DNA from: Neptunomonas concharum
Lineage (GTDB): Bacteria > Pseudomonadota > Gammaproteobacteria > Pseudomonadales > Balneatricaceae
NCBI RefSeq assembly: GCF_008630635.1
Contig: NZ_CP043869.1
Location: forward strand, 124,001-188,000
DNA: 64,000 nucleotides
Direction of reading: 5' to 3'
Shown: positions 1 through 64,000 of the stretch, in pieces
Position numbering within the stretch: the first letter of the stretch is position 1
Layout of the letters: each line of letters opens with the position of its first letter
Notes under the pieces: generated by a model
Database searches by the model: none
What the model was told of the DNA's origin: nothing
The model's input: only the letters and a program-made list of their open reading frames with translations
Position numbers and translations under genes: made by a program

Positions 1-2526
1 ACCGTCTATACAAGCAATCAGCTTTATGAGCTCGACCAGCGTGGCGTTCGTTATAATTTATTAAACCCTAATAATTATGCGGGATTGCTTTATAGCGGTA
101 ATTTATTTACGTCTGAGAGGGAGGCAACACAACATACAGATCGAGCGAGTAAGTTTTTACAAGCGACGCTTCAAGGTTGGGCTTACGCTCTCGATCACCC
201 TGAAGAGATAATCAGACTGTTAGCAGAGGAGTATGAAACAGGTAAGACGTTACCTGCTTTGCAGTTTGAAGCAGCCGAAATCCGTAAGGCTATACTGCCC
301 AACGTTTACACACTGGGCAGTATTAATGAAGATCGGCTGAAGCAAATATCAACGATCTATTTGGATTTGGACTTCCCGGTTAGTCGCACGCTCGATCTGA
401 GTACGTTCGTATTTTCTGCAGAAAAAGTAACACCACCGTTGCTCCTAAGTGAAGAGGAGATCGCTTTTCTTGAATCCCAACCTACCCTTCGTGTTCATAA
501 TGAAAGCAATTGGCCCCCTCTGAACTTTAATCTCGATGGCGTGCCCGCAGGTTATTCGATTGACTATATGAACCTTGTAGCTGAGAAATTAGGCCTTCAT
601 GTTGAGTATGTAAGCGGTTATGAGTGGGCAGACTTTATGCGTATGCTCAAAGATGGCCAGATTGATGTGATGTTGAATATAGTTGAAACGGAGAGTCGTG
701 CTAAAAACTTTCTATTCACGCCTCCTTATTTGTCGGCCAGTTCGGGTATTTATGTGCGTTCAGGCTCTGCCAGTGAATCGATTAAGGGGATGGGCGATTT
801 ACGAGGTAAACGTGTTGCCGTCCCCAAAGGTTTTTTTATCGAAGAGCTATTAACACGCCATTACCCCGATATTGAGCGTGTTGCATATCGTGATTCGGTT
901 GCTAGCATGGAGGCGGTAGCGGTGGGAGATGCCGATGCTATTATCGGCCGAACAGGCGTTATCAATTATTTAGCAGAAAAACACTTTATATCTAATCTGG
1001 CGCTTGTCTCTATCGTCGATGACCCGCTCTTTACAAGCCAAATGCGTATTGCCGTGAATAAAGACAATGCCTTATTGAGAGATATCTTAGCTAAAGGCAT
1101 AGCGGCGGTTTCCGAAGACGATATTGTTGTATTGCGGCGCAAATGGGGACAACCCCGAGTGAATACGCCCATAGGGTTGACGCTGGATGAAAGACAGTAT
1201 CTGCAGGAAAAGGGGAGCATAAAGCTGTGTATTGACCCCAAATGGATGCCATTTGAAGCACGAGATGCAACAGGGCAGCATGTGGGAATGGCTGCTGACT
1301 ACTTTGCTTTGTTTGCGTCTTATCTGGGAACGTCTTTTGATGTATTGCGAGTAGATAGCTGGGCCGACGCTTTAGCTGCGGCAAAGCAGCGTGAATGCGA
1401 CTTGGTTTCTTTGTTATCCAGTACACCAAGCCGCTCCGAATATTTGAACTTTACCTCGCCTGTTTTAACAATCCCTTATGTGATAGCAACCAGAAAAGAA
1501 ACGCTCTATATAGAAGATATCTCCCAAGTAATGGATGAGAAAATAGGTATTGTGGAAGGCTACTCTATCTATGAAAAACTTAAAAAAGCCTACCCCAACG
1601 CTCAATTTGTACCGGTTGGCACGCTCGAAGAGGGGTTACTGAAAGTTGAATCGGGTTCGTTATTTGGTGTGATCGATTCCGTAGCCAGTATTGGCTATGG
1701 TATACGCGAGTTAGGTTTACCTGGTGTTGCTATAACTGGGCGTTTAGATCTGCGTCGAGAGTTGTCTGTTGGAGTACGTAATGATGATCCTGAGTTATTA
1801 GGCATTATGCAAAAAGCGGTTGCGCATCTATCTCCTAATGATCATCAAAACATACGCAGCCGATGGGCACCCGTTGAGTATATTAAAAGTGTCGATTATA
1901 CGTTAGTACTTATTATTCTGGCGGTTAGTAGCGCTTTGGTGCTTTTCTTTATCTATCGGCATTATGTGCTTAAACGCTATAACCAACAGATCGAAAAAGC
2001 CCATGAAGAGTTATTGCGAAAGAACTTGGAGCTTGAAGAGATTTCAGTTACTGATTCATTAACGGGTGTTTTTAATCGCGTAAAAATTAATATGTTACTG
2101 GAGAAGGAGCTCAAGCGTGTTAATCGCTATGGCGGCACTTTCTCCTTGATTATGATGGACTTAGATCACTTCAAACAAGTCAACGATACCTTTGGTCATC
2201 CCATGGGCGACTACGTACTTAAAATGACAACTGAGGTTGTTTTAAGCAGCCTCCGGGAAACCGACACATTAGGGCGCTGGGGGGGAGAAGAGTTTATTAT
2301 TATATGCCCCGGCATCGATTTACTTGGGGCTAAACATTGTGCAGAAAACTTACGGCAATGCATGCAAACAACCCGTTTTGGGGTTGTAGAGCATCAGTTA
2401 GCCAGCTTTGGTGTGACCGCTTATATGGAGGGGGATAGCGCAGATTCCATCCTACAACGCGTTGATGCTGCGCTCTATCGGGCTAAAGAGCAAGGGCGAA
2501 ATCAAGTGGCTAGTTTGCCCTATTGA
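1..2526 (+). CDS. Periplasmic-sensor diguanylate cyclase, 5' end cut by window
   Basis: The reading frame is open from base 1, so the gene begins upstream; the TTG at 85 is not a credible start. The 841 visible residues contain, in order, the C-terminal part of an NMT1/THI5-type substrate-binding domain (about 1-115), two SBP_bac_3 domains (about 160-380 and 405-620), one membrane segment (about 634-654), a short coiled coil and a GGDEF domain (about 680-840). The active site reads GGEEF near residue 761, with an RxxD inhibitory site (RETD) five residues before it. The protein should therefore make c-di-GMP in response to periplasmic ligands and be subject to product inhibition. Stacking an NMT1-like and two amino-acid-type binding modules on one cyclase is unusual. 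The stop overlaps the convergent gene by 7 nt. The ligand cannot be deduced. Confidence 0.9.
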   Translation, partial: TVYTSNQLYELDQRGVRYNLLNPNNYAGLLYSGNLFTSEREATQHTDRASKFLQATLQGWAYALDHPEEIIRLLAEEYETGKTLPALQFEAAEIRKAILPNVYTLGSINEDRLKQISTIYLDLDFPVSRTLDLSTFVFSAEKVTPPLLLSEEEIAFLESQPTLRVHNESNWPPLNFNLDGVPAGYSIDYMNLVAEKLGLHVEYVSGYEWADFMRMLKDGQIDVMLNIVETESRAKNFLFTPPYLSASSGIYVRSGSASESIKGMGDLRGKRVAVPKGFFIEELLTRHYPDIERVAYRDSVASMEAVAVGDADAIIGRTGVINYLAEKHFISNLALVSIVDDPLFTSQMRIAVNKDNALLRDILAKGIAAVSEDDIVVLRRKWGQPRVNTPIGLTLDERQYLQEKGSIKLCIDPKWMPFEARDATGQHVGMAADYFALFASYLGTSFDVLRVDSWADALAAAKQRECDLVSLLSSTPSRSEYLNFTSPVLTIPYVIATRKETLYIEDISQVMDEKIGIVEGYSIYEKLKKAYPNAQFVPVGTLEEGLLKVESGSLFGVIDSVASIGYGIRELGLPGVAITGRLDLRRELSVGVRNDDPELLGIMQKAVAHLSPNDHQNIRSRWAPVEYIKSVDYTLVLIILAVSSALVLFFIYRHYVLKRYNQQIEKAHEELLRKNLELEEISVTDSLTGVFNRVKINMLLEKELKRVNRYGGTFSLIMMDLDHFKQVNDTFGHPMGDYVLKMTTEVVLSSLRETDTLGRWGGEEFIIICPGIDLLGAKHCAENLRQCMQTTRFGVVEHQLASFGVTAYMEGDSADSILQRVDAALYRAKEQGRNQVASLPY

Positions 2527-5500
2527 GACAAGAGTTTTTCGAGTGCTACGGGACGGGCGAACAAATAACCTTGTACCGCATCACAATGTTCGTCAGCTAG
2601 GAAGTCTCTCTGAGATGGTGTTTCTACTCCCTCAGCGATTACTTCAAGGTTTAATGCTTTCCCAAGCGCTATGACCGCTTGCACGATTGCCCTGTCTTCT
2701 GGAGTGCCTGGTAAGTGCTGAATAAAGGAGCGATCTATTTTTAGCTTATCAATAGGTAACTTTTTCAAATAGCTCAGGGAAGAATAGCCTGTTCCGAAAT
2801 CGTCAATAGAGATGCTGATTCCCATATTACGCAGTTCGCTTAATACTTTGCCTGCTTGGAATTCATTGCCCATTAAAAATGATTCGGTGATTTCTATTTC
2901 GAGCTTATGTGCAGGAAACTTAGTTGTTTCCAACGCTCTTCGTACCATGTTTGGGAAGTTACCCTTGGTCAATTGAGGGACAGAGACATTAACTGCCATT
3001 CGTTCAAATGATTTACCTGATTTTATAAGCTTACTGCCAGCGTTGCAGGCGGCATTAATCACCCACTTACCAAGGGGAATGATAATACCGCTCTCTTCAG
3101 CAATGGGAATAAACTTATCTGGCATAATCATCCCTTGGGTAGGGTGCTGCCAGCGAAGTAACGCCTCATAGCCTATAAGGCGTTTGTTTTGCAAACAATA
3201 CTGGGGCTGGTAAGTTAGAAAGAAACCATCACTGTTTAGCGCTTGCCTCATCATAGATTCAAAGCTTAAGCGCTCAAACGCGAGACTGGTCATCTCTTTA
3301 GAATAATACTGATAGGTATTACGGCCTTGGGCTTTTGCCCGATACATGGCTGCATCCGCATTGCGGATTAGCATGTCATACGTGTGGCCGTTTTGGGGGG
3401 AGAGGCTAATACCAATACTAGCAGAAACGTAAATTTCTTGGTCTGCAATATAAAAGGGAGCATTAAATTGTTGGATGAGTTTTTCTGCCATCAACGCTGA
3501 GTCTTGGATATTTTGAAGATTTTCCATGAGGATGATGAACTCATCCCCCCCAAGACGAGCTAAAGTGCCCTCTTTGCTGATACAGCGCTTCATACGTTCG
3601 CTTGCCAGAACGAGTAAATTATCACCCGCTAAGTGGCCTAAACTATCATTTACATTCTTAAAGTGATCTAAGTCTAAAAATAGAATGGCCAAATGCCTGT
3701 GGGACGCATCAAATAGTTCAAGCCGATGTAAAACGCGTGACTCAAGGAGCAATTTATTAGGAAGGCCAGTTAGGGCATCGTAGTGAGCTTGGTGTTCTAA
3801 GGCTTGCTGAGAAGCTTTTAATGCGGATAAGTCGGAGAAAACGGCTATATAATTTACCACTTTCCCATGTGTATCACAGATGGACGTGATAGTCAGAAGC
3901 TGAGGGTAGGTCTCACCATTTTTTCGGCGATTCCATATTTCTCCCTTCCAATGATGGCGCGTGCGTAGCTCTTCCCACATAGCATTATAAAAAGACGGTG
4001 AGTGGCGACCTGAGTGAAGTATGGCCGGCTTTTCTCCTAGTACTTCGGCTTCCGTGTAGCCAGTTATTCGAGTGAAAGCGCTGTTAATGGAGATAATACG
4101 GGTGGACGCATCCGTTATAATGACCCCTTCAAGGCTGTTCTCAAAGACGACCGCTGATTGTCGTAAGCGCTCCTCCGCATCTACCTGGAAGCTTAAATCG
4201 TGGATCGAAATGATAATTCTCTGAGCATCTTGCAATGTTAATTCTTGAGCGAAAATTTCGACGGGCATATGCTGCCCTTTCTTGGTTACGAGGTAAGATT
4301 GGTTCTGGAATAATTTCTTACCGTCAGTAAGTTCGGCCTTGAGTACTTTAAGGCTTGTACATTCTTGTGAGCATAATTGGCTTACTTCTGTGTTGAGTAT
4401 CTCTTCCAAGGGAACATCTAATAATTTGCTCGCTTTGGGATTGGCTTCGCAAACTTTCCAGCTTTGAGGGTCAATAACAAGTATGGCATCACTGGCGCTT
4501 TGAAAGAGTGACTGATACTTTTTCTCGCTGGCCTTTAGGGCTTTATGTGATGCTTTACTAGATGTTATGTCAGTCATTACTGACAACATGCCAGCCAGCT
4601 CTCCTTGCTGATCATATTGATAGCACCAGTTAATACTGATATCGATTTCTTGCCCCTGCTTTGTAATCTTGCGCACTTCTATTGTTTCAGGAGGTGTTCT
4701 GTTTTCTAAATAAAAGGCCAATCGTGTTTTTGTCTTCTCTCTCAACGAGGGTGATGAGTCCAAGTCCCAAATATATTTACCAACAAGCTCACCTTCTTCG
4801 TACCCTAACATCTTGTGGTGGGCGGCATTACTAAAGGTAATCTTTCCATCTAGGTTATGTTCCTGAATACCGTGCGGTAGGGTGTTAAGAATATTTTTTA
4901 GATACTGCTCTGTTTGTTCTCGTTTTAGGATGTCTTGGTTTAATTGCTCTTTTAGGTGCTGGCTAACCAGTGCAGAAGAGAAATAAGCGGCGAACTCTTG
5001 GAGCAATCGAGTTTCCGAGTTTTCAGCAGGGTGGCGCTCTTTGCAAAAATGTACACTTAATAATGCAGGAAGCTCGGTGCCAGTATGCATAGGTGCAAAG
5101 AAAATAGTTTGGATCTGCCAGTATTGATAAACGGAGTGAAGTTGATTCTCCGGTGAATCGTGATCTACATCTATAGAGGCGCTATCAATAATTTTTTTAA
5201 TTTGTAGCGTCATTTCAGGTGTGAAATTTAAAACGGGGAACGTTTCAAGCGCGCCTCTAAATTCATCTGAACAACTTTCGTAAAGAATAGTAGCCGATGT
5301 AAATGATGGGTCATTGATAGATAATAGGCTGACTCGGTCAGCATCAAACACCTTTCTAAGCTCATTAATGGATTCTGTTAGCAGTGTTGATGTATTAATG
5401 GCATTGAGCATTCTCGCGGCGACACGCTCAAGTGCTTGGGCAAAGCGAGCTGATTGCACCTCGGACTTTGCTTGTGCTAGCCGACTGTTTAGTTCTTCGA

Positions 5501-6293
5501 CTGAAGCCTGTAGCAGAGTGATGTAGCGTGTTTCAAGGCCACTAATTAAGTCATTTCGAGTAATGAGGCCAAGAGGCGCTTTGTTCTCATCTATAATCAG
5601 AATTCGACGTATATTGGCTTCCATCATCTGATTACGTGCGACTTCGAGCGGTGCTCCAGAGGGAAGGGAGTGTATAGGTGAACTCATGACTGAGCGGACT
5701 TGAGTAGTTAGTGGGATCTTATCGTCAAGTACACGAATAATATCTCGTTCTGTAATAATCCCTTTTACGCTGTCTTGATTACCCACCAGTAAGCAATGGG
5801 ATTTTCGTGATGTAAATGTGGCAAGAGCTTCTGACAGAGAAGTTGACTCGTCAATAAAACTCATACGTGGATCGAGCACACTGTCTACATATTTAACATC
5901 AAGTAGGTATTCTGGACCTAAATGCGTAATGAAGTCGGTGGCTGTTACTAATCCAACGGCTTTGCCGTGATTGTTAATAATGGGTAAGTGGCGAATGTTA
6001 TGCTTTAGCAGTAAGTGATAACCTTCGTGGTAGGCAAGATCTGCGTGAGCAGTAATTAGGGGGCTAGACATAATACTGTCTACGATGGTGTCGTTTATTG
6101 GCGCTTCACCGGCTCTGCTAAGAATATCCCACTCACTAATTAAGCCTTCAGGTTCACCCTGTGTATTTGTAATGATGATACAGCTGAGTAACTCTTGGCG
6201 CATAAGGTGAAGTGCATCCGTAAGGGAAGTCCCAAGAGGCACTGAAATAAGGGAAGTTGTACAGATAGCCCCAAGGGTATGCGTAGTTTTCAT
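2520..6293 (-). CDS. CBS-GAF-PAS-GGDEF-EAL c-di-GMP protein
   Basis: This 1257-residue cytoplasmic protein has four CBS domains in two pairs (about 8-125 and 130-255), a GAF-like domain (about 280-450), three PAS domains (about 460-830), a GGDEF domain and an EAL domain. GGDEF is intact near residue 914, but the position of the RxxD inhibitory site reads SKEG. The EAL domain keeps EAL (near 1041), the DDFGTGYSSL loop (near 1165) and EGVE, so phosphodiesterase activity is likely. CBS pairs usually bind adenine nucleotides and PAS domains bind haem, flavin or other small ligands, so the protein may couple energy state and redox to c-di-GMP. There is no signal peptide or membrane segment. Whether the GGDEF half is catalytic or only regulates EAL cannot be told from sequence. 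Confidence 0.9.
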   Translation of the reverse strand: MKTTHTLGAICTTSLISVPLGTSLTDALHLMRQELLSCIIITNTQGEPEGLISEWDILSRAGEAPINDTIVDSIMSSPLITAHADLAYHEGYHLLLKHNIRHLPIINNHGKAVGLVTATDFITHLGPEYLLDVKYVDSVLDPRMSFIDESTSLSEALATFTSRKSHCLLVGNQDSVKGIITERDIIRVLDDKIPLTTQVRSVMSSPIHSLPSGAPLEVARNQMMEANIRRILIIDENKAPLGLITRNDLISGLETRYITLLQASVEELNSRLAQAKSEVQSARFAQALERVAARMLNAINTSTLLTESINELRKVFDADRVSLLSINDPSFTSATILYESCSDEFRGALETFPVLNFTPEMTLQIKKIIDSASIDVDHDSPENQLHSVYQYWQIQTIFFAPMHTGTELPALLSVHFCKERHPAENSETRLLQEFAAYFSSALVSQHLKEQLNQDILKREQTEQYLKNILNTLPHGIQEHNLDGKITFSNAAHHKMLGYEEGELVGKYIWDLDSSPSLREKTKTRLAFYLENRTPPETIEVRKITKQGQEIDISINWCYQYDQQGELAGMLSVMTDITSSKASHKALKASEKKYQSLFQSASDAILVIDPQSWKVCEANPKASKLLDVPLEEILNTEVSQLCSQECTSLKVLKAELTDGKKLFQNQSYLVTKKGQHMPVEIFAQELTLQDAQRIIISIHDLSFQVDAEERLRQSAVVFENSLEGVIITDASTRIISINSAFTRITGYTEAEVLGEKPAILHSGRHSPSFYNAMWEELRTRHHWKGEIWNRRKNGETYPQLLTITSICDTHGKVVNYIAVFSDLSALKASQQALEHQAHYDALTGLPNKLLLESRVLHRLELFDASHRHLAILFLDLDHFKNVNDSLGHLAGDNLLVLASERMKRCISKEGTLARLGGDEFIILMENLQNIQDSALMAEKLIQQFNAPFYIADQEIYVSASIGISLSPQNGHTYDMLIRNADAAMYRAKAQGRNTYQYYSKEMTSLAFERLSFESMMRQALNSDGFFLTYQPQYCLQNKRLIGYEALLRWQHPTQGMIMPDKFIPIAEESGIIIPLGKWVINAACNAGSKLIKSGKSFERMAVNVSVPQLTKGNFPNMVRRALETTKFPAHKLEIEITESFLMGNEFQAGKVLSELRNMGISISIDDFGTGYSSLSYLKKLPIDKLKIDRSFIQHLPGTPEDRAIVQAVIALGKALNLEVIAEGVETPSQRDFLADEHCDAVQGYLFARPVALEKLLSQ

Positions 6294-6401
6294 TCAGGTT
6301 TCATTCATCACAAAGCCACGCATTTTATATGGACATACGGGGTGTATGTATTGATGTGTATCAGTAACCAACTAATTAAGTAGGGAATTTATATGTAAGG
6401 G

Positions 6402-7421
6402 CTAAGATTTTTTGAGTGCTACCAAAATAGATTGAGTGACCGATGTGAGTTGTTTCTGAGCGTCTTCATCAACTGGTAGTGGACGACAAAGCTTGATCGC
6501 TTGTAGACCGGAGCGTGCGGTAAACAGCCCAGCCCCGACGCCTTGACCTGCTCGTGCTGATAAGCTGGCGGTGAGTGAGCTACTTAACAGGTGAGAACCT
6601 GCATGGATAGAAATTTCACTCAGGCCGGCAAATGCGATGTTATGCAGAACTTTTTTAAGCAGTTTCCATTGGGTAGCCGCGCCGGGGGAAATGCCATAGA
6701 TATCAGCGATCTCCCGTAGCATTTTCAGGTTCCGCCAACCGACCAGCCACATATCGAATGTGGCATAAGGGCTTAGCGCTACCATGACACCCGACTGGAC
6801 GCTATGACGATGCAGGCATCGCCTTGCGGCTTCATCCTGAGCTTGAAGTGCATGGTGGGATACATAACGAATGATTTCCCCATCGTTATACGCCGAATCA
6901 ACTTGCCGGATGGCTGTTTTAAATGTTTCGGTCAGTGGAGTATTGTCGTAGTAGTGGTCGAGTTTTTTAAGTAATACAGCCGCTTGCCCATGGGTTTTTT
7001 GGTCTTGCAGGTTGATCGCTTCTTGATGCAGCTTTTCTGCGATTTTTAACTGGCGTAAGCCTCGCATTCCTTGCCACAACCACAGTATACCTCCAACAAA
7101 TGTGATGCCTACCAGTCCACTGAATGTCACACCTAAGATAGGGTGAACCTCAAACCCCCAGCTTATTAAACGGTAGATCTCACCGATAACAGCAGCGCCA
7201 AGTAATGTTGCCACCGAACCTGCGAAGAAGCGTTTCCAACGGCTGGGCTTTTTAACGGCTTCCATTTTTTCTACGGGTTTAGTGGTTTCATCGGCGACCA
7301 TTACAACCTGCTCTACAGGTATTTCCTGGGCGAGGGGTTTCTCTGAGTGCTCGACTTCAGCTTTTTTCAGATCAGCGGGTTTGAGTATCACCGCTTCTTT
7401 CCATTGGGGCTGGTCGGCCAT
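6402..7421 (-). CDS. ycjF: YcjF-like membrane protein (TIGR01620/DUF697)
   Basis: A 339-residue inner-membrane protein of the UPF0283/YcjF family. A charged cytoplasmic N-terminus of about 80 residues is followed by two hydrophobic segments (about residues 68-92 and 95-118) and a C-terminal DUF697 domain. The start codon overlaps the ycjX stop by one base (TGATG), so translation is probably coupled. In Enterobacteria the ycjX-ycjF pair belongs to the phage-shock/envelope-stress neighbourhood; no psp genes lie next to it here. The biochemical role of the family is not established. Confidence 0.88.
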   Translation of the reverse strand: MADQPQWKEAVILKPADLKKAEVEHSEKPLAQEIPVEQVVMVADETTKPVEKMEAVKKPSRWKRFFAGSVATLLGAAVIGEIYRLISWGFEVHPILGVTFSGLVGITFVGGILWLWQGMRGLRQLKIAEKLHQEAINLQDQKTHGQAAVLLKKLDHYYDNTPLTETFKTAIRQVDSAYNDGEIIRYVSHHALQAQDEAARRCLHRHSVQSGVMVALSPYATFDMWLVGWRNLKMLREIADIYGISPGAATQWKLLKKVLHNIAFAGLSEISIHAGSHLLSSSLTASLSARAGQGVGAGLFTARSGLQAIKLCRPLPVDEDAQKQLTSVTQSILVALKKS

Positions 7422-8857
7422 CAGAACATCTCCTTGGTTAAAAACTCAATTGCTTGATCGAGCCGAATATGATGTTCTGGCTTAAGGTCGGTTAAGGGTA
7501 ATCGCCGGGGGGCAAAGTCTAAAAAACGAAAGCGGTTGCTGTTCCAATCCTGTTCACGGGGCAAGTCGGTTGGAATCTCGCCCGGGAAAAGGGCGACCTC
7601 TTCTCCGTTTTCTTTGCGGGTACCTTTAAGGCACGAGAGGGTTTGGCCATCGAGTACCGCTTCGGCGGACTCCGTTGAGCGAATGGATGCAATCGCCAGG
7701 CAGCGAGTCTCTATCCCCTCAAAACGCATATCGCGCTGCGCGTCCTGAATGATCAGTTCCAGAAACTTATCTAAGTTGTGGTGTTGGTTAGCCGTTACAT
7801 GGTCAGCCTTGGATGAGGCAAACAGTACTTTATCAATACGTGGGCTGAATAGGCGTCTAATAAAGCCAGAAGAGCCGTAATTGAAGCTTTGTAAGATCTC
7901 AGTGATGGCGAGTTTCATATCCTCAAAACAGGCTTTGCCATGATTAAGCGCTTTCAGACAATCGACTAACACCACTTGGCGATCAAAACGGGAGAAATGT
8001 TCGCGATAGAAACGTTTAACGACGTGTTCCCGATAGGCTTCGTAACGGCTTGCCAATACTTGATAATAACTACCCTCAGGTGCGGGCTCATTAAGCTCTA
8101 TGGTGAATAAAACGGGGAATATTTGTAGCAGTGGGTCACCTTGCAACTGGCCAGGGAGAATACAGCGGCCAGGCTGAATCATACTCAAACTATAGGCTTC
8201 ACCACGAAATGTATGTAATAGATCGGTGTAGGCGTCGCTTAGTACTTTAATCACGCTTTCATCAGCAGGGGCGAGCCAGTCGATAGTTTCTTGGGCGGCT
8301 AGCCAGTCTTTAGCAAGGCTGGCGCGAGGCTCAGTCGCAAAAAGCGTACGCTGCTTGTCACACCATTGGTTAAAATCCAGATTTAGCAAAGGTAGATCGA
8401 GCAGCCATTCACCGGGGTAGTCGATGATGTCCAAATAGAGTGTTGAAGTTTCTTGTACCAAGCGTTGGAGACGGCTGGCGGGGCGATAGCGAATCGCCAA
8501 TTTAACTTCGGATAAGCCAACCGTCGAAGCAGGCCAATGAGGAGGCTGTTGTCCTAAATCCTGAATAGCTTGTTTTAACGGGAAAGGCGTGTCTGAGGTT
8601 TCACTCAAGTTTTTAACGCTAATAATTCGGCCGCTACTAGCAACCTCGAAAAAAGGTAACGATTGGCTTTGATGGGCGTCAAGTAAGTGGTGCACCAGCG
8701 ATGTGATAAAGACGGTTTTTCCGCTGCGGCTCAATCCCGTCACCGCAATCTTTAAATGCCTATCTAATCCCTGTTCTACGACATCTTTCAGTTGCTGCTG
8801 AATATCATCCAGCACATCTTCACCGATTAAACGCTTGAGTTTACTTCCCAGCCCCAT
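7421..8857 (-). CDS. ycjX: YcjX-like P-loop NTPase (DUF463)
   Basis: A 478-residue protein of the YcjX/DUF463 family. A Walker A loop GLSRSGKT lies at residues 41-48, preceded by an amphipathic N-terminus. The motif DIIDYPGEW downstream resembles the switch region of a GTPase, and the segment FASSKADHV may serve as the base-specificity loop. Known members are GTP-binding proteins linked to envelope stress. The gene is first of a two-gene unit with ycjF, which overlaps it by one base. The protein is cytoplasmic or peripheral to the membrane, with no signal peptide. Confidence 0.9.
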   Translation of the reverse strand: MGLGSKLKRLIGEDVLDDIQQQLKDVVEQGLDRHLKIAVTGLSRSGKTVFITSLVHHLLDAHQSQSLPFFEVASSGRIISVKNLSETSDTPFPLKQAIQDLGQQPPHWPASTVGLSEVKLAIRYRPASRLQRLVQETSTLYLDIIDYPGEWLLDLPLLNLDFNQWCDKQRTLFATEPRASLAKDWLAAQETIDWLAPADESVIKVLSDAYTDLLHTFRGEAYSLSMIQPGRCILPGQLQGDPLLQIFPVLFTIELNEPAPEGSYYQVLASRYEAYREHVVKRFYREHFSRFDRQVVLVDCLKALNHGKACFEDMKLAITEILQSFNYGSSGFIRRLFSPRIDKVLFASSKADHVTANQHHNLDKFLELIIQDAQRDMRFEGIETRCLAIASIRSTESAEAVLDGQTLSCLKGTRKENGEEVALFPGEIPTDLPREQDWNSNRFRFLDFAPRRLPLTDLKPEHHIRLDQAIEFLTKEMF

Positions 8858-8943
8858 TGAATCCTGCCTTGCTCATAAAATGTCTGATGAGTGTGACAGA
8901 TTAATGCTGAACAAGTGCAGAAGAAAGGGGCTGAGGTCATCCA

Positions 8944-9324
8944 TTACTGAGGAACAGCCGCATAGGCCACGATTTCACAAAGCATTTCTTCGCGAGCAAG
9001 GCCCGCAACAACCATGGCTGCTCGGTTTGGGTAGGGTGCTTCGAAATATTCAGCGTAGACTTTATTGAATGCAGGGAGCTGGCTGCGGTCAGTGACATAG
9101 ATGAGCACTTGGGTGACATCATCCATGGTGAGCTTTGCCGCTTCAATCGTGTGCTTGAAGTTCTCCATTGTTTGGCGTGCTTGCGCTTCAATACCGCCTT
9201 CAACCACGTTGCCTTGAGCATCAATGGGGATTTGTGCGGTGGATAATTGACCGTTTGCAATCACCGCCCACTCCAGTGGGGCTTTAGATGCGAACAGCTC
9301 GGTTTTAACAGCCTGCTTGGTCAT
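8944..9324 (-). CDS. RidA/YjgF/UK114 family deaminase
   Basis: A 126-residue protein of the Rid family, the usual length. It carries the conserved Arg in PNRAAMVVAG and the C-terminal CEIVAYA segment that forms the trimer-interface active site. RidA-type enzymes hydrolyse reactive enamines/imines released by PLP or flavin enzymes to ketones and ammonia. It is the last gene of the minus-strand arm running from aldehyde dehydrogenase through the dipeptidase-like gene and the BCCT transporter, 68 nt after the transporter. That position suggests it clears an imine intermediate of this pathway rather than acting as the housekeeping RidA of branched-chain amino-acid synthesis. Confidence 0.88.
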   Translation of the reverse strand: MTKQAVKTELFASKAPLEWAVIANGQLSTAQIPIDAQGNVVEGGIEAQARQTMENFKHTIEAAKLTMDDVTQVLIYVTDRSQLPAFNKVYAEYFEAPYPNRAAMVVAGLAREEMLCEIVAYAAVPQ

Positions 9325-9392
9325 AAGAAATACTCAAAATAGATAGGTAAAAAAATGGAGCAGCTTTCGCCGCTCCGAACGATAGGAGGGAA

Positions 9393-10958
9393 CTACAAAC
9401 CTTGTTCGTCGGCCATCTTGTTGGCGATTTGGGGTGCGGTCCACAGAGAAGGCAGCAACACAAGAGAAACAGGAACTGCCGTAACAACAATGAACGACTG
9501 TAGTGCTGAGATGCCGCCAGACCCGATAGAGATTAATAGTGCAGCAATTACCCCCATCATGATTCCCCAGAACACTCTGACGGAGCTTTGTGGGTGGTCA
9601 GTGCCTGTCATAACCATAGAGACGGCATACGTCATAGAGTCACCTGTGGTGGCAACAAAAATGGTCGTCAGGATCAAGAACAGAACCGAGATAATAAAGC
9701 CCATCGGTAACTGCTCTGTAATAGCCAGTAAAGCCGCAGGTAAATTAAATCCTGTGAAAGGCTCAGAAATAACGCCTGGGTTTGCAAGCTCAAAGGCCAG
9801 CCCGCTGCCACCCACAATGGTGAACCAGAAGCAGGTGATAACCGGAGCAACAATCGAGATCAGCAGAATCATTTCACGGATGGTTCTACCACGAGAGATA
9901 CGTGCAACAAACATCGCCATCAGCGGACCATAACCTAGGAACCATCCCCAGAAAAATACTGTCCACCAGTCCAACCAGCCTGGGCTTGCACGGAAGGTGG
10001 CCATAGGAATGAACTGATCAAGATAGATCCCAAAACCTTGCAGGTAACCATCAATAATGAAGCTGGTAGGGCCAAAAATTAGAATAAATGCCATTAATAA
10101 GACGGCCAAAATAACATTGGCACGGCTTAAAATCTGAATACCTCGGGCAACACCACTGACAGCCGAGAGTGTGTAGATCGCAATTAACCCAAACAGAATG
10201 ACCAGCTGCGTTGTGTAGGTATTTGGAATGCCGAACAATTTCTCCATACCAAAACTCACCTGAAGGCCAAGAAAGCCAATGGGACCCACGGTGCCTGCTA
10301 CGACAGCGAGTACACAGCATGCATCAACAATGGCGCCTAGGGGGCCGGTCATCACACGATCGCCAAACACGGGATACAAGAGTGTACGGGGTTTCAGTGG
10401 TAGACCTTTTTCATAGTGCAAGTACATAAAGACCACACCGGTGAGACTGCCTAGAATTGCCCAAGCTAAAAAGCCCCAATGCATAAAGCTTTGTGCTAAC
10501 GCGTTATAGGCGGCTTCAACAGTGCCGGTTTCGCCGCCAAACAACGGTGGTGGCGAAGTGAAGTGAGCCATGGGCTCTGCCGCAGCCCAGAATACGCCGC
10601 CACCAGCCAGTAGGGTACACATGATGATGGAAATCCACTGAAACGTAGACATTTCCGGGGTTTTTAGCCCCCCAAGTACCACTGAACCGGTGCGACCGAT
10701 GGTTAAGAACAAACCGATGATAAAGGTAAGGAGTAACAGCACCTGCCAGTAAGCGCCAAAGTATTTGGTCGATGTTGCAAATGCACTGTTTACCCACGCC
10801 GATACTAGATTAATATCGTAAAGTGCCATGACTGCAAAGAGAGCAAGCACACCGCCGCTAATTAGGAATACGGGCAAGTCGATGCCTGCCAGCCACTTAT
10901 TCTGGGTCATATCCTCAGCCTCGCTGGCAGGCAAGGTTGCCTGATTAGTTATGCTCAT
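9393..10958 (-). CDS. BCCT family betaine/carnitine-type transporter
   Basis: A 521-residue membrane protein with about 12 hydrophobic segments and the BCCT signature. A Trp-rich stretch (GWLDWWTVFFWGW) is followed by the conserved ARISRGRTIREM motif. BCCT carriers take up quaternary-ammonium zwitterions such as glycine betaine, choline or carnitine, usually with Na+ or H+. The N-terminus is short and there is no long C-terminal osmosensor tail, so a nutrient-uptake role is more likely than osmotic regulation. An SD (GGAGATAATC before ATG) supports the start. It sits between the dipeptidase-like gene and ridA in a probable four-gene catabolic operon, which points to a betaine-like substrate that is broken down. 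The exact substrate is unknown. Confidence 0.92.
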   Translation of the reverse strand: MSITNQATLPASEAEDMTQNKWLAGIDLPVFLISGGVLALFAVMALYDINLVSAWVNSAFATSTKYFGAYWQVLLLLTFIIGLFLTIGRTGSVVLGGLKTPEMSTFQWISIIMCTLLAGGGVFWAAAEPMAHFTSPPPLFGGETGTVEAAYNALAQSFMHWGFLAWAILGSLTGVVFMYLHYEKGLPLKPRTLLYPVFGDRVMTGPLGAIVDACCVLAVVAGTVGPIGFLGLQVSFGMEKLFGIPNTYTTQLVILFGLIAIYTLSAVSGVARGIQILSRANVILAVLLMAFILIFGPTSFIIDGYLQGFGIYLDQFIPMATFRASPGWLDWWTVFFWGWFLGYGPLMAMFVARISRGRTIREMILLISIVAPVITCFWFTIVGGSGLAFELANPGVISEPFTGFNLPAALLAITEQLPMGFIISVLFLILTTIFVATTGDSMTYAVSMVMTGTDHPQSSVRVFWGIMMGVIAALLISIGSGGISALQSFIVVTAVPVSLVLLPSLWTAPQIANKMADEQGL

Positions 10959-11019
10959 GATTATCTCCTGATGGATCTTATCTTTATTGGGTTATCAGGG
11001 TCACACGTTTGCTTTAAAG

Positions 11020-12033
11020 CTAGTGCGTACGTTGGGTCATAGGTTGTAATGCATCGTCCAAGAAATGGAGCCAATTTAGCCCCATAATTTTGGCAACATC
11101 TTTCTCACTGAAACCGCGTTTCAGGAGTCCATGGGTTAAGTTAGGGAAGTCGCGGCTGTCGCGGAACCACTCTAGTGGTCGAGGCCAGTCGGCATTTGAT
11201 TTTGAGCCTTCGCCGTAATCCATCTCTTTGGACCAGCGGCCATTGCGCATCCATTCCAGTACGGCAGTCGGTTGCTCTTGGCAAAGGTCAGTGCCAATGC
11301 CGATGCGATCTATATCCATTAAATCAGCCGTGCTGGCAACCATGTCGCAAAACTCATCTAGCGTGCAGTCTGGGCCATTTTTGAGATGAAATGGGTAGAG
11401 GCTAAAGCCTAGCAATCCACCGGATTCACCCAGTGCCCGAAGTACTTTATCTGACTTGTTTCGCTTGGCTTCGTGAAAGCTGAGTGGGTTTGCATGAGAG
11501 ATGATGATCGGGCGTTCCGAAATCTCAATAGCTTCCAGCGTACTGCGCTCGGCACTGTGGCTCATATCGACCACCATGCCGACGCGGTTCATTTCACGGA
11601 TGACTTGTTTGCCAAAGCGTGTAACACCGCTGTCTTCTGCCTCGTAACAACCACAGGCCAGTAAGCTTTGGTTGTTGTAGGTCAGCTGCATGATCATAAG
11701 ATTCAGCTCACGCATCACCTCGACCATGCCAATGTCATCCTCGATGGGTGAGCAGTTCTGCGCGCCGAACATAATGCCGACTTTGCCCAGTTGCTTGGCC
11801 AGACGGATATCTGCAGTGCTTCGAATCGGCATAATGAGATCACTGTTCATCTCAAAGTGTCGGTTCCACTCGGCAATTCGCATCAAGGTTTCACGAATTT
11901 GCTCATGGTACACAATGGTTGCATGAACCATGGTGACACCACCCTGATGCAGTTGCTCGAAGATGGCTCTATTCCAGTTGGAATATTGCAGACCATCAAT
12001 GACAACCAACTCTTTATGTAGCGCATTATTCAT
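11020..12033 (-). CDS. Membrane-dipeptidase family protein with altered metal site
   Basis: A 337-residue amidohydrolase-fold protein of the peptidase M19 (renal dipeptidase) family. The ATG at 12033 is preferred over a GTG at 12054 because AGGAG stands 7 nt before it. The family's N-terminal HxD metal pair (normally VIDGHxD) is replaced here by VIDGLQYSNW, while later metal-site histidines survive in DMSHSAE and IISHANP. The same substitution occurs, from memory, in the dipeptidase-like genes of Pseudomonas glycine-betaine/dimethylglycine clusters. It is therefore probably not a true dipeptidase but a hydrolase or accessory protein for N-methylated amino-acid catabolism. It lies between the aldehyde dehydrogenase and BCCT genes in one transcriptional direction. 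Confidence 0.87.
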   Translation of the reverse strand: MNNALHKELVVIDGLQYSNWNRAIFEQLHQGGVTMVHATIVYHEQIRETLMRIAEWNRHFEMNSDLIMPIRSTADIRLAKQLGKVGIMFGAQNCSPIEDDIGMVEVMRELNLMIMQLTYNNQSLLACGCYEAEDSGVTRFGKQVIREMNRVGMVVDMSHSAERSTLEAIEISERPIIISHANPLSFHEAKRNKSDKVLRALGESGGLLGFSLYPFHLKNGPDCTLDEFCDMVASTADLMDIDRIGIGTDLCQEQPTAVLEWMRNGRWSKEMDYGEGSKSNADWPRPLEWFRDSRDFPNLTHGLLKRGFSEKDVAKIMGLNWLHFLDDALQPMTQRTH

Positions 12034-12046
12034 GGCTAAACTCCTA

Positions 12047-13492
12047 CTACGCACGGATATAGGTAGTTTTTACGACGGTATAGAACTCTTTTGCGTAGGT
12101 TCCCTGCTCGCGTGGTCCGAAGCTGGAATCTTTACGACCACCAAATGGGACATGGTAGTCAGTACCCGCTGTTGGTAGATTAACCATTACACAACCGGTT
12201 TTAGCGTTACGTTTGAAGTCAGTGGCGTATTTCAACGACGTTGTGCAGATACCACCGGTTAAGCCGAAATTGGTATCGTTGAGCGTTGCTAGCGCTTCTT
12301 CGTAGTCTTTAACTTTGATGATGCAAGCGATAGGTGCGAACGCCTCTTCGCGGTTGATCGTCATTTGGTTAGTAGTTTCTGTGAAGAGTGCGGGCTGCAT
12401 GTAGTAACCTTCTTTCTCTTCAGTCAGCACGTCACCGCCATACACCAGTTTGCCGCCTTCATCTTTAGCTGTTTGTAGGTAGCGTAGGTTCTGCTCCATT
12501 TGGCGAGCATCTGCGACCGCGCCAATATGCACACCGGCTTTTAGTGGGTGGCCAACCACTAGCTGCTTCATACGTTCGATCATTGCATCCACGAAACGGT
12601 CGTGAATACCTTCGGTGACAATCAAACGAGAGGAGGCGGTACATTTTTGTCCTGTGCCGCCATAAGCACCGCCAACGGCACATTCAACGGCGTTATCCAG
12701 ATCAGCATCATCCAGTACGACCAGCGCATTCTTACTGCCCATTTCCAGTTGACATTTAACCAGATTCACGGCCGTAGCTGCCGCCACCTTGCGACCTGTC
12801 TCTAGCGATCCTGTGAAGGTGAGCGCATTAATACCGCGAGAATTAATCAGCACATCGCCGACTTCTGCACCTGGCCCCATCACAAGGTTAAAGGTGCCTG
12901 CGGGTAAGCCTTGGCGAGAAATAATTTCGGTTAGTGCCCAAGCAGAGGCGGGTACTTGGTTAGCTGGTTTCCAAACGATAGCGTTACCAAATGCCAGTGC
13001 TGGTGCAATTTTCCAAGCACCGGTAGCGGTAGGGAAGTTCCAAGGCGTAATGATGCCCACTACACCGACCGGCTCACGGCGGGTTTCAATTTCGATACCC
13101 GGGCGAACGGATTCGGCGGTTTCACCCATCTGGCGTAATACTTCCGCGGCATAGTAATGGAAGAATTGGCCGGATCTATAGGTTTCACCGACCCCTTCAG
13201 CCAGCGTTTTACCTTCTTCACGAGCGAGTATCTCGCCCAGTTCATCTTTGCGGGCAATCAGCTCATCCCCGATCGCCATGAGTACGCTATAGCGTTGCTC
13301 TAAACCGCTTTTTTGCCACTCAAGTTGACCTGCCGCAGCGGCAGCAATCGCGGCCTCTGTCTGAGCTTTATCGGCTTGTGCGTAGTGGCCGATAACATCG
13401 CTTATATCGGCTGGGCTAATATTTGCTACGCTACCCTTGTTGCCTTCAACCCACTCACCTGCAATGTAATTACGAAATACTGACTCAGACAT
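12047..13492 (-). CDS. NAD(P)-dependent aldehyde dehydrogenase
   Basis: A 481-residue aldehyde dehydrogenase. The ATG at 13492 has a GGAGG SD; an in-frame TTG at 13504 lies within that SD region and is unlikely. The general base Glu (about 250, in LEMGSKNA) and nucleophile Cys (about 284, in GQKCTASSR) are present. The MGSKNA form of the Glu motif resembles 2-oxoglutarate-semialdehyde dehydrogenases, so a C5 or N-substituted dicarboxylic semialdehyde is a reasonable substrate guess. It is the first gene of the minus arm (ald, dipeptidase-like, BCCT, ridA), divergent from lysR across a 92-nt gap that contains a LysR-type dyad. It probably oxidises the semialdehyde product of the pathway. Confidence 0.92.
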   Translation of the reverse strand: MSESVFRNYIAGEWVEGNKGSVANISPADISDVIGHYAQADKAQTEAAIAAAAAGQLEWQKSGLEQRYSVLMAIGDELIARKDELGEILAREEGKTLAEGVGETYRSGQFFHYYAAEVLRQMGETAESVRPGIEIETRREPVGVVGIITPWNFPTATGAWKIAPALAFGNAIVWKPANQVPASAWALTEIISRQGLPAGTFNLVMGPGAEVGDVLINSRGINALTFTGSLETGRKVAAATAVNLVKCQLEMGSKNALVVLDDADLDNAVECAVGGAYGGTGQKCTASSRLIVTEGIHDRFVDAMIERMKQLVVGHPLKAGVHIGAVADARQMEQNLRYLQTAKDEGGKLVYGGDVLTEEKEGYYMQPALFTETTNQMTINREEAFAPIACIIKVKDYEEALATLNDTNFGLTGGICTTSLKYATDFKRNAKTGCVMVNLPTAGTDYHVPFGGRKDSSFGPREQGTYAKEFYTVVKTTYIRA

Positions 13493-13567
13493 AATGACCT
13501 CCAAAACTAATTGGAATCATCATAGGGGGTGTGATGTAATAATAAAAATTAATAAATAATATTCTGC

Positions 13568-13584
13568 GATAAGGAAAGCTTATC
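13568..13584. promoter_or_regulatory. Candidate LysR operator, copy 1
   Basis: Perfect inverted repeat GATAAG-GAAAG-CTTATC, which contains the LysR-family T-N11-A pattern. It abuts the lysR ATG at 13585 and includes the likely SD (AAGGA), so binding could repress lysR itself while acting on the divergent aldehyde dehydrogenase operon 75 nt away. The same half-sites and spacing recur at 14526-14546. Confidence 0.65.
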
Positions 13585-14475
13585 ATGTTACCAGAGCTTA
13601 AAATTGCCCAGTTACGTCATTTTGTTTGGGTCGCCGAGTTAAAGGGGTTTCATGCGGCAGCGGAGAAAGCGCACCGCACTCAACCGGCAATTTCACTCTC
13701 TATTCGGGATCTTGAAAACAAGCTGGGGGAGCCGCTATTTGAGAAGCGTAATGCTAAAACGGCCAAAACAGAACTCACGCCCTTCGGCTGCTATTTTTTA
13801 CCAAAAGCAAAAGAGCTGATCGCACATCATGATCGTATCGCAGAAGATATGACACTCCTGTCTGAGCATAAAACAGGGCATCTTCGCCTAGCGTCTGTCC
13901 CTTCCATTGCCAGTCGGGTTTTGCCGGGGTTGTTGCACGAATTTGTTTCTGGTGCGCCGGATCTTCATATCAGCTTTTTTGATGATAACTCCGATGCTGT
14001 GCTCAAAATGGTAGAAACGCAAAAAGTGGATTTTGGAATAGCGCATCTGTTTCACGAAGAGGAGCACCCAGATAAAAGCTTTACCTCGATCTGGGAGGAT
14101 CAGATCGGCGTGGTTTGTCCCAAAGACCATCCGCTGGCTAGCGAAACTTCGTTGCATTGGAAATCACTTAGGCAGCACCGTTTAATCAGTAACGGAACCT
14201 CGCGGCTGCTTGAAGACAGCGAAGCAAGCCCTTTACTGGGGCATTCCCAGTTCTATGTCTCGAATATGATCTCTTTGATTGCGATGTTAGAAGCGGGTTT
14301 TGGCGTCACTACCTTGCCTTGGTACGCGTTCCCACAAGAAAGCACAAAGTTAAGCTTTATTCCGCTGGCTGACCCCCATGTGGTCAGGCGAATAGGGATT
14401 GTGAAACTCAATAATAAATCGCTGACGCCCCCAGCGCAGGCGTTAGTGAACTTTATCTTGGCAAAGACTGTATAA
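13585..14475 (+). CDS. LysR-family transcriptional regulator
   Basis: A 296-residue LysR regulator with an N-terminal winged helix-turn-helix (about 5-65, containing FHAAAEKAHRTQPAISLSIRDLE) and a C-terminal periplasmic-binding-protein-like effector domain (about 92-295). It is divergent from the aldehyde dehydrogenase operon and upstream of the 569-aa/DUF3726/TSUP operon. The identical dyad in both adjoining promoter regions indicates local control of all three units, with an inducer that is probably the imported substrate or an early intermediate. Autoregulation is likely because one dyad covers its own ribosome-binding region. Confidence 0.93.
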   Translation: MLPELKIAQLRHFVWVAELKGFHAAAEKAHRTQPAISLSIRDLENKLGEPLFEKRNAKTAKTELTPFGCYFLPKAKELIAHHDRIAEDMTLLSEHKTGHLRLASVPSIASRVLPGLLHEFVSGAPDLHISFFDDNSDAVLKMVETQKVDFGIAHLFHEEEHPDKSFTSIWEDQIGVVCPKDHPLASETSLHWKSLRQHRLISNGTSRLLEDSEASPLLGHSQFYVSNMISLIAMLEAGFGVTTLPWYAFPQESTKLSFIPLADPHVVRRIGIVKLNNKSLTPPAQALVNFILAKTV

Positions 14476-14525
14476 GTTATGTAGTAAACTGTTTAAATCG
14501 AATAAAAATAATAAGTAATGCTGTT

Positions 14526-14546
14526 TTGATAAGTTTGGCTTATCAA
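14526..14546. promoter_or_regulatory. Candidate LysR operator, copy 2
   Basis: Perfect inverted repeat TTGATAAG-TTTGG-CTTATCAA, arms 8 bp, spacer 5. The inner six bases of each arm and the spacer length equal those of the dyad at 13568-13584, and T-N11-A is again present. It lies about 240 nt upstream of the 569-aa gene, so it probably controls that operon. Confidence 0.65.
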
Positions 14547-14596
14547 GCGATATAAGCTTTTGATTTGATCATATCCCTTTCTCTGACGGAAGATAA

Positions 14597-14646
14597 AGCG
14601 GTATCCACGGCCAAGCAGGCTGTGATCAGATTTCACTGATACCGCT
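14597..14646 (+). promoter_or_regulatory. Long inverted repeat in operon leader
   Basis: Nine-base arms AGCGGTATC (14597-14605) and GATACCGCT (14638-14646) match perfectly across a 32-nt loop. No T-tract follows, so it is not a standard terminator. In RNA it would close a hairpin between the operator and the gene start. It could be a regulatory leader or a protein-binding dyad; no known riboswitch class was recognised. Confidence 0.4.
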
Positions 14647-14783
14647 CTGTTGATAAACATAATAAGGGGCCCGCAGAGCTTCTTTGGTACAGGCTTCCCA
14701 CACATCTATGCTGAGCGGATCTTACTTAAAAGCCGCTAAATCAAAATGAAAAATGATGTGTCGTAACCGAGAGGAAAATAATA

Positions 14784-16493
14784 ATGACGACGCCCGCTGC
14801 GATTCAAGCTGCTCTGCAGGGCAACAATGCTCTTCCGTTAAGATCTCCCCGTCAGGTTATGGATCTGGAACGCCTTGGTGCTATGCATCAGAGTCGACTC
14901 AGTTTTATGCGTACGCTTGTGCGCCGGATTATGCGGGAGCGATGGCAAATAGCACCGGTCAAGCTGACCCTTGATGAACAGGGCTATGGGACGGTTATCT
15001 ATGAAATTAATGCCCCCCATGGGCTGTTTAGTTTTGTTCTTTTCTCCAGCTACCTATCACCGGAAGACCGTAATGACCGTGTTATCGCTACCCAGTGGGA
15101 TCTAACCATGGCGCTGGTCGAAGGTAAGGTGGATGCTACGTATCTTGAGCAGCTACGTGACAATGTACCTAAGCAGGAAGCAGGGCGCGTTGATTCACGG
15201 GTGTTTGTATTATCCCGTGCTAACCGCAGTGCCCGAAACTTTGAGTATGTTGTCGATCAATTGGCTAAGGGGCAACAACCTGATATCGACAAAATAGCCG
15301 ATGTTGGGTATCTGTATCGAACAACCGCAGTGTATGGCAGTGGCAAGTTGGGCATGGCTGATTGGGAAAAAGTTAAACACTGTTGGCCTGACTTTTCTCG
15401 GCCTTTTTCTGCCGAAATGTTTGTTTGCCTTATGTTGCGCAACTTCAGTCTATTTCAGGCCGAACATATCGCGCGCTTTAAATCCCCAGAGACTTTCCAG
15501 CCGATGAAGCCAGAGATCAAACGCTATTTTGGTATTGGCAACTCGACCGGCTTAGGGATGGCACCCTATTTGATTAATCATCCATTACTGATCAATCAAT
15601 GGATAGAGATGCGAGAGTTGGGGTTGGCCAGAGTGCGAGTATTAGGGAATATCGACCATCGAGTTCAGCAGCACTTTCAAGAGCTGCTAACCCGCTGTGT
15701 AGTGCATACCGAGCAAACACGCACAGAAGATGAATGGCAAACCCAGAATAATCGGCAAGTGCTGGAGGATTTAGCGCTGCTACAAGCGAAATCCGCCGAG
15801 GGTGTTGAGAGTTGGGACGGGTTACTACAGTGGTCAGAATCTAGCTGCTCATTGCAAGGGCAAGAGCTATTGGTGTCGATTCTTTTGGAACTTTACCCTG
15901 AGCTTGTTGATGATTTAGAAGATTATTACAGCGCTGAGGAGTTTTTAGATCTCGACCCGCTTATGCCTGTCAGTGAACTACAGCGGGTCATTGAACAGCG
16001 GTACGACTGGGCATTGGCCATAGACTTCTCAGAATCGGGCGCTAAAGAGACTTTCTGGTATCGCTCAGAAGAGAAGATGGAGCCACGCTTAGGTAATACC
16101 GAACGGGAGCAGGGTAAAGAAAAACAGATGGCGCTGGGGGTGGGGTATGCCGTTCGAAAATGCTACGACCAGCTCTGCGAGTATGTCCGAGAATATCCAG
16201 AACATACGACGGCGCGCTTTATGGTGGCCCGGCCAAAATTAAGAGGTATTGTGCGCCGTATTCAAAGTATGAATCGCTGTGTTTATGGGGATATTCAGGC
16301 CAACCTTCTAGAGAGGGATGTGCTACCCATGCACCTTCTCAGAGCCAAACTCGCGTTTTTTGGTGTGAGTAAGTTTGATCCGCGTTCCAAGCTTTGGGTG
16401 CGCAATACGATGTTCCAAGGTGCGCCTTTACTTGAAGATATCGGTAGAACCTTTAACGATGACTGGTTTATGCCACTCGCCCCCCAGCTGTAG
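14784..16493 (+). CDS. Unrecognised 569-aa cytoplasmic protein in catabolic locus
   Basis: I do not recognise a family. The protein is soluble, with no signal peptide or membrane segment. It is rich in Arg, Leu and Glu, with a notable small-residue motif GIGNSTGLGMAPYLINHP near residue 253, an acidic stretch around residues 370-400 (PELVDDLEDYYSAEEFLDLD) and several Trp/Tyr-rich segments near the C-terminus (FNDDWFMP). No Walker, Rossmann GxGxxG, CxxC or metal-binding cluster is evident. It is first of a three-gene plus-strand unit, followed after 10 nt by the DUF3726 gene, and downstream of a LysR-type dyad. Its size, fixed position and partner suggest an enzyme or enzyme subunit working with the DUF3726 protein, but that is inference. 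Confidence 0.85.
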   Translation: MTTPAAIQAALQGNNALPLRSPRQVMDLERLGAMHQSRLSFMRTLVRRIMRERWQIAPVKLTLDEQGYGTVIYEINAPHGLFSFVLFSSYLSPEDRNDRVIATQWDLTMALVEGKVDATYLEQLRDNVPKQEAGRVDSRVFVLSRANRSARNFEYVVDQLAKGQQPDIDKIADVGYLYRTTAVYGSGKLGMADWEKVKHCWPDFSRPFSAEMFVCLMLRNFSLFQAEHIARFKSPETFQPMKPEIKRYFGIGNSTGLGMAPYLINHPLLINQWIEMRELGLARVRVLGNIDHRVQQHFQELLTRCVVHTEQTRTEDEWQTQNNRQVLEDLALLQAKSAEGVESWDGLLQWSESSCSLQGQELLVSILLELYPELVDDLEDYYSAEEFLDLDPLMPVSELQRVIEQRYDWALAIDFSESGAKETFWYRSEEKMEPRLGNTEREQGKEKQMALGVGYAVRKCYDQLCEYVREYPEHTTARFMVARPKLRGIVRRIQSMNRCVYGDIQANLLERDVLPMHLLRAKLAFFGVSKFDPRSKLWVRNTMFQGAPLLEDIGRTFNDDWFMPLAPQL

Positions 16494-16503
16494 GAGAGTC
16501 ACA

Positions 16504-17253
16504 ATGCATGTTTCTATGAATGAGTTAAAAGCGGCTCTGCGACGCTGTTTTGAGGCGACAGGGTATTTTGTCGGCAACTATGAAGATGCTGCCAATATGA
16601 TCCTGTGGTTGGAAAAGCATGGCTTGGGTGGATTAAGAGAGCTGCAACGGGCATTGCCCTTTATCAGTGTTGATCGTGATAAACCCCTAAGTACGGTGGT
16701 TTATGAAGACAGCACATCGGCGATCATTGATAGCCATGGTCGCAGTGCGCTGAACTGTATTGCTGCATCTGTTGATCTGGCTCACGCCAAAGCATTGGAG
16801 TGCGGGATTGCTACCGTCACGGTACACAATTGTCATAATCGTAAGTTCATTCTCAAGGCGCTAACCGACTGTGGTCGTCGCGGCATCAGTGTTGCGGCTT
16901 ATTGGCGGAACGGTACGCAAGGCGTCACAGAGCATACGGCAGCCATCAAAGCAGGTGCACGCTACCCAAGCTACAGTGAAGCGTTGACGAACCTAGATGC
17001 GAACGTGGATGACCGGCAGGCGCTGACCATTATTTGTAGTTCCCGCGTGGATTTGACCTCGTCGCTGCAAAATTCGTATGGCAATCGTAATGCCAGCCAT
17101 ATCAGTGCTCAGCAAGTGGAAGAGAACAAAACCCACAGCGTTGATTTTGGTATCGATATTGATGAGGCACTATGGGCAGAGATCAATCGTATCGGCGAAG
17201 GTATTTTGGTAGAGAACAGTGAGCAATCCCGACAAGGTGCGGGTGGCCGCTGA
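16504..17253 (+). CDS. DUF3726 domain protein
   Basis: A 249-residue protein. The ATG at 16504 is chosen for its TAGGAGAG SD; a longer frame reaching back to 16375 runs inside the preceding gene. The N-terminus (MNELKAALRRCFEATGYF, then EDAANMILWLEKHGLGGL) matches what I recall of DUF3726. The helix with a following HGLGG loosely resembles the N-terminus of LDH2-type malate/lactate dehydrogenases and ketimine reductases, though no known cofactor site is evident. It begins 10 nt after the 569-aa gene and is probably translated from the same message. No function is assigned to the family that I can state with certainty. A reductase or partner subunit for the 569-aa protein is one possibility. 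Confidence 0.82.
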   Translation: MHVSMNELKAALRRCFEATGYFVGNYEDAANMILWLEKHGLGGLRELQRALPFISVDRDKPLSTVVYEDSTSAIIDSHGRSALNCIAASVDLAHAKALECGIATVTVHNCHNRKFILKALTDCGRRGISVAAYWRNGTQGVTEHTAAIKAGARYPSYSEALTNLDANVDDRQALTIICSSRVDLTSSLQNSYGNRNASHISAQQVEENKTHSVDFGIDIDEALWAEINRIGEGILVENSEQSRQGAGGR

Positions 17254-17262
17254 TTTATATCG

Positions 17263-17994
17263 GTGTTCTACGCGCCTTCTGAGTGGCTCGCGCTGCTGGT
17301 GGTGATACTAGGTTGTGCGCTACAAGCCAGAGTCGGTATTGGCTTTGGCTTATTGGCAGCGCCGCTACTCTTTTTGATAGATCCGCTTTATGTGCCTGGC
17401 TCCATACTGTTTTTAGGTGGCTTTCTCTCCATGATCATTGTTTGGCGGAGTCTGCACCCTGTGGTTTGGTCTCGGGTCTGGATCGCTAATGGTGCCAGAT
17501 TTGTCGGCAGTGGTGTGGGGGCATGGGGGCTTTTGCTGCTGTCACCCGCGGCGTTAAGTCTGGTCTTTGGCGTGGCTTTGCTATGTGCTGTGTTGATCAG
17601 TGGCAGGCAACTCCATCATGACATTCAGCTTAATACGTCAAATCTGCTTAACGGCGGCTTTTTTTCCGGCGTTATCGGAACGGCTACCTCTGTGGGTGGG
17701 CCTCCTATGGCCTTGGTATATCAATCGGCATCGCCACAGGTAGCGCGTTGTGAATTAGCGGCTTTTTTTCTTATCGGCACACCCATCTCACTGGGTTGGT
17801 TATGGGCCCAAGGCCTGTTTGGTGAAACAGCGCTGATACTAAGCCTTAAACTCTTACCGGGTGTTGTGGCAGGTTACGGGTTATCTGAATGGTTAAGCGC
17901 CCGCGGTGTGTCACCCCCTCAACGATTAGCATTGTTGAGTTTGTCGGCGATTGCGGCATGTGTTGTCATTGGCAAAGGTCTTATCGCGTTGTAG
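17263..17994 (+). CDS. TSUP (TauE/SafE) family anion permease
   Basis: A 243-residue polytopic membrane protein with about eight hydrophobic segments and two related halves, typical of the TSUP/TauE/SafE family. Members move sulfite, sulfoacetate or other organic anions. The start is a GTG at 17263, 9 nt after the DUF3726 stop. The motif SVGGPPMALVYQ in the second half is the family's conserved glycine-proline segment. As the third gene of the plus arm it may export an end product (for example an organic acid) or import a co-substrate. Its end overlaps the convergent pseudouridine synthase gene by 14 nt. Confidence 0.87.
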   Translation: MFYAPSEWLALLVVILGCALQARVGIGFGLLAAPLLFLIDPLYVPGSILFLGGFLSMIIVWRSLHPVVWSRVWIANGARFVGSGVGAWGLLLLSPAALSLVFGVALLCAVLISGRQLHHDIQLNTSNLLNGGFFSGVIGTATSVGGPPMALVYQSASPQVARCELAAFFLIGTPISLGWLWAQGLFGETALILSLKLLPGVVAGYGLSEWLSARGVSPPQRLALLSLSAIAACVVIGKGLIAL

Positions 17995-18703
17995 GTGGAT
18001 GGCTTCTCAAAGATAACAGGGATGCACACTCGTCTGCTGTGAGTGGTCTGTGCTGGCCGACGCTCAGTCCTCGCAGGGTTAGATGAACCAATTGGGTGCG
18101 TTGTAGATCTGTAACATGATACCCCAGTGCTCTTGCCATGCGCCGTATCTGCCGGTTTAACCCTTGGGTTAAAACAATCTCAAATCGATTCGGGCCGAGT
18201 AGCGTTACTTGGCATGGGCGTGTTAATAAACCATCCAGATCTACTCCCTCCTGCATTTTCTGCTGAAAGTCCAAGTTGATATCCGGCATACCGCGGTGAG
18301 GGCGTACCTGCACATGATACGTTTTTGGATGATAGGTATCTGGAGATAGTAAGCGCTCACACAGTACGCCGTCATTTGTCAGAAGTAAGAGTCCGTGAGA
18401 GTCTTTATCAAGCCGACCTACGGGAAATAGGCGCATAGGTAGGGGAAGGTGATTGATAATGCTCGCAGGGTTGTCGGCTTTGCAGTTGCAATCAACCCCA
18501 ACAGGTTTGTTATAGATCACATATCTATATGTATCTGGAAACGTGATGACTTGACCATCAACATGGACGATATCTCCACGTGCAACTCGGATATGCTGAT
18601 CTGCGACCTGCTCGTTAACAGATACCCTACCATTATTGATCCATTGGCTGGCGCGGCGTCTTGAACAAACACCAGCGGCACTTAAATACTGTGACAAACG
18701 CAT
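17981..18703 (-). CDS. rluF: 23S rRNA pseudouridine synthase, RluF-like
   Basis: A 240-residue pseudouridine synthase of the RsuA/RluB/E/F group. An S4 RNA-binding domain occupies about residues 1-55 (MRLSQYLSAAGVCSRRRAS). The catalytic Asp lies in GRLDKDSHGLLLLTNDG, and the C-terminal segment LTQGLNRQIRRMARALGY is RluF-like. RluF modifies U2604 of 23S rRNA in E. coli. The start overlaps the stop of the upstream M50 gene by one base (TAATG). RluE or RsuA cannot be fully excluded from sequence alone. Confidence 0.88.
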   Translation of the reverse strand: MRLSQYLSAAGVCSRRRASQWINNGRVSVNEQVADQHIRVARGDIVHVDGQVITFPDTYRYVIYNKPVGVDCNCKADNPASIINHLPLPMRLFPVGRLDKDSHGLLLLTNDGVLCERLLSPDTYHPKTYHVQVRPHRGMPDINLDFQQKMQEGVDLDGLLTRPCQVTLLGPNRFEIVLTQGLNRQIRRMARALGYHVTDLQRTQLVHLTLRGLSVGQHRPLTADECASLLSLRSHPPTTR

Positions 18704-19797
18704 TAGCTGCTTAATATTCTTAGAGGCAGAGCGAGCGCTTCATTACCGCTTTGACCAACAATCCAAATGATGCTGCTGAGCCCACCCAGCGTGACGATAT
18801 ACCATAGAGCAGAGACAGCTTGCCCATAACGATCTAAAGGCAGTAGGTCGCTAAAGTGACGGCGCTTCCATTCCAGTGCAATCTCTACCGTACCAATGGC
18901 TAGCAGAAAGCCCAACAGCGCCAAACCGAAATAGTAGCTGGCCAAGACACCTAGCAGTGCTCCTAGACCGCAGGCGATTAACCCCACTACGGAGTTGAAT
19001 GAGAAGGCAACGCTTTTAAGAATATGGCCGCCATCCAGTGGTAGAACAGGTAAGAGATTGAATAGATTAAGTAAAGCATTGAATACCGCAAGCCCTGCAA
19101 AGATTTCTATGTCTGTGAGCCAATAAATCACCAAGAAGGCAATGGATAATATCAAACCAAAGAAAGGTCCCATAATGGAGATATAGACATCTTGCCAGCG
19201 GGTGTTGATCTTATCATCGGAAAGTGCGAGTCCCCCCATAAAGGGGATTAGGTAGATCCCTTTGGTTTTTAAGCCAAAACGCTTCATGGCGCGAATGTGG
19301 CCGTATTCATGGAATACCAGGCAGAGAATCAGCGCTATGGCAAATTCAAGAGAGAACAACCAAGAGTAGGCAGCCAAGCTGCCGGCTGCAAACAGGACTT
19401 TAATAACTTTAGCGCTTTTGAATAGCTTAAGGGCTAAGGAGCCTAATCCAAGAATGCTGATTCTATTGGGAACCACAGGGCGCTCTAATACGACTTGCTG
19501 CTCGATATCCTTTTCGTTTAGTGCACTTTCGCTAACCAGCGCGTGATCGACTTTAAGCTGATAGCTTAAGTCGAAAGGCTGCCAGGTAAGACGCACCACT
19601 AACTCGCAAAGAATATCGGTGCCGTTGCCCTGAAGCGAAAATCGATGTATGGATTCGGTTGCAGGATCGGCACTGGCATTCTGTTGAGATACCAATTGGC
19701 CATCCCAGTACAGCGCTTGCCAACCAGCCATTGACCCTTCAAGGCGAAGCTCTTTACCAAGACAATCGATTCGTAATAATTGCACCTTAATCCCCAA
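18703..19797 (-). CDS. M50 family intramembrane metallopeptidase
   Basis: A 364-residue membrane protein with a soluble N-terminal region (about 1-115) and five to six hydrophobic segments. The zinc site HEYGH lies near residue 162 and the second motif NLLPVLPLDGGH near residues 242-253, both typical of site-2 proteases. M50 enzymes cut transmembrane helices of regulatory or signal-anchor proteins. The start is uncertain: TTG at 19797 gives the listed length, but a GTG at 19785 with GGGG about 9 nt upstream is also plausible. The gene is followed directly by rluF with a one-base overlap. The substrate is unknown; no anti-sigma factor lies beside it. Confidence 0.88.
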   Translation of the reverse strand: MGIKVQLLRIDCLGKELRLEGSMAGWQALYWDGQLVSQQNASADPATESIHRFSLQGNGTDILCELVVRLTWQPFDLSYQLKVDHALVSESALNEKDIEQQVVLERPVVPNRISILGLGSLALKLFKSAKVIKVLFAAGSLAAYSWLFSLEFAIALILCLVFHEYGHIRAMKRFGLKTKGIYLIPFMGGLALSDDKINTRWQDVYISIMGPFFGLILSIAFLVIYWLTDIEIFAGLAVFNALLNLFNLLPVLPLDGGHILKSVAFSFNSVVGLIACGLGALLGVLASYYFGLALLGFLLAIGTVEIALEWKRRHFSDLLPLDRYGQAVSALWYIVTLGGLSSIIWIVGQSGNEALALPLRILSS

Positions 19798-19880
19798 TAA
19801 AATGTAACGAAGGGCAATTATGGAGGATTCTCATTTTCGGGCAAGCATTGTTATCGCTCCCCATCCGGAATAGAGCTAGC

Positions 19881-20660
19881 CTAGCTTGTTGGCTGTTTCA
19901 AGCGTGTAGTGCCTGACAGCTTAAATACCACACTATGTAGCAGTGTAATGATCATCGCAGAAAGGACTAATAAAACAACAACGCAGGCGCCGGCAGGCCA
20001 GTCCAGCCAGAGGGCGGTGAATAGTCCTGCGGCGTACCCTATGATGCCGGTTATCCCAGCCCATTGGGTCGAACTCGTTGCAAAACTGACTAGCGCCGGC
20101 ACAATCAAGGTGGCAAAGACCAGATAAATCCCTAATAGCTGCACGGAGTAGGTCACCGATAAGGCAAAGGCCATATAAAAGCCGAGCTGCCACTTAAAGC
20201 GCTTAAATAACCCCATCAAGACCCAAGATAACACCGTAAAGATGCTTAGCCTTAGCAAACTGTGGCTATCAATCCACAATACATCTCCCGTTAGCATACG
20301 GGTTAAATGCTCCGCTTTACCCTGATCGATCGAAATTAGAATAAGTACCACCGCTGCTGTAAATACGTAGATACTGCCGAGCATGGCTTCCCGGTAAAGC
20401 GTTGCGTATTGGCAAACTAACAGTACCAAGCCAACGCCCATGCAGGATGCCACCACGCTGGCAGCTAAAAGCCAGTTAATGGAGGCATTGGGTAATAACA
20501 TTTCGATCAGGATTGCACCAAGGATAGCGAACTGTGCTATCGCCAGATCCATAAAGACAACGCCGCGACGTACGACTTCCAAACCTAAAGGCAAATGGGT
20601 TGCTAACACCAGTAAGCCTGCCACGAAAGGCATTAGGAGTATCTCAGCAGTGAGCATCAT
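19881..20660 (-). CDS. Zinc-type ABC transporter permease, ZnuB-like
   Basis: A 259-residue ABC-3 family permease with about eight membrane segments, the usual length for ZnuB/MntB-type proteins. It overlaps the substrate-binding gene by 4 nt (ATGA), so translation is coupled. Metal selectivity is taken from the Zur-type box at the operon promoter and the His-rich first gene. No ABC ATPase (ZnuC) gene follows: the next gene is the M50 peptidase after an 83-nt gap. The permease must borrow an ATPase encoded elsewhere. Confidence 0.9.
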   Translation of the reverse strand: MMLTAEILLMPFVAGLLVLATHLPLGLEVVRRGVVFMDLAIAQFAILGAILIEMLLPNASINWLLAASVVASCMGVGLVLLVCQYATLYREAMLGSIYVFTAAVVLILISIDQGKAEHLTRMLTGDVLWIDSHSLLRLSIFTVLSWVLMGLFKRFKWQLGFYMAFALSVTYSVQLLGIYLVFATLIVPALVSFATSSTQWAGITGIIGYAAGLFTALWLDWPAGACVVVLLVLSAMIITLLHSVVFKLSGTTRLKQPTS

Positions 20661-21562
20661 GACCGGCTCAATAGTTCACTAATAAGATGATTAAAGAGTG
20701 CCTCCAGTGTTGCGCTTTCATTTTGATCACTCACTGTTGCAGGTAAACTCAGTGCAGGTACACCGGTTTTATCTGATAGCCATGAGGCACTTTTGGGGCT
20801 TTGATACCATGTCGATACAATGCCCAGCGGGCGCTCTTGCTTGACGGTCGAAACCAACTCATTAAGATGGCTCAGCGTGGGCGGAACGCCAGGTTGTGGT
20901 TCTAAATCGGCGACCTTTTGCATGCCTAACCAATGCCACAGGTAATCGAAGCTGCTGTGTTGGGAAACTACTTTTCGGTCACGAAGCGGACTAGCTAGTT
21001 GTTGCCAATGAGCTATCTGCGCTAGCCAATGCGTGTGCCATTGTTGATGTGTTTTTAGATAGTGGATCCCATTTTGGGCATCTATCTCAATGAGCCGCTC
21101 TGTTACTAGCGCTGCAACGCTCATAAGTCTTTTAGGATCGAGATGAAAGTGTGGGTTACCTTCAGGGTGAACGTGACCTGTTTGCAGAAAATGTGTTTCA
21201 TGTTTATCGATGGTGTTAATAACTTGTGATGCATAGACTAGGCCAGGTTGACCTTGTTGAATCGCAGGGTTTGAAGCGCGCTTTAACAGCACGGGTAGCC
21301 AACCCACTTCCAGCCCCGCACCTGTGCATACGGCGATGTCAGCTGATCGCAGCGCACTGATCAGACTAGGCCTTGCCTCAATATAATGAGGGTCAAGATA
21401 GGCACTGGTCGCCACGATGACTTTTGCATTCGGTGCGAGCGCCTTTAGCAAGGCGCCCCATTCCGGCTCGCACGCAAAAGCGGTAATAGCGTTCGCATGT
21501 GCGGACGCTATACCTAGGGCGATAACTGCTAAGCGAATAAACTTAGAACGTATGCGCTTCAT
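20657..21562 (-). CDS. Zinc ABC transporter periplasmic binding protein, ZnuA-like
   Basis: A 301-residue periplasmic metal-binding protein of the cluster A-I (ZnuA/TroA) family. The ATG at 21562 is chosen because it opens a clear signal peptide (MKRIRSKFIRLAVIALG, then ASAHA) with a GGTGA SD; the longer frame to 21622 lies within the preceding gene. Likely metal ligands are the His in HVHPEGNPHFHLD, a His in SQHSSFDY and an Asp/Glu in the C-lobe. Only a short His segment replaces the long His loop of many ZnuA proteins. It overlaps the outer-membrane gene by 20 nt and the permease gene by 4 nt. Confidence 0.9.
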   Translation of the reverse strand: MKRIRSKFIRLAVIALGIASAHANAITAFACEPEWGALLKALAPNAKVIVATSAYLDPHYIEARPSLISALRSADIAVCTGAGLEVGWLPVLLKRASNPAIQQGQPGLVYASQVINTIDKHETHFLQTGHVHPEGNPHFHLDPKRLMSVAALVTERLIEIDAQNGIHYLKTHQQWHTHWLAQIAHWQQLASPLRDRKVVSQHSSFDYLWHWLGMQKVADLEPQPGVPPTLSHLNELVSTVKQERPLGIVSTWYQSPKSASWLSDKTGVPALSLPATVSDQNESATLEALFNHLISELLSRS

Positions 21563-22691
21563 GATCACCAAAACCGATCTGATATTGTAATGTGATGGCG
21601 TTGTCTGTGTGTTCAAACTCATCGCCTGATTGGTGGGTGTACTGCAAGCGTAGTGTTTGGGTGTGGGTAGGGTTCCATGCCAGCATCACGCTGGACTCAT
21701 TGAGCTTTGCTCCATGAAAATGATCGCCATGGGCTTCTTGCACGTTAATCTCGCCATATCGTGCACCAATAGACCACTCTGGTAAAAAGCGATAAACGCC
21801 CGATAGGTAATAACCACTGTGGTAGTCGTCATCTGTTGAGTACTGGTTCAGGTCAGTAACCCTGAAATACTCACCTGACAGTGTTAACTGCTGGTGGCGA
21901 TTATTGCCTTGTGGTGCCCATTTCCAGACAAGGTCTGCAATGTAAGTATTTTTGCCAACAAACTCTGCACTGTGGCTATGTCCATGATGATCTTCTTCGT
22001 GATCACCGTGGTCATCATCATGATCTGAATGGTGATCGTCGTCGTGCTCGTCGTCATGTTCATGAAAATCTAAGGTGTTGTTGCGCATATAGCTGATGCC
22101 CGCTTGCCAGCTGGTTGATGCGCTGATATCACCACCGATCTTGTTGGATAGTGTCCAGATACCGACAAGTTTATTACTGTCAGTATCGGCTAAGCGCTCG
22201 CCTTGAAAGGCGTTGATGCTAATACGCCAGAAGAGATCCGTGGGCATGAGCATACTAAGTCCAACACCATTATCGTAATAGTGGTTACCTAAGAATGCGC
22301 GATAAGCGAGCGGCCGCTCAGTAAAACTATCTGCATGACTATGCTGGCTGTTCAAATAGCCGATATCTGCTAAAAAGCGTCCTGCTTTTAGGGAAGCGCC
22401 TTCAAAAATAGCCAAACGTTCTAGATAAGCCTCTTCCAACGCAAGTTCTGCTTCACCTTCACGCAAGTCGGCGGTGATAGAGGCTTTTGCAGTCCAAAGG
22501 TTATTCCATGAATGTTTTAAGGCGAGTTCAGAGTGGCTTAAGCCGAATCCTTCGGAGCGCTGTCCAAGCTCAGTATCTTGAGACTTATGATAGCCATCTA
22601 AAATGAGGCTAACCTCTGGGTTTGCGTGGGCACAGAGGGGAACTGCACCGATTAGAAAGGTTAGTAAAGTATGTTTGTGTGCTTTTAGCAT
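21543..22691 (-). CDS. Outer-membrane barrel with His/Asp-rich loop, zinc operon
   Basis: A 382-residue protein with a signal peptide (about 1-23, ending AHA) followed by alternating amphipathic strands and a C-terminal strand typical of outer-membrane barrels. It has no TonB box or plug, so it looks like a porin rather than a TonB receptor. Residues about 205-240 form an extreme His/Asp/Glu tract (units such as HDDEHDDDHH), likely a surface loop or periplasmic segment that captures Zn2+. It is the first gene of an operon with the ZnuA-like and ZnuB-like genes, behind a Zur-type box that overlaps a TATAAT on this strand. It may be a zinc-gathering outer-membrane channel. The family name is not recognised. 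Confidence 0.85.
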   Translation of the reverse strand: MLKAHKHTLLTFLIGAVPLCAHANPEVSLILDGYHKSQDTELGQRSEGFGLSHSELALKHSWNNLWTAKASITADLREGEAELALEEAYLERLAIFEGASLKAGRFLADIGYLNSQHSHADSFTERPLAYRAFLGNHYYDNGVGLSMLMPTDLFWRISINAFQGERLADTDSNKLVGIWTLSNKIGGDISASTSWQAGISYMRNNTLDFHEHDDEHDDDHHSDHDDDHGDHEEDHHGHSHSAEFVGKNTYIADLVWKWAPQGNNRHQQLTLSGEYFRVTDLNQYSTDDDYHSGYYLSGVYRFLPEWSIGARYGEINVQEAHGDHFHGAKLNESSVMLAWNPTHTQTLRLQYTHQSGDEFEHTDNAITLQYQIGFGDHEAHTF

Positions 22692-22731
22692 CGCAATAGA
22701 TCTCGATTATGCTTTAATAAAACTGAAAGGT

Positions 22732-22750
22732 TACGTTATATTATAACATA
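22732..22750 (-). promoter_or_regulatory. Zur-type operator and -10 of zinc operon
   Basis: The palindrome GTTATA-T-TATAAC (22735-22747), with matching TA/TA flanks one base out, is close to the gammaproteobacterial Zur box core. On the minus strand it contains TATAAT, so Zur-Zn binding would block the promoter of the outer-membrane/ZnuA/ZnuB operon that starts 44 nt downstream. Confidence 0.75.
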
Positions 22751-22793
22751 TATAGCTTTTTGAAAAGTAATAACTCAGTACCACACCCATCGG

Positions 22794-22805
22794 CTAAGCG
22801 CTTAG
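22794..22805. repeat. 12-bp perfect palindrome upstream of glutathione peroxidase
   Basis: CTAAGCGCTTAG is fully self-complementary and lies 36 nt before the ATG at 22841. It could be an operator or a short mRNA hairpin; no regulator is suggested by context. Confidence 0.35.
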
Positions 22806-22840
22806 GTGCGTAAGAAACCTAAAAGTGATGGAGAAACGTG

Positions 22841-23395
22841 ATGCTTAAAAGACTTATATCCGTGGTCATGTGCATGTTGGGTGTATCGTCTACTGTTAAC
22901 GCGGATTGTAGTGAGTTGTTAGATCACCGAATGCGCTTACTCGGCACCGAAAAAGAGGTTCATTTATGCGAAGCTTACGCAAATAAGTTGATTCTGATTG
23001 TTAATACCGCCAGCAAGTGTGCTTTTACCCCACAGTATGAAGGGCTGGAAAAGCTTTACGACACCTATCGAGATCGGGGGCTAGTAGTGCTGGGCTTCCC
23101 ATCTAATGACTTTGCCGGGCAAGAGCCGGGAACAGAGCAAGAGATCAGTAACTTTTGCCGAGTCACATACAATGTCAATTTCCCGATGTTTGAAAAAGTG
23201 TATGCCACCAAAGAGAAAGCATCTCCTCTTTATCAGCAATTAGCCAAGGTTTCAGGTGAATATCCTAGGTGGAACTTTCATAAATATTTAATCGCGCCTA
23301 ATGGGCAGTTTCTCAAAAGCTACACTAGCTTTACTCAACCCGATAGTGCACGTTTAATTCAGATGATTGAAGCGAACTTGCCGGATCAAGGATAA
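22841..23395 (+). CDS. Exported glutathione peroxidase family protein
   Basis: A 184-residue thiol peroxidase of the GPx family. The ATG at 22841 follows GGAGA by 6 nt; the GTG one codon earlier is less likely. An N-terminal signal peptide (about 1-20, ending VNA) places it in the periplasm. The catalytic Cys is in ASKCAFT (in place of Sec), with the conserved Gln in the FAGQEPG loop and the Trp-Asn pair in RWNFHKYL completing the tetrad. It reduces hydrogen or lipid peroxides, probably with thioredoxin-like donors. The ABC1-family gene follows 7 nt downstream, probably in the same transcript. It is divergent from the zinc operon. Confidence 0.9.
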   Translation: MLKRLISVVMCMLGVSSTVNADCSELLDHRMRLLGTEKEVHLCEAYANKLILIVNTASKCAFTPQYEGLEKLYDTYRDRGLVVLGFPSNDFAGQEPGTEQEISNFCRVTYNVNFPMFEKVYATKEKASPLYQQLAKVSGEYPRWNFHKYLIAPNGQFLKSYTSFTQPDSARLIQMIEANLPDQG

Positions 23396-23402
23396 TGATT
23401 TT

Positions 23403-24743
23403 ATGTTAAAACCGTCTTCAAAACGCTCTGAAAGAGCAGTGCCTTCGAGTCGTTCGTCCAGAATGATGGGTATGGGCGCATTGGCGGGTCGCTTGGCACA
23501 AAATGTCATTGCGGAAGGGTCTCGTCAGTTGCTTAAGGGACAAAAGCCGCGGATGTCCGACTTGCTCCTGACAAAGGAGAATGTTAGTCGCGTTACAGAT
23601 CAACTGGCACGTATGCGCGGTGCAGCCATGAAGGTTGGGCAGCTTGTATCGATGGATGCTGGGAACCTTCTGCCGCGTGAGCTTGCCGATATCCTAGCGC
23701 GTTTGCAGGATGATGCCATACGCATGCCTGCTACCCAATGGTCCGCTATTCTTGAAAAAAGCTGGGGAGCCGATTGGCAGGAGCAATTTTCACGCTTCTC
23801 TTTTAACCCCATCGCTGCAGCCTCCATTGGTCAGGTTCATGAGGCGACTGATCGGTCGGGACGGCATATGGCGATTAAAATTCAATATCCAGGGGTGGCG
23901 AAAAGTATTGATAGTGATGTGGCGAATGTTGTCAGCTTATTGAAAATGAGTGGTTTGGTACCTAAATCTCTAGATTTGGAGCCGCTGATTGTAGAGGCGA
24001 GAGCGCAGTTACATATGGAAGCTGATTATCGACACGAAGGGCAGCAGATGCGAGATTATGGGGCAGCGGTGTTGTCTATGGATCAGGCGGATAGCTTTCT
24101 TTTGCCAGAGTGGTTTGATGAGTTATCCACAGAACAAATATTGTGTATGTCATTTTTGAAGGGCGCGCCTTTAGCTTCGATTCCCCCAGGCTCTTTAGAG
24201 GCTTCTCGCGTGATGTCTGAGTTATTCAGGCTATTTTTTGCAGAGCTTCTATGCTTTGGACGTGTGCAAACTGATCCGAATTTGGCGAATTTTTCTTATC
24301 AATCGGATACGGGAAAGATCATCTTGTTAGATTTTGGTGCCGTGCGTACTTACGCAGCAGACTTTGTGAAAAACTACCAAGCCGCATTGGAAGCGGCTAC
24401 TGCAAATGACGCAGTTATGCTGGGTGATGCATTACAAATATTGGGGTTCTTTCAGGGCAATATTAACGCGACCAATCGTAGTGCGGTGATCGATATCTTT
24501 TTAATGGCGGCTGAGCCACTTCGAACCAGCGGCCTTTACGATTTCGGTACCTCTGATCTTGCGAGTCGTATACAACAGAGAGGGATGTCCATCAGCAGTG
24601 ATCCGCAAGCGTGGCATACCCCGCCACCTGATGTACTTTTTTTGCACCGAAAAATGGCAGGGCTGTACCTGATGGCGGCACGCTTAGCTGCAAAAGTTGA
24701 TGTTAGTCATATATTTAAAGAGGCCGTACAGAACCCCCCTTGA
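23403..24743 (+). CDS. ABC1/AarF-UbiB-like atypical kinase
   Basis: A 446-residue ABC1 family protein. The ATG at 23403 with AAGGA upstream is preferred over an in-frame TTG at 23367. Family hallmarks are the KxGQ motif (AAMKVGQLVSMD), an Ala-rich nucleotide loop (IAAASIGQVHEA), the Lys in AIKIQYPG, DPNLANF and DFGAVR. Related proteins support ubiquinone synthesis or extraction, or have lipid-linked ATPase roles. No C-terminal membrane anchor like that of UbiB is evident, so it is probably not UbiB itself. It is downstream of the exported peroxidase, which hints at lipid or quinone redox protection. It converges with folE. Confidence 0.88.
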   Translation: MLKPSSKRSERAVPSSRSSRMMGMGALAGRLAQNVIAEGSRQLLKGQKPRMSDLLLTKENVSRVTDQLARMRGAAMKVGQLVSMDAGNLLPRELADILARLQDDAIRMPATQWSAILEKSWGADWQEQFSRFSFNPIAAASIGQVHEATDRSGRHMAIKIQYPGVAKSIDSDVANVVSLLKMSGLVPKSLDLEPLIVEARAQLHMEADYRHEGQQMRDYGAAVLSMDQADSFLLPEWFDELSTEQILCMSFLKGAPLASIPPGSLEASRVMSELFRLFFAELLCFGRVQTDPNLANFSYQSDTGKIILLDFGAVRTYAADFVKNYQAALEAATANDAVMLGDALQILGFFQGNINATNRSAVIDIFLMAAEPLRTSGLYDFGTSDLASRIQQRGMSISSDPQAWHTPPPDVLFLHRKMAGLYLMAARLAAKVDVSHIFKEAVQNPP

Positions 24744-24831
24744 GGTGTTTGCGCAGATTTTTACCAACCGAGTAAAACGTCCAGTCGGTTAGATACTCGA
24801 TTGGGTTGGCTGAACATTTCATCGCGCTTGT

Positions 24832-25473
24832 TTAGGATGCTAGGAATTCAGCCCGAGTGCGCTCGTTAGTTTTGAAGGTGCCCCCTAGCGCAGTGGTTTC
24901 TGTGGCTGAATTCACATCCATGACACCACGGGACTTCACGCAGTAATGGGTTGCGTTGATGGTGACGGCAACGTTGTCTGTTTCTAATAGTGTTTGCAAG
25001 GCGATCAGGATTTGTTGTGTTAGGCGTTCCTGAACTTGTGGCCGTTGTGCAAAAAAGCGCACTAAGCGGTTAATTTTGGATAGGCCGATGATCTTAGCAG
25101 AGGGTATATAGGCGACTTTGGCAACGCCATCAATGGTCACAAAGTGATGCTCACAGGAGCTGACAAGGCTGATGTCTTTTACCTTGATCATCTCCTCTAC
25201 CCCCATTTTATTTTCAATCATGCTGATTTTGGGGAAATTAGCGTAGTCCAATCCTGAGAACACTTCATAGACATACATTTTTGCGATGCGATGGGGTGTT
25301 TCAGTTAAGCTGTCATCAGTTAAATCTAACCCCAATGTGCCCAGTACTTCGGTCATTAATCCTTTAATGCGTTCGTACTTTTCTTCGCTATCCATGTTGT
25401 GGTCTGTAAGGGGTGTTTCCAGACCTAAGGAGAGAAGTTGCTGTTGTACCGCTTTTGCTTCATTGCTTAACAT
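24832..25473 (-). CDS. folE: GTP cyclohydrolase I
   Basis: A 213-residue GTP cyclohydrolase I, which opens and re-closes the GTP ring to dihydroneopterin triphosphate, the first step to folate and pterins. Zinc ligands are in SSCEHH and [10 protein letters not shown], and the [11 protein letters not shown] segment is typical. It lies 86 nt downstream of the lipid/flavoprotein operon and has its own ECF-like promoter (25509-25536). In many marine and pseudomonad genomes a folE copy sits with photolyase and these same lipid genes, supplying the pterin antenna. No photolyase is present in this window. A second housekeeping folE elsewhere would be expected. Confidence 0.93.
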
Positions 25474-25508
25474 GTGGGCTACCTGCTTTTCTCTAATCTG
25501 TTCAGAGC

Positions 25509-25536
25509 TATACGCACAGAAGCTTGAATAAGATTA
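25509..25536 (-). promoter_or_regulatory. ECF-type promoter of folE
   Basis: Reading on the minus strand: TAATCT, 16-nt spacer, CGTATA. It matches the two promoters at the sigma-factor locus (TGATCC or TGATCT, N16, CGTATA or CGTATT) with one -35 change. The predicted start point gives a leader of about 29 nt before the folE ATG. Confidence 0.6.
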
Positions 25537-25559
25537 CTTTGTTTCATTTATGTCATAAA

Positions 25560-26540
25560 TTAGGGGTGAAGTTGGGTTAGAAGCTGATCAGCCATGGCGT
25601 TGGCACTTTCCCAAGCGCCTTCAATCCCCGCTTTGCCTAACCAGTCGCCACAAGCGCCAATCGAGTTTTCTCTGCTCCATAGATAAGCTTCGTCACAGGT
25701 GGAAGCATGGCGGCTATAAAGCCAACGATGAATGCGTTGTTGCTTAATGAGTATATCTTCACCTATGACGGTGCTTAACGCTTCAAGGAGGTGGATACCA
25801 ACCTCCTCTGCTGGTGTTTCGAGGTGTTGCTGGCTCCATTGGGGCGTTGCTTCTACTTGCCAGATTTCGGGTGTGTTGAGCCTTCCTGGTTTTTGGCTGG
25901 CTTTGACTACCCGAGTAAAGACGGGATGAGTCCCGATAAACCCATCGGGAGTTTGTGTTGGGGACTGTAATACAAAAACACCCACCCATGAAGGTTGTGT
26001 TTCTACCCGTTCAGCACGCTGAGCAAATCGCGGCACGGCTTCTAGTAGAGGTGCGGCTTGCGGTGCAGGAGCGGTAACGATGACATGGCTATGTGTGCTA
26101 ATCGCAATACCGTGTTCATCTCGCAGAAGAACACCCTCGTCGGTGGGCCATAAATAACCAACCCGTTTAGAAAGGCGTAATTGGGTGCCATGGGCCAGTT
26201 GCCGGGTTAGGCTGCTCATACGTTCAGTGGTTATATAACAGGTGAGTGGCGAACGAGGATTGCCTTGAAAGTCATGCAGTCTCGGTTGCCACGGTTGAAT
26301 GAGCGCTTGCTGGTTTAACCAGTGAGCAAAGTCCGGGTCATTAGATGTTTCGATCCAAGGCGCGCCAAGGTCTGTACTGATGTCATCAAGCCAGCAGCTG
26401 GCAAAACGTCCACCGGTACCGCGGCTTTTATCATACAAGGTGACCGTGTGGCCTGCATCAAGGAGCTTTCTAGCTAGCAAGGTGCCTGATAAACCTGCAC
26501 CGATAATAGCGATGGAATGGGATGAATGAGTCATGGTCAT
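25560..26540 (-). CDS. Renalase-like FAD/NAD(P)-binding oxidoreductase
   Basis: A 326-residue flavoprotein. It has a Rossmann GAGLSGTLLARKL loop at about residues 14-26, then KSRGTGGRFAS, typical of the renalase-like/amine-oxidase group, and a C-terminal GACGDWLG FAD motif. There is no signal peptide. It starts 3 nt after the NTF2-like gene and is the last member of the seven-gene operon running from 31640. Renalase-type enzymes oxidise aberrant dihydronicotinamides or related compounds; the substrate here is unknown. The cluster context points to protection from photo-oxidative stress or to lipid modification. Confidence 0.87.
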   Translation of the reverse strand: MTMTHSSHSIAIIGAGLSGTLLARKLLDAGHTVTLYDKSRGTGGRFASCWLDDISTDLGAPWIETSNDPDFAHWLNQQALIQPWQPRLHDFQGNPRSPLTCYITTERMSSLTRQLAHGTQLRLSKRVGYLWPTDEGVLLRDEHGIAISTHSHVIVTAPAPQAAPLLEAVPRFAQRAERVETQPSWVGVFVLQSPTQTPDGFIGTHPVFTRVVKASQKPGRLNTPEIWQVEATPQWSQQHLETPAEEVGIHLLEALSTVIGEDILIKQQRIHRWLYSRHASTCDEAYLWSRENSIGACGDWLGKAGIEGAWESANAMADQLLTQLHP

Positions 26541-26543
26541 AAA

Positions 26544-27002
26544 CTAACTGTGTAATTGTATTTTGCGTTTAATCCAGCGAATGAGTAAACCGATAATGGG
26601 CAATCGCTGGTAGAAATAATGTCCTGAGTCCCAATGATCTTGGTGTAACTGGATAAGCCCTTGCTGATTAAAATGTAGTTCGCTCATGCCAGGAAAACTC
26701 CACTCTCCGCCGCGATGTAACTGTCCATGAAAGTGCCAGCGAACAAAGCAGATATTGTCAGTCCACGCGCTATGTAAAATAGTGAAGCGCGGGTTTTGGA
26801 CATGAGCGACAAAGTGCAATAAAACGTTAGCAACAGGGGTATGTCCCTGAACGTTATTAAAGGGATCTATAAACTTAATATTGGTACTCGTGAGTCTTTG
26901 TAAGACGCCTTGTGCTAACCCTTCTTCCAAGTTATTGAAGAGATCAAGATACGCATCTAGCGTAGTACGTGAATTTTGCGGTATTTGTTGTATAGGCTGC
27001 AT
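26544..27002 (-). CDS. NTF2-like (SnoaL-type) protein
   Basis: A 152-residue protein with the cone-shaped NTF2-like fold signature: N-terminal helices, FIDPFNNVQGH, and a central sheet with WTDNICFVRWHFHG. These folds serve as small-molecule isomerases, hydrolases or scaffolds. It lies between the SDR and renalase-like genes, 11 and 3 nt from them, so it is co-expressed. It regularly accompanies cfa-like, DUF1365 and SDR genes in sigma/ChrR-linked clusters. Its precise role is not known. Confidence 0.82.
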   Translation of the reverse strand: MQPIQQIPQNSRTTLDAYLDLFNNLEEGLAQGVLQRLTSTNIKFIDPFNNVQGHTPVANVLLHFVAHVQNPRFTILHSAWTDNICFVRWHFHGQLHRGGEWSFPGMSELHFNQQGLIQLHQDHWDSGHYFYQRLPIIGLLIRWIKRKIQLHS

Positions 27003-27013
27003 AGTGTTTTCTC

Positions 27014-27772
27014 TTATTTGCCTTTACCGGTCATTATTCGAACCCAAGGGAAATACAGGGACGCGGGTAGCCAGCGTAGAAACCCCATAACCGTAGCGAA
27101 GCGCCAAGGAAACCTCACCTCAAACTGTTTACCTTGTAAGCCTTTGCGTATCGATTTGGCGGCTGAGTCAGCGTTCATAAGGTCAGGCATCGGGAAGGTG
27201 TTTTTATCAGTGAGCGGTGTTTTTACAAATCCAGGATTGATAATACGAATATCAATCCCTTGGTTTTCCAGATCCAGCTTCAAAGACTCGGCTAGATTGA
27301 TCAAAGCTGCCTTAGTTGCGCCATAACCACTGGCATCAGGTAATCCCCTGTAACCGGCTAATGATGCAACAATAGCGATCTGCCCTTTCGTCTGCTGAAG
27401 CATGATCGGTATCAGGTGTTCAAGACAGTTGCCGGTTCCTAAGAGATTGAGCTCCATCAATTGCCGTAAATCCTCGCATTGGAACCCGACGGCGCTTTGT
27501 GGCCGATGCGTACCTGCATTGAGGATGGCAATATCAATTGGCGTATCGATTGAGTGCAGTGCGATATTAACGGCTGAGCTATCGGTGATATCTAAAGGTA
27601 AGGGTGTTATCTCACCTTTGAGTTGGGTCGCATGTTGCGCTAGGGCATGGAGACTCCCAGTGCTGCGAGCACTGGCATAGACGTGATAGCCTTGTGAGGC
27701 ATATTCTAGGCTCAGTGCTTCTCCTATGCCTTGACTGGCACCGGTAATCCAAACAGTCGGCATGTTGTTCAT
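27014..27772 (-). CDS. Short-chain dehydrogenase/reductase
   Basis: A 252-residue SDR. The ATG at 27772 (MNNMPTVWITGASQGIG) is chosen: it overlaps the DUF3833 stop by 4 nt (ATGA), and the longer frame lies inside that gene. It has the NAD(P) loop TGASQGIG, the NAG motif (LNAGTH) and the catalytic YGATK. It is the fifth gene of the operon. The substrate is unknown; an aldehyde/ketone of a modified fatty acid or quinone is plausible from the neighbours. Confidence 0.88.
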   Translation of the reverse strand: MNNMPTVWITGASQGIGEALSLEYASQGYHVYASARSTGSLHALAQHATQLKGEITPLPLDITDSSAVNIALHSIDTPIDIAILNAGTHRPQSAVGFQCEDLRQLMELNLLGTGNCLEHLIPIMLQQTKGQIAIVASLAGYRGLPDASGYGATKAALINLAESLKLDLENQGIDIRIINPGFVKTPLTDKNTFPMPDLMNADSAAKSIRKGLQGKQFEVRFPWRFATVMGFLRWLPASLYFPWVRIMTGKGK

Positions 27773-28248
27773 AGTGTGGGCGGCTGCTTGGTAAAAAACA
27801 GGATAGCGGTGCCAAGATGAACTCCCCACTTAGTGACTTTCGCTTTATTTACCATCACATTGCCGGGCTGTAAGAACATCCAATCATTAAAGGTAACGCG
27901 CAGCTTGCTGTTACCCACGGGGAGGTCCATTTTATATTTCCAGTTCAGCGCATTACCTGCACATTGGCCTTTGGCGTCGCCGATAATATCGTCAGCTTGG
28001 CCTTGGTAATGGCCATCTCCCTTAGGCTGAATACGCCAGATACGTTTCTCGGTTTGCTGGTCGTCATAGATAAAGTCTTCATCCAATATGAGTTGCCCCT
28101 CTACTAATTGCCCCTGAATGTTGACTTGGAAACTACGGCGCAGGCGGCCAAACCGATCTTCAAAAATACCCCACGCCCACGTCTGCCCTAGAAAGTAACT
28201 TTCCAGAGACAGGGTGGGTGTATGGTGTTTGAATGTTTCGATCTTCAT
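27769..28248 (-). CDS. DUF3833 family protein
   Basis: A 159-residue beta-rich, lipocalin-like protein of the DUF3833 family. Members are often lipoproteins, but this N-terminus (MKIETFKHHTPTLSL) has no lipobox or signal peptide, so the protein appears cytoplasmic unless the start is further upstream. It lies between cfa-like and SDR genes with an 8-nt gap and a 4-nt overlap. A lipid-binding helper for the neighbouring methyltransferase is a reasonable guess; no activity is known. Confidence 0.8.
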   Translation of the reverse strand: MKIETFKHHTPTLSLESYFLGQTWAWGIFEDRFGRLRRSFQVNIQGQLVEGQLILDEDFIYDDQQTEKRIWRIQPKGDGHYQGQADDIIGDAKGQCAGNALNWKYKMDLPVGNSKLRVTFNDWMFLQPGNVMVNKAKVTKWGVHLGTAILFFTKQPPTL

Positions 28249-28256
28249 TATCAGCC

Positions 28257-29501
28257 TTAAACGGGTTTGTTAATTTTGAACAGCAATACATCCAGCGCTT
28301 TGTGTCTAAAGCCGCTTTCACAATAAGCCAGATAGTACTCCCACATTTTACGAAAACGCTCGTCATAGCCCATGTTGGTTATCTTGGGCCAGGCGTCTAT
28401 GAAACGTTCCCGCCACAGTTTTAGTGTGGTGGCATAGTCCTGCCCAAAGCTCACCGTTTCGTCCAGTGATAAGTGGTGTTTGCGAGATAGGGATCCGATT
28501 TTTGAAACACTGGGCAACATACCGCCGGGGAAAATATAGCGCTGGATAAAGTCGGCATGGGTACGGTAGTGCTCGAAACGCTCTTCAGAAATACAGATAA
28601 TCTGAAGGACTGCGGTACCGCCAGGAGTAAGCGTATCGTTAAGCATTTGGAAGTATTCATCCCAGTGTTCTTCACCCACCGCTTCAAACATTTCGATAGA
28701 GATGATGCGGTCGTACTGCCCTTCAATATTACGGTAGTCACAGTATTCCATATTAATTCGCTGGGATTGGTCGTAGTGGGCGACTCTCTCTTTGGCCCAG
28801 ACGAGCTGCTCTTTGGATAGGGTGATGCCCCGATAGTGTAACCCCGGTGTTTGAGCCGCAATATCGGCTAAGCCACCCCAGCCACAACCTACTTCTAGTA
28901 GCCGGTGTGTAGGAGAGATGTCCGACAAGGATAGGATTTTCTGATATTTGGCTTCCTGAGCCTGCGCTAGTGTCAGGTTGGGTGTCTCAAAAAGTGCACT
29001 AGAATAGGTCATGGTCTCATCAAGCCAGAGCTGATAGAAGTTATTTCCCAAGTCATAGTGATAGGCAATATTACGACGGCTCCCTGCTAGTGAGTTGTTG
29101 CGCGACCAGTGCCAAAAATTGTTAGCTATTTTTGATAAGAAACTTCCCTTGAATGCTTGCTTTAATGCGCGTTCATTCGTTGCTGCCCATTCGGTTAGCT
29201 GAATCAGGTTGGGAGTCGTCCAGTCTCCCGCCATATAGCCTTCAGCCCAACCCATCATGCCGCTGATAGAGGCGCGCAAAAAGGCTCGATAGTTAATAAT
29301 TTCTAATGTGGGAGCGCCAACCGTTAGATTATCTCTATGCTGTCCCAGTTGTATTAATTCACCATTACTGAGCTTCAAATTGAGGGTAGAGGTACCGGCT
29401 TTGTGAAGTCGCGTTACAAAAAAGCGAACCATCACAGGCAATCCCGATAAATTAGGTAGATTGTTGGAGAGGGGCTGCTTCAGCGCGGCATCATGATTCA
29501 T
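28257..29501 (-). CDS. Cyclopropane-fatty-acid synthase-like methyltransferase
   Basis: A 414-residue SAM-dependent methyltransferase of the CFA synthase family. The N-terminal lipid-binding domain (about 1-140) is followed by a Rossmann methyltransferase domain with LEVGCGWGGLADIA and the downstream IEMFEAVGEE and YIFPGGMLPS motifs. It acts on unsaturated acyl chains of membrane phospholipids. In this DUF1365/FAD-oxidoreductase/ChrR context such enzymes have been linked to methylated or furan fatty acids and singlet-oxygen defence rather than ordinary cyclopropanation. It overlaps the DUF1365 gene by 11 nt. Confidence 0.9.
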   Translation of the reverse strand: MNHDAALKQPLSNNLPNLSGLPVMVRFFVTRLHKAGTSTLNLKLSNGELIQLGQHRDNLTVGAPTLEIINYRAFLRASISGMMGWAEGYMAGDWTTPNLIQLTEWAATNERALKQAFKGSFLSKIANNFWHWSRNNSLAGSRRNIAYHYDLGNNFYQLWLDETMTYSSALFETPNLTLAQAQEAKYQKILSLSDISPTHRLLEVGCGWGGLADIAAQTPGLHYRGITLSKEQLVWAKERVAHYDQSQRINMEYCDYRNIEGQYDRIISIEMFEAVGEEHWDEYFQMLNDTLTPGGTAVLQIICISEERFEHYRTHADFIQRYIFPGGMLPSVSKIGSLSRKHHLSLDETVSFGQDYATTLKLWRERFIDAWPKITNMGYDERFRKMWEYYLAYCESGFRHKALDVLLFKINKPV

Positions 29502-30294
29502 ACTGACTTACCTTTTTGCTCTGGTGGATATCGTACCCTTGGGTGGTTGACTCTTTTGGAGGAGTTGGGCGAGTGATGAGAGACAGCCCTTTCACCCACA
29601 AGCGAAATGCTTCCCAATGAATAGCAACGATGATCTTTACGGTTGATACAGGGTTTCTGATCACTTGCATAAGTAGCGTTTTTTGGGTGAGACGTTCTCG
29701 AACTCCGCGCCATGTTGCTGTCATAATGCGTTGCTGATTATGGTGTTGCAAAATAGCGAGATGTAATTGCTCATCAGGTGCTTTAAAGCGAAATCGGTAA
29801 GTGCAATCCATCGGCATAAACGGTGACACATAAAAGCACTTTTCGGCTAAGTGGGATTGATGCTTGTTGCCAGAACTGGTTACTGGGACAAGGTAATGAT
29901 GGCGTTGCTTAAATGTGTTGCGTACTTCGTAAAGTGTGGCAATCAGATTGCCTTGCTCGTTATAGCAAAACCAGACAACGAGCGGATTAAATAGATAGCC
30001 GAATGCTCGAACTTGGCATAGCAGTGTGACTTTATGAGGTATCGGCAGGTTATGTTGCAACATCAGATCATTGATGAAGTCTCGGCTGGAGCGGCCATCC
30101 GCAAAACCATAATCTCTATCATAAAAACTGAATAAGCTTGGGCGGTTGTAGCCAAAACCATGCAGCTGTTGGTGGAGTTTGGGTAGTTCATCGATATCTA
30201 TCATCCAGCTGGTAAGTCGATAGACAAAACGATGGTTTTTCGGAAAGTAACGGTGATGCATCACATCACCGTGATAAAGCGCGGAGGTTATCAT
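29491..30294 (-). CDS. DUF1365 family protein
   Basis: A 267-residue DUF1365 protein with conserved N-terminal YHGDVMHHRYFPKNHRF, central FGYLFNPLVVWFCY and EVRNTF segments. DUF1365 proteins almost always sit between an amine-oxidase-like flavoprotein and a CFA-like methyltransferase, as here, and probably act in the same lipid-modifying pathway. The start overlaps the flavoprotein stop by 4 nt (ATGA). The catalytic role is not established. Confidence 0.87.
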   Translation of the reverse strand: MITSALYHGDVMHHRYFPKNHRFVYRLTSWMIDIDELPKLHQQLHGFGYNRPSLFSFYDRDYGFADGRSSRDFINDLMLQHNLPIPHKVTLLCQVRAFGYLFNPLVVWFCYNEQGNLIATLYEVRNTFKQRHHYLVPVTSSGNKHQSHLAEKCFYVSPFMPMDCTYRFRFKAPDEQLHLAILQHHNQQRIMTATWRGVRERLTQKTLLMQVIRNPVSTVKIIVAIHWEAFRLWVKGLSLITRPTPPKESTTQGYDIHQSKKVSQYES

Positions 30295-31640
30295 GCGGCT
30301 GCCTCAGCTTTATAGCGCGTGGGTTTCCAGTCTATTGGCAACGGAATACGGCTGTTCATACCCTCAATTTCCCAAGGTCGCTGTGTGCCGCTGAGTGCTT
30401 CAGCAACAAGCAGGCCGGACTGTAAACCATCCTCATGGAAACCATAGCCACACCAAGCTCCACAGAACCAAGTATTGTGATTACCTTGTATGTGCCACAG
30501 TTTCTCTTGCGCTTCGATGGCTGACTGGTCGAATACGGGATGATCATAGAGGAAGCTTGCATGTACGCTTCCTTCTCTGGGCTCTTGGTAAGGGTTCAGC
30601 GTCACAATCATGGGGTGTGTGGTTGCTAGAGGTTGGAGAGCATTCATCCAGTAACTGACAGATAATTGTCCCCCCTGGCTGATATCGTTACCCAGATAGT
30701 TCCAGCTTGACCAAACGCTTCTACGCTTTGGCATAAGCGCTGTATCACTGTGAAGCACCGCTCTGTTTCGCTCAAACCGGAAATGACGCAACACGTCTTG
30801 CTCTTCGGGGCGAATATCAGACAGTAGTTTAAGGGATTGATCCGCATGACAGGCAAATACGATATGATCGAACATCCACTCACCGCCTTGTCGATCGCTT
30901 ACTAACACTTTTCCACCCATTCTGCGAACCTGCCGAATCGCGTGATGGGTGAGTATTTGGCCTTTTACTTGGTCGCATAAGCGGGTGACATATTCGCGGC
31001 TACCGCCGACAACGGTATGCCATTGGGGGCGATCCTTCACCTGTAATAAGCCATGGTTGTTGCAAAAGCGTATGAATGCCTCGGCGGGATAATCCAGCAT
31101 CTTATCCATCGGAGTTGACCATATAGCCGCGCCCATCGGCAGGAGATGGTTATCTCGGAATGCCTGGCCATAGCCGCCACACTCCAATAGCTCTCTCAAG
31201 GTCAACTGCCCAGGATGATAGCCATCCGCCTGGGTCATCTTATAAAAGCGGAGTATATCCTTAACCATCCCTAAAAAACGTGGGTTAAGGAGGTTGCTTT
31301 TTTGCGCGAACAGCCCCTTCAAACCACTGCCTGAATATTCCATTGCGCCATGATTTAACGAAACGGCAAATGACATATCTGTAGGTGTGACAAGTACATC
31401 CAAGTGGTTGAACAGGGCAACAAGGTTAGGGTAATTAACAGGATTAAAGACAATAAACCCAGTATCAACAGGCACTAGCCCCTCAGCGGTACTCACATCG
31501 ACAGTGTTGCTGTGCCCGCCGAGCCTATCGTCTTTTTCGAATAATGTAACGTCATGCTGTTGAGACAATAACCATGCTGCACCGAGACCCGAGATGCCGG
31601 AACCGACAATGGCAATTTTTAGGGGTTTGGTGTGCTGCAT
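30291..31640 (-). CDS. Amine-oxidase-like FAD oxidoreductase
   Basis: A 449-residue flavoprotein with an FAD loop GSGISGLGAAWLL (about 12-24), EKDDRLGGHSNT, and a C-terminal WCGYGFHEDG motif. It resembles phytoene-desaturase/amine-oxidase folds and the flavoprotein found with DUF1365 and cfa-like genes. It is the first gene of the seven-gene operon, with a GGAGG SD 7 nt before the ATG and an ECF-like promoter about 18 nt upstream of that. It probably introduces a double bond or oxidises an acyl chain. It is divergent from the sigma/chrR genes. Confidence 0.88.
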   Translation of the reverse strand: MQHTKPLKIAIVGSGISGLGAAWLLSQQHDVTLFEKDDRLGGHSNTVDVSTAEGLVPVDTGFIVFNPVNYPNLVALFNHLDVLVTPTDMSFAVSLNHGAMEYSGSGLKGLFAQKSNLLNPRFLGMVKDILRFYKMTQADGYHPGQLTLRELLECGGYGQAFRDNHLLPMGAAIWSTPMDKMLDYPAEAFIRFCNNHGLLQVKDRPQWHTVVGGSREYVTRLCDQVKGQILTHHAIRQVRRMGGKVLVSDRQGGEWMFDHIVFACHADQSLKLLSDIRPEEQDVLRHFRFERNRAVLHSDTALMPKRRSVWSSWNYLGNDISQGGQLSVSYWMNALQPLATTHPMIVTLNPYQEPREGSVHASFLYDHPVFDQSAIEAQEKLWHIQGNHNTWFCGAWCGYGFHEDGLQSGLLVAEALSGTQRPWEIEGMNSRIPLPIDWKPTRYKAEAAA

Positions 31641-31664
31641 AATAGGCCTCCGTTGTTTTGATTT

Positions 31665-31692
31665 AATACGCTGCTTAGAAAAAAACAGATCA
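31665..31692 (-). promoter_or_regulatory. ECF-type promoter of the lipid/flavoprotein operon
   Basis: On the minus strand: TGATCT (31687-31692), 16-nt spacer, CGTATT (31665-31670). It is back-to-back with the plus-strand promoter at 31706-31733, which has the same layout. The predicted start gives an 18-nt leader that still holds the GGAGG ribosome-binding site. Confidence 0.7.
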
Positions 31693-31705
31693 TTAAAGAT
31701 TTTAT

Positions 31706-31733
31706 TGATCCGGCGTTTCGCTTATAACGTATA
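31706..31733 (+). promoter_or_regulatory. ECF-type autoregulatory promoter of the sigma gene
   Basis: TGATCC (31706-31711), 16-nt spacer, CGTATA (31728-31733). TGATC is the known -35 element of Rhodobacter RpoE-type sigma factors. The predicted start near 31740 would make the ATG at 31741 leaderless, so the ATG at 31756 or 31759 may be the true start of the sigma gene. Confidence 0.7.
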
Positions 31734-31740
31734 GGGTCAC

Positions 31741-32319
31741 ATGAAAACGGAAACCATGATGCACAATGAACCAGAGCCAATAAATAGCATCCAGCATTGG
31801 AATGAGTGTTTGGAGACTGTCGCAGCAACCCGTGATAAGCAAGCTTATCTGGCGTTTTACGACTACTTTGCTCCCAGATTAAACTCATGGCTATTGGGGC
31901 TTACGAAGAATCCTACGCTTTCTGAAGAGTTGGCGCAGGAGACTATGCTGAGTGTCTGGCGTAAGGCTTCCCAGTTTGATAGCAGCAAAGCTGCAGCGAG
32001 TACGTGGGTTTTCCGTATAGCGCGCAACTTATATCTTGACCATTTGCGGCGTCTGAAAGTCAGGGATAAAGCGTTATTGACTCTAGAAGATCCAGAGCAA
32101 GAAGCAACGGATAATGGCGTTGATAACGAACGCCTACGAAACGCGATAAAGCAATTGCCGGTTCAACAAGCTCAGGTCATATATAAGTCTTATTTTGAGG
32201 GTAAAAGTCATCAAGAGATTTCCGATGACATGCAACTTCCTTTGGGAAGTGTGAAATCCAGTCTAAGGCTGGCATTTCAAAAGTTATGTAAAGTGATGAG
32301 GCCTGAACATGAGCATTAA
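31741..32319 (+). CDS. ECF sigma factor, RpoE/ChrR type
   Basis: An ECF sigma factor of up to 192 residues, with region 2 (about 50-110, LAQETMLSVWRKASQFD, then WVFRIARNLYLDHLRR) and region 4 (about 135-185, with the helix-turn-helix SHQEISDDMQLPLGSVKSSL). The product pairs with the ChrR-like anti-sigma encoded next, overlapping by 11 nt. Family knowledge ties this pair to singlet-oxygen and photo-oxidative stress. The start may be the ATG at 31756 or 31759, given the promoter position. Matching promoters predict that it transcribes itself, the divergent operon and folE. Confidence 0.92.
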   Translation: MKTETMMHNEPEPINSIQHWNECLETVAATRDKQAYLAFYDYFAPRLNSWLLGLTKNPTLSEELAQETMLSVWRKASQFDSSKAAASTWVFRIARNLYLDHLRRLKVRDKALLTLEDPEQEATDNGVDNERLRNAIKQLPVQQAQVIYKSYFEGKSHQEISDDMQLPLGSVKSSLRLAFQKLCKVMRPEHEH

Positions 32320-32950
32320 CCATCATCCTGATGATGCAACCCTGCTGAGTTATGCCGCAGGGAGTCTTCCTGAATCATTTGAGATTCTGGTGGGGTGTCA
32401 TATTGAATCGTGCGCACGCTGCCAAGCTCGTGTCGCTGAGGCTGAAAGCTTAGGTGCAGCTTTGGTGGAGTTGATGCCTACCACTCAAATGGACAATAGC
32501 CGGGACCGCTTCCTAGCTTTACTCGATCAAGAAATAGTTACCGAATCAGAAGCTAAGGGACTGGAAAGAACTCAGCGAATCCCAGCTGAGCTGCGACAGT
32601 TATTAGATCATGGTGATGAACAGCTTGAATGGAAGCGCTTAGTGCCAGGCATTCAGCAGATTCGCTTAGATACTCAAGATGGTGGATTGAGACTGCTCAA
32701 AATTGCACCTGGCATCAGCATCCCCTTGCATAGCCATGCCGGCAGTGAGTTAACTATGATTTTACAGGGTTCATACAGTGATGAAATTGGGCGCTTCTGC
32801 AAAGGAGATGTTTCCGATCTGGATCCCGACATAGAGCATCAGCCAATAACAGATGGCGCTGCTCCATGTATTTGTCTAGTTGCTACCGATGCTCCTCTGC
32901 GCTTTAGAGGTTTGTTGCCAAAATTATTACAGCCTTTTACCGGCTTTTAA
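32309..32950 (+). CDS. chrR: ChrR-type zinc anti-sigma factor with cupin domain
   Basis: A 213-residue protein. The N-terminal zinc anti-sigma domain (about 1-85) has the His-x3-Cys-x2-Cys pattern in GCHIESCARC and binds the sigma factor. The C-terminal cupin domain (about 115-205) has the metal motif PLHSHAGSELT. In Rhodobacter ChrR the cupin is needed for release of the sigma factor upon singlet oxygen. The 11-nt overlap with the sigma gene ensures paired synthesis. Confidence 0.92.
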   Translation: MSINHHPDDATLLSYAAGSLPESFEILVGCHIESCARCQARVAEAESLGAALVELMPTTQMDNSRDRFLALLDQEIVTESEAKGLERTQRIPAELRQLLDHGDEQLEWKRLVPGIQQIRLDTQDGGLRLLKIAPGISIPLHSHAGSELTMILQGSYSDEIGRFCKGDVSDLDPDIEHQPITDGAAPCICLVATDAPLRFRGLLPKLLQPFTGF

Positions 32951-33019
32951 TTTACCCGTAAGCTTTATTGAATATTAAAATTCCCTTATAAAGAATAGGT
33001 GAATATTTCTAAAGACTAT

Positions 33020-33061
33020 ACTATCCTTTCCACCTAGAAATAGTTCAGGGAAAAGGATAGT
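33020..33061 (+). promoter_or_regulatory. SD-sequestering hairpin before chemoreceptor gene
   Basis: ACTATCCTTT (33020-33029) pairs perfectly over 10 bp with AAAGGATAGT (33052-33061), and two further C-G pairs can form across a bulge. The right arm contains the ribosome-binding AAGGA that serves the ATG at 33065. A translation switch, possibly temperature-dependent, is suggested; a DNA operator is the alternative. Confidence 0.5.
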
Positions 33062-33064
33062 AGA

Positions 33065-35329
33065 ATGTTTGCCAGTTTACGTATTCGTACTCGGATTATC
33101 GGCGGCTTTGTGGCATTGATTGCGCTTGTATGCGTTGTAGTCATGCCTTTCATGTTGAGGGATATGAACACCCTCATCGAAACAGCAGAAAAGCGAGAGT
33201 TAAATGGGCTATACCAGCAGTTATTGCAAAAGGTAGATGCCGAACAGCGATTAGCCGCGTCACTGGCTACTTTTGTAGCAAATCTACCTGATGTGCAAGC
33301 GTCCCTCATTTCTGATAACCGAACCGCTTTACAAGCCTCTCTGGATAAAGCGTTCACTGTGCTAAAAGCAGAGTATGCGCTGCGCCAGTTGCAATTTCAT
33401 TTACCTCCTGCGACGTCCTACCTACGCGTTCATAAACCCGAAAAGTATGGCGATAATCTATCAGGATTTCGACAGACGGTTGTGAATACCAATCAGCAAC
33501 AAAAAACCGTTAGCGGTATTGAAAAGGGCGTTGCTGGATTGGGCATCCGGGGTGTAGTGCCTGTGGTCATCGAAGGGCAACATTGGGGGTCAGTAGAGTT
33601 TGGTTTCTCATTAGGGCAAGCGTTTTTTGACGAGTTTAAACGTCAGACAGGCGTTGATGTTTCTCTATATACCGAAAAATATGGCAGTTTAGAACCGTTT
33701 GCAACGACCTATTCAGGGCATACTTTATTTGAGCTGGATGCATTAAATCGAGCGTTATCAGGTGAAGCGCAAATGGCAAGTCGTGAACTGAACCGTCAGC
33801 CGGTGGCAGTATTTGCTAATCAGCTTTTAGATTTCACAGGTGCCCCGATTGGTGTTATCGAGATCGCAATGGATCGTGGCGATTATCTCTCTATGCTTAA
33901 TCTATCCATGGCCCATACGTTAATTATGGGTGGTCTTTTTCTGGTACTAGGGTCGCTCGCTGCAGTGGCGATTACTCGCAGTATTGTGAAACCACTGAAC
34001 GAGATGCATCATGCGATGGACAACATTGCCCTAGGTGATGGAGATCTAACCCGAAGGCTTGCTACCAAGGGAAATAACGAACTTAGTGATATCGCGACCT
34101 CTTTTAATAACTTTGTTGTGAAAATAGAGGAGCTTGTGAAAGTTCTGATGCAGTCCGTATCTAGTGTATCCAAGTCAGGTTCTGAACTGTTTGATGAAAC
34201 AGAAAAAACCATGAAGATAGCTAGAAATCAGCAGGCAAGAACGGATGAAGTCGCTGCGGCTGTTAATGAGATGACAGCATCGGCTTATGAAGTTGCGGGT
34301 AATGCGGAAAAGGCTACCGCATTAACTCATACCTCACATGAACGTTCTCAACAAGGTTATCAAACCGTCACCGAATCTATCGAGACGATCAAGAGGCTGG
34401 CGGATAATGTTGAGTCTACGGTTCAGCTGGTTGGCCAAGTGGATCAGCACAGCACTCAAATACACACGATTTTAGACGTGATCCAAAGTATTGCAGAACA
34501 AACCAACCTGCTGGCATTGAATGCGGCGATTGAAGCTGCGCGTGCGGGAGATCAAGGCCGTGGTTTTGCCGTGGTTGCCGATGAAGTTCGCTCCTTGGCA
34601 GGAAGAACGCAAAACTCTACCTCAGAAATTAATCAGATGATTACTCAGTTGCAACAAGGTACAACGCATACGGTCGATGTTATAGAACAAGGCCACAAAC
34701 AAGCGATGGATACGGTAGCAAAAGCCTCTGAGTCGGGGGAGGCCCTGCAAAGTATTCGTGAATCAATGGAGTTAATTAATGATGCGGTTATGCAGATTGC
34801 CAGTGCTGCAGAGGAGCAAAGCCAAGTTGCCGAAACCATAAATCAAAGTGTCGTTGATATAGCAGGCGGTGCAACCGATGTCGCCGCTGGTGCCGATCAT
34901 ATTATGACGACATCGTCTCAAATAGGATCAGAGCTACACTCCTTGATGGCGATTGTTCGTCGCTTCAAGGTTCAAAAAGATCCTGCGATTGAGCTTGCGG
35001 TTGCGCGAAGTGCCCATCAGGCTTGGAAGATGCGTTTACGCACGTTTCTGGATGGTCATAGTTCCCTTAGTGCGGATCAGGCGGTATCCCATACAGAGTG
35101 TGATTTTGGACGCTGGTATTATGGAGATGGGGCGCAGATATGTAGTCATCAACCTATTTTAAAAGGTTTGGAAGTCCCCCATGAGCGCATGCATAAATTG
35201 ATAGGCTTGATCGTGGAAGCTAACCAAAATGGTAATAAACAGCAGGCTGAGGTCTATTATCAGGAGGTATGCGAACTATCAGACACGATAGTAAAAGGGA
35301 TGGAAGAGGCGATTGCTCAGTTCCAATAG
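33065..35329 (+). CDS. Methyl-accepting chemotaxis protein with CZB zinc domain
   Basis: A 754-residue chemoreceptor with TM1 at about 12-34, a periplasmic cache-type domain (about 35-275, with [17 protein letters not shown] and [10 protein letters not shown]), TM2 at about 278-300, HAMP (about 300-355) and a signalling domain with the hairpin tip [21 protein letters not shown]. The C-terminal CZB domain (about 645-754) carries the zinc ligands His near 651, Cys near 678 (HTECDFGRW) and a His pair near 706 (HERMH). CZB domains sense zinc and, through the zinc-bound Cys, oxidants such as HOCl. The receptor is followed by a diguanylate cyclase response regulator. Its translation may be controlled by a leader hairpin. 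Confidence 0.93.
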
Positions 35330-35354
35330 TCGATGCGCATAAAATCTTAGCTTA

Positions 35355-35431
35355 CTTCCGCCGCCAGCGCTTTTCTTAGTCTACACTGGATGGTATGGGT
35401 GGACTTAAGTTAGATTGATAAACGGCGGAAG
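35355..35431 (+). promoter_or_regulatory. Long-range inverted repeat covering ribosome-binding region
   Basis: CTTCCGCCG (35355-35363) pairs over 9 bp with CGGCGGAAG (35423-35431), about 59 nt apart. The right arm overlaps the probable SD (CGGAAG) before the ATG at 35438. It may hide the ribosome site in the mRNA, or be a DNA dyad. Confidence 0.4.
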
Positions 35432-35437
35432 CAGGGC

Positions 35438-36670
35438 ATGAAGGTACTTGTTGTAGAAGATAGTCAAGTTGTTCTTAAGATTGTAAAGCATTTATTTAAC
35501 CGCTCGAATCTACCTCTGCAGCCTGTATTTTGCGAAACGATGCAGGCTGCGCAACAAGTCATTGACCAATCCAACGATATTTTTGTTGCGCTAGTTGATC
35601 TGAATTTACCCGATGCGCCCAAAGGCGAAATTGTTGATCTGACATTGGCGCAGGGTATCCCCACCGTTGTGTTATCCGCAACCTATGATGATACTCGCCG
35701 TGAAGCGCTTTTAACGCAAGGCGTGGTCGACTACATCGTCAAAGAGAGTCGCTTTTCATATGAGTTTGCCCTGCAATTGGTGGGGCGCTTGTTAAAAAAT
35801 CAGCACATCAAAATTCTAGTTGCAGAGGATTCTTTAGCTTATCGAAAATTGGTGCGCAGACAGTTGGAAAGGCACCTATATCAAGTCATTGAAGCTGAGG
35901 ATGGCGTGGCAGCCCTCGCAGCATTAAAGGCGAATCCCGAGATTAAACTGTTACTGACAGATTACGAGATGCCGAACATGGATGGCGTCAAACTTGTGCA
36001 GAATATCCGACGCGAATACGAAACAACTGACCTGAAAATCATCGGATTATCTGCGGCAGACAAACCCGCATTATCAGCTCAGTTCATCAAAAATGGGGCC
36101 AATGACTTCCTAAGAAAGCCCTTTAATTATGAGGAATTACACTGTCGTGTGATGCACAACCTTGAACAGATAGAGTTGATTCAGGAGGTGCGATTAGCCG
36201 CCTACAGTGATTATCTCACGGGGCTACCTAATCGGCGTAGTTTATTTGAAGAGGTTGAGAAGCACTTTCATGATCTAAAATTGAATGCGTGTGTTGCTAT
36301 TATGGATCTGGACCTCTTTAAGCGAATAAATGACCAGTATGGGCACGATGCAGGTGACTTAGTACTAAAGCAGTTTGGACAAATGTTGCGGCAGGCGTTT
36401 TCTCGCTTCTCTTTCGCGAGAATTGGTGGAGAAGAGTTTTGTGTCGTCTTAGAGCATTTAAGTGGGTCGCAAGCCGAGCAGCTAATGAGTCGATTCTGCG
36501 AGCTGGTTGATAACACAGATTTTATTTTTCACGAAGAGCGGATACCGGTGACCGTTAGTATTGGTGTCGCCTGCCGTGATCAAGATAGCTTTACCCAGGT
36601 GATGAGCCGTGCCGATGATCAACTCTATCGTGCAAAAGAGCTAGGTCGCAACCAAGTAGTCATAGAATAA
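35438..36670 (+). CDS. Double-receiver diguanylate cyclase response regulator
   Basis: A 410-residue protein with two receiver domains and a C-terminal GGDEF domain. The first receiver (about 1-120) has its Asp in VALVDLNLPD (near 51); the second (about 125-245) in LLTDYEMPN (near 174). The output motif is GGEEF near residue 330; the RxxD inhibitory site is not conserved (FSRF), so weak product inhibition is expected. A cognate histidine kinase is not adjacent. It resembles the PleD/WspR layout with tandem receivers and follows the CZB chemoreceptor gene, though separated by 108 nt with its own leader. Confidence 0.92.
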   Translation: MKVLVVEDSQVVLKIVKHLFNRSNLPLQPVFCETMQAAQQVIDQSNDIFVALVDLNLPDAPKGEIVDLTLAQGIPTVVLSATYDDTRREALLTQGVVDYIVKESRFSYEFALQLVGRLLKNQHIKILVAEDSLAYRKLVRRQLERHLYQVIEAEDGVAALAALKANPEIKLLLTDYEMPNMDGVKLVQNIRREYETTDLKIIGLSAADKPALSAQFIKNGANDFLRKPFNYEELHCRVMHNLEQIELIQEVRLAAYSDYLTGLPNRRSLFEEVEKHFHDLKLNACVAIMDLDLFKRINDQYGHDAGDLVLKQFGQMLRQAFSRFSFARIGGEEFCVVLEHLSGSQAEQLMSRFCELVDNTDFIFHEERIPVTVSIGVACRDQDSFTQVMSRADDQLYRAKELGRNQVVIE

Positions 36671-36679
36671 AGTGTAAGC

Positions 36680-36716
36680 CCCGCTCACCAAAGCATTGTT
36701 AACCCCAGTGAGCGGG
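36680..36716. terminator. Strong hairpin between convergent genes
   Basis: CCCGCTCAC (36680-36688) and GTGAGCGGG (36708-36716) match perfectly across a 19-nt loop, between the response regulator and the convergent SPFH gene. Only weak T-runs flank it, so it is a probable but not classical bidirectional terminator. Confidence 0.6.
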
Positions 36717-36724
36717 AGGCATGT

Positions 36725-38098
36725 TTACTTTTCGGCAGGAATATCCCGCTCATATGCTAGACGTTTTGCGGCATCCAATGTCAGCATTTGCATAAATGCT
36801 TTAACCTCTCCATCTGATCCAACGGGCGCACCATCTGAGGAGTTGCCACTGCCAAATACATTAGTCGGCACGGCTCGGCGGGAGAACGCATCAGCCCAGA
36901 GTCTATGTATCTCGATTTCAGCTTTTAACTTGTCGGCTAACGCGTTATCTGCTTCGAGAATGACGCTCTTCTGGTAGGCTTCTGCATCGGCGAGAGTTCG
37001 CTGTGTTTCCGCTTCGATGCGGGCTTTTTCCAAACTGATCTCTGCGGTTTCTTTCTCAATCTGGGCTTGCTGGCGTAATTTGTCAGCGGTCGTAAGTGCC
37101 AGTTGTTTGTCTGTTTCGGCCTCAGTCGTCTTTTGGATCTGCTCAACTTTAGCTTTGGCTTGTCGTTCTGCTACTTCACGTTCACCTCTGGCGATGGCCA
37201 GTAAGCGTTGTTCCTCTTCTTGAATACGCTGCTCACGGGCAATGGCACGATCGGCTGAAGCTTTTTGTTTTAACTGCATACGTTCAACAAAGCGCTGATT
37301 GGGCTGCATGTTGGTAATACGCGCGTCTACCACACTGATGCCGAACTCCGTGAAACGCTGTTTTTTCCTTAATGGAATACCATCCTCGCCAGTGACTTTA
37401 CGTACGGTAAATTCGGTTTTGTTTTCATCCCCGTACTCTTCTTGATTCGTTCCTAATGCCGCATTTGCTGTGGCTTTTGAACGGCGGGTATTGATACGTG
37501 TTTCTTCACGGCGTACCAGATAGATGCCGTTGTTCATCTGTTTCTCAAATTCGCTGTTAAACTCTGTTCGACCGCCACTGTAATACTCTTCGGCGCTCAT
37601 CAGGGCACCTGTGGCCTGCAGTGTCTCCTTAAAAGCGGGGATCATCGCTGTGCGTAATAGGTTTTCCGGGGAGCGGTATTCATGAGCCAGTTTAAGAAAT
37701 CCTTCTTGGTCTGTCGGAATGGAAAAGCGCACAGTGGCTTCTGCATTTGCATCGACTTGATCAAGAAACATGATATTCAGAGGTGGTAAACTAGCACTGG
37801 TTTCGTTTGATTCTGTCTCTGTGTAACGAAGATTGTCGCTACCGCCACGGATAGATTGTACCGTGAGCGCGCGTTTCCATGCATTCCAACGCCCCCAAAG
37901 GTAAAACTGGTAACCCACATCTGAAACGACATGTTCATTACCCGTGATAGTACGAACGTGATAAACATAGCCAGGCTCTGCATAAAAAATGGACTTCGAC
38001 GCCACGAAACCTAGCATTACCAGCGCAAAAATTGGGATTAAAAGCCCGGCAATCGGCAGGTTGAATTTAGGTCGCTTTGGGGATAGATGTTCTTCCAT
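36725..38098 (-). CDS. SPFH/Band-7 membrane protein with long coiled coil
   Basis: A 457-residue protein with one N-terminal membrane anchor (about 15-38), an SPFH/prohibitin-like domain (about 38-265), a long charged coiled coil (about 265-410, rich in Glu, Gln, Lys and Ala) and a short Gly/Ser-rich tail. Family members form ring- or cage-like oligomers at membranes and scaffold proteases or lipid domains. No NfeD-type partner or FtsH protease is adjacent. The gene stands alone between c-di-GMP genes, and its function here is open. Confidence 0.88.
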   Translation of the reverse strand: MEEHLSPKRPKFNLPIAGLLIPIFALVMLGFVASKSIFYAEPGYVYHVRTITGNEHVVSDVGYQFYLWGRWNAWKRALTVQSIRGGSDNLRYTETESNETSASLPPLNIMFLDQVDANAEATVRFSIPTDQEGFLKLAHEYRSPENLLRTAMIPAFKETLQATGALMSAEEYYSGGRTEFNSEFEKQMNNGIYLVRREETRINTRRSKATANAALGTNQEEYGDENKTEFTVRKVTGEDGIPLRKKQRFTEFGISVVDARITNMQPNQRFVERMQLKQKASADRAIAREQRIQEEEQRLLAIARGEREVAERQAKAKVEQIQKTTEAETDKQLALTTADKLRQQAQIEKETAEISLEKARIEAETQRTLADAEAYQKSVILEADNALADKLKAEIEIHRLWADAFSRRAVPTNVFGSGNSSDGAPVGSDGEVKAFMQMLTLDAAKRLAYERDIPAEK

Positions 38099-38224
38099 AG
38101 GTTGATCCTCACCTCATCTGTCTTTTAACAGTTTGCCTTAATCGTATGGCAATTAAGTAACAGACAGCTCTCCGTTTATTTTTGAAGGGAGATAACAACA
38201 CAGACCTTTTGGAAGATCAACTTT

Positions 38225-39349
38225 TTAGGCGATGACCTCCGTATAGTCTTGATTTGCTTCAGCAATGCAGGCTCGGTCCCGGCCATTCGCTTTCGCTTCA
38301 TACAGGGCCTTATCTGCACGGTGTATCAGTTGGTCGCAGGTTTCTTTTGCTTGATATTCAGCGATACCGATACTCGTCGTGAAGCCTATGCTGTCCCCGC
38401 TAGGCGTTTTTACTTTGGCGTTGCGGCAGGCCTCCATGATTGACTCTGCAATGACAAGTGCATCGCTAGCGGTTGTGCCCGGCAGGATCATCAGAAACTC
38501 TTCGCCCCCATAGCGAGCAGGAAGGTCGGTTCGGCGTCTGGATTGCTTTTTTAGAATGTGTGCAAAACTTTTAAGAACAATATCCCCGGCGGCGTGGCCG
38601 TAGGTATCATTGAAGAGCTTAAATTTATCAAGATCAAATAAAAGTACACATATCGAGTGCTGTTGCTGCTGATGGCGTAATAGCTCGCTTTCTAATTGCT
38701 CCAATGCTTGACGCCGGTTTGCCAAACCAGTTAAAGCGTCCCTGGTGGCCTGCCGGTAAAGGCCCAGCAACATGCTTAATTGATTAATGGCGGCCCAGCC
38801 AGAAATGCTGCCAAGGACCGCTAGTAACCAAAGGTTATTGATAGAATCAACATCGCCTAGTTTTTGCCTAGCAAATTGCGTCAATAACTCAATAAAAAGA
38901 ACAACTAGAATATAAATGAGCGCTTCAGTTATCGAAAGAGGGAAGATGGCGATCATGCATATGATCATGAAAGGAAAAAACTGGTATCCAGCCACATTGG
39001 TACTATAGCCGTGGATAATCAATAGTTCGCTGGTCGCCACTTGAAATGCTGATAAGATCATAACAAGCAACAGTAGTCTCAGTTGAGCTGTACGTAGGCT
39101 ATATCTAAATTGCGTCCAGATTCCCAACGCTAAGCAAGCGCTCGCTGCAATAGCCCGGCTATAGGCAATAGATTCAAACATGCTCTGAGGAAGCAGTAAG
39201 TAGTCAATCGCTAGCCACGCGGGTTGAATAATTGCGAGCATGAGTGCAATGATACGAATGCGACGGAATAAAAAGTGGCTTCGGGTTTGATTAAAGTACC
39301 GAGAGTGCCGCTTGTCGCTGGATACATCAAGGAGTGCTTCAAAGATCAT
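38225..39349 (-). CDS. Membrane-bound diguanylate cyclase
   Basis: A 374-residue protein with six to seven hydrophobic segments in its N-terminal half (about 30-200, not a class I can name) and a C-terminal GGDEF domain. The active site reads GGEEF near residue 281, preceded by the RxxD inhibitory site RRTD at the correct spacing, so an active, product-inhibited cyclase is expected. It has no enzymatic partner next to it. The signal is probably a membrane or small hydrophobic cue. Confidence 0.92.
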   Translation of the reverse strand: MIFEALLDVSSDKRHSRYFNQTRSHFLFRRIRIIALMLAIIQPAWLAIDYLLLPQSMFESIAYSRAIAASACLALGIWTQFRYSLRTAQLRLLLLVMILSAFQVATSELLIIHGYSTNVAGYQFFPFMIICMIAIFPLSITEALIYILVVLFIELLTQFARQKLGDVDSINNLWLLAVLGSISGWAAINQLSMLLGLYRQATRDALTGLANRRQALEQLESELLRHQQQQHSICVLLFDLDKFKLFNDTYGHAAGDIVLKSFAHILKKQSRRRTDLPARYGGEEFLMILPGTTASDALVIAESIMEACRNAKVKTPSGDSIGFTTSIGIAEYQAKETCDQLIHRADKALYEAKANGRDRACIAEANQDYTEVIA

Positions 39350-39452
39350 GTGTTTTGTTGCTCATTTTTTACGCAACTCTACGCTTGATATGTGCTGATC
39401 GTCGTTGATCTAGCTCACAGAATAAACCTTTGGGTCAGTTTTATTAAGGATT

Positions 39453-39482
39453 ACCCATTCGCAATGTGCGATTGCTATGGGT
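39453..39482. promoter_or_regulatory. Dyad upstream of XRE regulator gene
   Basis: ACCCAT-tc-GCAAT (39453-39465) faces ATTGC-t-ATGGGT (39471-39482): 11 paired positions with a small asymmetry and a 5-nt centre. It lies 28 nt before the ATG at 39510. It is a candidate autoregulatory operator of the XRE protein, or a leader hairpin. Confidence 0.45.
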
Positions 39483-39509
39483 GCAATATGTTGGTGGGAG
39501 AATCAAAAA

Positions 39510-40241
39510 ATGGCACAAGTGGCTTCATTGGTAAAAACACTTAAACAAGAATTAAAGTCTCAAGGTAAAACCTATACCGATGTGGCGAACGTATTGGAGC
39601 TGAGCGAAGCTTCGGTTAAACGGCTGTTTTCGGAGAAAAACTTTACCTTGCAACGTTTAGAAACCATTTGTGAACTCTTGCACTTAGACTTTTCTGATCT
39701 AGTGCAAAAGATGAATCGCGAGCAGCGCCAACTAACACAGTTAACTCATGATCAGGAAAAGGAGATTGCCAGCGATTTGTTGTTATTGCTGGTGGCAGTC
39801 AGTGTGATTAATGGTTTGAGTGCGGCAGATATCCTTTCTCATTATGATATTTCTGAAACAGAATGCATTCGTAAGTTGGCAAAGCTGGATCGCCTCAAAG
39901 TGATTGATCTGTTACCGGGCAATCGGGTGAAGTTGCTAGTGGCGCCCAATTTTCATTGGTTACCGAATGGTCCTATCCAAAAATTCTTTCAGGAGAAAGT
40001 TGAACAGGATTTTTTCAATTCACGATTTGACCGTTCAACTGAAAAACTTATTGTCTCCAATGCCTTGCTGACTCACCACTCTAATGGACAAATTCAGAAG
40101 AAAATGCAGCGTCTAGCAGTAGAGTTTAATGAATTGATGCAGGAGGACCAATCGATTCCGATTGATAAAAAGCACGGTACCACCATGGTTTTGGCTATTC
40201 GCCAATGGAACTACAGTCTGTTCAAAAAACTGAGTAAGTAG
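39510..40241 (+). CDS. XRE-family transcriptional regulator
   Basis: A 243-residue protein. The ATG at 39510 is chosen because GGGAG stands about 9 nt before it and the longer frame adds only an unlikely leader. A Cro/C1-type helix-turn-helix lies at about residues 18-62 (KTYTDVANVLELSEASVKRLFSE), followed by an uncharacterised C-terminal domain (about 75-243) with a possible second winged helix. A dyad just upstream suggests autoregulation. It precedes the VIT/vWA gene by 156 nt, but a link is unproven. Confidence 0.88.
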   Translation: MAQVASLVKTLKQELKSQGKTYTDVANVLELSEASVKRLFSEKNFTLQRLETICELLHLDFSDLVQKMNREQRQLTQLTHDQEKEIASDLLLLLVAVSVINGLSAADILSHYDISETECIRKLAKLDRLKVIDLLPGNRVKLLVAPNFHWLPNGPIQKFFQEKVEQDFFNSRFDRSTEKLIVSNALLTHHSNGQIQKKMQRLAVEFNELMQEDQSIPIDKKHGTTMVLAIRQWNYSLFKKLSK

Positions 40242-40320
40242 GTAAGTCACAACCTTGGTATGGAAGTATCGATATCCGATACTTTTGGCCGTAGAGGGTA
40301 GGACTTTTTCTGTAAAGGTA

Positions 40321-40371
40321 TAACGCCTGACGGCGGTTAGGCAATCTTGCTCCCAGCTCGCCACCGGTGAG
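40321..40371 (+). promoter_or_regulatory. Two hairpins in leader of VIT/vWA gene
   Basis: TAACGCC-TGAC-GGCGGTTA (40321-40339, one bulge) and CTCGCC-ACC-GGTGAG (40357-40371, one G-T pair) form two short stems before the SD (AGGGAG). No T-tract follows, so this is more likely a structured leader than a terminator. No riboswitch class was recognised. Confidence 0.3.
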
Positions 40372-40397
40372 GATATAAATTATAGGGAGTAATAAAG

Positions 40398-42500
40398 ATG
40401 AAGTACTTTCAGACACGCCACACACCTCTCGCTGCCGCCATGGGGTTGAGTGCTGCCTTATTAATAACCCCCACCGTAGAAGCGGCGGGTTTGTTGACCC
40501 CAAAATCATCAAGCTATAGTACCTTAACGATTCAACAGCACCATGTTGATGTGGTTATTGAAGAGGGGTACGCGACGACAACCGTTGAGCAGGTTTTCCA
40601 TAATCCCAACCCTACGGATCTTGAAGCGATCTATTCATTCCCGGTGCCGGATAAGGCGGCTGTCGGTGAGTTTAGCTATTGGATTGATGGACAACCCGTT
40701 ACCGGTGAGGTTGTTGAAAAACAACGTGCGCGACAGATCTATGAAGCAGAGAAACAGGCGGGAAGAGAAGCGGTTATCGTTGAAAAAGACCGTTATAAAA
40801 CCTTTGATATCAGCGTATTTCCTGTACGGGCTAATCAAGATGTGCGCATTAAGCTGGTCTACTTGCAAAACACCCAGACAGATTCAGGTATAGGCCGTTA
40901 TGTGTATCCTCTGGAAGAGGGCGGGGTTGATGAGCAGGCGTTGAGTTTTTGGAGCCGTAATGAAGCGGTTGAGCAAGATTTTAGCTTTAATGTGAAGCTG
41001 CGTTCGGGCTATCCGGTTGATGGTATACGTTTACCACAGCACCCCAATGCGAAGGTTGCCCAGATAAGCCAGCATGAGTGGCATGTAGCACTAGGTAATC
41101 AAAACACTACGGTTGATTCTGCTTTGGCGGAGCGGACAGAGGTCGCACAAGAGGCTGGTGTACCTAATCAAACCGCTGCGAACTTGAGCGAAGATATTCT
41201 GCTTTACTGGCGTCAAACCCCAGATCAACCGGCGAGTTTGGACATGCAAGCTTACCGCACAGAGGGTGATACTCAAGGTACGTTTATGTTGACCCTATCA
41301 CCAGGGGATGACTTGCCGAGCATAACGGCAGGACGGGACTGGGTGTTTGTTCTGGATATTTCTGGTTCGATGCAAGGTAAGTTCTCGTCGCTAGTTGAGG
41401 GTATTCGACAAGGTTTGGGACAGCTCAGTGGTCAGGATCGCTTCAAAATCGTGTTATTTAATAATCAGGCAACTGAGTTCACGCAAGGCTTTGTTCCGGT
41501 AGATGCTGCCGCCATTGAGCAGGTGTTACAACGCCTAGATCAGGTTTCACCCAGTAGTGGCACGAATCTATACGCCGGTTTGAACACGGGTATTAAAGGT
41601 TTGGATGCTGATCGCAGTAATGCCATCGTCTTGGTGACGGACGGTGTTGCTAATGTGGGTACAACAGAAAAAAATAGATTTTTGTCGCTGTTGGAAAAGC
41701 ACGATGTTCGTTTGTTTACATTCGTGATGGGTAATAGTGCTAACCGCCCTTTGTTAGAAGAGATGACGCGGGTATCCAATGGCTTTGCGATGTCGATCTC
41801 CAATGCTGATGATATTGTCGGTCAGCTTATGTTAGCGAAAAACAAGATGAGCCATGAAGCGCTACGTGATCTTGAGTTGGATATTGAGGGTGGGCGTGTC
41901 AAAGATATTGTGATGCCTAGATTAAGCAAAACCTTGTACCGAGGCCAACAGCTTTCAGTATTTGGGCATTATTACCAACCGGGTGATGTGAAGGTTACCT
42001 TAAAAGGCAAGGTCGGTGATGAGCTTAAAACCTATAGCACGCGTATTCACTTGCCTGCGCAACACACCAAGACACCCGAGCTAGAGCGTTTGTGGGCATT
42101 TGCTGCAATTGAGAATATGCAGGCGGAGATGGATTATCTCGGTGAAAGTTCGGATACACAGCAAGCGATTACCGATACTGCTGTAGCGTATGGTTTAGTG
42201 ACAGATTACACCTCCATGATTGTTTTAAGAGATGAGGTGTTCAAGGCACAAGGTATTGAACGGACCAACCAGAAACGTGTTGCTACCGAACAAAAAGCAC
42301 GTGAGCTTCGTGCTCAGCAACCCGTTGTGGCTGCTCCGCATCGTGCCGATAGTCAGCAGCCGATGTTTCAAGGAAATCGTGCCAATGTATCGCCAAGCCG
42401 CTCTGGGTCAGGCGGTGGTGCAATCTCTCCTGTCTATGGCTTGGTGGCGCTGTGCTTGATAGGCATATTAGCCCTGCGCCGTCGTGGTGATGAGGTATAA
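40398..42500 (+). CDS. VIT/vWA surface protein with GlyGly-CTERM tail
   Basis: A 700-residue exported protein. It has a signal peptide (about 1-32, ending VEAA), a VIT domain (about 35-165), a von Willebrand A domain (about 315-490) with the MIDAS motif DISGSM near 320, and a C-terminal region. The last 30 residues form a GlyGly-CTERM signal: SGSGGG, a hydrophobic helix, then ALRRRGDEV. GlyGly-CTERM proteins are cut and processed by rhombosortase, and the next gene encodes one. It resembles the inter-alpha-trypsin-inhibitor-like 'marine proteobacterial sortase target' proteins, but with a rhombosortase rather than a sortase tail. The role may be adhesion or metal-dependent binding at the cell surface. 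Confidence 0.92.
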   Translation: MKYFQTRHTPLAAAMGLSAALLITPTVEAAGLLTPKSSSYSTLTIQQHHVDVVIEEGYATTTVEQVFHNPNPTDLEAIYSFPVPDKAAVGEFSYWIDGQPVTGEVVEKQRARQIYEAEKQAGREAVIVEKDRYKTFDISVFPVRANQDVRIKLVYLQNTQTDSGIGRYVYPLEEGGVDEQALSFWSRNEAVEQDFSFNVKLRSGYPVDGIRLPQHPNAKVAQISQHEWHVALGNQNTTVDSALAERTEVAQEAGVPNQTAANLSEDILLYWRQTPDQPASLDMQAYRTEGDTQGTFMLTLSPGDDLPSITAGRDWVFVLDISGSMQGKFSSLVEGIRQGLGQLSGQDRFKIVLFNNQATEFTQGFVPVDAAAIEQVLQRLDQVSPSSGTNLYAGLNTGIKGLDADRSNAIVLVTDGVANVGTTEKNRFLSLLEKHDVRLFTFVMGNSANRPLLEEMTRVSNGFAMSISNADDIVGQLMLAKNKMSHEALRDLELDIEGGRVKDIVMPRLSKTLYRGQQLSVFGHYYQPGDVKVTLKGKVGDELKTYSTRIHLPAQHTKTPELERLWAFAAIENMQAEMDYLGESSDTQQAITDTAVAYGLVTDYTSMIVLRDEVFKAQGIERTNQKRVATEQKARELRAQQPVVAAPHRADSQQPMFQGNRANVSPSRSGSGGGAISPVYGLVALCLIGILALRRRGDEV

Positions 42501-42504
42501 AGTA

Positions 42505-43131
42505 ATGAAAGGGATGATCATTCAAAAGAGCAGCCCTTTGACGATGACGATCTCCCGCCCTCAAGCGGGAGGTGTCTGGTTGAGCGGCTTAATAGGGGCG
42601 TTAGTCCTGTTGCTTGAGTGGCTACCGAACAGTCTTGAAAATTTATGTTTTGACTATGAAGCGATCTTGGCGGGGGAGTACTGGCGGTTGCTTACCGGGC
42701 ACTTTGTACACAGCTCCTTCAGTCATCTGTTTTGGGATCTGCTTATCTTTATGCCGGTATCGGTTTTTCTTGAACGCGTGAGTCGACCGTTGTTTGTGGT
42801 TACTTTATTGGCATCAATGACGTTGATTAGCCTATTTTTACTGTCGTCCTATAGCCAGTTAGCGGCATATTCTGGCCTTTCTGGGGTTTTATACGCAGTG
42901 ATGCTGGTAGCCGCACTTTACTGGCGCACAAAGGAGGCAGGTTTATGGGGGTGGGTGCCACTAATCTTATTGTCAGGTAAAACATTACTAGAACTTGGGC
43001 AGCACGACCCTCTGATCGTATCAACAGAATGGGCACTTTATAGCCCAGCGCATCTGCTCGGTGGGCTTTCGGGAATGGCCGTATGGGTGTGTTGGAAATG
43101 GGTTCAGGGCACGCGTAACAAAGCTCTTTAA
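42505..43131 (+). CDS. rrtA: Rhombosortase (rhomboid-type intramembrane protease)
   Basis: A 208-residue rhomboid-family protein with about six membrane segments. The ATG at 42505 has a GAGG SD; earlier GTG/ATG codons inside the preceding gene are possible. The motifs LLTGHFVHSSFSHLFWDLL, YSGLSGVLYAV (catalytic Ser) and HLLGGLSG (catalytic His) fit the rhombosortase subfamily. It lies 4 nt after the VIT/vWA gene, whose GlyGly-CTERM tail is its expected substrate. It probably cuts the tail so that the mature protein can be lipidated or released. Confidence 0.88.
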   Translation: MKGMIIQKSSPLTMTISRPQAGGVWLSGLIGALVLLLEWLPNSLENLCFDYEAILAGEYWRLLTGHFVHSSFSHLFWDLLIFMPVSVFLERVSRPLFVVTLLASMTLISLFLLSSYSQLAAYSGLSGVLYAVMLVAALYWRTKEAGLWGWVPLILLSGKTLLELGQHDPLIVSTEWALYSPAHLLGGLSGMAVWVCWKWVQGTRNKAL

Positions 43132-43138
43132 GTCAGAG

Positions 43139-43642
43139 TTAGTAAGTATCTAACCACTCAGATTGGTAGTCCGGTAAATCATGGAACCCAAATTTTTCTT
43201 GTAAGGCGTGTAGCTCATTTTGAGACTTGGTCAGTTCTTCCAGCGTCAGTGTGTTGTTGTCCAGTTCAAACACATGACGAGAGGTGCGATAGCTATAATC
43301 TAAAATCGCCATGGCTTGAATATCTCCCTCCTCTGCAGAGGCTTTGATCTTGCGTTGCTTACGGTAAATCCGGTTGAGTTCTGCTTTAAGCTTGCGGACG
43401 TAGACGACCTCATAGAGAAAAGGATGGTGCTGTACTGTGCTGAGTATTTGGGCAAGCAGCAGCGCAGCGATAACAACGCCCGCAACATTGAGCCATAAGT
43501 TTTCACCTTCAGGGCCGCCCCAAAAGTGAATTAAAAGTGTGGAAATACCTAGGGAAACGGCAAGCATAAACCCGCAGATAGCAAAGAAGGTGATTTTAAT
43601 GTGTTTGTTGTAGCGTGCTTTATCAATCTGTTGGTGCTGCAT
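43139..43642 (-). CDS. DUF3087 family membrane protein
   Basis: A 167-residue protein with two membrane segments (about 17-38 and 48-70) followed by a cytoplasmic helical domain with charged helices (KLKAELNRIYRKQRKIK). It matches what I recall of DUF3087, common in marine Gammaproteobacteria. No function is known. It converges with the rhombosortase gene with a gap of only 7 nt. Confidence 0.78.
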   Translation of the reverse strand: MQHQQIDKARYNKHIKITFFAICGFMLAVSLGISTLLIHFWGGPEGENLWLNVAGVVIAALLLAQILSTVQHHPFLYEVVYVRKLKAELNRIYRKQRKIKASAEEGDIQAMAILDYSYRTSRHVFELDNNTLTLEELTKSQNELHALQEKFGFHDLPDYQSEWLDTY

Positions 43643-43712
43643 GGCTGAGGTGTACCCACGACGTGAAAGATCTATGTCTGCTGACGAGTATAAAGAAGCA
43701 AGGGGATGAGCG

Positions 43713-44714
43713 TCACTTTTCTTTTCCTCTTTTTGAGGTTTTTAATTGGGATCGATACTCCCTTGGCGATATACCTAGCGTGTTTTTGAATAAACGGCGT
43801 AAAGAGCTTGGACTACTGTAGCCGACTCTCTCAACGAGCTGTTCGATATTTAAATTTGTGGTTTCCAGTAACAGCTTGGTGTGTTCCAGTCTAAGTTTCT
43901 GTAAGTATTCTGATGGGCTCATCTTATGGGCTTTCTGGAAGCGCCTTGAAAGCGTGCGCTCGCTTACATGATGTAAGTCTGCAAGGGCTTTAAGGTCGAG
44001 AGGTTGAGTCATGTGACGTTGCATCCAGCTTTCAACCGCTAATATTAAACTGTCCTGATGGTCGTATTGCTCTTGCATAAAAAGGTAGGGGGAGGCATAA
44101 CTTTGGTTTGCATCAATCAGCATGGTTTTGGCGCAATCTAAAGCAAGTTGCCTGCCTACCTGACGCTCAACAATTTGAAGCATGACACCAATATTGGCGG
44201 CCATTGCACCTGTGCAAAAGTTATGGGGGTTTTCGGTAAGAAGCGTATCTGTTTTCAAAGTAACCATGGGGTAGCGTTGCTTAAATAAGCTGCCAAGCCA
44301 CCAAGCTGTGGTTGCTACCTCGCCCTCTAGTGCCCCGGTTTCGGCCAATAAAAACACGCCACTACAGTTTGCGGCAATCAACTTAGCTTGTTGATGCTGG
44401 TGTTGTAGCCATTGTTTTTCTGTTTTTAGTTTGCTGAGTTTGTGGAGAAGATCATCCCCGTCGATATGGTGTAGACCTGGGATAATAATCAAGTCCGCTT
44501 CAGGGGCAGCATCTAATGAGGTATCTGCCAATACAGTCATACCGTTGGATGCGGTTACCCTCTCGCCTTGTGCGCTAAGCAAGTGGCATTGATAGAGGGG
44601 GGTATCGTTACCGCGTTGCTGCCACAGAGTATTCACGACATTAAAGACATCAAAGGTGGTTGAAATACCAGAGGATTGAAATCCATCAAAAGCTAAGCCA
44701 AGTATGTGATACAT
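43713..44714 (-). CDS. GlxA-type AraC-family regulator
   Basis: A 333-residue regulator. The N-terminal DJ-1/PfpI (class I amidotransferase-like) domain (about 1-200) contains the Cys elbow AANCSGVF. The C-terminal AraC domain (about 225-325) has two helix-turn-helix units, with VSERTLSRRFQKAHKMSPSEYL as the first. GlxA-type proteins sense small metabolites, often carnitine- or glycine-betaine-related or aldehydes. It is divergent from the AhpD-like gene, with an 8-bp inverted repeat in the shared gap, so it probably controls that gene. Confidence 0.9.
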   Translation of the reverse strand: MYHILGLAFDGFQSSGISTTFDVFNVVNTLWQQRGNDTPLYQCHLLSAQGERVTASNGMTVLADTSLDAAPEADLIIIPGLHHIDGDDLLHKLSKLKTEKQWLQHQHQQAKLIAANCSGVFLLAETGALEGEVATTAWWLGSLFKQRYPMVTLKTDTLLTENPHNFCTGAMAANIGVMLQIVERQVGRQLALDCAKTMLIDANQSYASPYLFMQEQYDHQDSLILAVESWMQRHMTQPLDLKALADLHHVSERTLSRRFQKAHKMSPSEYLQKLRLEHTKLLLETTNLNIEQLVERVGYSSPSSLRRLFKNTLGISPREYRSQLKTSKRGKEK

Positions 44715-44730
44715 CTGTCCGGTTCTGCTC

Positions 44731-44802
44731 GATTTATGGCATGGTTATGACTAATTATGTCGGGTTTGCCCTGATAGCATGACAGTCAATGCATCATAAA
44801 TC
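44731..44802. promoter_or_regulatory. Inverted repeat in the glxA-type / ahpD-like gap
   Basis: GATTTATG (44731-44738) and CATAAATC (44795-44802) are exact inverted copies 56 nt apart, one beside each gene start. They could bind the AraC-type regulator and form a loop. Confidence 0.35.
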
Positions 44803-44822
44803 AAAACAGCGAGGTATTGAAA

Positions 44823-45404
44823 ATGAGTCATTCTGAAGTTTGTCGCTATCCTGTGCCGGCATTAGACACAGTGCCAGAGGATATACGCGAGCGAATTCTA
44901 ACAGTGCAAGAGAAAGCGGGATTTATCCCTAATGTCTTTCTAACCTTGACTCACCGTCCAGCTGAGTTTCGTGCTTTTTTTGCATATCACGACGCGATTA
45001 TGGAGCGTGAAGGGTGTACGTTAACCCCCGCTGAGAAAGAGATGATTATTGTCGCGACCAGCTCGGCAAATGGTTGCCAGTATTGCGTTGTAGCCCACGG
45101 CGCATTGTTACGAGTATTTGCCAAAGAGCCTTTATTAGCTGATCAAATAGCTATTAACTACCTGCATGCACCGTTGAGTGAAAAGCAACGGGCAATGTTA
45201 GATTTTGCCATTAAGTTATCTCGCACGCCTGAACAGATCTGTGATCGTGACTATCAGTTGTTGTATCAGGTCGGGTATAACGATGAAGACATTTGGGATA
45301 TAGCCGGTATTACGGCATTTTTTGGACTTTCCAACCGGATGGCGATTGTGACATCTATGCAGGCCAATGCAGAGTTCTACACGATGGCACGTTTACCGCG
45401 GTGA
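44823..45404 (+). CDS. AhpD-like peroxidase-related protein
   Basis: A 193-residue protein of the carboxymuconolactone-decarboxylase/AhpD superfamily. The ATG at 44823 has GAGG 8 nt upstream. The redox motif is CQYC followed by VVAHG, with the family's upstream Glu in EKEMIIVATS. The length fits the 'peroxidase-related enzyme' subgroup. It probably reduces peroxides or nitro/aldehyde stress products with a partner thiol. The divergent GlxA-type regulator is the likely controller. A terminator follows. Confidence 0.88.
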   Translation: MSHSEVCRYPVPALDTVPEDIRERILTVQEKAGFIPNVFLTLTHRPAEFRAFFAYHDAIMEREGCTLTPAEKEMIIVATSSANGCQYCVVAHGALLRVFAKEPLLADQIAINYLHAPLSEKQRAMLDFAIKLSRTPEQICDRDYQLLYQVGYNDEDIWDIAGITAFFGLSNRMAIVTSMQANAEFYTMARLPR

Positions 45405-45408
45405 ATTT

Positions 45409-45449
45409 AAGCAGCTTGGTGAGAAAGGGCTTTTCTTATCAAGCTGCTT
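45409..45449. terminator. Bidirectional terminator
   Basis: AAGCAGCTTG (45409-45418) pairs over 10 bp with CAAGCTGCTT (45440-45449), between the AhpD-like gene and the end of the ectoine operon. A T-containing stretch follows on the plus strand. Confidence 0.7.
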
Positions 45450-45468
45450 TGTTTGTGGCTCTGTACAC

Positions 45469-46902
45469 TTATACGGCAATTTTGCGAATCACATCGCCGT
45501 GATTTTCCGCTTCTATTAAAGAAAAGTGCAAGGCGCGAATTGCATCTTCATAGTCGTTCTCTGCCACAATGCATTGCATCTCAACCTGACGTACCGATTG
45601 GTGCAGCGCAAGCACATTGATACCCGCATCGGAGAGTGCAGAGACAGTTCTTGCCAGCATACCTTTGATTTTTATATCAGAACCAACCGCTGAAACAATC
45701 GCTACATTGTGCATTTTAACTTCTGCGAGTGGGTATTTTTCTTCAATTAAACGCATGATGCGATTAATTTTTTTGCGGTTGCCCGCGACGTAAAAGGTAA
45801 TACTGTTAGCGTCCGCTTCTTTGTTAACGAGCTGGAGTTTCAGCTCTTTTATGGTCTGGCTAATATGGATGTCATGCTCCGGGCTGCCGAGCATATCTTG
45901 GTCGAAGACTTCGATGCCCACTACATCTTTACGGCCCGCAATAATCTCTACACAGGGGCGAGGGTTGCAGTAGTTGTTGTCGATAATTGTCCCTAGGTGA
46001 TCCGGTTCAAATGTGTTTTTGATACGGATATGGATCCCCCCTTTACGAATCTCTCTAGCCGCGCGAGGGTGTATCGCTTCCATACCTAAGTTTGATAACT
46101 GGTCTGCCACATCAAAATTGGTCATGCCTATTGTGACAACGTTTTCTTCGCCAACCAGTCTTGGGTCGGCGCTGCTCAAATGGAACTCTTTATGAATCAC
46201 TGCTTCGCGAGCACCCGTTAAGGCTGCGATTTTAGCAAACGTCATTTCACTGTAGCCGCGATCAAAAGTACGCATCAGCTGTTCGGAGCATTGGGTGTAG
46301 CCCGTTACAATCAATAGCTCTTTACTGGGGTCGAGCCCTTTAAATGTCTCCGTTATCATCTGATCAATCGCTAAGGGGCGCTCTTGCTTCCACCCCGTTA
46401 AGTCGACAAATCGTGCGGGAATTTGATTGTTTTTTAAGAGTTTGGTCGAGTTGTAGGCACTGTGAGCTTCACCGATGGAAGCCAGCATTTCCCTAACGGT
46501 AGATAAGTGTTCCTCCAGCTGGAAGTGCCCATAGGAGCATAGGCTGTGCAAACTTTGCATACACTGTTCAGCATCACGAATGCGGCGGCTAATAAAGCGA
46601 TTCGCATCTTCCAGATCTGCTCCTACGAACATCTGCTTGTTAATAGCCAGCAGCTTTTCTTCTACTAGATTAAGGCGGTCTATCCAGGCATCTTCTTGCT
46701 CGGCTTCTGCAAAGCAGCTATACACGCCGGCGTTTCCCGTTTTTTTATGTTCGAGTAGCAGGTCGGTGATACCTGCATAAGCAGAAACGACGAAAATACG
46801 GTTAAACAGATCGTTATTTTTTTTTCTTAACCAGATGTTATTAAGTACTTCGGTAAAGCGGCTCATGGATGTGCCGCCAATCTTTTCAACAGTATGGGTC
46901 AT
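45469..46902 (-). CDS. ask: Aspartate kinase of the ectoine operon
   Basis: A 477-residue aspartate kinase with the N-terminal KIGGTSM phosphate-binding motif and two C-terminal ACT domains (about 330-470). It phosphorylates aspartate, giving the precursor of aspartate semialdehyde and diaminobutyrate. It is the last gene of ectABCD-ask, 38 nt after ectD. Ectoine-linked copies of this enzyme (Ask_Ect) are known to be less feedback-inhibited, which supplies flux under salt stress. A separate housekeeping aspartate kinase is expected elsewhere. Confidence 0.93.
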   Translation of the reverse strand: MTHTVEKIGGTSMSRFTEVLNNIWLRKKNNDLFNRIFVVSAYAGITDLLLEHKKTGNAGVYSCFAEAEQEDAWIDRLNLVEEKLLAINKQMFVGADLEDANRFISRRIRDAEQCMQSLHSLCSYGHFQLEEHLSTVREMLASIGEAHSAYNSTKLLKNNQIPARFVDLTGWKQERPLAIDQMITETFKGLDPSKELLIVTGYTQCSEQLMRTFDRGYSEMTFAKIAALTGAREAVIHKEFHLSSADPRLVGEENVVTIGMTNFDVADQLSNLGMEAIHPRAAREIRKGGIHIRIKNTFEPDHLGTIIDNNYCNPRPCVEIIAGRKDVVGIEVFDQDMLGSPEHDIHISQTIKELKLQLVNKEADANSITFYVAGNRKKINRIMRLIEEKYPLAEVKMHNVAIVSAVGSDIKIKGMLARTVSALSDAGINVLALHQSVRQVEMQCIVAENDYEDAIRALHFSLIEAENHGDVIRKIAV

Positions 46903-46940
46903 AGTAGGTTCGAGAGGAGGTTACCCACCTCTCGTTTCGT

Positions 46941-47861
46941 TTAAAGGGTTTTTATGGTCTCGCGCGAGCAGATATATTCTGGCCGTGGAGGTTGTAGAGA
47001 AAAAGGCTCATAAACCATGTTGTCAATATGGTTGTAGACAAAGAATAGGTTGCTGCGAGGGTCCGGCGTAATGTTACTGTTGGAACCATGCATGATGTTG
47101 CAATCAAAAAACAGCACAGAGCCTGCGGCGGCTTCCGCGCAATCAATACCATATTTATCGCTTAGGTATTGCAGGCTTTCGTTGCTGGGAATGCCATATT
47201 CTTGCTTTTGCAATGATGTCTCGTAGTGGTTCTCAGGCGTTTCGCCAACGCAACTGATGAACTCTTTATGAGAGCCTGGCATCAACATTAAAGCGCCATT
47301 TTTCGCATTATTATCGGTCAAAAGAATGGAGCAGCTGATTGCTCGCATACGAGGCATGCCATCTTCTACATGCCAGGTTTCAAAATCCGAGTGCCAATAA
47401 AACTCCTTGCCTTTAAAGCCTGGCTTGAAGTTAAGACGTGACTGATGAATATAAACATCACCGCCAAGAATGCGCCGTGCAATATCAGCAATGCGTGGGT
47501 CGCGGGCAACGTTTGAAAACAGCGGATGATTCTGGTGAATTTGGAAAACAGAGCGTAGCTCTGAATTGCCCCTTTCGGTAATGGCAACAGGGCTGTTTTT
47601 GAGAGACTCATCTTGCTGTATAGCAGTGATGGCTTGGTGAAACTCATTGACCTCCGACGAATTAAACAGTCCGGGAAGCAAAAGGTAGCCATTCTTCTCA
47701 AAATCGTTAAGTTGCTGGGTGGACAACGTACAGGAAGATAGTATGGGTGTTTCCGCTTCAGGATAAATAACCGGATCAAGGCGCGGTTGCACCTTGGCTC
47801 TGGTCTCTATGCGTGAGGGGTAATCGTCTTGCATAGTATGCATCATATTCTTTAGTGCCAT
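46941..47861 (-). CDS. ectD: Ectoine hydroxylase
   Basis: A 306-residue Fe(II)/2-oxoglutarate dioxygenase that converts ectoine to 5-hydroxyectoine. The iron ligands are visible as HxD in WHSDFETWH and a distal His in IMHGSNSN. The ectoine/ectD signature segment with FKPGFKGKEFYWHSD is present. Its start abuts the ectC stop at 47861 with a one-base overlap. The order ectC-ectD-ask shows that the cell makes both ectoine and hydroxyectoine, with heat and desiccation protection. Confidence 0.96.
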   Translation of the reverse strand: MALKNMMHTMQDDYPSRIETRAKVQPRLDPVIYPEAETPILSSCTLSTQQLNDFEKNGYLLLPGLFNSSEVNEFHQAITAIQQDESLKNSPVAITERGNSELRSVFQIHQNHPLFSNVARDPRIADIARRILGGDVYIHQSRLNFKPGFKGKEFYWHSDFETWHVEDGMPRMRAISCSILLTDNNAKNGALMLMPGSHKEFISCVGETPENHYETSLQKQEYGIPSNESLQYLSDKYGIDCAEAAAGSVLFFDCNIMHGSNSNITPDPRSNLFFVYNHIDNMVYEPFSLQPPRPEYICSRETIKTL

Positions 47862-48268
47862 TAGGCACTTTGCTCTTCTACTTGTTCTAAAGGGTACACA
47901 CCGTTCTCATCATGAACTTCCAGACCACTCAACGCCGGATTAAAAACGCACGCCAGTTTGAGCTCTGAATGTGCTCTGAGCAGGTGCTCGTCATTCTTGT
48001 CTAAAATGTAGATGGTGCCGGGCTTGATGGGATGGATAACGCCATCATCCAGCGTCTCCACCTCGCCTTCTCCGCTGATGCAGTACACTGACTCCAAATG
48101 GTTCTGATACCAAATATGGGTTTCCGTGTTGGCATAAATAGTGGTGATATGAAATGAAAACCCCATATTGTCATTTTTAAGTAGTAATCGTGTGCTTTCC
48201 CAGTGGTTATCAGGGGATACAACGCGACGGCTGCTTTGCTCTGCTTCTTGTAATGTTCTGACAATCAT
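47861..48268 (-). CDS. ectC: Ectoine synthase
   Basis: A 135-residue cupin that cyclises N-acetyl-diaminobutyrate to ectoine, at the usual length. Conserved segments [25 protein letters not shown] and [14 protein letters not shown] fit EctC. It lies 14 nt after ectB and overlaps ectD by one base. Confidence 0.96.
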
Positions 48269-48282
48269 GTTGCTCTCCTTAA

Positions 48283-49593
48283 TCAGCTAGCTTCGTGGTA
48301 TACGTCATCAAAGTAACAGGTGTCTTCGGGTATCTCAGTTTCATTAGCGCATACGGACTTAATGGCTTCTTCGACAATATCAATACCGCGCTTAAGATTG
48401 TCATCGCTGATAATAAGTGGGCAAAGGAATTTGATGACTTGGTCATCGGCTCCGCTGGTCTCAATAATGACACCTTGCTGGAAAGCCTTACGCGTGATTT
48501 TGCTGGCCAGCTCACCATCGACACAGTTGATCCCTTGGAACATACCGCGTCCTCTGGTTGTAAAGTTACCGTCACCATATTTTTCGACAATGTGGGTTAG
48601 ACGCTGGGAAATATATTCGCCTTTTCGTTTGATTTCGTTGGAGAAATGGTCATCCGACCAATAATAATCAATAGCGGCTTTAGCGGTGACAAAAGCGAAA
48701 TTGTTGCCACGGAAGGTACCGTTGTGCTCACCGGGTTTCCACTGATCCAGTTCAGGCTTGAAGAGCACGACGGCAAAAGGCAAGCCATAACCACCAAGTG
48801 ACTTGGACAGTGTAACGATATCAGGCGTGATACCCGCTTCTTCAAAGCTGAAGTAGCTACCTGTGCGGCCACAACCGGCTTGGATATCATCGACGATCAG
48901 TAAAATTTTATGAGCACGGCAGATTTTTTCTAGATTCCTGAGCCACTCAAAACTAGCGGCGTTAATACCACCTTCACCTTGTACGGTTTCAACAATGACG
49001 GCGGCAGGCAAATCGATACCGCTACTGGAATCAGCCAGTACTTTTTCGAGATAGGCTGTTGTGTCTATATCTTCACCTAAGTAACCATCGTAGGGAACGC
49101 GGCTCACACCGCTCAGACTCACCCCTGCAGCACCTCGATGATGGGAGTTACCGGTAGCAGCCAATGCGCCTAAACTTACGCCATGAAAGCCATTAGTAAA
49201 GGCAATAATGTTTTCGCGGCCAGTCACATTTCGCGCCAGTTTTAATGCTGCTTCAACAGCGTTTGTGCCGGTAGGGCCTGTAAATTGAACGACATAGTCT
49301 AGACTACGAGGCTTCAGGATTTTTTCATTGAAGGCTTCTAAGAACTCTCCCTTAGCTTTTGTATGCAGGTCTAAGCCATGAGTGATTCCATCTGCCTGGA
49401 TATATTCGAGAAGTTTTTCTTTGAAAAGATCGTTGTTATGGCCGTAATTGAGGGTTCCGGCACCCGCCAGAAAGTCCAAATACTCTGTACCCTCTTCACA
49501 ATAAAGGTACTCACCTTTAGCGCGATTAAAAATGCGAGGGAATGAGCGCGCATAGGATTGAACTTCTGATTCGATTTCATCAAATATTTTCAT
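48283..49593 (-). CDS. ectB: Diaminobutyrate--2-oxoglutarate transaminase
   Basis: A 436-residue class III PLP aminotransferase that makes L-2,4-diaminobutyrate from aspartate semialdehyde. The PLP Lys lies in [13 protein letters not shown], with the cofactor motif [11 protein letters not shown]. Length and N-terminus ([19 protein letters not shown]) match EctB. It lies 44 nt after ectA. Confidence 0.96.
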
Positions 49594-49637
49594 TACTTTG
49601 TGTTCCTAAATAATTTACTAAAGAGTGGGATGTTCCG

Positions 49638-50138
49638 TTACGCCGATTGCTGATCAAGGCGTATAGCGGGCCCAGCAAGATAGAGCACTTCGTCTTCATG
49701 GTCGTTATTAAAGTGGATACCCTGTTTGAACAGTGTCTTAGTTTCAACCGATGTGAAGTGTTCTTTGAAAAAGCGTGTAAACAGCTTTCTTGAAGCCTGA
49801 TTACTTGGTGAGATAGTGGTTTCCATATGGGTAAGACGAGCGTCACGGCGGAACAGCTCGGTTAGCATGGTGTTGGCAATGCCTTGTCCACGGAACTCGC
49901 TGCTCAGCGCGACCTGCCAGATGAATAACGTATCAGGGCGGGATTGAGGAATATACCCTGATATGAATCCCGCAATAGTGCCATCTTCTGTCTGGGCAAT
50001 AATTGAAGTGTCGGAGAAGTCACGACACTGAAGCAGGTTACAGTAGAGAGAGTTTTGATCGAGAGGGGGACAGCGTTGAATAAGTTGATACACGGCTTGT
50101 CCATCAGCCGGAGTAGGTTTCCTATATGTTATATACAT
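49638..50138 (-). CDS. ectA: Diaminobutyrate acetyltransferase
   Basis: A 166-residue GNAT acetyltransferase that forms N-gamma-acetyl-diaminobutyrate. The acetyl-CoA loop is FRGQGIANTML, and RCPPLDQNSLY matches EctA. It is the first gene of the operon. No good SD precedes the ATG. The first codons coincide with a small dyad (TATGT-TATAT-ACATA on the plus strand), and the promoter -10 TATAAT lies about 45 nt upstream. Confidence 0.95.
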   Translation of the reverse strand: MYITYRKPTPADGQAVYQLIQRCPPLDQNSLYCNLLQCRDFSDTSIIAQTEDGTIAGFISGYIPQSRPDTLFIWQVALSSEFRGQGIANTMLTELFRRDARLTHMETTISPSNQASRKLFTRFFKEHFTSVETKTLFKQGIHFNNDHEDEVLYLAGPAIRLDQQSA

Positions 50139-50173
50139 AGTATTTGTAAATTTTAGCCTATCTAATGTTTAGT

Positions 50174-50214
50174 AATGCTACATATTATAAAGCATTTACT
50201 AGGGCGTTTATCAA
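50174..50214 (-). promoter_or_regulatory. ectA promoter with candidate EctR operator
   Basis: On the minus strand a perfect -10 TATAAT (plus strand 50184-50189) lies between inverted arms AATGCT and AGCATT (plus strand 50174-50179 and 50191-50196). A TTGATA-like -35 (50209-50214) stands 19 nt further up. Binding of the divergent MarR-type EctR here would block transcription. A known EctR site could not be compared base by base. Confidence 0.5.
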
Positions 50215-50345
50215 CCTATTATCTGTTTTATAGTGTTTTTTGGTGTGATTTAAGTTTGCTTTACAAAGTAAAAAAGATGTAACAATGGTTTGATAGGCGC
50301 TTTGATAGTAGAATTTATACCAGTTTATTCTGAGATGGTTGGTAT

Positions 50346-50834
50346 ATGGAAAAGAGTGATGAGGCTTTAATTCTTCTACGTCAAATTATCCGGGCAACTG
50401 ATATGCAGGAGAAGGAGATCAGTCGCAGTACTGGCTTAACGCTACCGCAATTAATGGTGATGCAAACGTTAAGAAATAATTCACCTATCACTTCAGGGGA
50501 GCTAGCTAAAGAGATTTCCCTCACTCAGGCGACCGTTACCAGCATACTAGATCGTCTCGAAAAGAAGGGATTGGTAGCTCGTGAGCGGGGGGTGGATGAC
50601 AAGCGCAAAGTATGGCTTCATCTGACCAATGACGGCTGGGAGCTGATGAAAGGTGCACCAACAACACAGCAGTCGTTATTTACGCGTCGTTTTGATGATA
50701 TGCAAAACTGGGAGCAGTCAATGGTGGTTTCTGCGTTGGAGCGGGTTGCTTTTATGTTGGATGCACAGCACCTAGATGCCGCGCCGGTATTGGATATCGG
50801 GCAATTAGACCGTACTGAAACTACAGCAGGCTAG
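50346..50834 (+). CDS. ectR: MarR-family ectoine regulator
   Basis: A 162-residue MarR-type regulator with a winged helix-turn-helix (about 50-115, SGELAKEISLTQATVTSILDRLEKKGLVARERG). It is divergent from ectA across a 207-nt gap, the typical position of EctR, which represses ect genes and itself in halophiles and methylotrophs. Length and position fit; the effector is unknown. Confidence 0.9.
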   Translation: MEKSDEALILLRQIIRATDMQEKEISRSTGLTLPQLMVMQTLRNNSPITSGELAKEISLTQATVTSILDRLEKKGLVARERGVDDKRKVWLHLTNDGWELMKGAPTTQQSLFTRRFDDMQNWEQSMVVSALERVAFMLDAQHLDAAPVLDIGQLDRTETTAG

Positions 50835-50841
50835 AAACTAA

Positions 50842-50866
50842 AAAGCCCCGCTATTAGCGAGGCTTT
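50842..50866. terminator. Bidirectional terminator
   Basis: AAAGCCCCGCT (50842-50852) pairs with AGCGAGGCTTT (50856-50866), one mismatch, 3-nt loop, flanked by A- and T-runs. It serves ectR on the plus strand and tRNA-Phe on the minus strand. Confidence 0.75.
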
Positions 50867-50870
50867 AAAG

Positions 50871-50946
50871 TGGTGCCCGGAGGCGGAATCGAACCACCGA
50901 CACGAGGATTTTCAATCCTCTGCTCTACCGACTGAGCTATCCGGGC
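50871..50946 (-). tRNA. tRNA-Phe (anticodon GAA)
   Basis: A 76-nt cloverleaf on the minus strand, starting GCCCGGATAGCTCAG and ending GGGCACCA with CCA encoded. The anticodon stem-loop is GAGGATTGAAAATCCTC with anticodon GAA. The T-arm GGTTCGATTCC and D-arm are normal. It stands alone rather than in a tRNA cluster. Confidence 0.97.
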
Positions 50947-51005
50947 AACTCAAGAGGCGCGTATTAAACCCTGACTTTGTTGCTCTGTCAAGGGGTTTGC
51001 CTCAA

Positions 51006-51278
51006 CTATTTTGTAGGTGGGACGTAGCCTTCTACTTTTGTGTAATCGCCACCGTCTAAAAACTTTTCCATCTCTTCCTGAAGAATTTTTCGTGTAGATG
51101 GATCCATCAGGCTCATATGCTTTTCATTGATGATCATGGTTTGATGGTTAGTCCACTCTTCCCACGCTTTTTTGGAAACGGTTTCATAGATCTCTTGCCC
51201 TTTTGGGCCTGGATAAGGTGGTTTTTCCAAGCCTTCCAGCTCTTCTTTATATTTGCGGCACATGACTGTACGGCTCAT
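51006..51278 (-). CDS. yggX: Fe(II)-trafficking/oxidative protection protein
   Basis: A 90-residue YggX protein with conserved [33 protein letters not shown] and a single N-terminal Cys. YggX protects Fe-S clusters from superoxide. It is the third gene of asmA-like-mutY-yggX (20 nt after mutY), the same pairing with mutY as in E. coli and Pseudomonas; MutY itself carries a 4Fe-4S cluster. Confidence 0.95.
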
Positions 51279-51298
51279 GAGTATCTCCGGTCAGTTAT

Positions 51299-52345
51299 TC
51301 AGTGTGGGGTGTAGGTTTCCAGTAATTTTTTTACTGGAGCAGCCAGCCCAATATTTTGTGGTTGGCGTATGTTATACCAGAGTGTGGGATTTCCTTCCAT
51401 GACACAGTCTGTAGGGTTATTGATGGGGATGCGTACTGGTGTGATATCTAAATGGAAGTGACTAAAGGTATGCCTGAGTGGCTCAAGGGGCTGTGCGCGA
51501 TCCAGATTAAGGGAAAAGCCCGTAATGCTCTCAGCATCCCTTAGGTCTTGCACTTCAGGTAAGCACCATAATCCCCCCCACAATCCACTGGGTGGTCGTT
51601 GCTGTAGGAGTGTTTTCCCGTCGCTGTCTTGTAGCAGCAGCATGAGTGTCTGTTTAGTGGGAATCTTCTTTTTGGGCTTTGGATGTGGGTAGTCTGTCGG
51701 TCGACCTGTTAGATAGGCGGCGCAGTGTGTTTGTAAAGGGCATAGTAGGCAGCTGGGTTTGCTACGGGTGCATAGGGTTGCCCCCATATCCATCATCGCT
51801 TGAGTATAGTCACCGACACGTTCGTTCGGTGTGTTTTGCTCTGCGTATTGCCATAAACGCTTGAGATTGGCTGTGCTGCCGGGCCAGCCATCGAGTGCGT
51901 AATATCGTGCTAATACCCGTTTGACATTACCGTCGAGAATGGCTGCTCGCTTGCCTGTTGATATCGATAAGATAGCACCGGCTGTGGATCGACCTATGCC
52001 GGGTAGCTGTTCTAGCTCCTCGACCGTTTCGGGGAAGTCGCCTTGGTAATCTTGGCTTATAATCTGTGCAGTTTTATGCAAATTGCGTGCGCGGGCGTAA
52101 TAGCCCAGCCCTGTCCATAGATGTAGAACTTCGTCTTGAGGCGCGTTTGCCAAAGCATCGATGTCAGGGAAGCGCTCTATGAATCGTTCAAAATAGGGGA
52201 TAACGGTAGTCACCTGCGTTTGTTGCAGCATGATTTCGGAGATCCATGTGAAGTAGGCGGTTTTTTTACGTTGCCACGGTAGATTGTGGCGGCCGTGCTG
52301 GTCAAACCAGTCCAACACGGCTTTACTGAATGAAGGAGTTGTCAT
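51299..52345 (-). CDS. mutY: A/G-specific adenine glycosylase
   Basis: A 348-residue MutY that removes adenine mispaired with 8-oxoguanine. The catalytic Glu is in [10 protein letters not shown], the HhH motif is [16 protein letters not shown], the catalytic Asp is in [12 protein letters not shown], and the 4Fe-4S loop is CTRSKPSC-x2-C-x5-C. The C-terminal MutT-like domain (about 225-345) recognises 8-oxoG. It lies 3 nt after the AsmA-like gene and 20 nt before yggX. Confidence 0.97.
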
Positions 52346-52348
52346 TGC

Positions 52349-54481
52349 TTATTTAAATAATCCTTTAAGCAAGCCTTTAACGGCCTCATCATCTTTGAGT
52401 TTATCTTTAAGTTGATCTTTGACTTTGTTGCCAAGCTCTTCTTTTACCTTATCGGTCACTGCTTTTTTAAGAATATCTCGGATGATGCGGGTATCAGGTT
52501 TACAGAGCTCAGTTGGCTCTTGATCAAATGACCCTTTGCAGCGAACAGGCCACTCTACACCTTCAAGGCGGTTATTTACCGGACAGGTCTTTTTAAAGAG
52601 ATTTTCTTGAATCACCAAGGCAAGCTGATAATCCACCAATGCATTGGGTAAGTCGACAGCGCCCTGACCTTTGACGAGCATAGCGTCGAGCTGGGCTTTC
52701 AAGTCCTGATTGCTGATTACACCGTTTTTAATACTGAAATTACCGCCCATTTTGGCAAACGGTGTTGAGGTGTCGACCGTTTGTGCTGGTGCGGTTGTGC
52801 CTAGCGCTGACAGTGTATTGATGGTTTGGCAGATCTCTTGAGCCATGTTAATACCGTTAACAACACCATTGGAGACTGAGAGGTTGGCGCTGCCGTTAGC
52901 TTGGTTAATGAGGCTATGGATCGACTGGCCTTGCGTTGTGATAGAGGAAGAAGAGCTGAGTGTGCCTGTGATGGCGGGTTGGCTTTCTCCGGTGAGCGCG
53001 ACCAGCATATCGCCTATCTGAATGCCGTTGACCGATTTTTCGCTAGAGATTTTTAACGGGGCCTTACGGGCATCAAGAACCACTTTGTTTTTTACGCTGC
53101 CGCCATACAGGTTAACGTTAAGCCGAGGGATCTCCACAAGGCCTTTGTTAGCATTAACAGAAACATCGACGTTGCTGAGTTTCATTTTATTAGCGGTGAC
53201 ATCTTTGATCGTGAGCGCGGCAGCTAAATTAAGTTGTTGCAAAGGCTCAAGTGGAATGATCTCCTCTTTGCTATAGCCTTGATTGCTGCCTTGTTTGGTG
53301 TCTGTTTTTTCGGTTGAGACGGTTTGTGAAGCTGGTGGCAAGTAGCGGTCTACATTGATGCGGTCGCCTGCAAGCTTGACGTTAATACGGCCGGTTTTGA
53401 AATTCATGCCTGCATTACCTTGCAACGCTGTGTCATCCAATTTTATATCTAAAAGATCAGTATTGATGGCGTTGCTATTACCGCTGAAACTGCTATTGAG
53501 ACTGATGTGTTTCAGTACGTTGGGATCGGTGGTTTCAATCGGTGCTTGGCCAAGGGAGGTAAGCAGGGAATTAAGCGCGAAAGGTTCGGCAGAGATTGAG
53601 CCGGCCATTGTCAATGTGTCTAAATCTTTGATATCAAGCTTGCCGCTGAGCTTTAGGTCGGCAAATGTTGCGGCCCAAGCATCCACTATTAGGCTTCGTT
53701 TCAGTAAATCCAGCTGAATAGTATCGGACTGAGCAGCTAGTTGTAGGTTTGCTCCATTTTGCAGCTCCAAATCGCCTGCTAGGTTGTTGATAGTGTACTG
53801 TTGGCGGGATAGATCCATGACCGCTTGGCTAGTTAATTGCGCAGCAGCTTGTAGTGTGGTCTTGCTTCCTTGGGTTTGTTTGAGCAGTAAGCCAAGAGTC
53901 AGATTAAAAGGTTGGTTATTTTGGATACGATCAGTGGTTAAGTTGACATTGGATAGCTGGCTGGTCTGTCCGCTTTGATCATCTTGATAGGTGATCAAAG
54001 CATTGCTGAGCTGAATGCTTTCAATGTCTAATGTCAGCTCTGATCCACTGGCTTCTTGGTTAGCTTGAGTGTCTGGTAAATTGGCGGAAGATGGCGGGCT
54101 AATCCAGTTGGTGTTGCCTTCTTTATCTTTTACTAAATTCAGCTTAAGCCCATTGATAACAATGTTGCTCATCTGAACCTGCCCTGAGAAGAGTGGGGCG
54201 AGTTTAACTGACACCTCCGCACGGCCCAAGTGAGCCAGCGGAGCTCTTTGTGGGAAGTTAGCATCAATCTCTGCGACAGAAAGGCCAAGCCACGGGAATA
54301 CTGACCAGCTGATCTCACCGCCAATCTTTAATTCAATTCCGCTTTTCTCAAGCGCTGCCTGTTCTATCTCTGCTTTGAAATCGTTTGGATTAAAGAAAGC
54401 GCCGAGGATGGCACCGCCCGCTGCCACCAATACGGCACATATGGCGACAAGTCCAAGAACGATTTTGATCAACTTACCCAT
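52349..54481 (-). CDS. AsmA-family membrane-anchored protein
   Basis: A 710-residue AsmA-like protein with an N-terminal membrane anchor (about 6-30, GLVAICAVLVAAGGAILGAFF), an N-terminal AsmA domain, a long beta-rich periplasmic stretch and a C-terminal AsmA_2 region (about 440-650). The Lys/Asp-rich end (KDKLKDDEAVK) is typical of the pseudomonad copy beside mutY. Members of the family are bridge-like lipid transfer proteins between inner and outer membranes. It heads the asmA-mutY-yggX unit. Confidence 0.9.
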   Translation of the reverse strand: MGKLIKIVLGLVAICAVLVAAGGAILGAFFNPNDFKAEIEQAALEKSGIELKIGGEISWSVFPWLGLSVAEIDANFPQRAPLAHLGRAEVSVKLAPLFSGQVQMSNIVINGLKLNLVKDKEGNTNWISPPSSANLPDTQANQEASGSELTLDIESIQLSNALITYQDDQSGQTSQLSNVNLTTDRIQNNQPFNLTLGLLLKQTQGSKTTLQAAAQLTSQAVMDLSRQQYTINNLAGDLELQNGANLQLAAQSDTIQLDLLKRSLIVDAWAATFADLKLSGKLDIKDLDTLTMAGSISAEPFALNSLLTSLGQAPIETTDPNVLKHISLNSSFSGNSNAINTDLLDIKLDDTALQGNAGMNFKTGRINVKLAGDRINVDRYLPPASQTVSTEKTDTKQGSNQGYSKEEIIPLEPLQQLNLAAALTIKDVTANKMKLSNVDVSVNANKGLVEIPRLNVNLYGGSVKNKVVLDARKAPLKISSEKSVNGIQIGDMLVALTGESQPAITGTLSSSSSITTQGQSIHSLINQANGSANLSVSNGVVNGINMAQEICQTINTLSALGTTAPAQTVDTSTPFAKMGGNFSIKNGVISNQDLKAQLDAMLVKGQGAVDLPNALVDYQLALVIQENLFKKTCPVNNRLEGVEWPVRCKGSFDQEPTELCKPDTRIIRDILKKAVTDKVKEELGNKVKDQLKDKLKDDEAVKGLLKGLFK

Positions 54482-54663
54482 AGCAACGCCCTTCTAGGTT
54501 CTTTTATAGTTTAGCCAACACTGTTACAGAGACCCAGTGTAACGAATTATCGCTATAGAATGCATGTAAGATGTGAATCGTGGGTTAATTGTTTGTTGCG
54601 GTGCATCCTGAGTCAGGTAGATATATAATAAGTCTTTTCTGTTTCTTATCAGCGGAGAGCAGC

Positions 54664-55257
54664 ATGTCTGATCGCAAGGCCACAGTAAATCGGGAAACTC
54701 TGGAAACTCAGATTACCATCTCCATCAATTTGGATGGCACCGGGCAGTTCAGCGCAGATACCGGTGTTCCTTTTTTGGAGCATATGATGGATCAGATTGC
54801 TCGCCACGGCCTTATCGACCTGAGCATTGAAGCCAATGGCGATATCTATATTGACGATCACCACACGGTAGAAGATATCGGTATTACGTTAGGACAAGCG
54901 TTTAAACAAGCCGTGGGAGATAAAACCGGTATTCGTCGATATGGACACGCTTATGTGCCTCTGGATGAAGCTTTATCTCGTGTGGTTATCGACTTCTCGG
55001 GCCGCCCTGGGCTCAGCTTTAATTGCGATTTTACGCGCGCATCCATTGGTCGATTAGATACCCAGCTGTTTTGGGAGTTTTTCCAAGGCTTTGTAAACCA
55101 TGCAGGCGTCACATTGCACATTGATAATATCAAAGGCTTTAATGCTCACCACCAAGCGGAAACGATCTTTAAAGCGTTTGGGCGCGCACTGCGGATGGCG
55201 CTAGAAGTTGATCCACGAGCAGAGACCATGATGCCTTCAACCAAGGGTGTGCTCTAA
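54664..55257 (+). CDS. hisB: Imidazoleglycerol-phosphate dehydratase
   Basis: A 197-residue HisB, the monofunctional dehydratase of histidine synthesis. The ATG at 54664 with GGAGA upstream is chosen; a longer frame from 54589 lacks any similarity. The Mn-binding His motifs [11 protein letters not shown] and [14 protein letters not shown] are both present, as is the FLEHMMDQ segment. hisH starts 2 nt downstream. Confidence 0.96.
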
Positions 55258-55259
55258 CC

Positions 55260-55907
55260 ATGAGTAGTATTGCGGTTATTGATTATGGGATGGGGAACCT
55301 GCACTCGGTTGCTAAAGCTTTAGAACATGTCCAACCAGGTGTGGATGTTTGGGTCACATCAGACCCTAAAAAAGTCGCCGAAGCAGATCGTGTATTGCTA
55401 CCCGGTGTGGGGGCGATTCGCGATTGTATGGCTGAAATTTATAAGCAAGGTGTAGACAAAGAAGTTGCCGAAGCGATCCGCTCTGGTCGACCCTTTCTAG
55501 GTATTTGTGTTGGCTATCAAGCGTTAATGCAAGTGTCGCAAGAAAATGGTGGCATTGATTGTCTAGGCGAATTTGAAGGTAGTGTGAACTATTTTGGTGA
55601 CCATCTTCTAGATGCTCAGGGCGAACGCCTTAAAGTGCCGCATATGGGTTGGAACCAGGTTCAGCAAACGATTGATCACCCACTCTGGAACAACATTGAA
55701 GATGGCAGCCGCTTTTACTTTGTACACAGCTACTATGTGAAAGCAGCGCAACGAGCGCAAGTGGCTGCGACCTGTGAATACGGTGTGAAATTTGATGTGG
55801 CACTGAGTCATGACAATGTATTTGCGGTGCAATTTCACCCAGAAAAGAGTCATACAGCCGGTTTGCAGCTATTAAAAAACTTCCTGAATTGGGATGGAAA
55901 GCCCTAA
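55260..55907 (+). CDS. hisH: Imidazole glycerol phosphate synthase glutaminase subunit
   Basis: A 215-residue HisH glutaminase that supplies ammonia to HisF. The nucleophile Cys is in GICVGYQAL (VGYQ where most copies read VGMQ or GMQ), with the His-Glu pair in [15 protein letters not shown] and the N-terminal [10 protein letters not shown]. It lies 2 nt after hisB and 41 nt before hisF. Confidence 0.95.
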
Positions 55908-55948
55908 GTCGTGCACCTGATGGCCCATAGAGGGTACGGAGAATTAAC

Positions 55949-56722
55949 ATGGCATTAGCCAAACGCATTATTCCTTGTCTGGATGTTGAAAACGGTCGTG
56001 TTGTTAAAGGCGTGCAGTTTGTTGATATTCGAGATGCAGGCGATCCTGTTGAAGTCGCAAAGCGCTATGATGAAGCAGGCGCGGATGAGATCACCTTTTT
56101 GGACATTACGGCGACCCATGAAGGACGCGATACCATGGTGCATACAGTCGAGCGTATGGCCTCACAAGTCTTTATTCCATTGACCGTCGGTGGTGGTATC
56201 CGCACTTGTGAAGATATTCGCACGATGTTGAATGCGGGTGCTGATAAAGTCTCAATCAACAGTGCGGCTGTGTTTAATCCGGAGTTTGTGCGCGAAGCCT
56301 CAGAACGCTTTGGTTCGCAATGTATCGTAGTAGCCATTGATGCCAAGAAAGTCTCTGCTGAAGGCGAACCTGATCGTTGGGAAATTTTCACGCACGGAGG
56401 CCGAAAGCCGACGGGTTTAGATGCCGTTGAATGGGCGAAGAAAATGGTCGAGCTAGGCGCCGGTGAAATTTTGCTGACCTCGATGGATCAGGATGGTGTG
56501 AAGAATGGTTATGATCTCGGTGTGACCCGTGCGATTTCTGAAGCGGTGAGTGTGCCGGTGATAGCATCGGGTGGCGTTGGCAATCTTGATCATCTGGTCG
56601 AGGGAATTCTTGAGGGTAAAGCGGATGCGGTGTTAGCGGCCTCTATTTTCCACTTCAATGAATATAGCATCCCTCAAGCAAAAGCGTATATGCATGATCG
56701 GGGTATAGAAGTTCGGCTATAG
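55949..56722 (+). CDS. hisF: Imidazole glycerol phosphate synthase cyclase subunit
   Basis: A 257-residue HisF (beta/alpha barrel) that forms imidazole-glycerol phosphate and AICAR from PRFAR with HisH. The catalytic Asps are in [15 protein letters not shown] and [15 protein letters not shown]. Its SD (GGAGAATTAAC) lies in the 41-nt gap after hisH. hisA, which normally stands between hisH and hisF, is absent. Confidence 0.96.
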
Positions 56723-56733
56723 TTGATTCAGAT

Positions 56734-56761
56734 AAGCCCGTCCATGTGTCGGGCTTTTTTA
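56734..56761 (+). terminator. Rho-independent terminator after hisF
   Basis: AAGCCCG (56734-56740) pairs with CGGGCTT (56750-56756), followed by six T residues: a standard intrinsic terminator ending the his unit. Confidence 0.85.
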
Positions 56762-56777
56762 TGTTAGGAAGACACCC

Positions 56778-57842
56778 ATGAAAAAGGTTCTATTAATTGC
56801 GATTAGCGGGTTGGTCATAATTAACGCTTATGCCACCGAGGTTACTCTAACTCCTGTTCAAGTTAGTACGTTGGAAGCGATCGTTGATCAGGCGAGCTAC
56901 AGGGCTCCAGCGAAGGTAGTCAATGAGCAACACCTTGATGTTAGCGTAGAGATAAGTGGCTTACTGAATGCATTCGAAGTGAGAGTGGGTGATAGAGTTG
57001 CTAAAGGTGATTTATTAGCGCGCTTTGATTGTCAGGATTATCAGCTATTAGGTGAACAAGCGCGACATAGCGTGGTGGCGTTAAATAGCCAGCTTACCTT
57101 AGCTCAGCAACAGCTTAAACGTGCCCGTGCACTACAAAAAACGGGTAGTGCCTCCGTAGAGTTATTAAATCAGCGTCAAACCGAATTTAATGCATTAAGC
57201 GCCCAAGTTAAAGGGCAGCAAGTTCATTTGCAGCAAGCTGAACGTGATATCTCCCGATGCGAAGTGAGAGCCCCGTTTTCTGGGGTAGTTACTCAGGTGA
57301 AAACGGCGGCAGGTGCTTGGTTATCTGTGGGTAGTCCAGTCCTTCGATTGCTCAGTGATAATGGCATGGAAGTAAGTGCAAACTTACAGCAGCACCTGCT
57401 CAGTACGTTGGATGATGCCGACAAAATAGTATTTCGCTTAGGACAAGATAGCTACCTACTGAAGCTAAGATCATCTATCCCTTTTATTAATGAAACTACT
57501 CGAACCCAAGAGGTACGTTTCATTTTTGAACGTGCTAAAGCGCTAACGGGAGCGGTTGGTGAGTTGGTATGGCAGTCGTCAGAGCTGCGCTTGCCACCTG
57601 AGTATTTGGTCAAACGAGAAGGTGTATTGGGTGTCATGTTAGCAGAAGCTGATAAGGCGAGATTCTGGCCTTTGTCCGATGCACGAGAAGGGCAGTCGGT
57701 TAATGTTGAGCTTTCCCCAGACGTGTTGGTCATTATTCAAGGGCAGCATGTCGTGAATGAAGGCTCAATGATTTTTGTAGAAAGTGCTACTACTGAAAAA
57801 GCTTCTGGAGCAATGGATAATGCTACAACGTCTGCTCAATAA
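56778..57842 (+). CDS. RND efflux periplasmic adaptor
   Basis: A 354-residue membrane-fusion protein with a signal peptide (about 1-19), a biotinyl-lipoyl-like half (about 58-90, LARFDCQDYQ), a coiled-coil hairpin (about 95-150, LTLAQQQLKRARALQKTGSAS) and the second lipoyl half (ERDISRCEVRAPFSGVVTQV). It bridges the RND pump to an outer-membrane channel. The pump gene overlaps its end by 23 nt. No outer-membrane channel gene or local regulator follows, so a shared TolC is expected. Confidence 0.9.
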   Translation: MKKVLLIAISGLVIINAYATEVTLTPVQVSTLEAIVDQASYRAPAKVVNEQHLDVSVEISGLLNAFEVRVGDRVAKGDLLARFDCQDYQLLGEQARHSVVALNSQLTLAQQQLKRARALQKTGSASVELLNQRQTEFNALSAQVKGQQVHLQQAERDISRCEVRAPFSGVVTQVKTAAGAWLSVGSPVLRLLSDNGMEVSANLQQHLLSTLDDADKIVFRLGQDSYLLKLRSSIPFINETTRTQEVRFIFERAKALTGAVGELVWQSSELRLPPEYLVKREGVLGVMLAEADKARFWPLSDAREGQSVNVELSPDVLVIIQGQHVVNEGSMIFVESATTEKASGAMDNATTSAQ

Positions 57843-60800
57843 CCATGTCTTAGCGAACCTGACGTTTGTGCTGGTGCTGATGATCGGCGCGATCGCTTAC
57901 ATGATGCTGCCCCGCCAGCAAGATCCTACTATTAACTTTAACTGGATAGCGGTCACAACCGCCTTGCCTGGGGCGACGGCACAAGATGTTGAGCTGCGCG
58001 TTACCAATCCATTAGAAGATGCGGTGAGGTCAATCTCGGATATTCGCTTTGTATCGTCTAATAGTCGAGAAGGGATCTCCAGTATGTTGATCCGCTTCGA
58101 AGATATTGATGATCGCACCTTTGATAAACATGTCAGCTCGATTCGGCGGGAAATTCAAAATGCTGAAGCTGATCTTCCGGCAGAAGCAACGGATCCTTTT
58201 ATCTTAGAAATCACATCATCGAATGCATTCCCAAGCGTGATGGTGGCCGTAACGGCCTTGTCAGATGGCGATAATCTACGCCAGCAGGCGGTTAATATTG
58301 AGCAAGATTTAGAACGCTTAAAAGGCGTTGAGCGTGTTGACCCTGTCGCGTTGGATGATCCTGAATTACAAGTAAATCTTAACTTGGATCGCTTGCAGGC
58401 TTTGGGTATTTCTCCCACACAAGTGTCCGATTCGGTTGCCTTATGGTTCAGAGACGTTTCGGCAGGTAGCGTCAATGTTGGCGATCAAGGTTGGTTGGTG
58501 AGGTTGGCAGGCCGAAATGCAGAAGCGGATAAGGTTGCCGAAATCCCTTTGGTCGGGGCGGGAGGAGATATTCGCCTGCAGCGTATCGCTGATGTTGTCC
58601 GTTCCCACGAAAAGTCTACGCAGTTAGCGAGAGTTGATGGTCGCCCCGCTGTGATGATGGCGGTCATGAAGAAGGAGAGTGCCAATACGCTTGAGTTAGT
58701 CGAGCGCGTCAAAAGCTATCTTGATGAGCGCAATCAGCTTGAAGTGCAGACAGGCGTACGGCTTCTTGTGATCGATGATCAAACGGTGCCGACTCGTGAA
58801 GCGATCACCTTGATGCAAAATAATGCCAGCATTGGTCTGCTTTTAGTTTTGCTAGTCGCTTGGCTATTTCTCGGTATGCGGATCGCTATACTCACCGCGA
58901 TCGGTATTCCTTTTATTTTGGCAGGTACTTTTTGGGTGCTTTGGTCGATGGGCGAAACCCTCAATGTTGTGGCGCTATTAGGCGTAGTGATCGTGCTGGG
59001 GATGTTGGTTGATGATGCTGTAGTCGTCGTAGAAGCCATCTATTATCGGCTGCAACATGGGACTCATCCAATGGAGGCGGCGATCGAATCCTTACAAGAG
59101 GTGGCTCAGCCAGTTGCCAGTGCCGTGTTAACGACAATGGCCGCTTTTTTACCCTTGATGCTGTTACCAGGTATTTTGGGTGACTTCATGCGAGTGATCC
59201 CGATGGTCGTCACCATCGCCTTGGCTATTTCGCTGATCGAGGCTTTTTGGATGTTACCCGCCCATGTTCTGGTTGCTAAAATCCGCTTTGATAAACCCTC
59301 TCGTACCCAGTTACTGCGTCAGAAAATGACCAGTAACATACAGCGTTTCTATCTTCGCTTATTAGTGAAAACTCTCCGCCGACCGATTATCACGCTGTCG
59401 TCGATCGTACTGTTGTTTATGGGCTCTATCGGTTTGATCGGATCAGGTCAGATCAAGATGGATTTCTTTGCTTCAGATCCACTGCGATTATTCTACGTAA
59501 ACGTACAGATGCCGCCGGATATACCACTTGAAAAAACACTGCAAAAAGTTCTGGAGGTTGAGCAACGGGTAAAAGCACATCTGAATCCTGAGGATGTACG
59601 CGCTGTCGCAAGTTATGCAGGGCAGATGTTTACCGAGATGGAGCCATTTTTCGGCGATCAGTATGGCCAGATATTAGTGGGTCTTAAGCCTAAAAGTGCA
59701 GATAACCGTGATGTGGATGAGATTATAGAGGCGATGCGTGAAGATGTTACCCGTATAGCGGGCCCCGTTCGGGTATCTTTCTTGCGTATGGCCGGAGGCC
59801 CGCCCGTCTCCAAACCCATTAGCGTGAAAATTCGTGGTGATGACTACCAAGAGATTCGCCAAGCGGCTTCAGATATGCAAGCGATGTTATTGGATCTTCC
59901 CGGTGTTAAAGATATTGGTGATGATGCCGGTAGTGGCCGTATGTCGATGACGCTGAAGCCTGATTATACGGCGATTGCGGCTGCCGGATTGAATCCTTCA
60001 CAAGTCTTAAGGACGGTGCAACTGTTGGTCGATGGTGAAGTCGTTGCAGATATGCAATCGAAGGGCAGAAAACTGGAGGTGCGTGTTAAAGCCGCCACGC
60101 AAGCGTATCAGAATATTAATGACCTCCTGCTGTTCCGCTTACCTGATCACCAAGGCCGCATGATCCCCTTAAATGCGCTGGTTAGCGCAGAGTATGCTGA
60201 GAGTATTGGGAATATCCGCCACTATAATTTCCGTCGAGCGATCACGGTTGATGCGGATATTGAAGAGGGTGGCATGGATACGGTACAAGCGAATGCATGG
60301 CTTTTGGATAATTGGAATAAACAGTTACAGGCGAAGTATCCAGCGATCAACTTGGATTTTTCTGGAGAGTTAGATGATATCCAAGAAAGCATGGACTCTA
60401 TTGCCGTTCTTTTCCTGTTTGGTGTGGGGTTGATGTACCTCATCTTAGGAACGCAATTCTCAAGTTATTGGCAGCCTTTCATGATATTGGCGACCGTACC
60501 GATGGCTTTCACGGGTGTCGTGTTGGGTTTATGGGTGACGGGTAATCCCTTGAGTTTGTTCACTTTGTACGGTGTTGTAGCGTTAGCGGGAATTGCGGTG
60601 AATGCTGCGATTGTCTTGATCTCGGCCGCGAACCAGCGTCTTGATAAGGGGATGAGCGTATTACACGCAACACTCTATGCATCTCGGCGGCGTGTAATAC
60701 CTATTCTGATTACCTCGTTAACAACGATAGCGGGCTTGTTCTCTCTTGCAACGGGGTTAGGAGGTAAGTCGCTAATATGGGGGCCTGTAGCAACTTCAAT

Positions 60801-60888
60801 TGTCAGCGGTTTAGCTTTCTCTACCATCCTGACACTGTTTGTTGTGCCTTTGCTGTATCGACTGTTTATGAAACGGTCTGTAGGCTAG
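57820..60888 (+). CDS. RND efflux permease
   Basis: A 1022-residue RND pump of the HAE1 family. The ATG at 57820 has a GGAG SD 9 nt upstream; an earlier frame to 57784 lies inside the adaptor gene. It has twelve membrane segments, two large periplasmic loops and the proton-relay acidic pair in MLVDDAVVVVEAIYY (TM4). It probably exports hydrophobic toxins or metabolites. Its substrate cannot be read from the sequence. Confidence 0.93.
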   Translation: MLQRLLNNHVLANLTFVLVLMIGAIAYMMLPRQQDPTINFNWIAVTTALPGATAQDVELRVTNPLEDAVRSISDIRFVSSNSREGISSMLIRFEDIDDRTFDKHVSSIRREIQNAEADLPAEATDPFILEITSSNAFPSVMVAVTALSDGDNLRQQAVNIEQDLERLKGVERVDPVALDDPELQVNLNLDRLQALGISPTQVSDSVALWFRDVSAGSVNVGDQGWLVRLAGRNAEADKVAEIPLVGAGGDIRLQRIADVVRSHEKSTQLARVDGRPAVMMAVMKKESANTLELVERVKSYLDERNQLEVQTGVRLLVIDDQTVPTREAITLMQNNASIGLLLVLLVAWLFLGMRIAILTAIGIPFILAGTFWVLWSMGETLNVVALLGVVIVLGMLVDDAVVVVEAIYYRLQHGTHPMEAAIESLQEVAQPVASAVLTTMAAFLPLMLLPGILGDFMRVIPMVVTIALAISLIEAFWMLPAHVLVAKIRFDKPSRTQLLRQKMTSNIQRFYLRLLVKTLRRPIITLSSIVLLFMGSIGLIGSGQIKMDFFASDPLRLFYVNVQMPPDIPLEKTLQKVLEVEQRVKAHLNPEDVRAVASYAGQMFTEMEPFFGDQYGQILVGLKPKSADNRDVDEIIEAMREDVTRIAGPVRVSFLRMAGGPPVSKPISVKIRGDDYQEIRQAASDMQAMLLDLPGVKDIGDDAGSGRMSMTLKPDYTAIAAAGLNPSQVLRTVQLLVDGEVVADMQSKGRKLEVRVKAATQAYQNINDLLLFRLPDHQGRMIPLNALVSAEYAESIGNIRHYNFRRAITVDADIEEGGMDTVQANAWLLDNWNKQLQAKYPAINLDFSGELDDIQESMDSIAVLFLFGVGLMYLILGTQFSSYWQPFMILATVPMAFTGVVLGLWVTGNPLSLFTLYGVVALAGIAVNAAIVLISAANQRLDKGMSVLHATLYASRRRVIPILITSLTTIAGLFSLATGLGGKSLIWGPVATSIVSGLAFSTILTLFVVPLLYRLFMKRSVG

Positions 60889-60914
60889 ATATATTATTTA
60901 AGCCGCTTCTCTTC

Positions 60915-62540
60915 CTATTGTGAACGCCTTTGTCCTCCAAGCGTGAATAACGTTTGGAGGGCTTCTGCTGTCATCGGTCTTCCGTGTAGCCAGCCTTGTT
61001 GAATATCTACATCCATCTCTGTGAGTTGCTGCCATTGCTGCTGGGTCTCCACGCCTTCGGCAACCGTTGTCAGATTAAGCGTTTTAGCTAATTTAAGAAT
61101 TGTATGGAGCACATCAGCATTAACAGAGTCAGTGCTCATGGAGGAAATAAAGCTCTTGTCCGCCTTTAGAATGCTGACCGGGAGTGAACGCAGATAGCTT
61201 AACCCGCAGTAGCCTGTGCCAAAGTCATCAATGGCAATAGGTATATTAGCTGCATCAAGCCGTTTTAAGGCTTGCTGTATTTTATCTGAGTCTAGCGCCA
61301 ACATACTGTTTTCGGTCACTTCGAGTACTAATCCAGGAATCGTTTCACGAAAAGAGATGAGTTCATTGAGGCAATCTTTATCCAATAAATGACAAGCGGC
61401 AATGTTGATATGAACGGTAAACTGTGGGCACTCTTCAATGAAGGGCGCAAGATCTCGTCTACATTGCTCCAGCTGCTGAGATGTCATCTTCTTCAGTAAA
61501 CCGGACTGCTCAGCATGGGGAAGGAACATAGCGGGTGGTTTTATTCCGTCAGTTGGATGTTGCCAGCGCACAAGGGCTTCTACTCCGATTAAACAACGGG
61601 TTTTAGAGTCTACAAGGGGTTGAAAAACAGAGAAGAACTCTTTGTTATACACCGCTTTTTTTAATTGTTGCGTAGGGTTAATAAGATACCGCTGTACTTG
61701 CCAACTCAAAAGATAAAGCAGTAGAAACAAGCCAAAAGCGCTTGAATACCAAGCCATAGGTATTTCATCTACACCTCGATACAAAATATCGCTTCTTTCG
61801 CTGATAGCGATGCTTAAGTTGGGTAGTGTCAATAAGGGCCGAATGGCAACAACGTGTTCTTTCCCGTTATCGAAGGTGCCTTCCCGAATAGTTGATGAGC
61901 TCAAAGGGAAATGAATGAGAGCAGACCGCAGAGGGAGGCTATACTCTCCTTCTAGCGTGATAGGAACTCCGCTTGTGTTATCAATAATAGCGGTATACCC
62001 ATGAGTACTGGTATAGCCGAGCAACTGGTTTTGTAGCCAGCTAATACGAAGCAGTGCATTGACCTCGCCAAAATCGCTAGTGGTTCTTGCCAAAACGAAA
62101 GCCGGTTGCTGCATGAACTCGACAATTAATGGGCCTAAAAAGCGTAATCCGAACACTTTTTCAGGCTTGGCAACCTTGATTTGTGGTCTGATTTTTTCCC
62201 AGCTCGTACACAATAAAGTACCGTGGTGATCGACAAAACCAATTTCTACGATTTGAGGTAGTGTAAATAGCGCACTTCTGATTTGGAATAATGAATCTTC
62301 GGAACAACTACTTTGAGTAGACTCTAGTTCTAAAAGAACCAGATTGATAGCACTGAAATTTTGATCCAGCCAATCTGCGATATTTGTTGCTTTGTTGAGT
62401 AAAGATTCACGACGCAGCTCTTTCTCATTCGTGAAGTGCTCTACGTAAAAGGAACAAAAAACCAATGTGGTCAGGGTGCCACTGATTAAAAGCGTTACTA
62501 GATAACGATTAACCGTTGACCAACTGATGCTTATGTTCAC
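60915..62540 (-). CDS. CSS-motif EAL phosphodiesterase
   Basis: A 541-residue c-di-GMP phosphodiesterase. TM1 (about 12-34) and TM2 (about 255-278) flank a periplasmic CSS domain with Cys in SSCSEDSL and LLCTSWE. The EAL domain (about 290-540) keeps EALVRWQHP, the Asn in VHINIAAC, Glu in VTENS, IDDFGTGYCGLSYL and EGVE, so it should be active. In E. coli PdeC-type proteins the periplasmic cysteines form a DsbA/B-controlled disulfide that regulates the enzyme. No GGDEF domain is fused. Confidence 0.92.
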   Translation of the reverse strand: MNISISWSTVNRYLVTLLISGTLTTLVFCSFYVEHFTNEKELRRESLLNKATNIADWLDQNFSAINLVLLELESTQSSCSEDSLFQIRSALFTLPQIVEIGFVDHHGTLLCTSWEKIRPQIKVAKPEKVFGLRFLGPLIVEFMQQPAFVLARTTSDFGEVNALLRISWLQNQLLGYTSTHGYTAIIDNTSGVPITLEGEYSLPLRSALIHFPLSSSTIREGTFDNGKEHVVAIRPLLTLPNLSIAISERSDILYRGVDEIPMAWYSSAFGLFLLLYLLSWQVQRYLINPTQQLKKAVYNKEFFSVFQPLVDSKTRCLIGVEALVRWQHPTDGIKPPAMFLPHAEQSGLLKKMTSQQLEQCRRDLAPFIEECPQFTVHINIAACHLLDKDCLNELISFRETIPGLVLEVTENSMLALDSDKIQQALKRLDAANIPIAIDDFGTGYCGLSYLRSLPVSILKADKSFISSMSTDSVNADVLHTILKLAKTLNLTTVAEGVETQQQWQQLTEMDVDIQQGWLHGRPMTAEALQTLFTLGGQRRSQ

Positions 62541-62640
62541 AGTATTTACCTGTCTGGTTTTTGATTCCTTACTAGATCGTCAAATCTTTAGCGGCCGCTT
62601 AACTATAGCTGAATGTTGGGCGGTTTGCCTGATTATATGC

Positions 62641-63243
62641 TTATTGGGTAGGTGTGAGCGAGGCGTGTTTCCCAGCTTCAAAAGCCGCATCATTTAATGC
62701 GAGCATCTCGGCCCCTTTGTTTTTAAAACGAGAAAGCAATGCCGTTTTTAATACCTCGGAGCTTAGCGTCAGATGTGCAGCGATGGCGCCAAGCATAACA
62801 GAGTTGACTAAACGCCGGTCTCCCAGGTGAATCGCGATATTGCCCGCGTCAAAATTTACAAGATTTATGGGATGATCAGCGAGTTGTTGTTCTGGGTTTT
62901 CGGGATAATCAAACAACCCAACGGATACGACGGGAGGTGCCTGTGGGTAAGAGTTCACCATCACCGTTGCACCATTTCTTACGTGAGTTACCCAGCGCAG
63001 AGCCTCAGCCGGCTCGAACGCTAACATAAGGTCGGCATGACCTGGGGTGATAGAGGGCGATAAGACTTTGTTGCCAAAGCGAACATGGGAGGTGACAACG
63101 CCGCCTCTTTGAGCCATGCCTGCTACTTCGGTTTTTTTTACATCATAGCCGTCAAGGATGGCCGCTTGGGAGATGATATCGGCGGCTGTCATGACGCCTT
63201 GTCCACCGATCCCAACAACCAGAATATTGGTAATCTGTTCCAT
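62641..63243 (-). CDS. iorB: Indolepyruvate oxidoreductase beta subunit
   Basis: A 200-residue IorB subunit of the 2-oxoacid:ferredoxin oxidoreductase gamma-type family, with the N-terminal VVGIGGQGVMTAADII loop and KKTEVAGMAQRGG motif. With IorA it oxidatively decarboxylates indolepyruvate and other arylpyruvates to acyl-CoA with ferredoxin. Its start overlaps the iorA stop by one base (TAATG). Confidence 0.92.
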   Translation of the reverse strand: MEQITNILVVGIGGQGVMTAADIISQAAILDGYDVKKTEVAGMAQRGGVVTSHVRFGNKVLSPSITPGHADLMLAFEPAEALRWVTHVRNGATVMVNSYPQAPPVVSVGLFDYPENPEQQLADHPINLVNFDAGNIAIHLGDRRLVNSVMLGAIAAHLTLSSEVLKTALLSRFKNKGAEMLALNDAAFEAGKHASLTPTQ

Positions 63244-64000
63244 TACTTCAGCTCCACAGTGTCGATTCGGGCCGTGCTAATTACAGGCACAATAGCATCA
63301 GGTGCACAGGTGTTAATGCAAAGGTTACAGCCAGTACAAGCCGCGCTATCGATATTAACAAAGGATAGTACTTTCTCTTTTCCATTCGGCTTGATAACGG
63401 TCTCCCGGCGAGCTACCAAAATAGCTGGGCAGCCTACATCTAAGCAGTTGCTACAGCCCGTACATTTATCCGTATCGACAGTGAGAGGAGGCTGTTTTGC
63501 GTAGCGCTCTGTTAGCACACAGGGTTGATTGGTGATAATGACCGACGGTTCTTTAACTTTGACTTCGTCACGGAGTGCCTTAAACAGCGTCGGAAGCTCA
63601 TAAGGGTTGACTTCGTGAATCCTCTCAGACCGGACACCTAACGCTTCACAAAGCTTTCTAAAATCAATTTTTACGGTCGCATCCCCATGAATATTTAACC
63701 CAGAGGATGGTGCATTTTGGCCGCCAGTCATCCCCACAGCGCGATTATCCAGCAATAAGATTGTGACATTACCCTTGTTGTACGTGATATCCAGGAGCCC
63801 CTGCATACCCATATGTAGAAAGGTCGAATCGCCAATGACAGCTAACACGTTCTTATTGGCGTCCTCTTCGCTGCGACCTTTATCAATGCCCTGCGCGACA
63901 CTTAAGGATGCGCCCATACTGATACAAGTATCTAACGCATTCCATGGGTGGCCAGCCCCTAAGGTGTAACAACCAATATCGCCTGCAATAATGGTATTTT
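63243..64000 (-). CDS. iorA: Indolepyruvate oxidoreductase alpha subunit, 5' end cut by window
   Basis: The C-terminal 251 codons of IorA; the frame is open to the window end, so the start lies beyond it. It shows the TPP-binding GDIGCYTLG region just inside the edge, then DTCISMGASLSVAQG and VIGDSTFLHMG. Two 4Fe-4S ferredoxin-type motifs close the protein: CTGCSNCLDVGCPAI and CTGCNLCINTCAPDAI. Arylpyruvate oxidation in the catabolism of aromatic amino acids is the expected role. Confidence 0.93.
   Translation of the reverse strand, partial: NTIIAGDIGCYTLGAGHPWNALDTCISMGASLSVAQGIDKGRSEEDANKNVLAVIGDSTFLHMGMQGLLDITYNKGNVTILLLDNRAVGMTGGQNAPSSGLNIHGDATVKIDFRKLCEALGVRSERIHEVNPYELPTLFKALRDEVKVKEPSVIITNQPCVLTERYAKQPPLTVDTDKCTGCSNCLDVGCPAILVARRETVIKPNGKEKVLSFVNIDSAACTGCNLCINTCAPDAIVPVISTARIDTVELK

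Follow-up and report, generated by a model that had tools for sequence, protein, structure and literature searches.

A candidate LysR regulon in Neptunomonas concharum for growth on N-methylated ring acids such as homarine

Described pathways and layout of the locus

Homarine-type N-methylated rings are abundant osmolytes of phytoplankton. The published homarine operon is reportedly named homABCDER and is said to be LysR-regulated, with five genes plus the regulator. In the trigonelline (tgn) pathway an N-methylpyridinium acid is the substrate, and a LysR regulator and an aldehyde dehydrogenase take part. A catabolic pathway for homarine has been published (Ferrer-Gonzalez et al. 2026, Nat Microbiol 11:1531) and, according to a passage that cites this work, N-methylglutamate dehydrogenase participates in homarine catabolism. 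Homarine was also one of ten diatom metabolites that were drawn down by R. pomeroyi and whose mean lifetimes did not exceed 2 h. Our searches found no homarine gene list in the open literature, no description of enzymes that open homarine-type N-methylated rings in the accessible literature, and nothing on N-methylglutamate gene neighbourhoods.

We analysed a stretch of 64,000 nucleotides from N. concharum (NZ_CP043869.1, positions 124,001 to 188,000), hereafter the window, in which a LysR gene separates two divergently transcribed arms (Table 1). Judging from sequence comparisons, we put at roughly 0.7 the probability that these genes form one LysR regulon that allows growth on a zwitterionic ring acid bearing an N-methyl group, homarine (N-methylpicolinate) being the likeliest such acid. 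The locus has the LysR regulator, the aldehyde dehydrogenase and the proposed N-methylpyridinium acid substrate in common with the tgn pathway, whereas no flavin oxygenase/reductase pair is present among the window genes. The gene count of homABCDER fits a LysR gene plus an ALDH-M19-U569-DUF3726-Ldh set, Ldh being a gene of related clusters; that the two operons are the same is our presumption from that count. As far as the accessible text on the homarine pathway goes, the likeness lies in marine or environmental hosts and perhaps in demethylation by an enzyme akin to N-methylglutamate dehydrogenase. The differences are that the window has RidA, that no sox-type genes were found near its cluster, and that a search of its genome for SoxD was negative (positive control 3 of 3 records). 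Type III glutamine synthetase gave only a below-cut-off score in the same genome.

Table 1. Features of the locus, with positions in the window
Feature	Position	Strand	Evidence and assignment
ridA	8944-9324	-	PF01042 1.2e-22; Rid-family imine/enamine hydrolase, predicted hydrolytic exit; last gene of minus-strand arm
BCCT-family transporter	9393-10958	-	PF02028 1.8e-154; predicted betaine-type uptake
M19-like protein	11020-12033	-	PF01244 6.1e-80 from profile position 29; closest PDB 2i5g 6.6e-75; predicted non-dipeptidase
ALDH (aldehyde dehydrogenase)	12047-13492	-	PF00171 1.3e-153; nearest to 2-oxoglutarate-semialdehyde dehydrogenases
Operator 1, GATAAG-N5-CTTATC	13568-13584	.	Predicted; abuts LysR start; ~84 bp from ALDH start
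LysR-type regulator	13585-14475	+	PF00126 and PF03466; operators on both sides; assigned to both arms
Operator 2, GATAAG-N5-CTTATC	14528-14544	.	Predicted; upstream of U569
U569, 569-aa protein	14784-16493	+	Unassigned in family and fold; candidate for the first attack
DUF3726 protein	16504-17253	+	PF12525 3.7e-25; partner of U569
TSUP (TauE/SafE) permease, accessory	17263-17994	+	PF01925 1.3e-17

All genes named in the first-pass annotation were present, and seven of the eight, U569 being the exception, reached their Pfam cut-offs. ridA, the BCCT gene, the M19-like gene and ALDH lie on one strand and LysR, U569, DUF3726 and TSUP on the other; ridA falls outside the span 9393-17994 that the annotation had assigned to the locus.

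Conservation of the gene set and the paired operators

Counts were made over 156 U569 loci, 21 of 177 having been excluded beforehand for short flanks, and a gene was scored as near U569 when the gene centres were no more than 10.5 kb apart. For the family survey 80 places were retrieved and the others came from the phylum sample, with ten partial or contig-end places excluded; the plasmid sample consisted of 17 records chosen out of 168 with a match. Of 398 genomes sampled across the phylum, 29 carried the module; in one alpha-proteobacterial family, represented by a single genome per genus, it was present in 91 of 198. Neptunomonas japonica (L010) and Marinobacterium jannaschii (L003) are marine carriers.

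The first-pass annotation had staked its reading on co-occurrence of the two arms and had called for a neighbourhood search, in which the arms did co-occur. DUF3726 was close to U569 in 153 of the 156 loci, the M19 protein in 149 and ALDH in 98, with ALDH absent nearby in 58. A BCCT gene was found in 63. TSUP, the least conserved member (26/156), was rejected as a core gene. Among 48 loci found through U569, ALDH and M19 were retained in the same cluster in 44, so the gene set is more than a chance association. Of the four exceptions, three lie on contigs only 3-8 kb long (L024, L031, L037); the fourth, L032, is a true absence, with 10 kb of upstream sequence present.

A supported tree group of 20 Rhodobacteraceae-like rows carries the U569-DUF3726-M19 triad with none of RidA, Ldh and ALDH close by, and 16 ALDH-less loci adjoin a YcjX-like gene instead. 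Both observations would suit a triad with a general role in clearing or repairing a damaged or N-methylated metabolite, the cluster in the window being one catabolic use of the triad. We consider this improbable; the missing genes may lie elsewhere in the triad-only genomes, and the window lineage always pairs the triad with a transporter and a regulator where the contig allows, except in L032.

The 3.56-Mb genome contains exactly two copies of the palindrome GATAAG-N5-CTTATC, one ahead of each arm. Of 46 relatives that share the divergent layout, 27 have its core ahead of both arms and the remaining 19 lack the core before one or both; outside that layout the core was seen only in L098 and L100. 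Over 45 loci, the two intergenic regions (23.8 kb in all) contained 66 core sites, compared with 1 in 883 kb elsewhere; operator 1 in the relatives lies mostly 81-87 bp from the ALDH start. When one mismatch was allowed, eight further sites were found in the genome, making 10 places in total against 9 for a reversed-pattern control. A wider LysR regulon was rejected because the extra sites are at control level.

The two identical operators, together with the co-occurrence of the arms, tie the arms together, and on these grounds both behave as one LysR regulon with a predicted operator before each. LysR would bind the two identical palindromes and switch both arms. The divergent transcription of the arms, and a distance of 2.5-3 kb between LysR and U569 in Colwellia, might instead suggest two unrelated operons lying side by side by chance. 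This is highly improbable and was rejected, as it is contradicted by the operators common to both arms; in addition, alpha-proteobacteria carry the same genes as one co-directional run.

Candidate proteins for opening the ring

Searches of Pfam, NCBIfam and the PDB sequences returned nothing for U569, and its predicted structure retrieved no PDB fold at E ≤ 0.001, the model having a pLDDT of 71.8 and being weak exactly at the conserved motifs. Many invariant polar residues were present in an alignment of 97 rows. The DUF3726 protein, for which a literature search returned no papers, matched Ldh_2 in Pfam weakly (3.1e-06, 27 bits), below the gathering score of 38.8, and hhalign aligned it with the clustered Ldh proteins over 51 columns only, a weak sequence link. 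A fold search with its model gave 27 PDB matches at E ≤ 0.001, with TM values by query length of 0.57-0.67. By its model, DUF3726 adopts a cut-down form of the type-2 malate/lactate dehydrogenase fold, common to the Ldh_2 family including 1wtj, from which it differs in scoring below the Ldh_2 cut-off and in being shorter (median 216 aa, compared with 336 aa for Ldh).

The U569 and DUF3726 genes generally overlap slightly (median gap -3), with 147 of 153 pairs no more than 150 nt apart, and are fused in two loci, L058 and L175. Because they are fused and constantly paired, the two proteins are the candidates for the unusual step of the pathway, as had been proposed from the window alone. Two protein families without assigned function would thereby gain a shared, testable role.

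M19 dipeptidases, of which renal dipeptidase is an example, bind their metals through an HxD motif and a bridging Glu. The M19-like protein is homologous to this renal/membrane dipeptidase family at the level of the fold (nearest PDB entry 2i5g), and its alignment with the Pfam M19 profile begins only at profile position 29, covering residues 22-332 of the protein. The earlier description of it as HxD-less is correct: HxD was absent in 150 of 150 aligned rows, the register being that of renal dipeptidase. In all 150 rows Gln91 replaces the bridging Glu and His158, His179 and Asp248 are present, so that two His and one Asp are retained; 2i5g carries the same residue changes in its alignment with the M19-like protein. 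A dipeptidase function was rejected because the HxD motif and the bridging Glu are both lost. For ALDH, the best NCBIfam match was NF042993, at 486 bits against a cut-off of 770.

Proposed alternative exits and the probable substrate

Imine deaminases of the Rid fold use a catalytic Arg. The window ridA product has this fold and retains the Arg and a Glu, placing it in the RidA/YjgF family; the P-x-R Arg was present in 48 + 13 of 61 rows, split over two alignment columns, and 61 of 61 rows have Glu117. Its score against TIGR00004 was 73.1 bits, below the cut-off of 106.25. A full-length Ldh_2 member was located in 51 of the 156 clusters, and for the Ldh of the TM1040 cluster the nearest PDB entry was delta1-piperideine-2-carboxylate reductase (1wtj, 4.8e-53).

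RidA was present in 60 loci, Ldh in 51, neither in 45 and both in none. This exclusion was strong by Fisher's test when kinship was disregarded (1.5e-14) and modestly significant when it was considered (11 independent pairs, median p 0.031, range 0.0156-0.25). On the U569 tree, which was built with FastTree only and has long branches flagged, at least eight RidA/Ldh switches were counted among 111 labelled rows. That the two genes never occur together agrees with a single N-methyl-imino-acid intermediate that can leave by either of two exits, and the strict alternation of RidA with an imine-reductase-type Ldh supports the imine clearance postulated earlier.

We propose that BCCT imports the substrate; the betaine-type uptake foreseen in the first-pass annotation agrees with BCCT or, in Rhizobiales records, with a glycine-betaine-type ABC transporter. 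A U569-DUF3726 complex and the non-canonical M19 protein would dearomatise and open the ring, and ALDH would oxidise the resulting amino-semialdehyde, giving a 2-(N-methylimino/enamino) dicarboxylate. In N. concharum, RidA would hydrolyse the dicarboxylate to a 2-oxo acid (2-oxoglutarate if the substrate is homarine) and methylamine. Clusters of the alternative form would use the imine-reductase-type Ldh to reduce the dicarboxylate, and folate-linked oxidases would then demethylate the resulting N-methyl-amino acid. More tentatively, and at somewhat less than even odds, U569 and DUF3726 may represent a new two-component enzyme class, in which a protein with a fold absent from the PDB is joined by a partner derived from a reductase. 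Such an enzyme would open an N-methylpyridinium ring with neither a Rieske nor a flavin oxygenase and feed these two exits, which bacteria would have swapped at least eight times.

Demethylases of the soxA, soxB or DMGDH type lie near 11 of 51 Ldh clusters, 0 of 60 RidA clusters and 3 of 45 clusters with neither; soxA and soxB score above their NCBIfam cut-offs. With kinship considered, the association of Ldh with demethylases is not significant (median p 1). Homarine is the best substrate candidate, favoured only indirectly, because of these sarcosine-oxidase/dimethylglycine-dehydrogenase-type enzymes beside some clusters and the published statement on N-methylglutamate dehydrogenase in homarine catabolism.

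The same module might act on another N-methylated ring betaine or amino acid, such as pipecolate betaine, stachydrine, trigonelline or an N-methylated histidine derivative. Many carriers are soil or plant bacteria (Sinorhizobium, Aminobacter, Caballeronia), some loci contain glycine-betaine-type ABC transporters, L110 adjoins hut genes, and an MTTB-family methyltransferase gene adjoins L120 and L121 (the latter judged by the start of the sequence). We regard such a substrate as rather unlikely, if the most credible of the alternatives. Pfam and NCBIfam profiles detected, among the eight genes, none of the Rieske or flavin demethylases and oxygenases described for the stachydrine, carnitine and trigonelline routes, and ALDH with the RidA/Ldh alternation is a better match for an alpha-imino acid carrying one N-methyl group than for a dimethylated substrate. 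If homarine or a similar ring acid is used, the choice between RidA and Ldh predicts whether methylamine is released or the N-methyl carbon is recycled through folate. Folate genes were found nearby in a few loci, purU in 3 and folD in 1.

Organization and putative operators of the cluster

We are nearly certain that the eight genes from ridA to the TSUP permease in the table form a real, ordered catabolic cluster under a single regulon. The first-pass annotation had placed this locus at 9393-17994; all of the genes that it named were found, with ridA lying just beyond that interval. Seven of the eight proteins scored above Pfam cut-offs. The exception was the 569-aa protein (U569), for which neither the individual sequence nor a profile matched anything in Pfam, NCBIfam or PDB sequences.

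Features of the cluster and its surroundings, in order along the window
Feature	Position	Strand	Remark
YcjX-like gene	7421-8857		adjoins the cluster
ridA, BCCT, M19-like, ALDH		minus	left-to-right order
palindrome GATAAG-N5-CTTATC	13568-13584		abuts LysR start; ~84 bp from ALDH start
LysR		plus	right of ALDH
palindrome GATAAG-N5-CTTATC	14528-14544		upstream of U569
U569 (569-aa protein)	14784-16493	plus	right of ALDH
DUF3726, TSUP permease		plus	right of ALDH

Scanning the window with one mismatch allowed returned just the two exact palindromes (0.13 expected), and no further exact site occurs in the whole 3.56-Mb genome, where one-mismatch matches were at the control level (10 places in total versus 9 for the reversed pattern). 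Among 46 relatives whose arms diverge, the core ATAAG-N5-CTTAT lay in front of ALDH in 30 and in front of U569 in 36; 27 had it at both places. In 45 such loci the two intergenic regions (23.8 kb) held 66 core sites, compared to 1 in the remaining 883 kb, and for 29 of the 30 sites before ALDH the distance to where the ALDH match begins was 81-87 bp. Outside the divergent layout the core was found only before ALDH in two U569-bearing loci, L098 and L100, whose LysR is more distant (48-49% identity).

U569 was detected in 29 of 398 genomes of a phylum-wide sample, in 91 of 198 genomes of one alpha-proteobacterial family (one genome per genus) and on 168 plasmid records, including those of Sinorhizobium, Phaeobacter, Aminobacter, Vibrio and Caballeronia. 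The U569 scan gave 48 loci in named genomes, chiefly those of Oceanospirillales, together with a few of Pseudomonas, Colwellia and Marinobacter; ALDH and M19 share the cluster in 44 of these, three of the other four are 3-8 kb contigs, and L032 is a genuine absence. For neighbourhood counts we pooled 177 loci and retained the 156 with enough flank, scoring genes as near when their centres were no more than 10.5 kb apart. DUF3726 was near U569 in 153, M19 in 149, ALDH and LysR in 98 each, and BCCT in 63. The arms are thus often together, contrary to the rare co-occurrence that would have spoken against the proposed locus. Against this, ALDH was missing from 58 of the 156 loci.

Two proposed exits from a putative imino acid

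RidA was near U569 in 60 of the 156 loci and an oxidoreductase of the type-2 malate/lactate dehydrogenase family (Ldh) in 51; the two never occurred together (Fisher p 1.5e-14, kinship ignored), and, as a point against the reading given below, both were missing from 45. A FastTree phylogeny built from U569 requires at least 8 changes of state over 111 labelled rows, and in 11 independent pairs RidA and Ldh never went in the same direction (median p 0.031, range 0.0156-0.25). In Marinomonas vulgaris, which adjoins the window on this tree, an Ldh gene occupies the RidA position. The cluster RidA proteins retain the P-x-R arginine and Glu117, and the nearest PDB entry to the Ldh of Ruegeria TM1040 is a delta1-piperideine-2-carboxylate reductase (4.8e-53).

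The simplest reading is a common N-methylimino acid with two alternative exits. Both forms of the cluster would produce a 2-(N-methylimino) acid, which RidA would hydrolyse to a 2-oxo acid and methylamine, and which Ldh would reduce to an N-methyl-amino acid that is then demethylated onto folate. Demethylases of the soxA/soxB or dimethylglycine dehydrogenase type were near 11 of 51 Ldh, 0 of 60 RidA and 3 of 45 neither-type clusters, but the link to Ldh was lost once kinship was considered on the U569 tree. Among the 156 loci, purU was near U569 in three and folD in one. A search for SoxD that was positive in 3 of 3 control records found none in the window's genome, which, having RidA, agrees with the hydrolytic exit. 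Elsewhere in the window's genome, an orphan SoxG-like gene lies at 8032-8598 of locus L130 (about 2510032-2510598 of that genome); its neighbours look like gcvT, an amino-acid symporter gene, serine dehydratase and glyA, with mevalonate-pathway-like genes, read by eye, to its right.

Homarine (N-methylpicolinate) is the probable substrate (probability about 0.7). A scheme with a single N-methyl group, an alpha-imino acid and a C5 semialdehyde suits it. Either BCCT or a glycine-betaine-type ABC system is present as the transporter, and the closest match of the ALDH is to 2-oxoglutarate-semialdehyde dehydrogenases, at a score below cut-off. The homarine operon is reportedly named homABCDER, with five genes and a regulator, a count that we take to correspond to LysR plus ALDH-M19-U569-DUF3726-Ldh of roseobacter clusters (e.g., L064). 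According to a passage in a 2026 paper citing the homarine pathway paper, N-methylglutamate dehydrogenase participates in homarine catabolism; rapid drawdown of homarine by R. pomeroyi is likewise described in a published excerpt.

The unassigned proteins and the M19-like protein

The median gap between U569 and DUF3726 was -3 nt, with 147 of 153 pairs separated by 150 nt or less, and two fusions were found (L058, annotated as a single gene, and L175). From this arrangement the two proteins are predicted to work together. The predicted DUF3726 model was good (pLDDT 85.2), and all 27 of its PDB fold matches with E ≤ 0.001 were type-2 malate/lactate dehydrogenase-like proteins, the delta1-piperideine-2-carboxylate reductase 1wtj among them. 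Sequence comparison with Ldh_2 was weak but agreeing (3.1e-06, below cut-off; the hhalign match spans 51 columns). Since DUF3726 is much shorter than Ldh (median 216 versus 336 aa), it could be a cut-down partner that perhaps has no catalytic activity.

Many U569 residues are conserved in 93% or more of 97 rows, and Arg, Asp, Glu, Asn, Trp and Tyr are frequent among them, a conservation pattern such as an enzyme would be expected to have. Its model was moderate (pLDDT 71.8) and weakest in the conserved motifs, and matched no PDB fold better than E 0.22. That the first attack is made by a new type of enzyme is a tentative proposal, somewhat less probable than its converse.

The description of the M19-like protein as lacking HxD was borne out: in all 150 aligned rows the motif is gone and the bridging Glu is replaced by Gln91, so that it is predicted not to be a normal dipeptidase. 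His158, His179 and Asp248 are invariant in the same rows. Ligand identities follow renal dipeptidase, with the register taken from alignment with PDB 2i5g, the nearest solved relative, which carries identical HxD and Glu changes.

U569 outside the catabolic cluster

On the U569 tree, 20 Rhodobacteraceae-like rows (including L122-L127 and L183-L196) form a supported group that has U569-DUF3726, mostly with M19, and no transporter, regulator or ALDH nearby. The triad may therefore have a wider role, and the group suggests housekeeping or repair in these bacteria. Sixteen ALDH-less triad loci (L123-L126, L184-L189, L191-L196) adjoin a YcjX-like gene, as does the window's own cluster, where 0 of 48 closer relatives have one; the shared neighbour is probably coincidence.

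At L120 and L121 the triad neighbours MTTB-family methyltransferase, homocysteine S-methyltransferase, PEP-mutase-like and dimethylglycine-dehydrogenase-like proteins, all four recognized by Pfam at L120; at L121 the last was recognized by Pfam and the rest by similar sequence starts. At L110, U569-DUF3726-Ldh adjoins urocanase and HutF-like genes, with no recognized M19 or ALDH nearby. In Sinorhizobium and Neorhizobium (L055, L056, L066) a distant U569 (about 30% identity) neighbours a small hypothetical protein, an M19 dipeptidase and an ABC transporter, with IclR replacing LysR; these clusters likely act on a different substrate.
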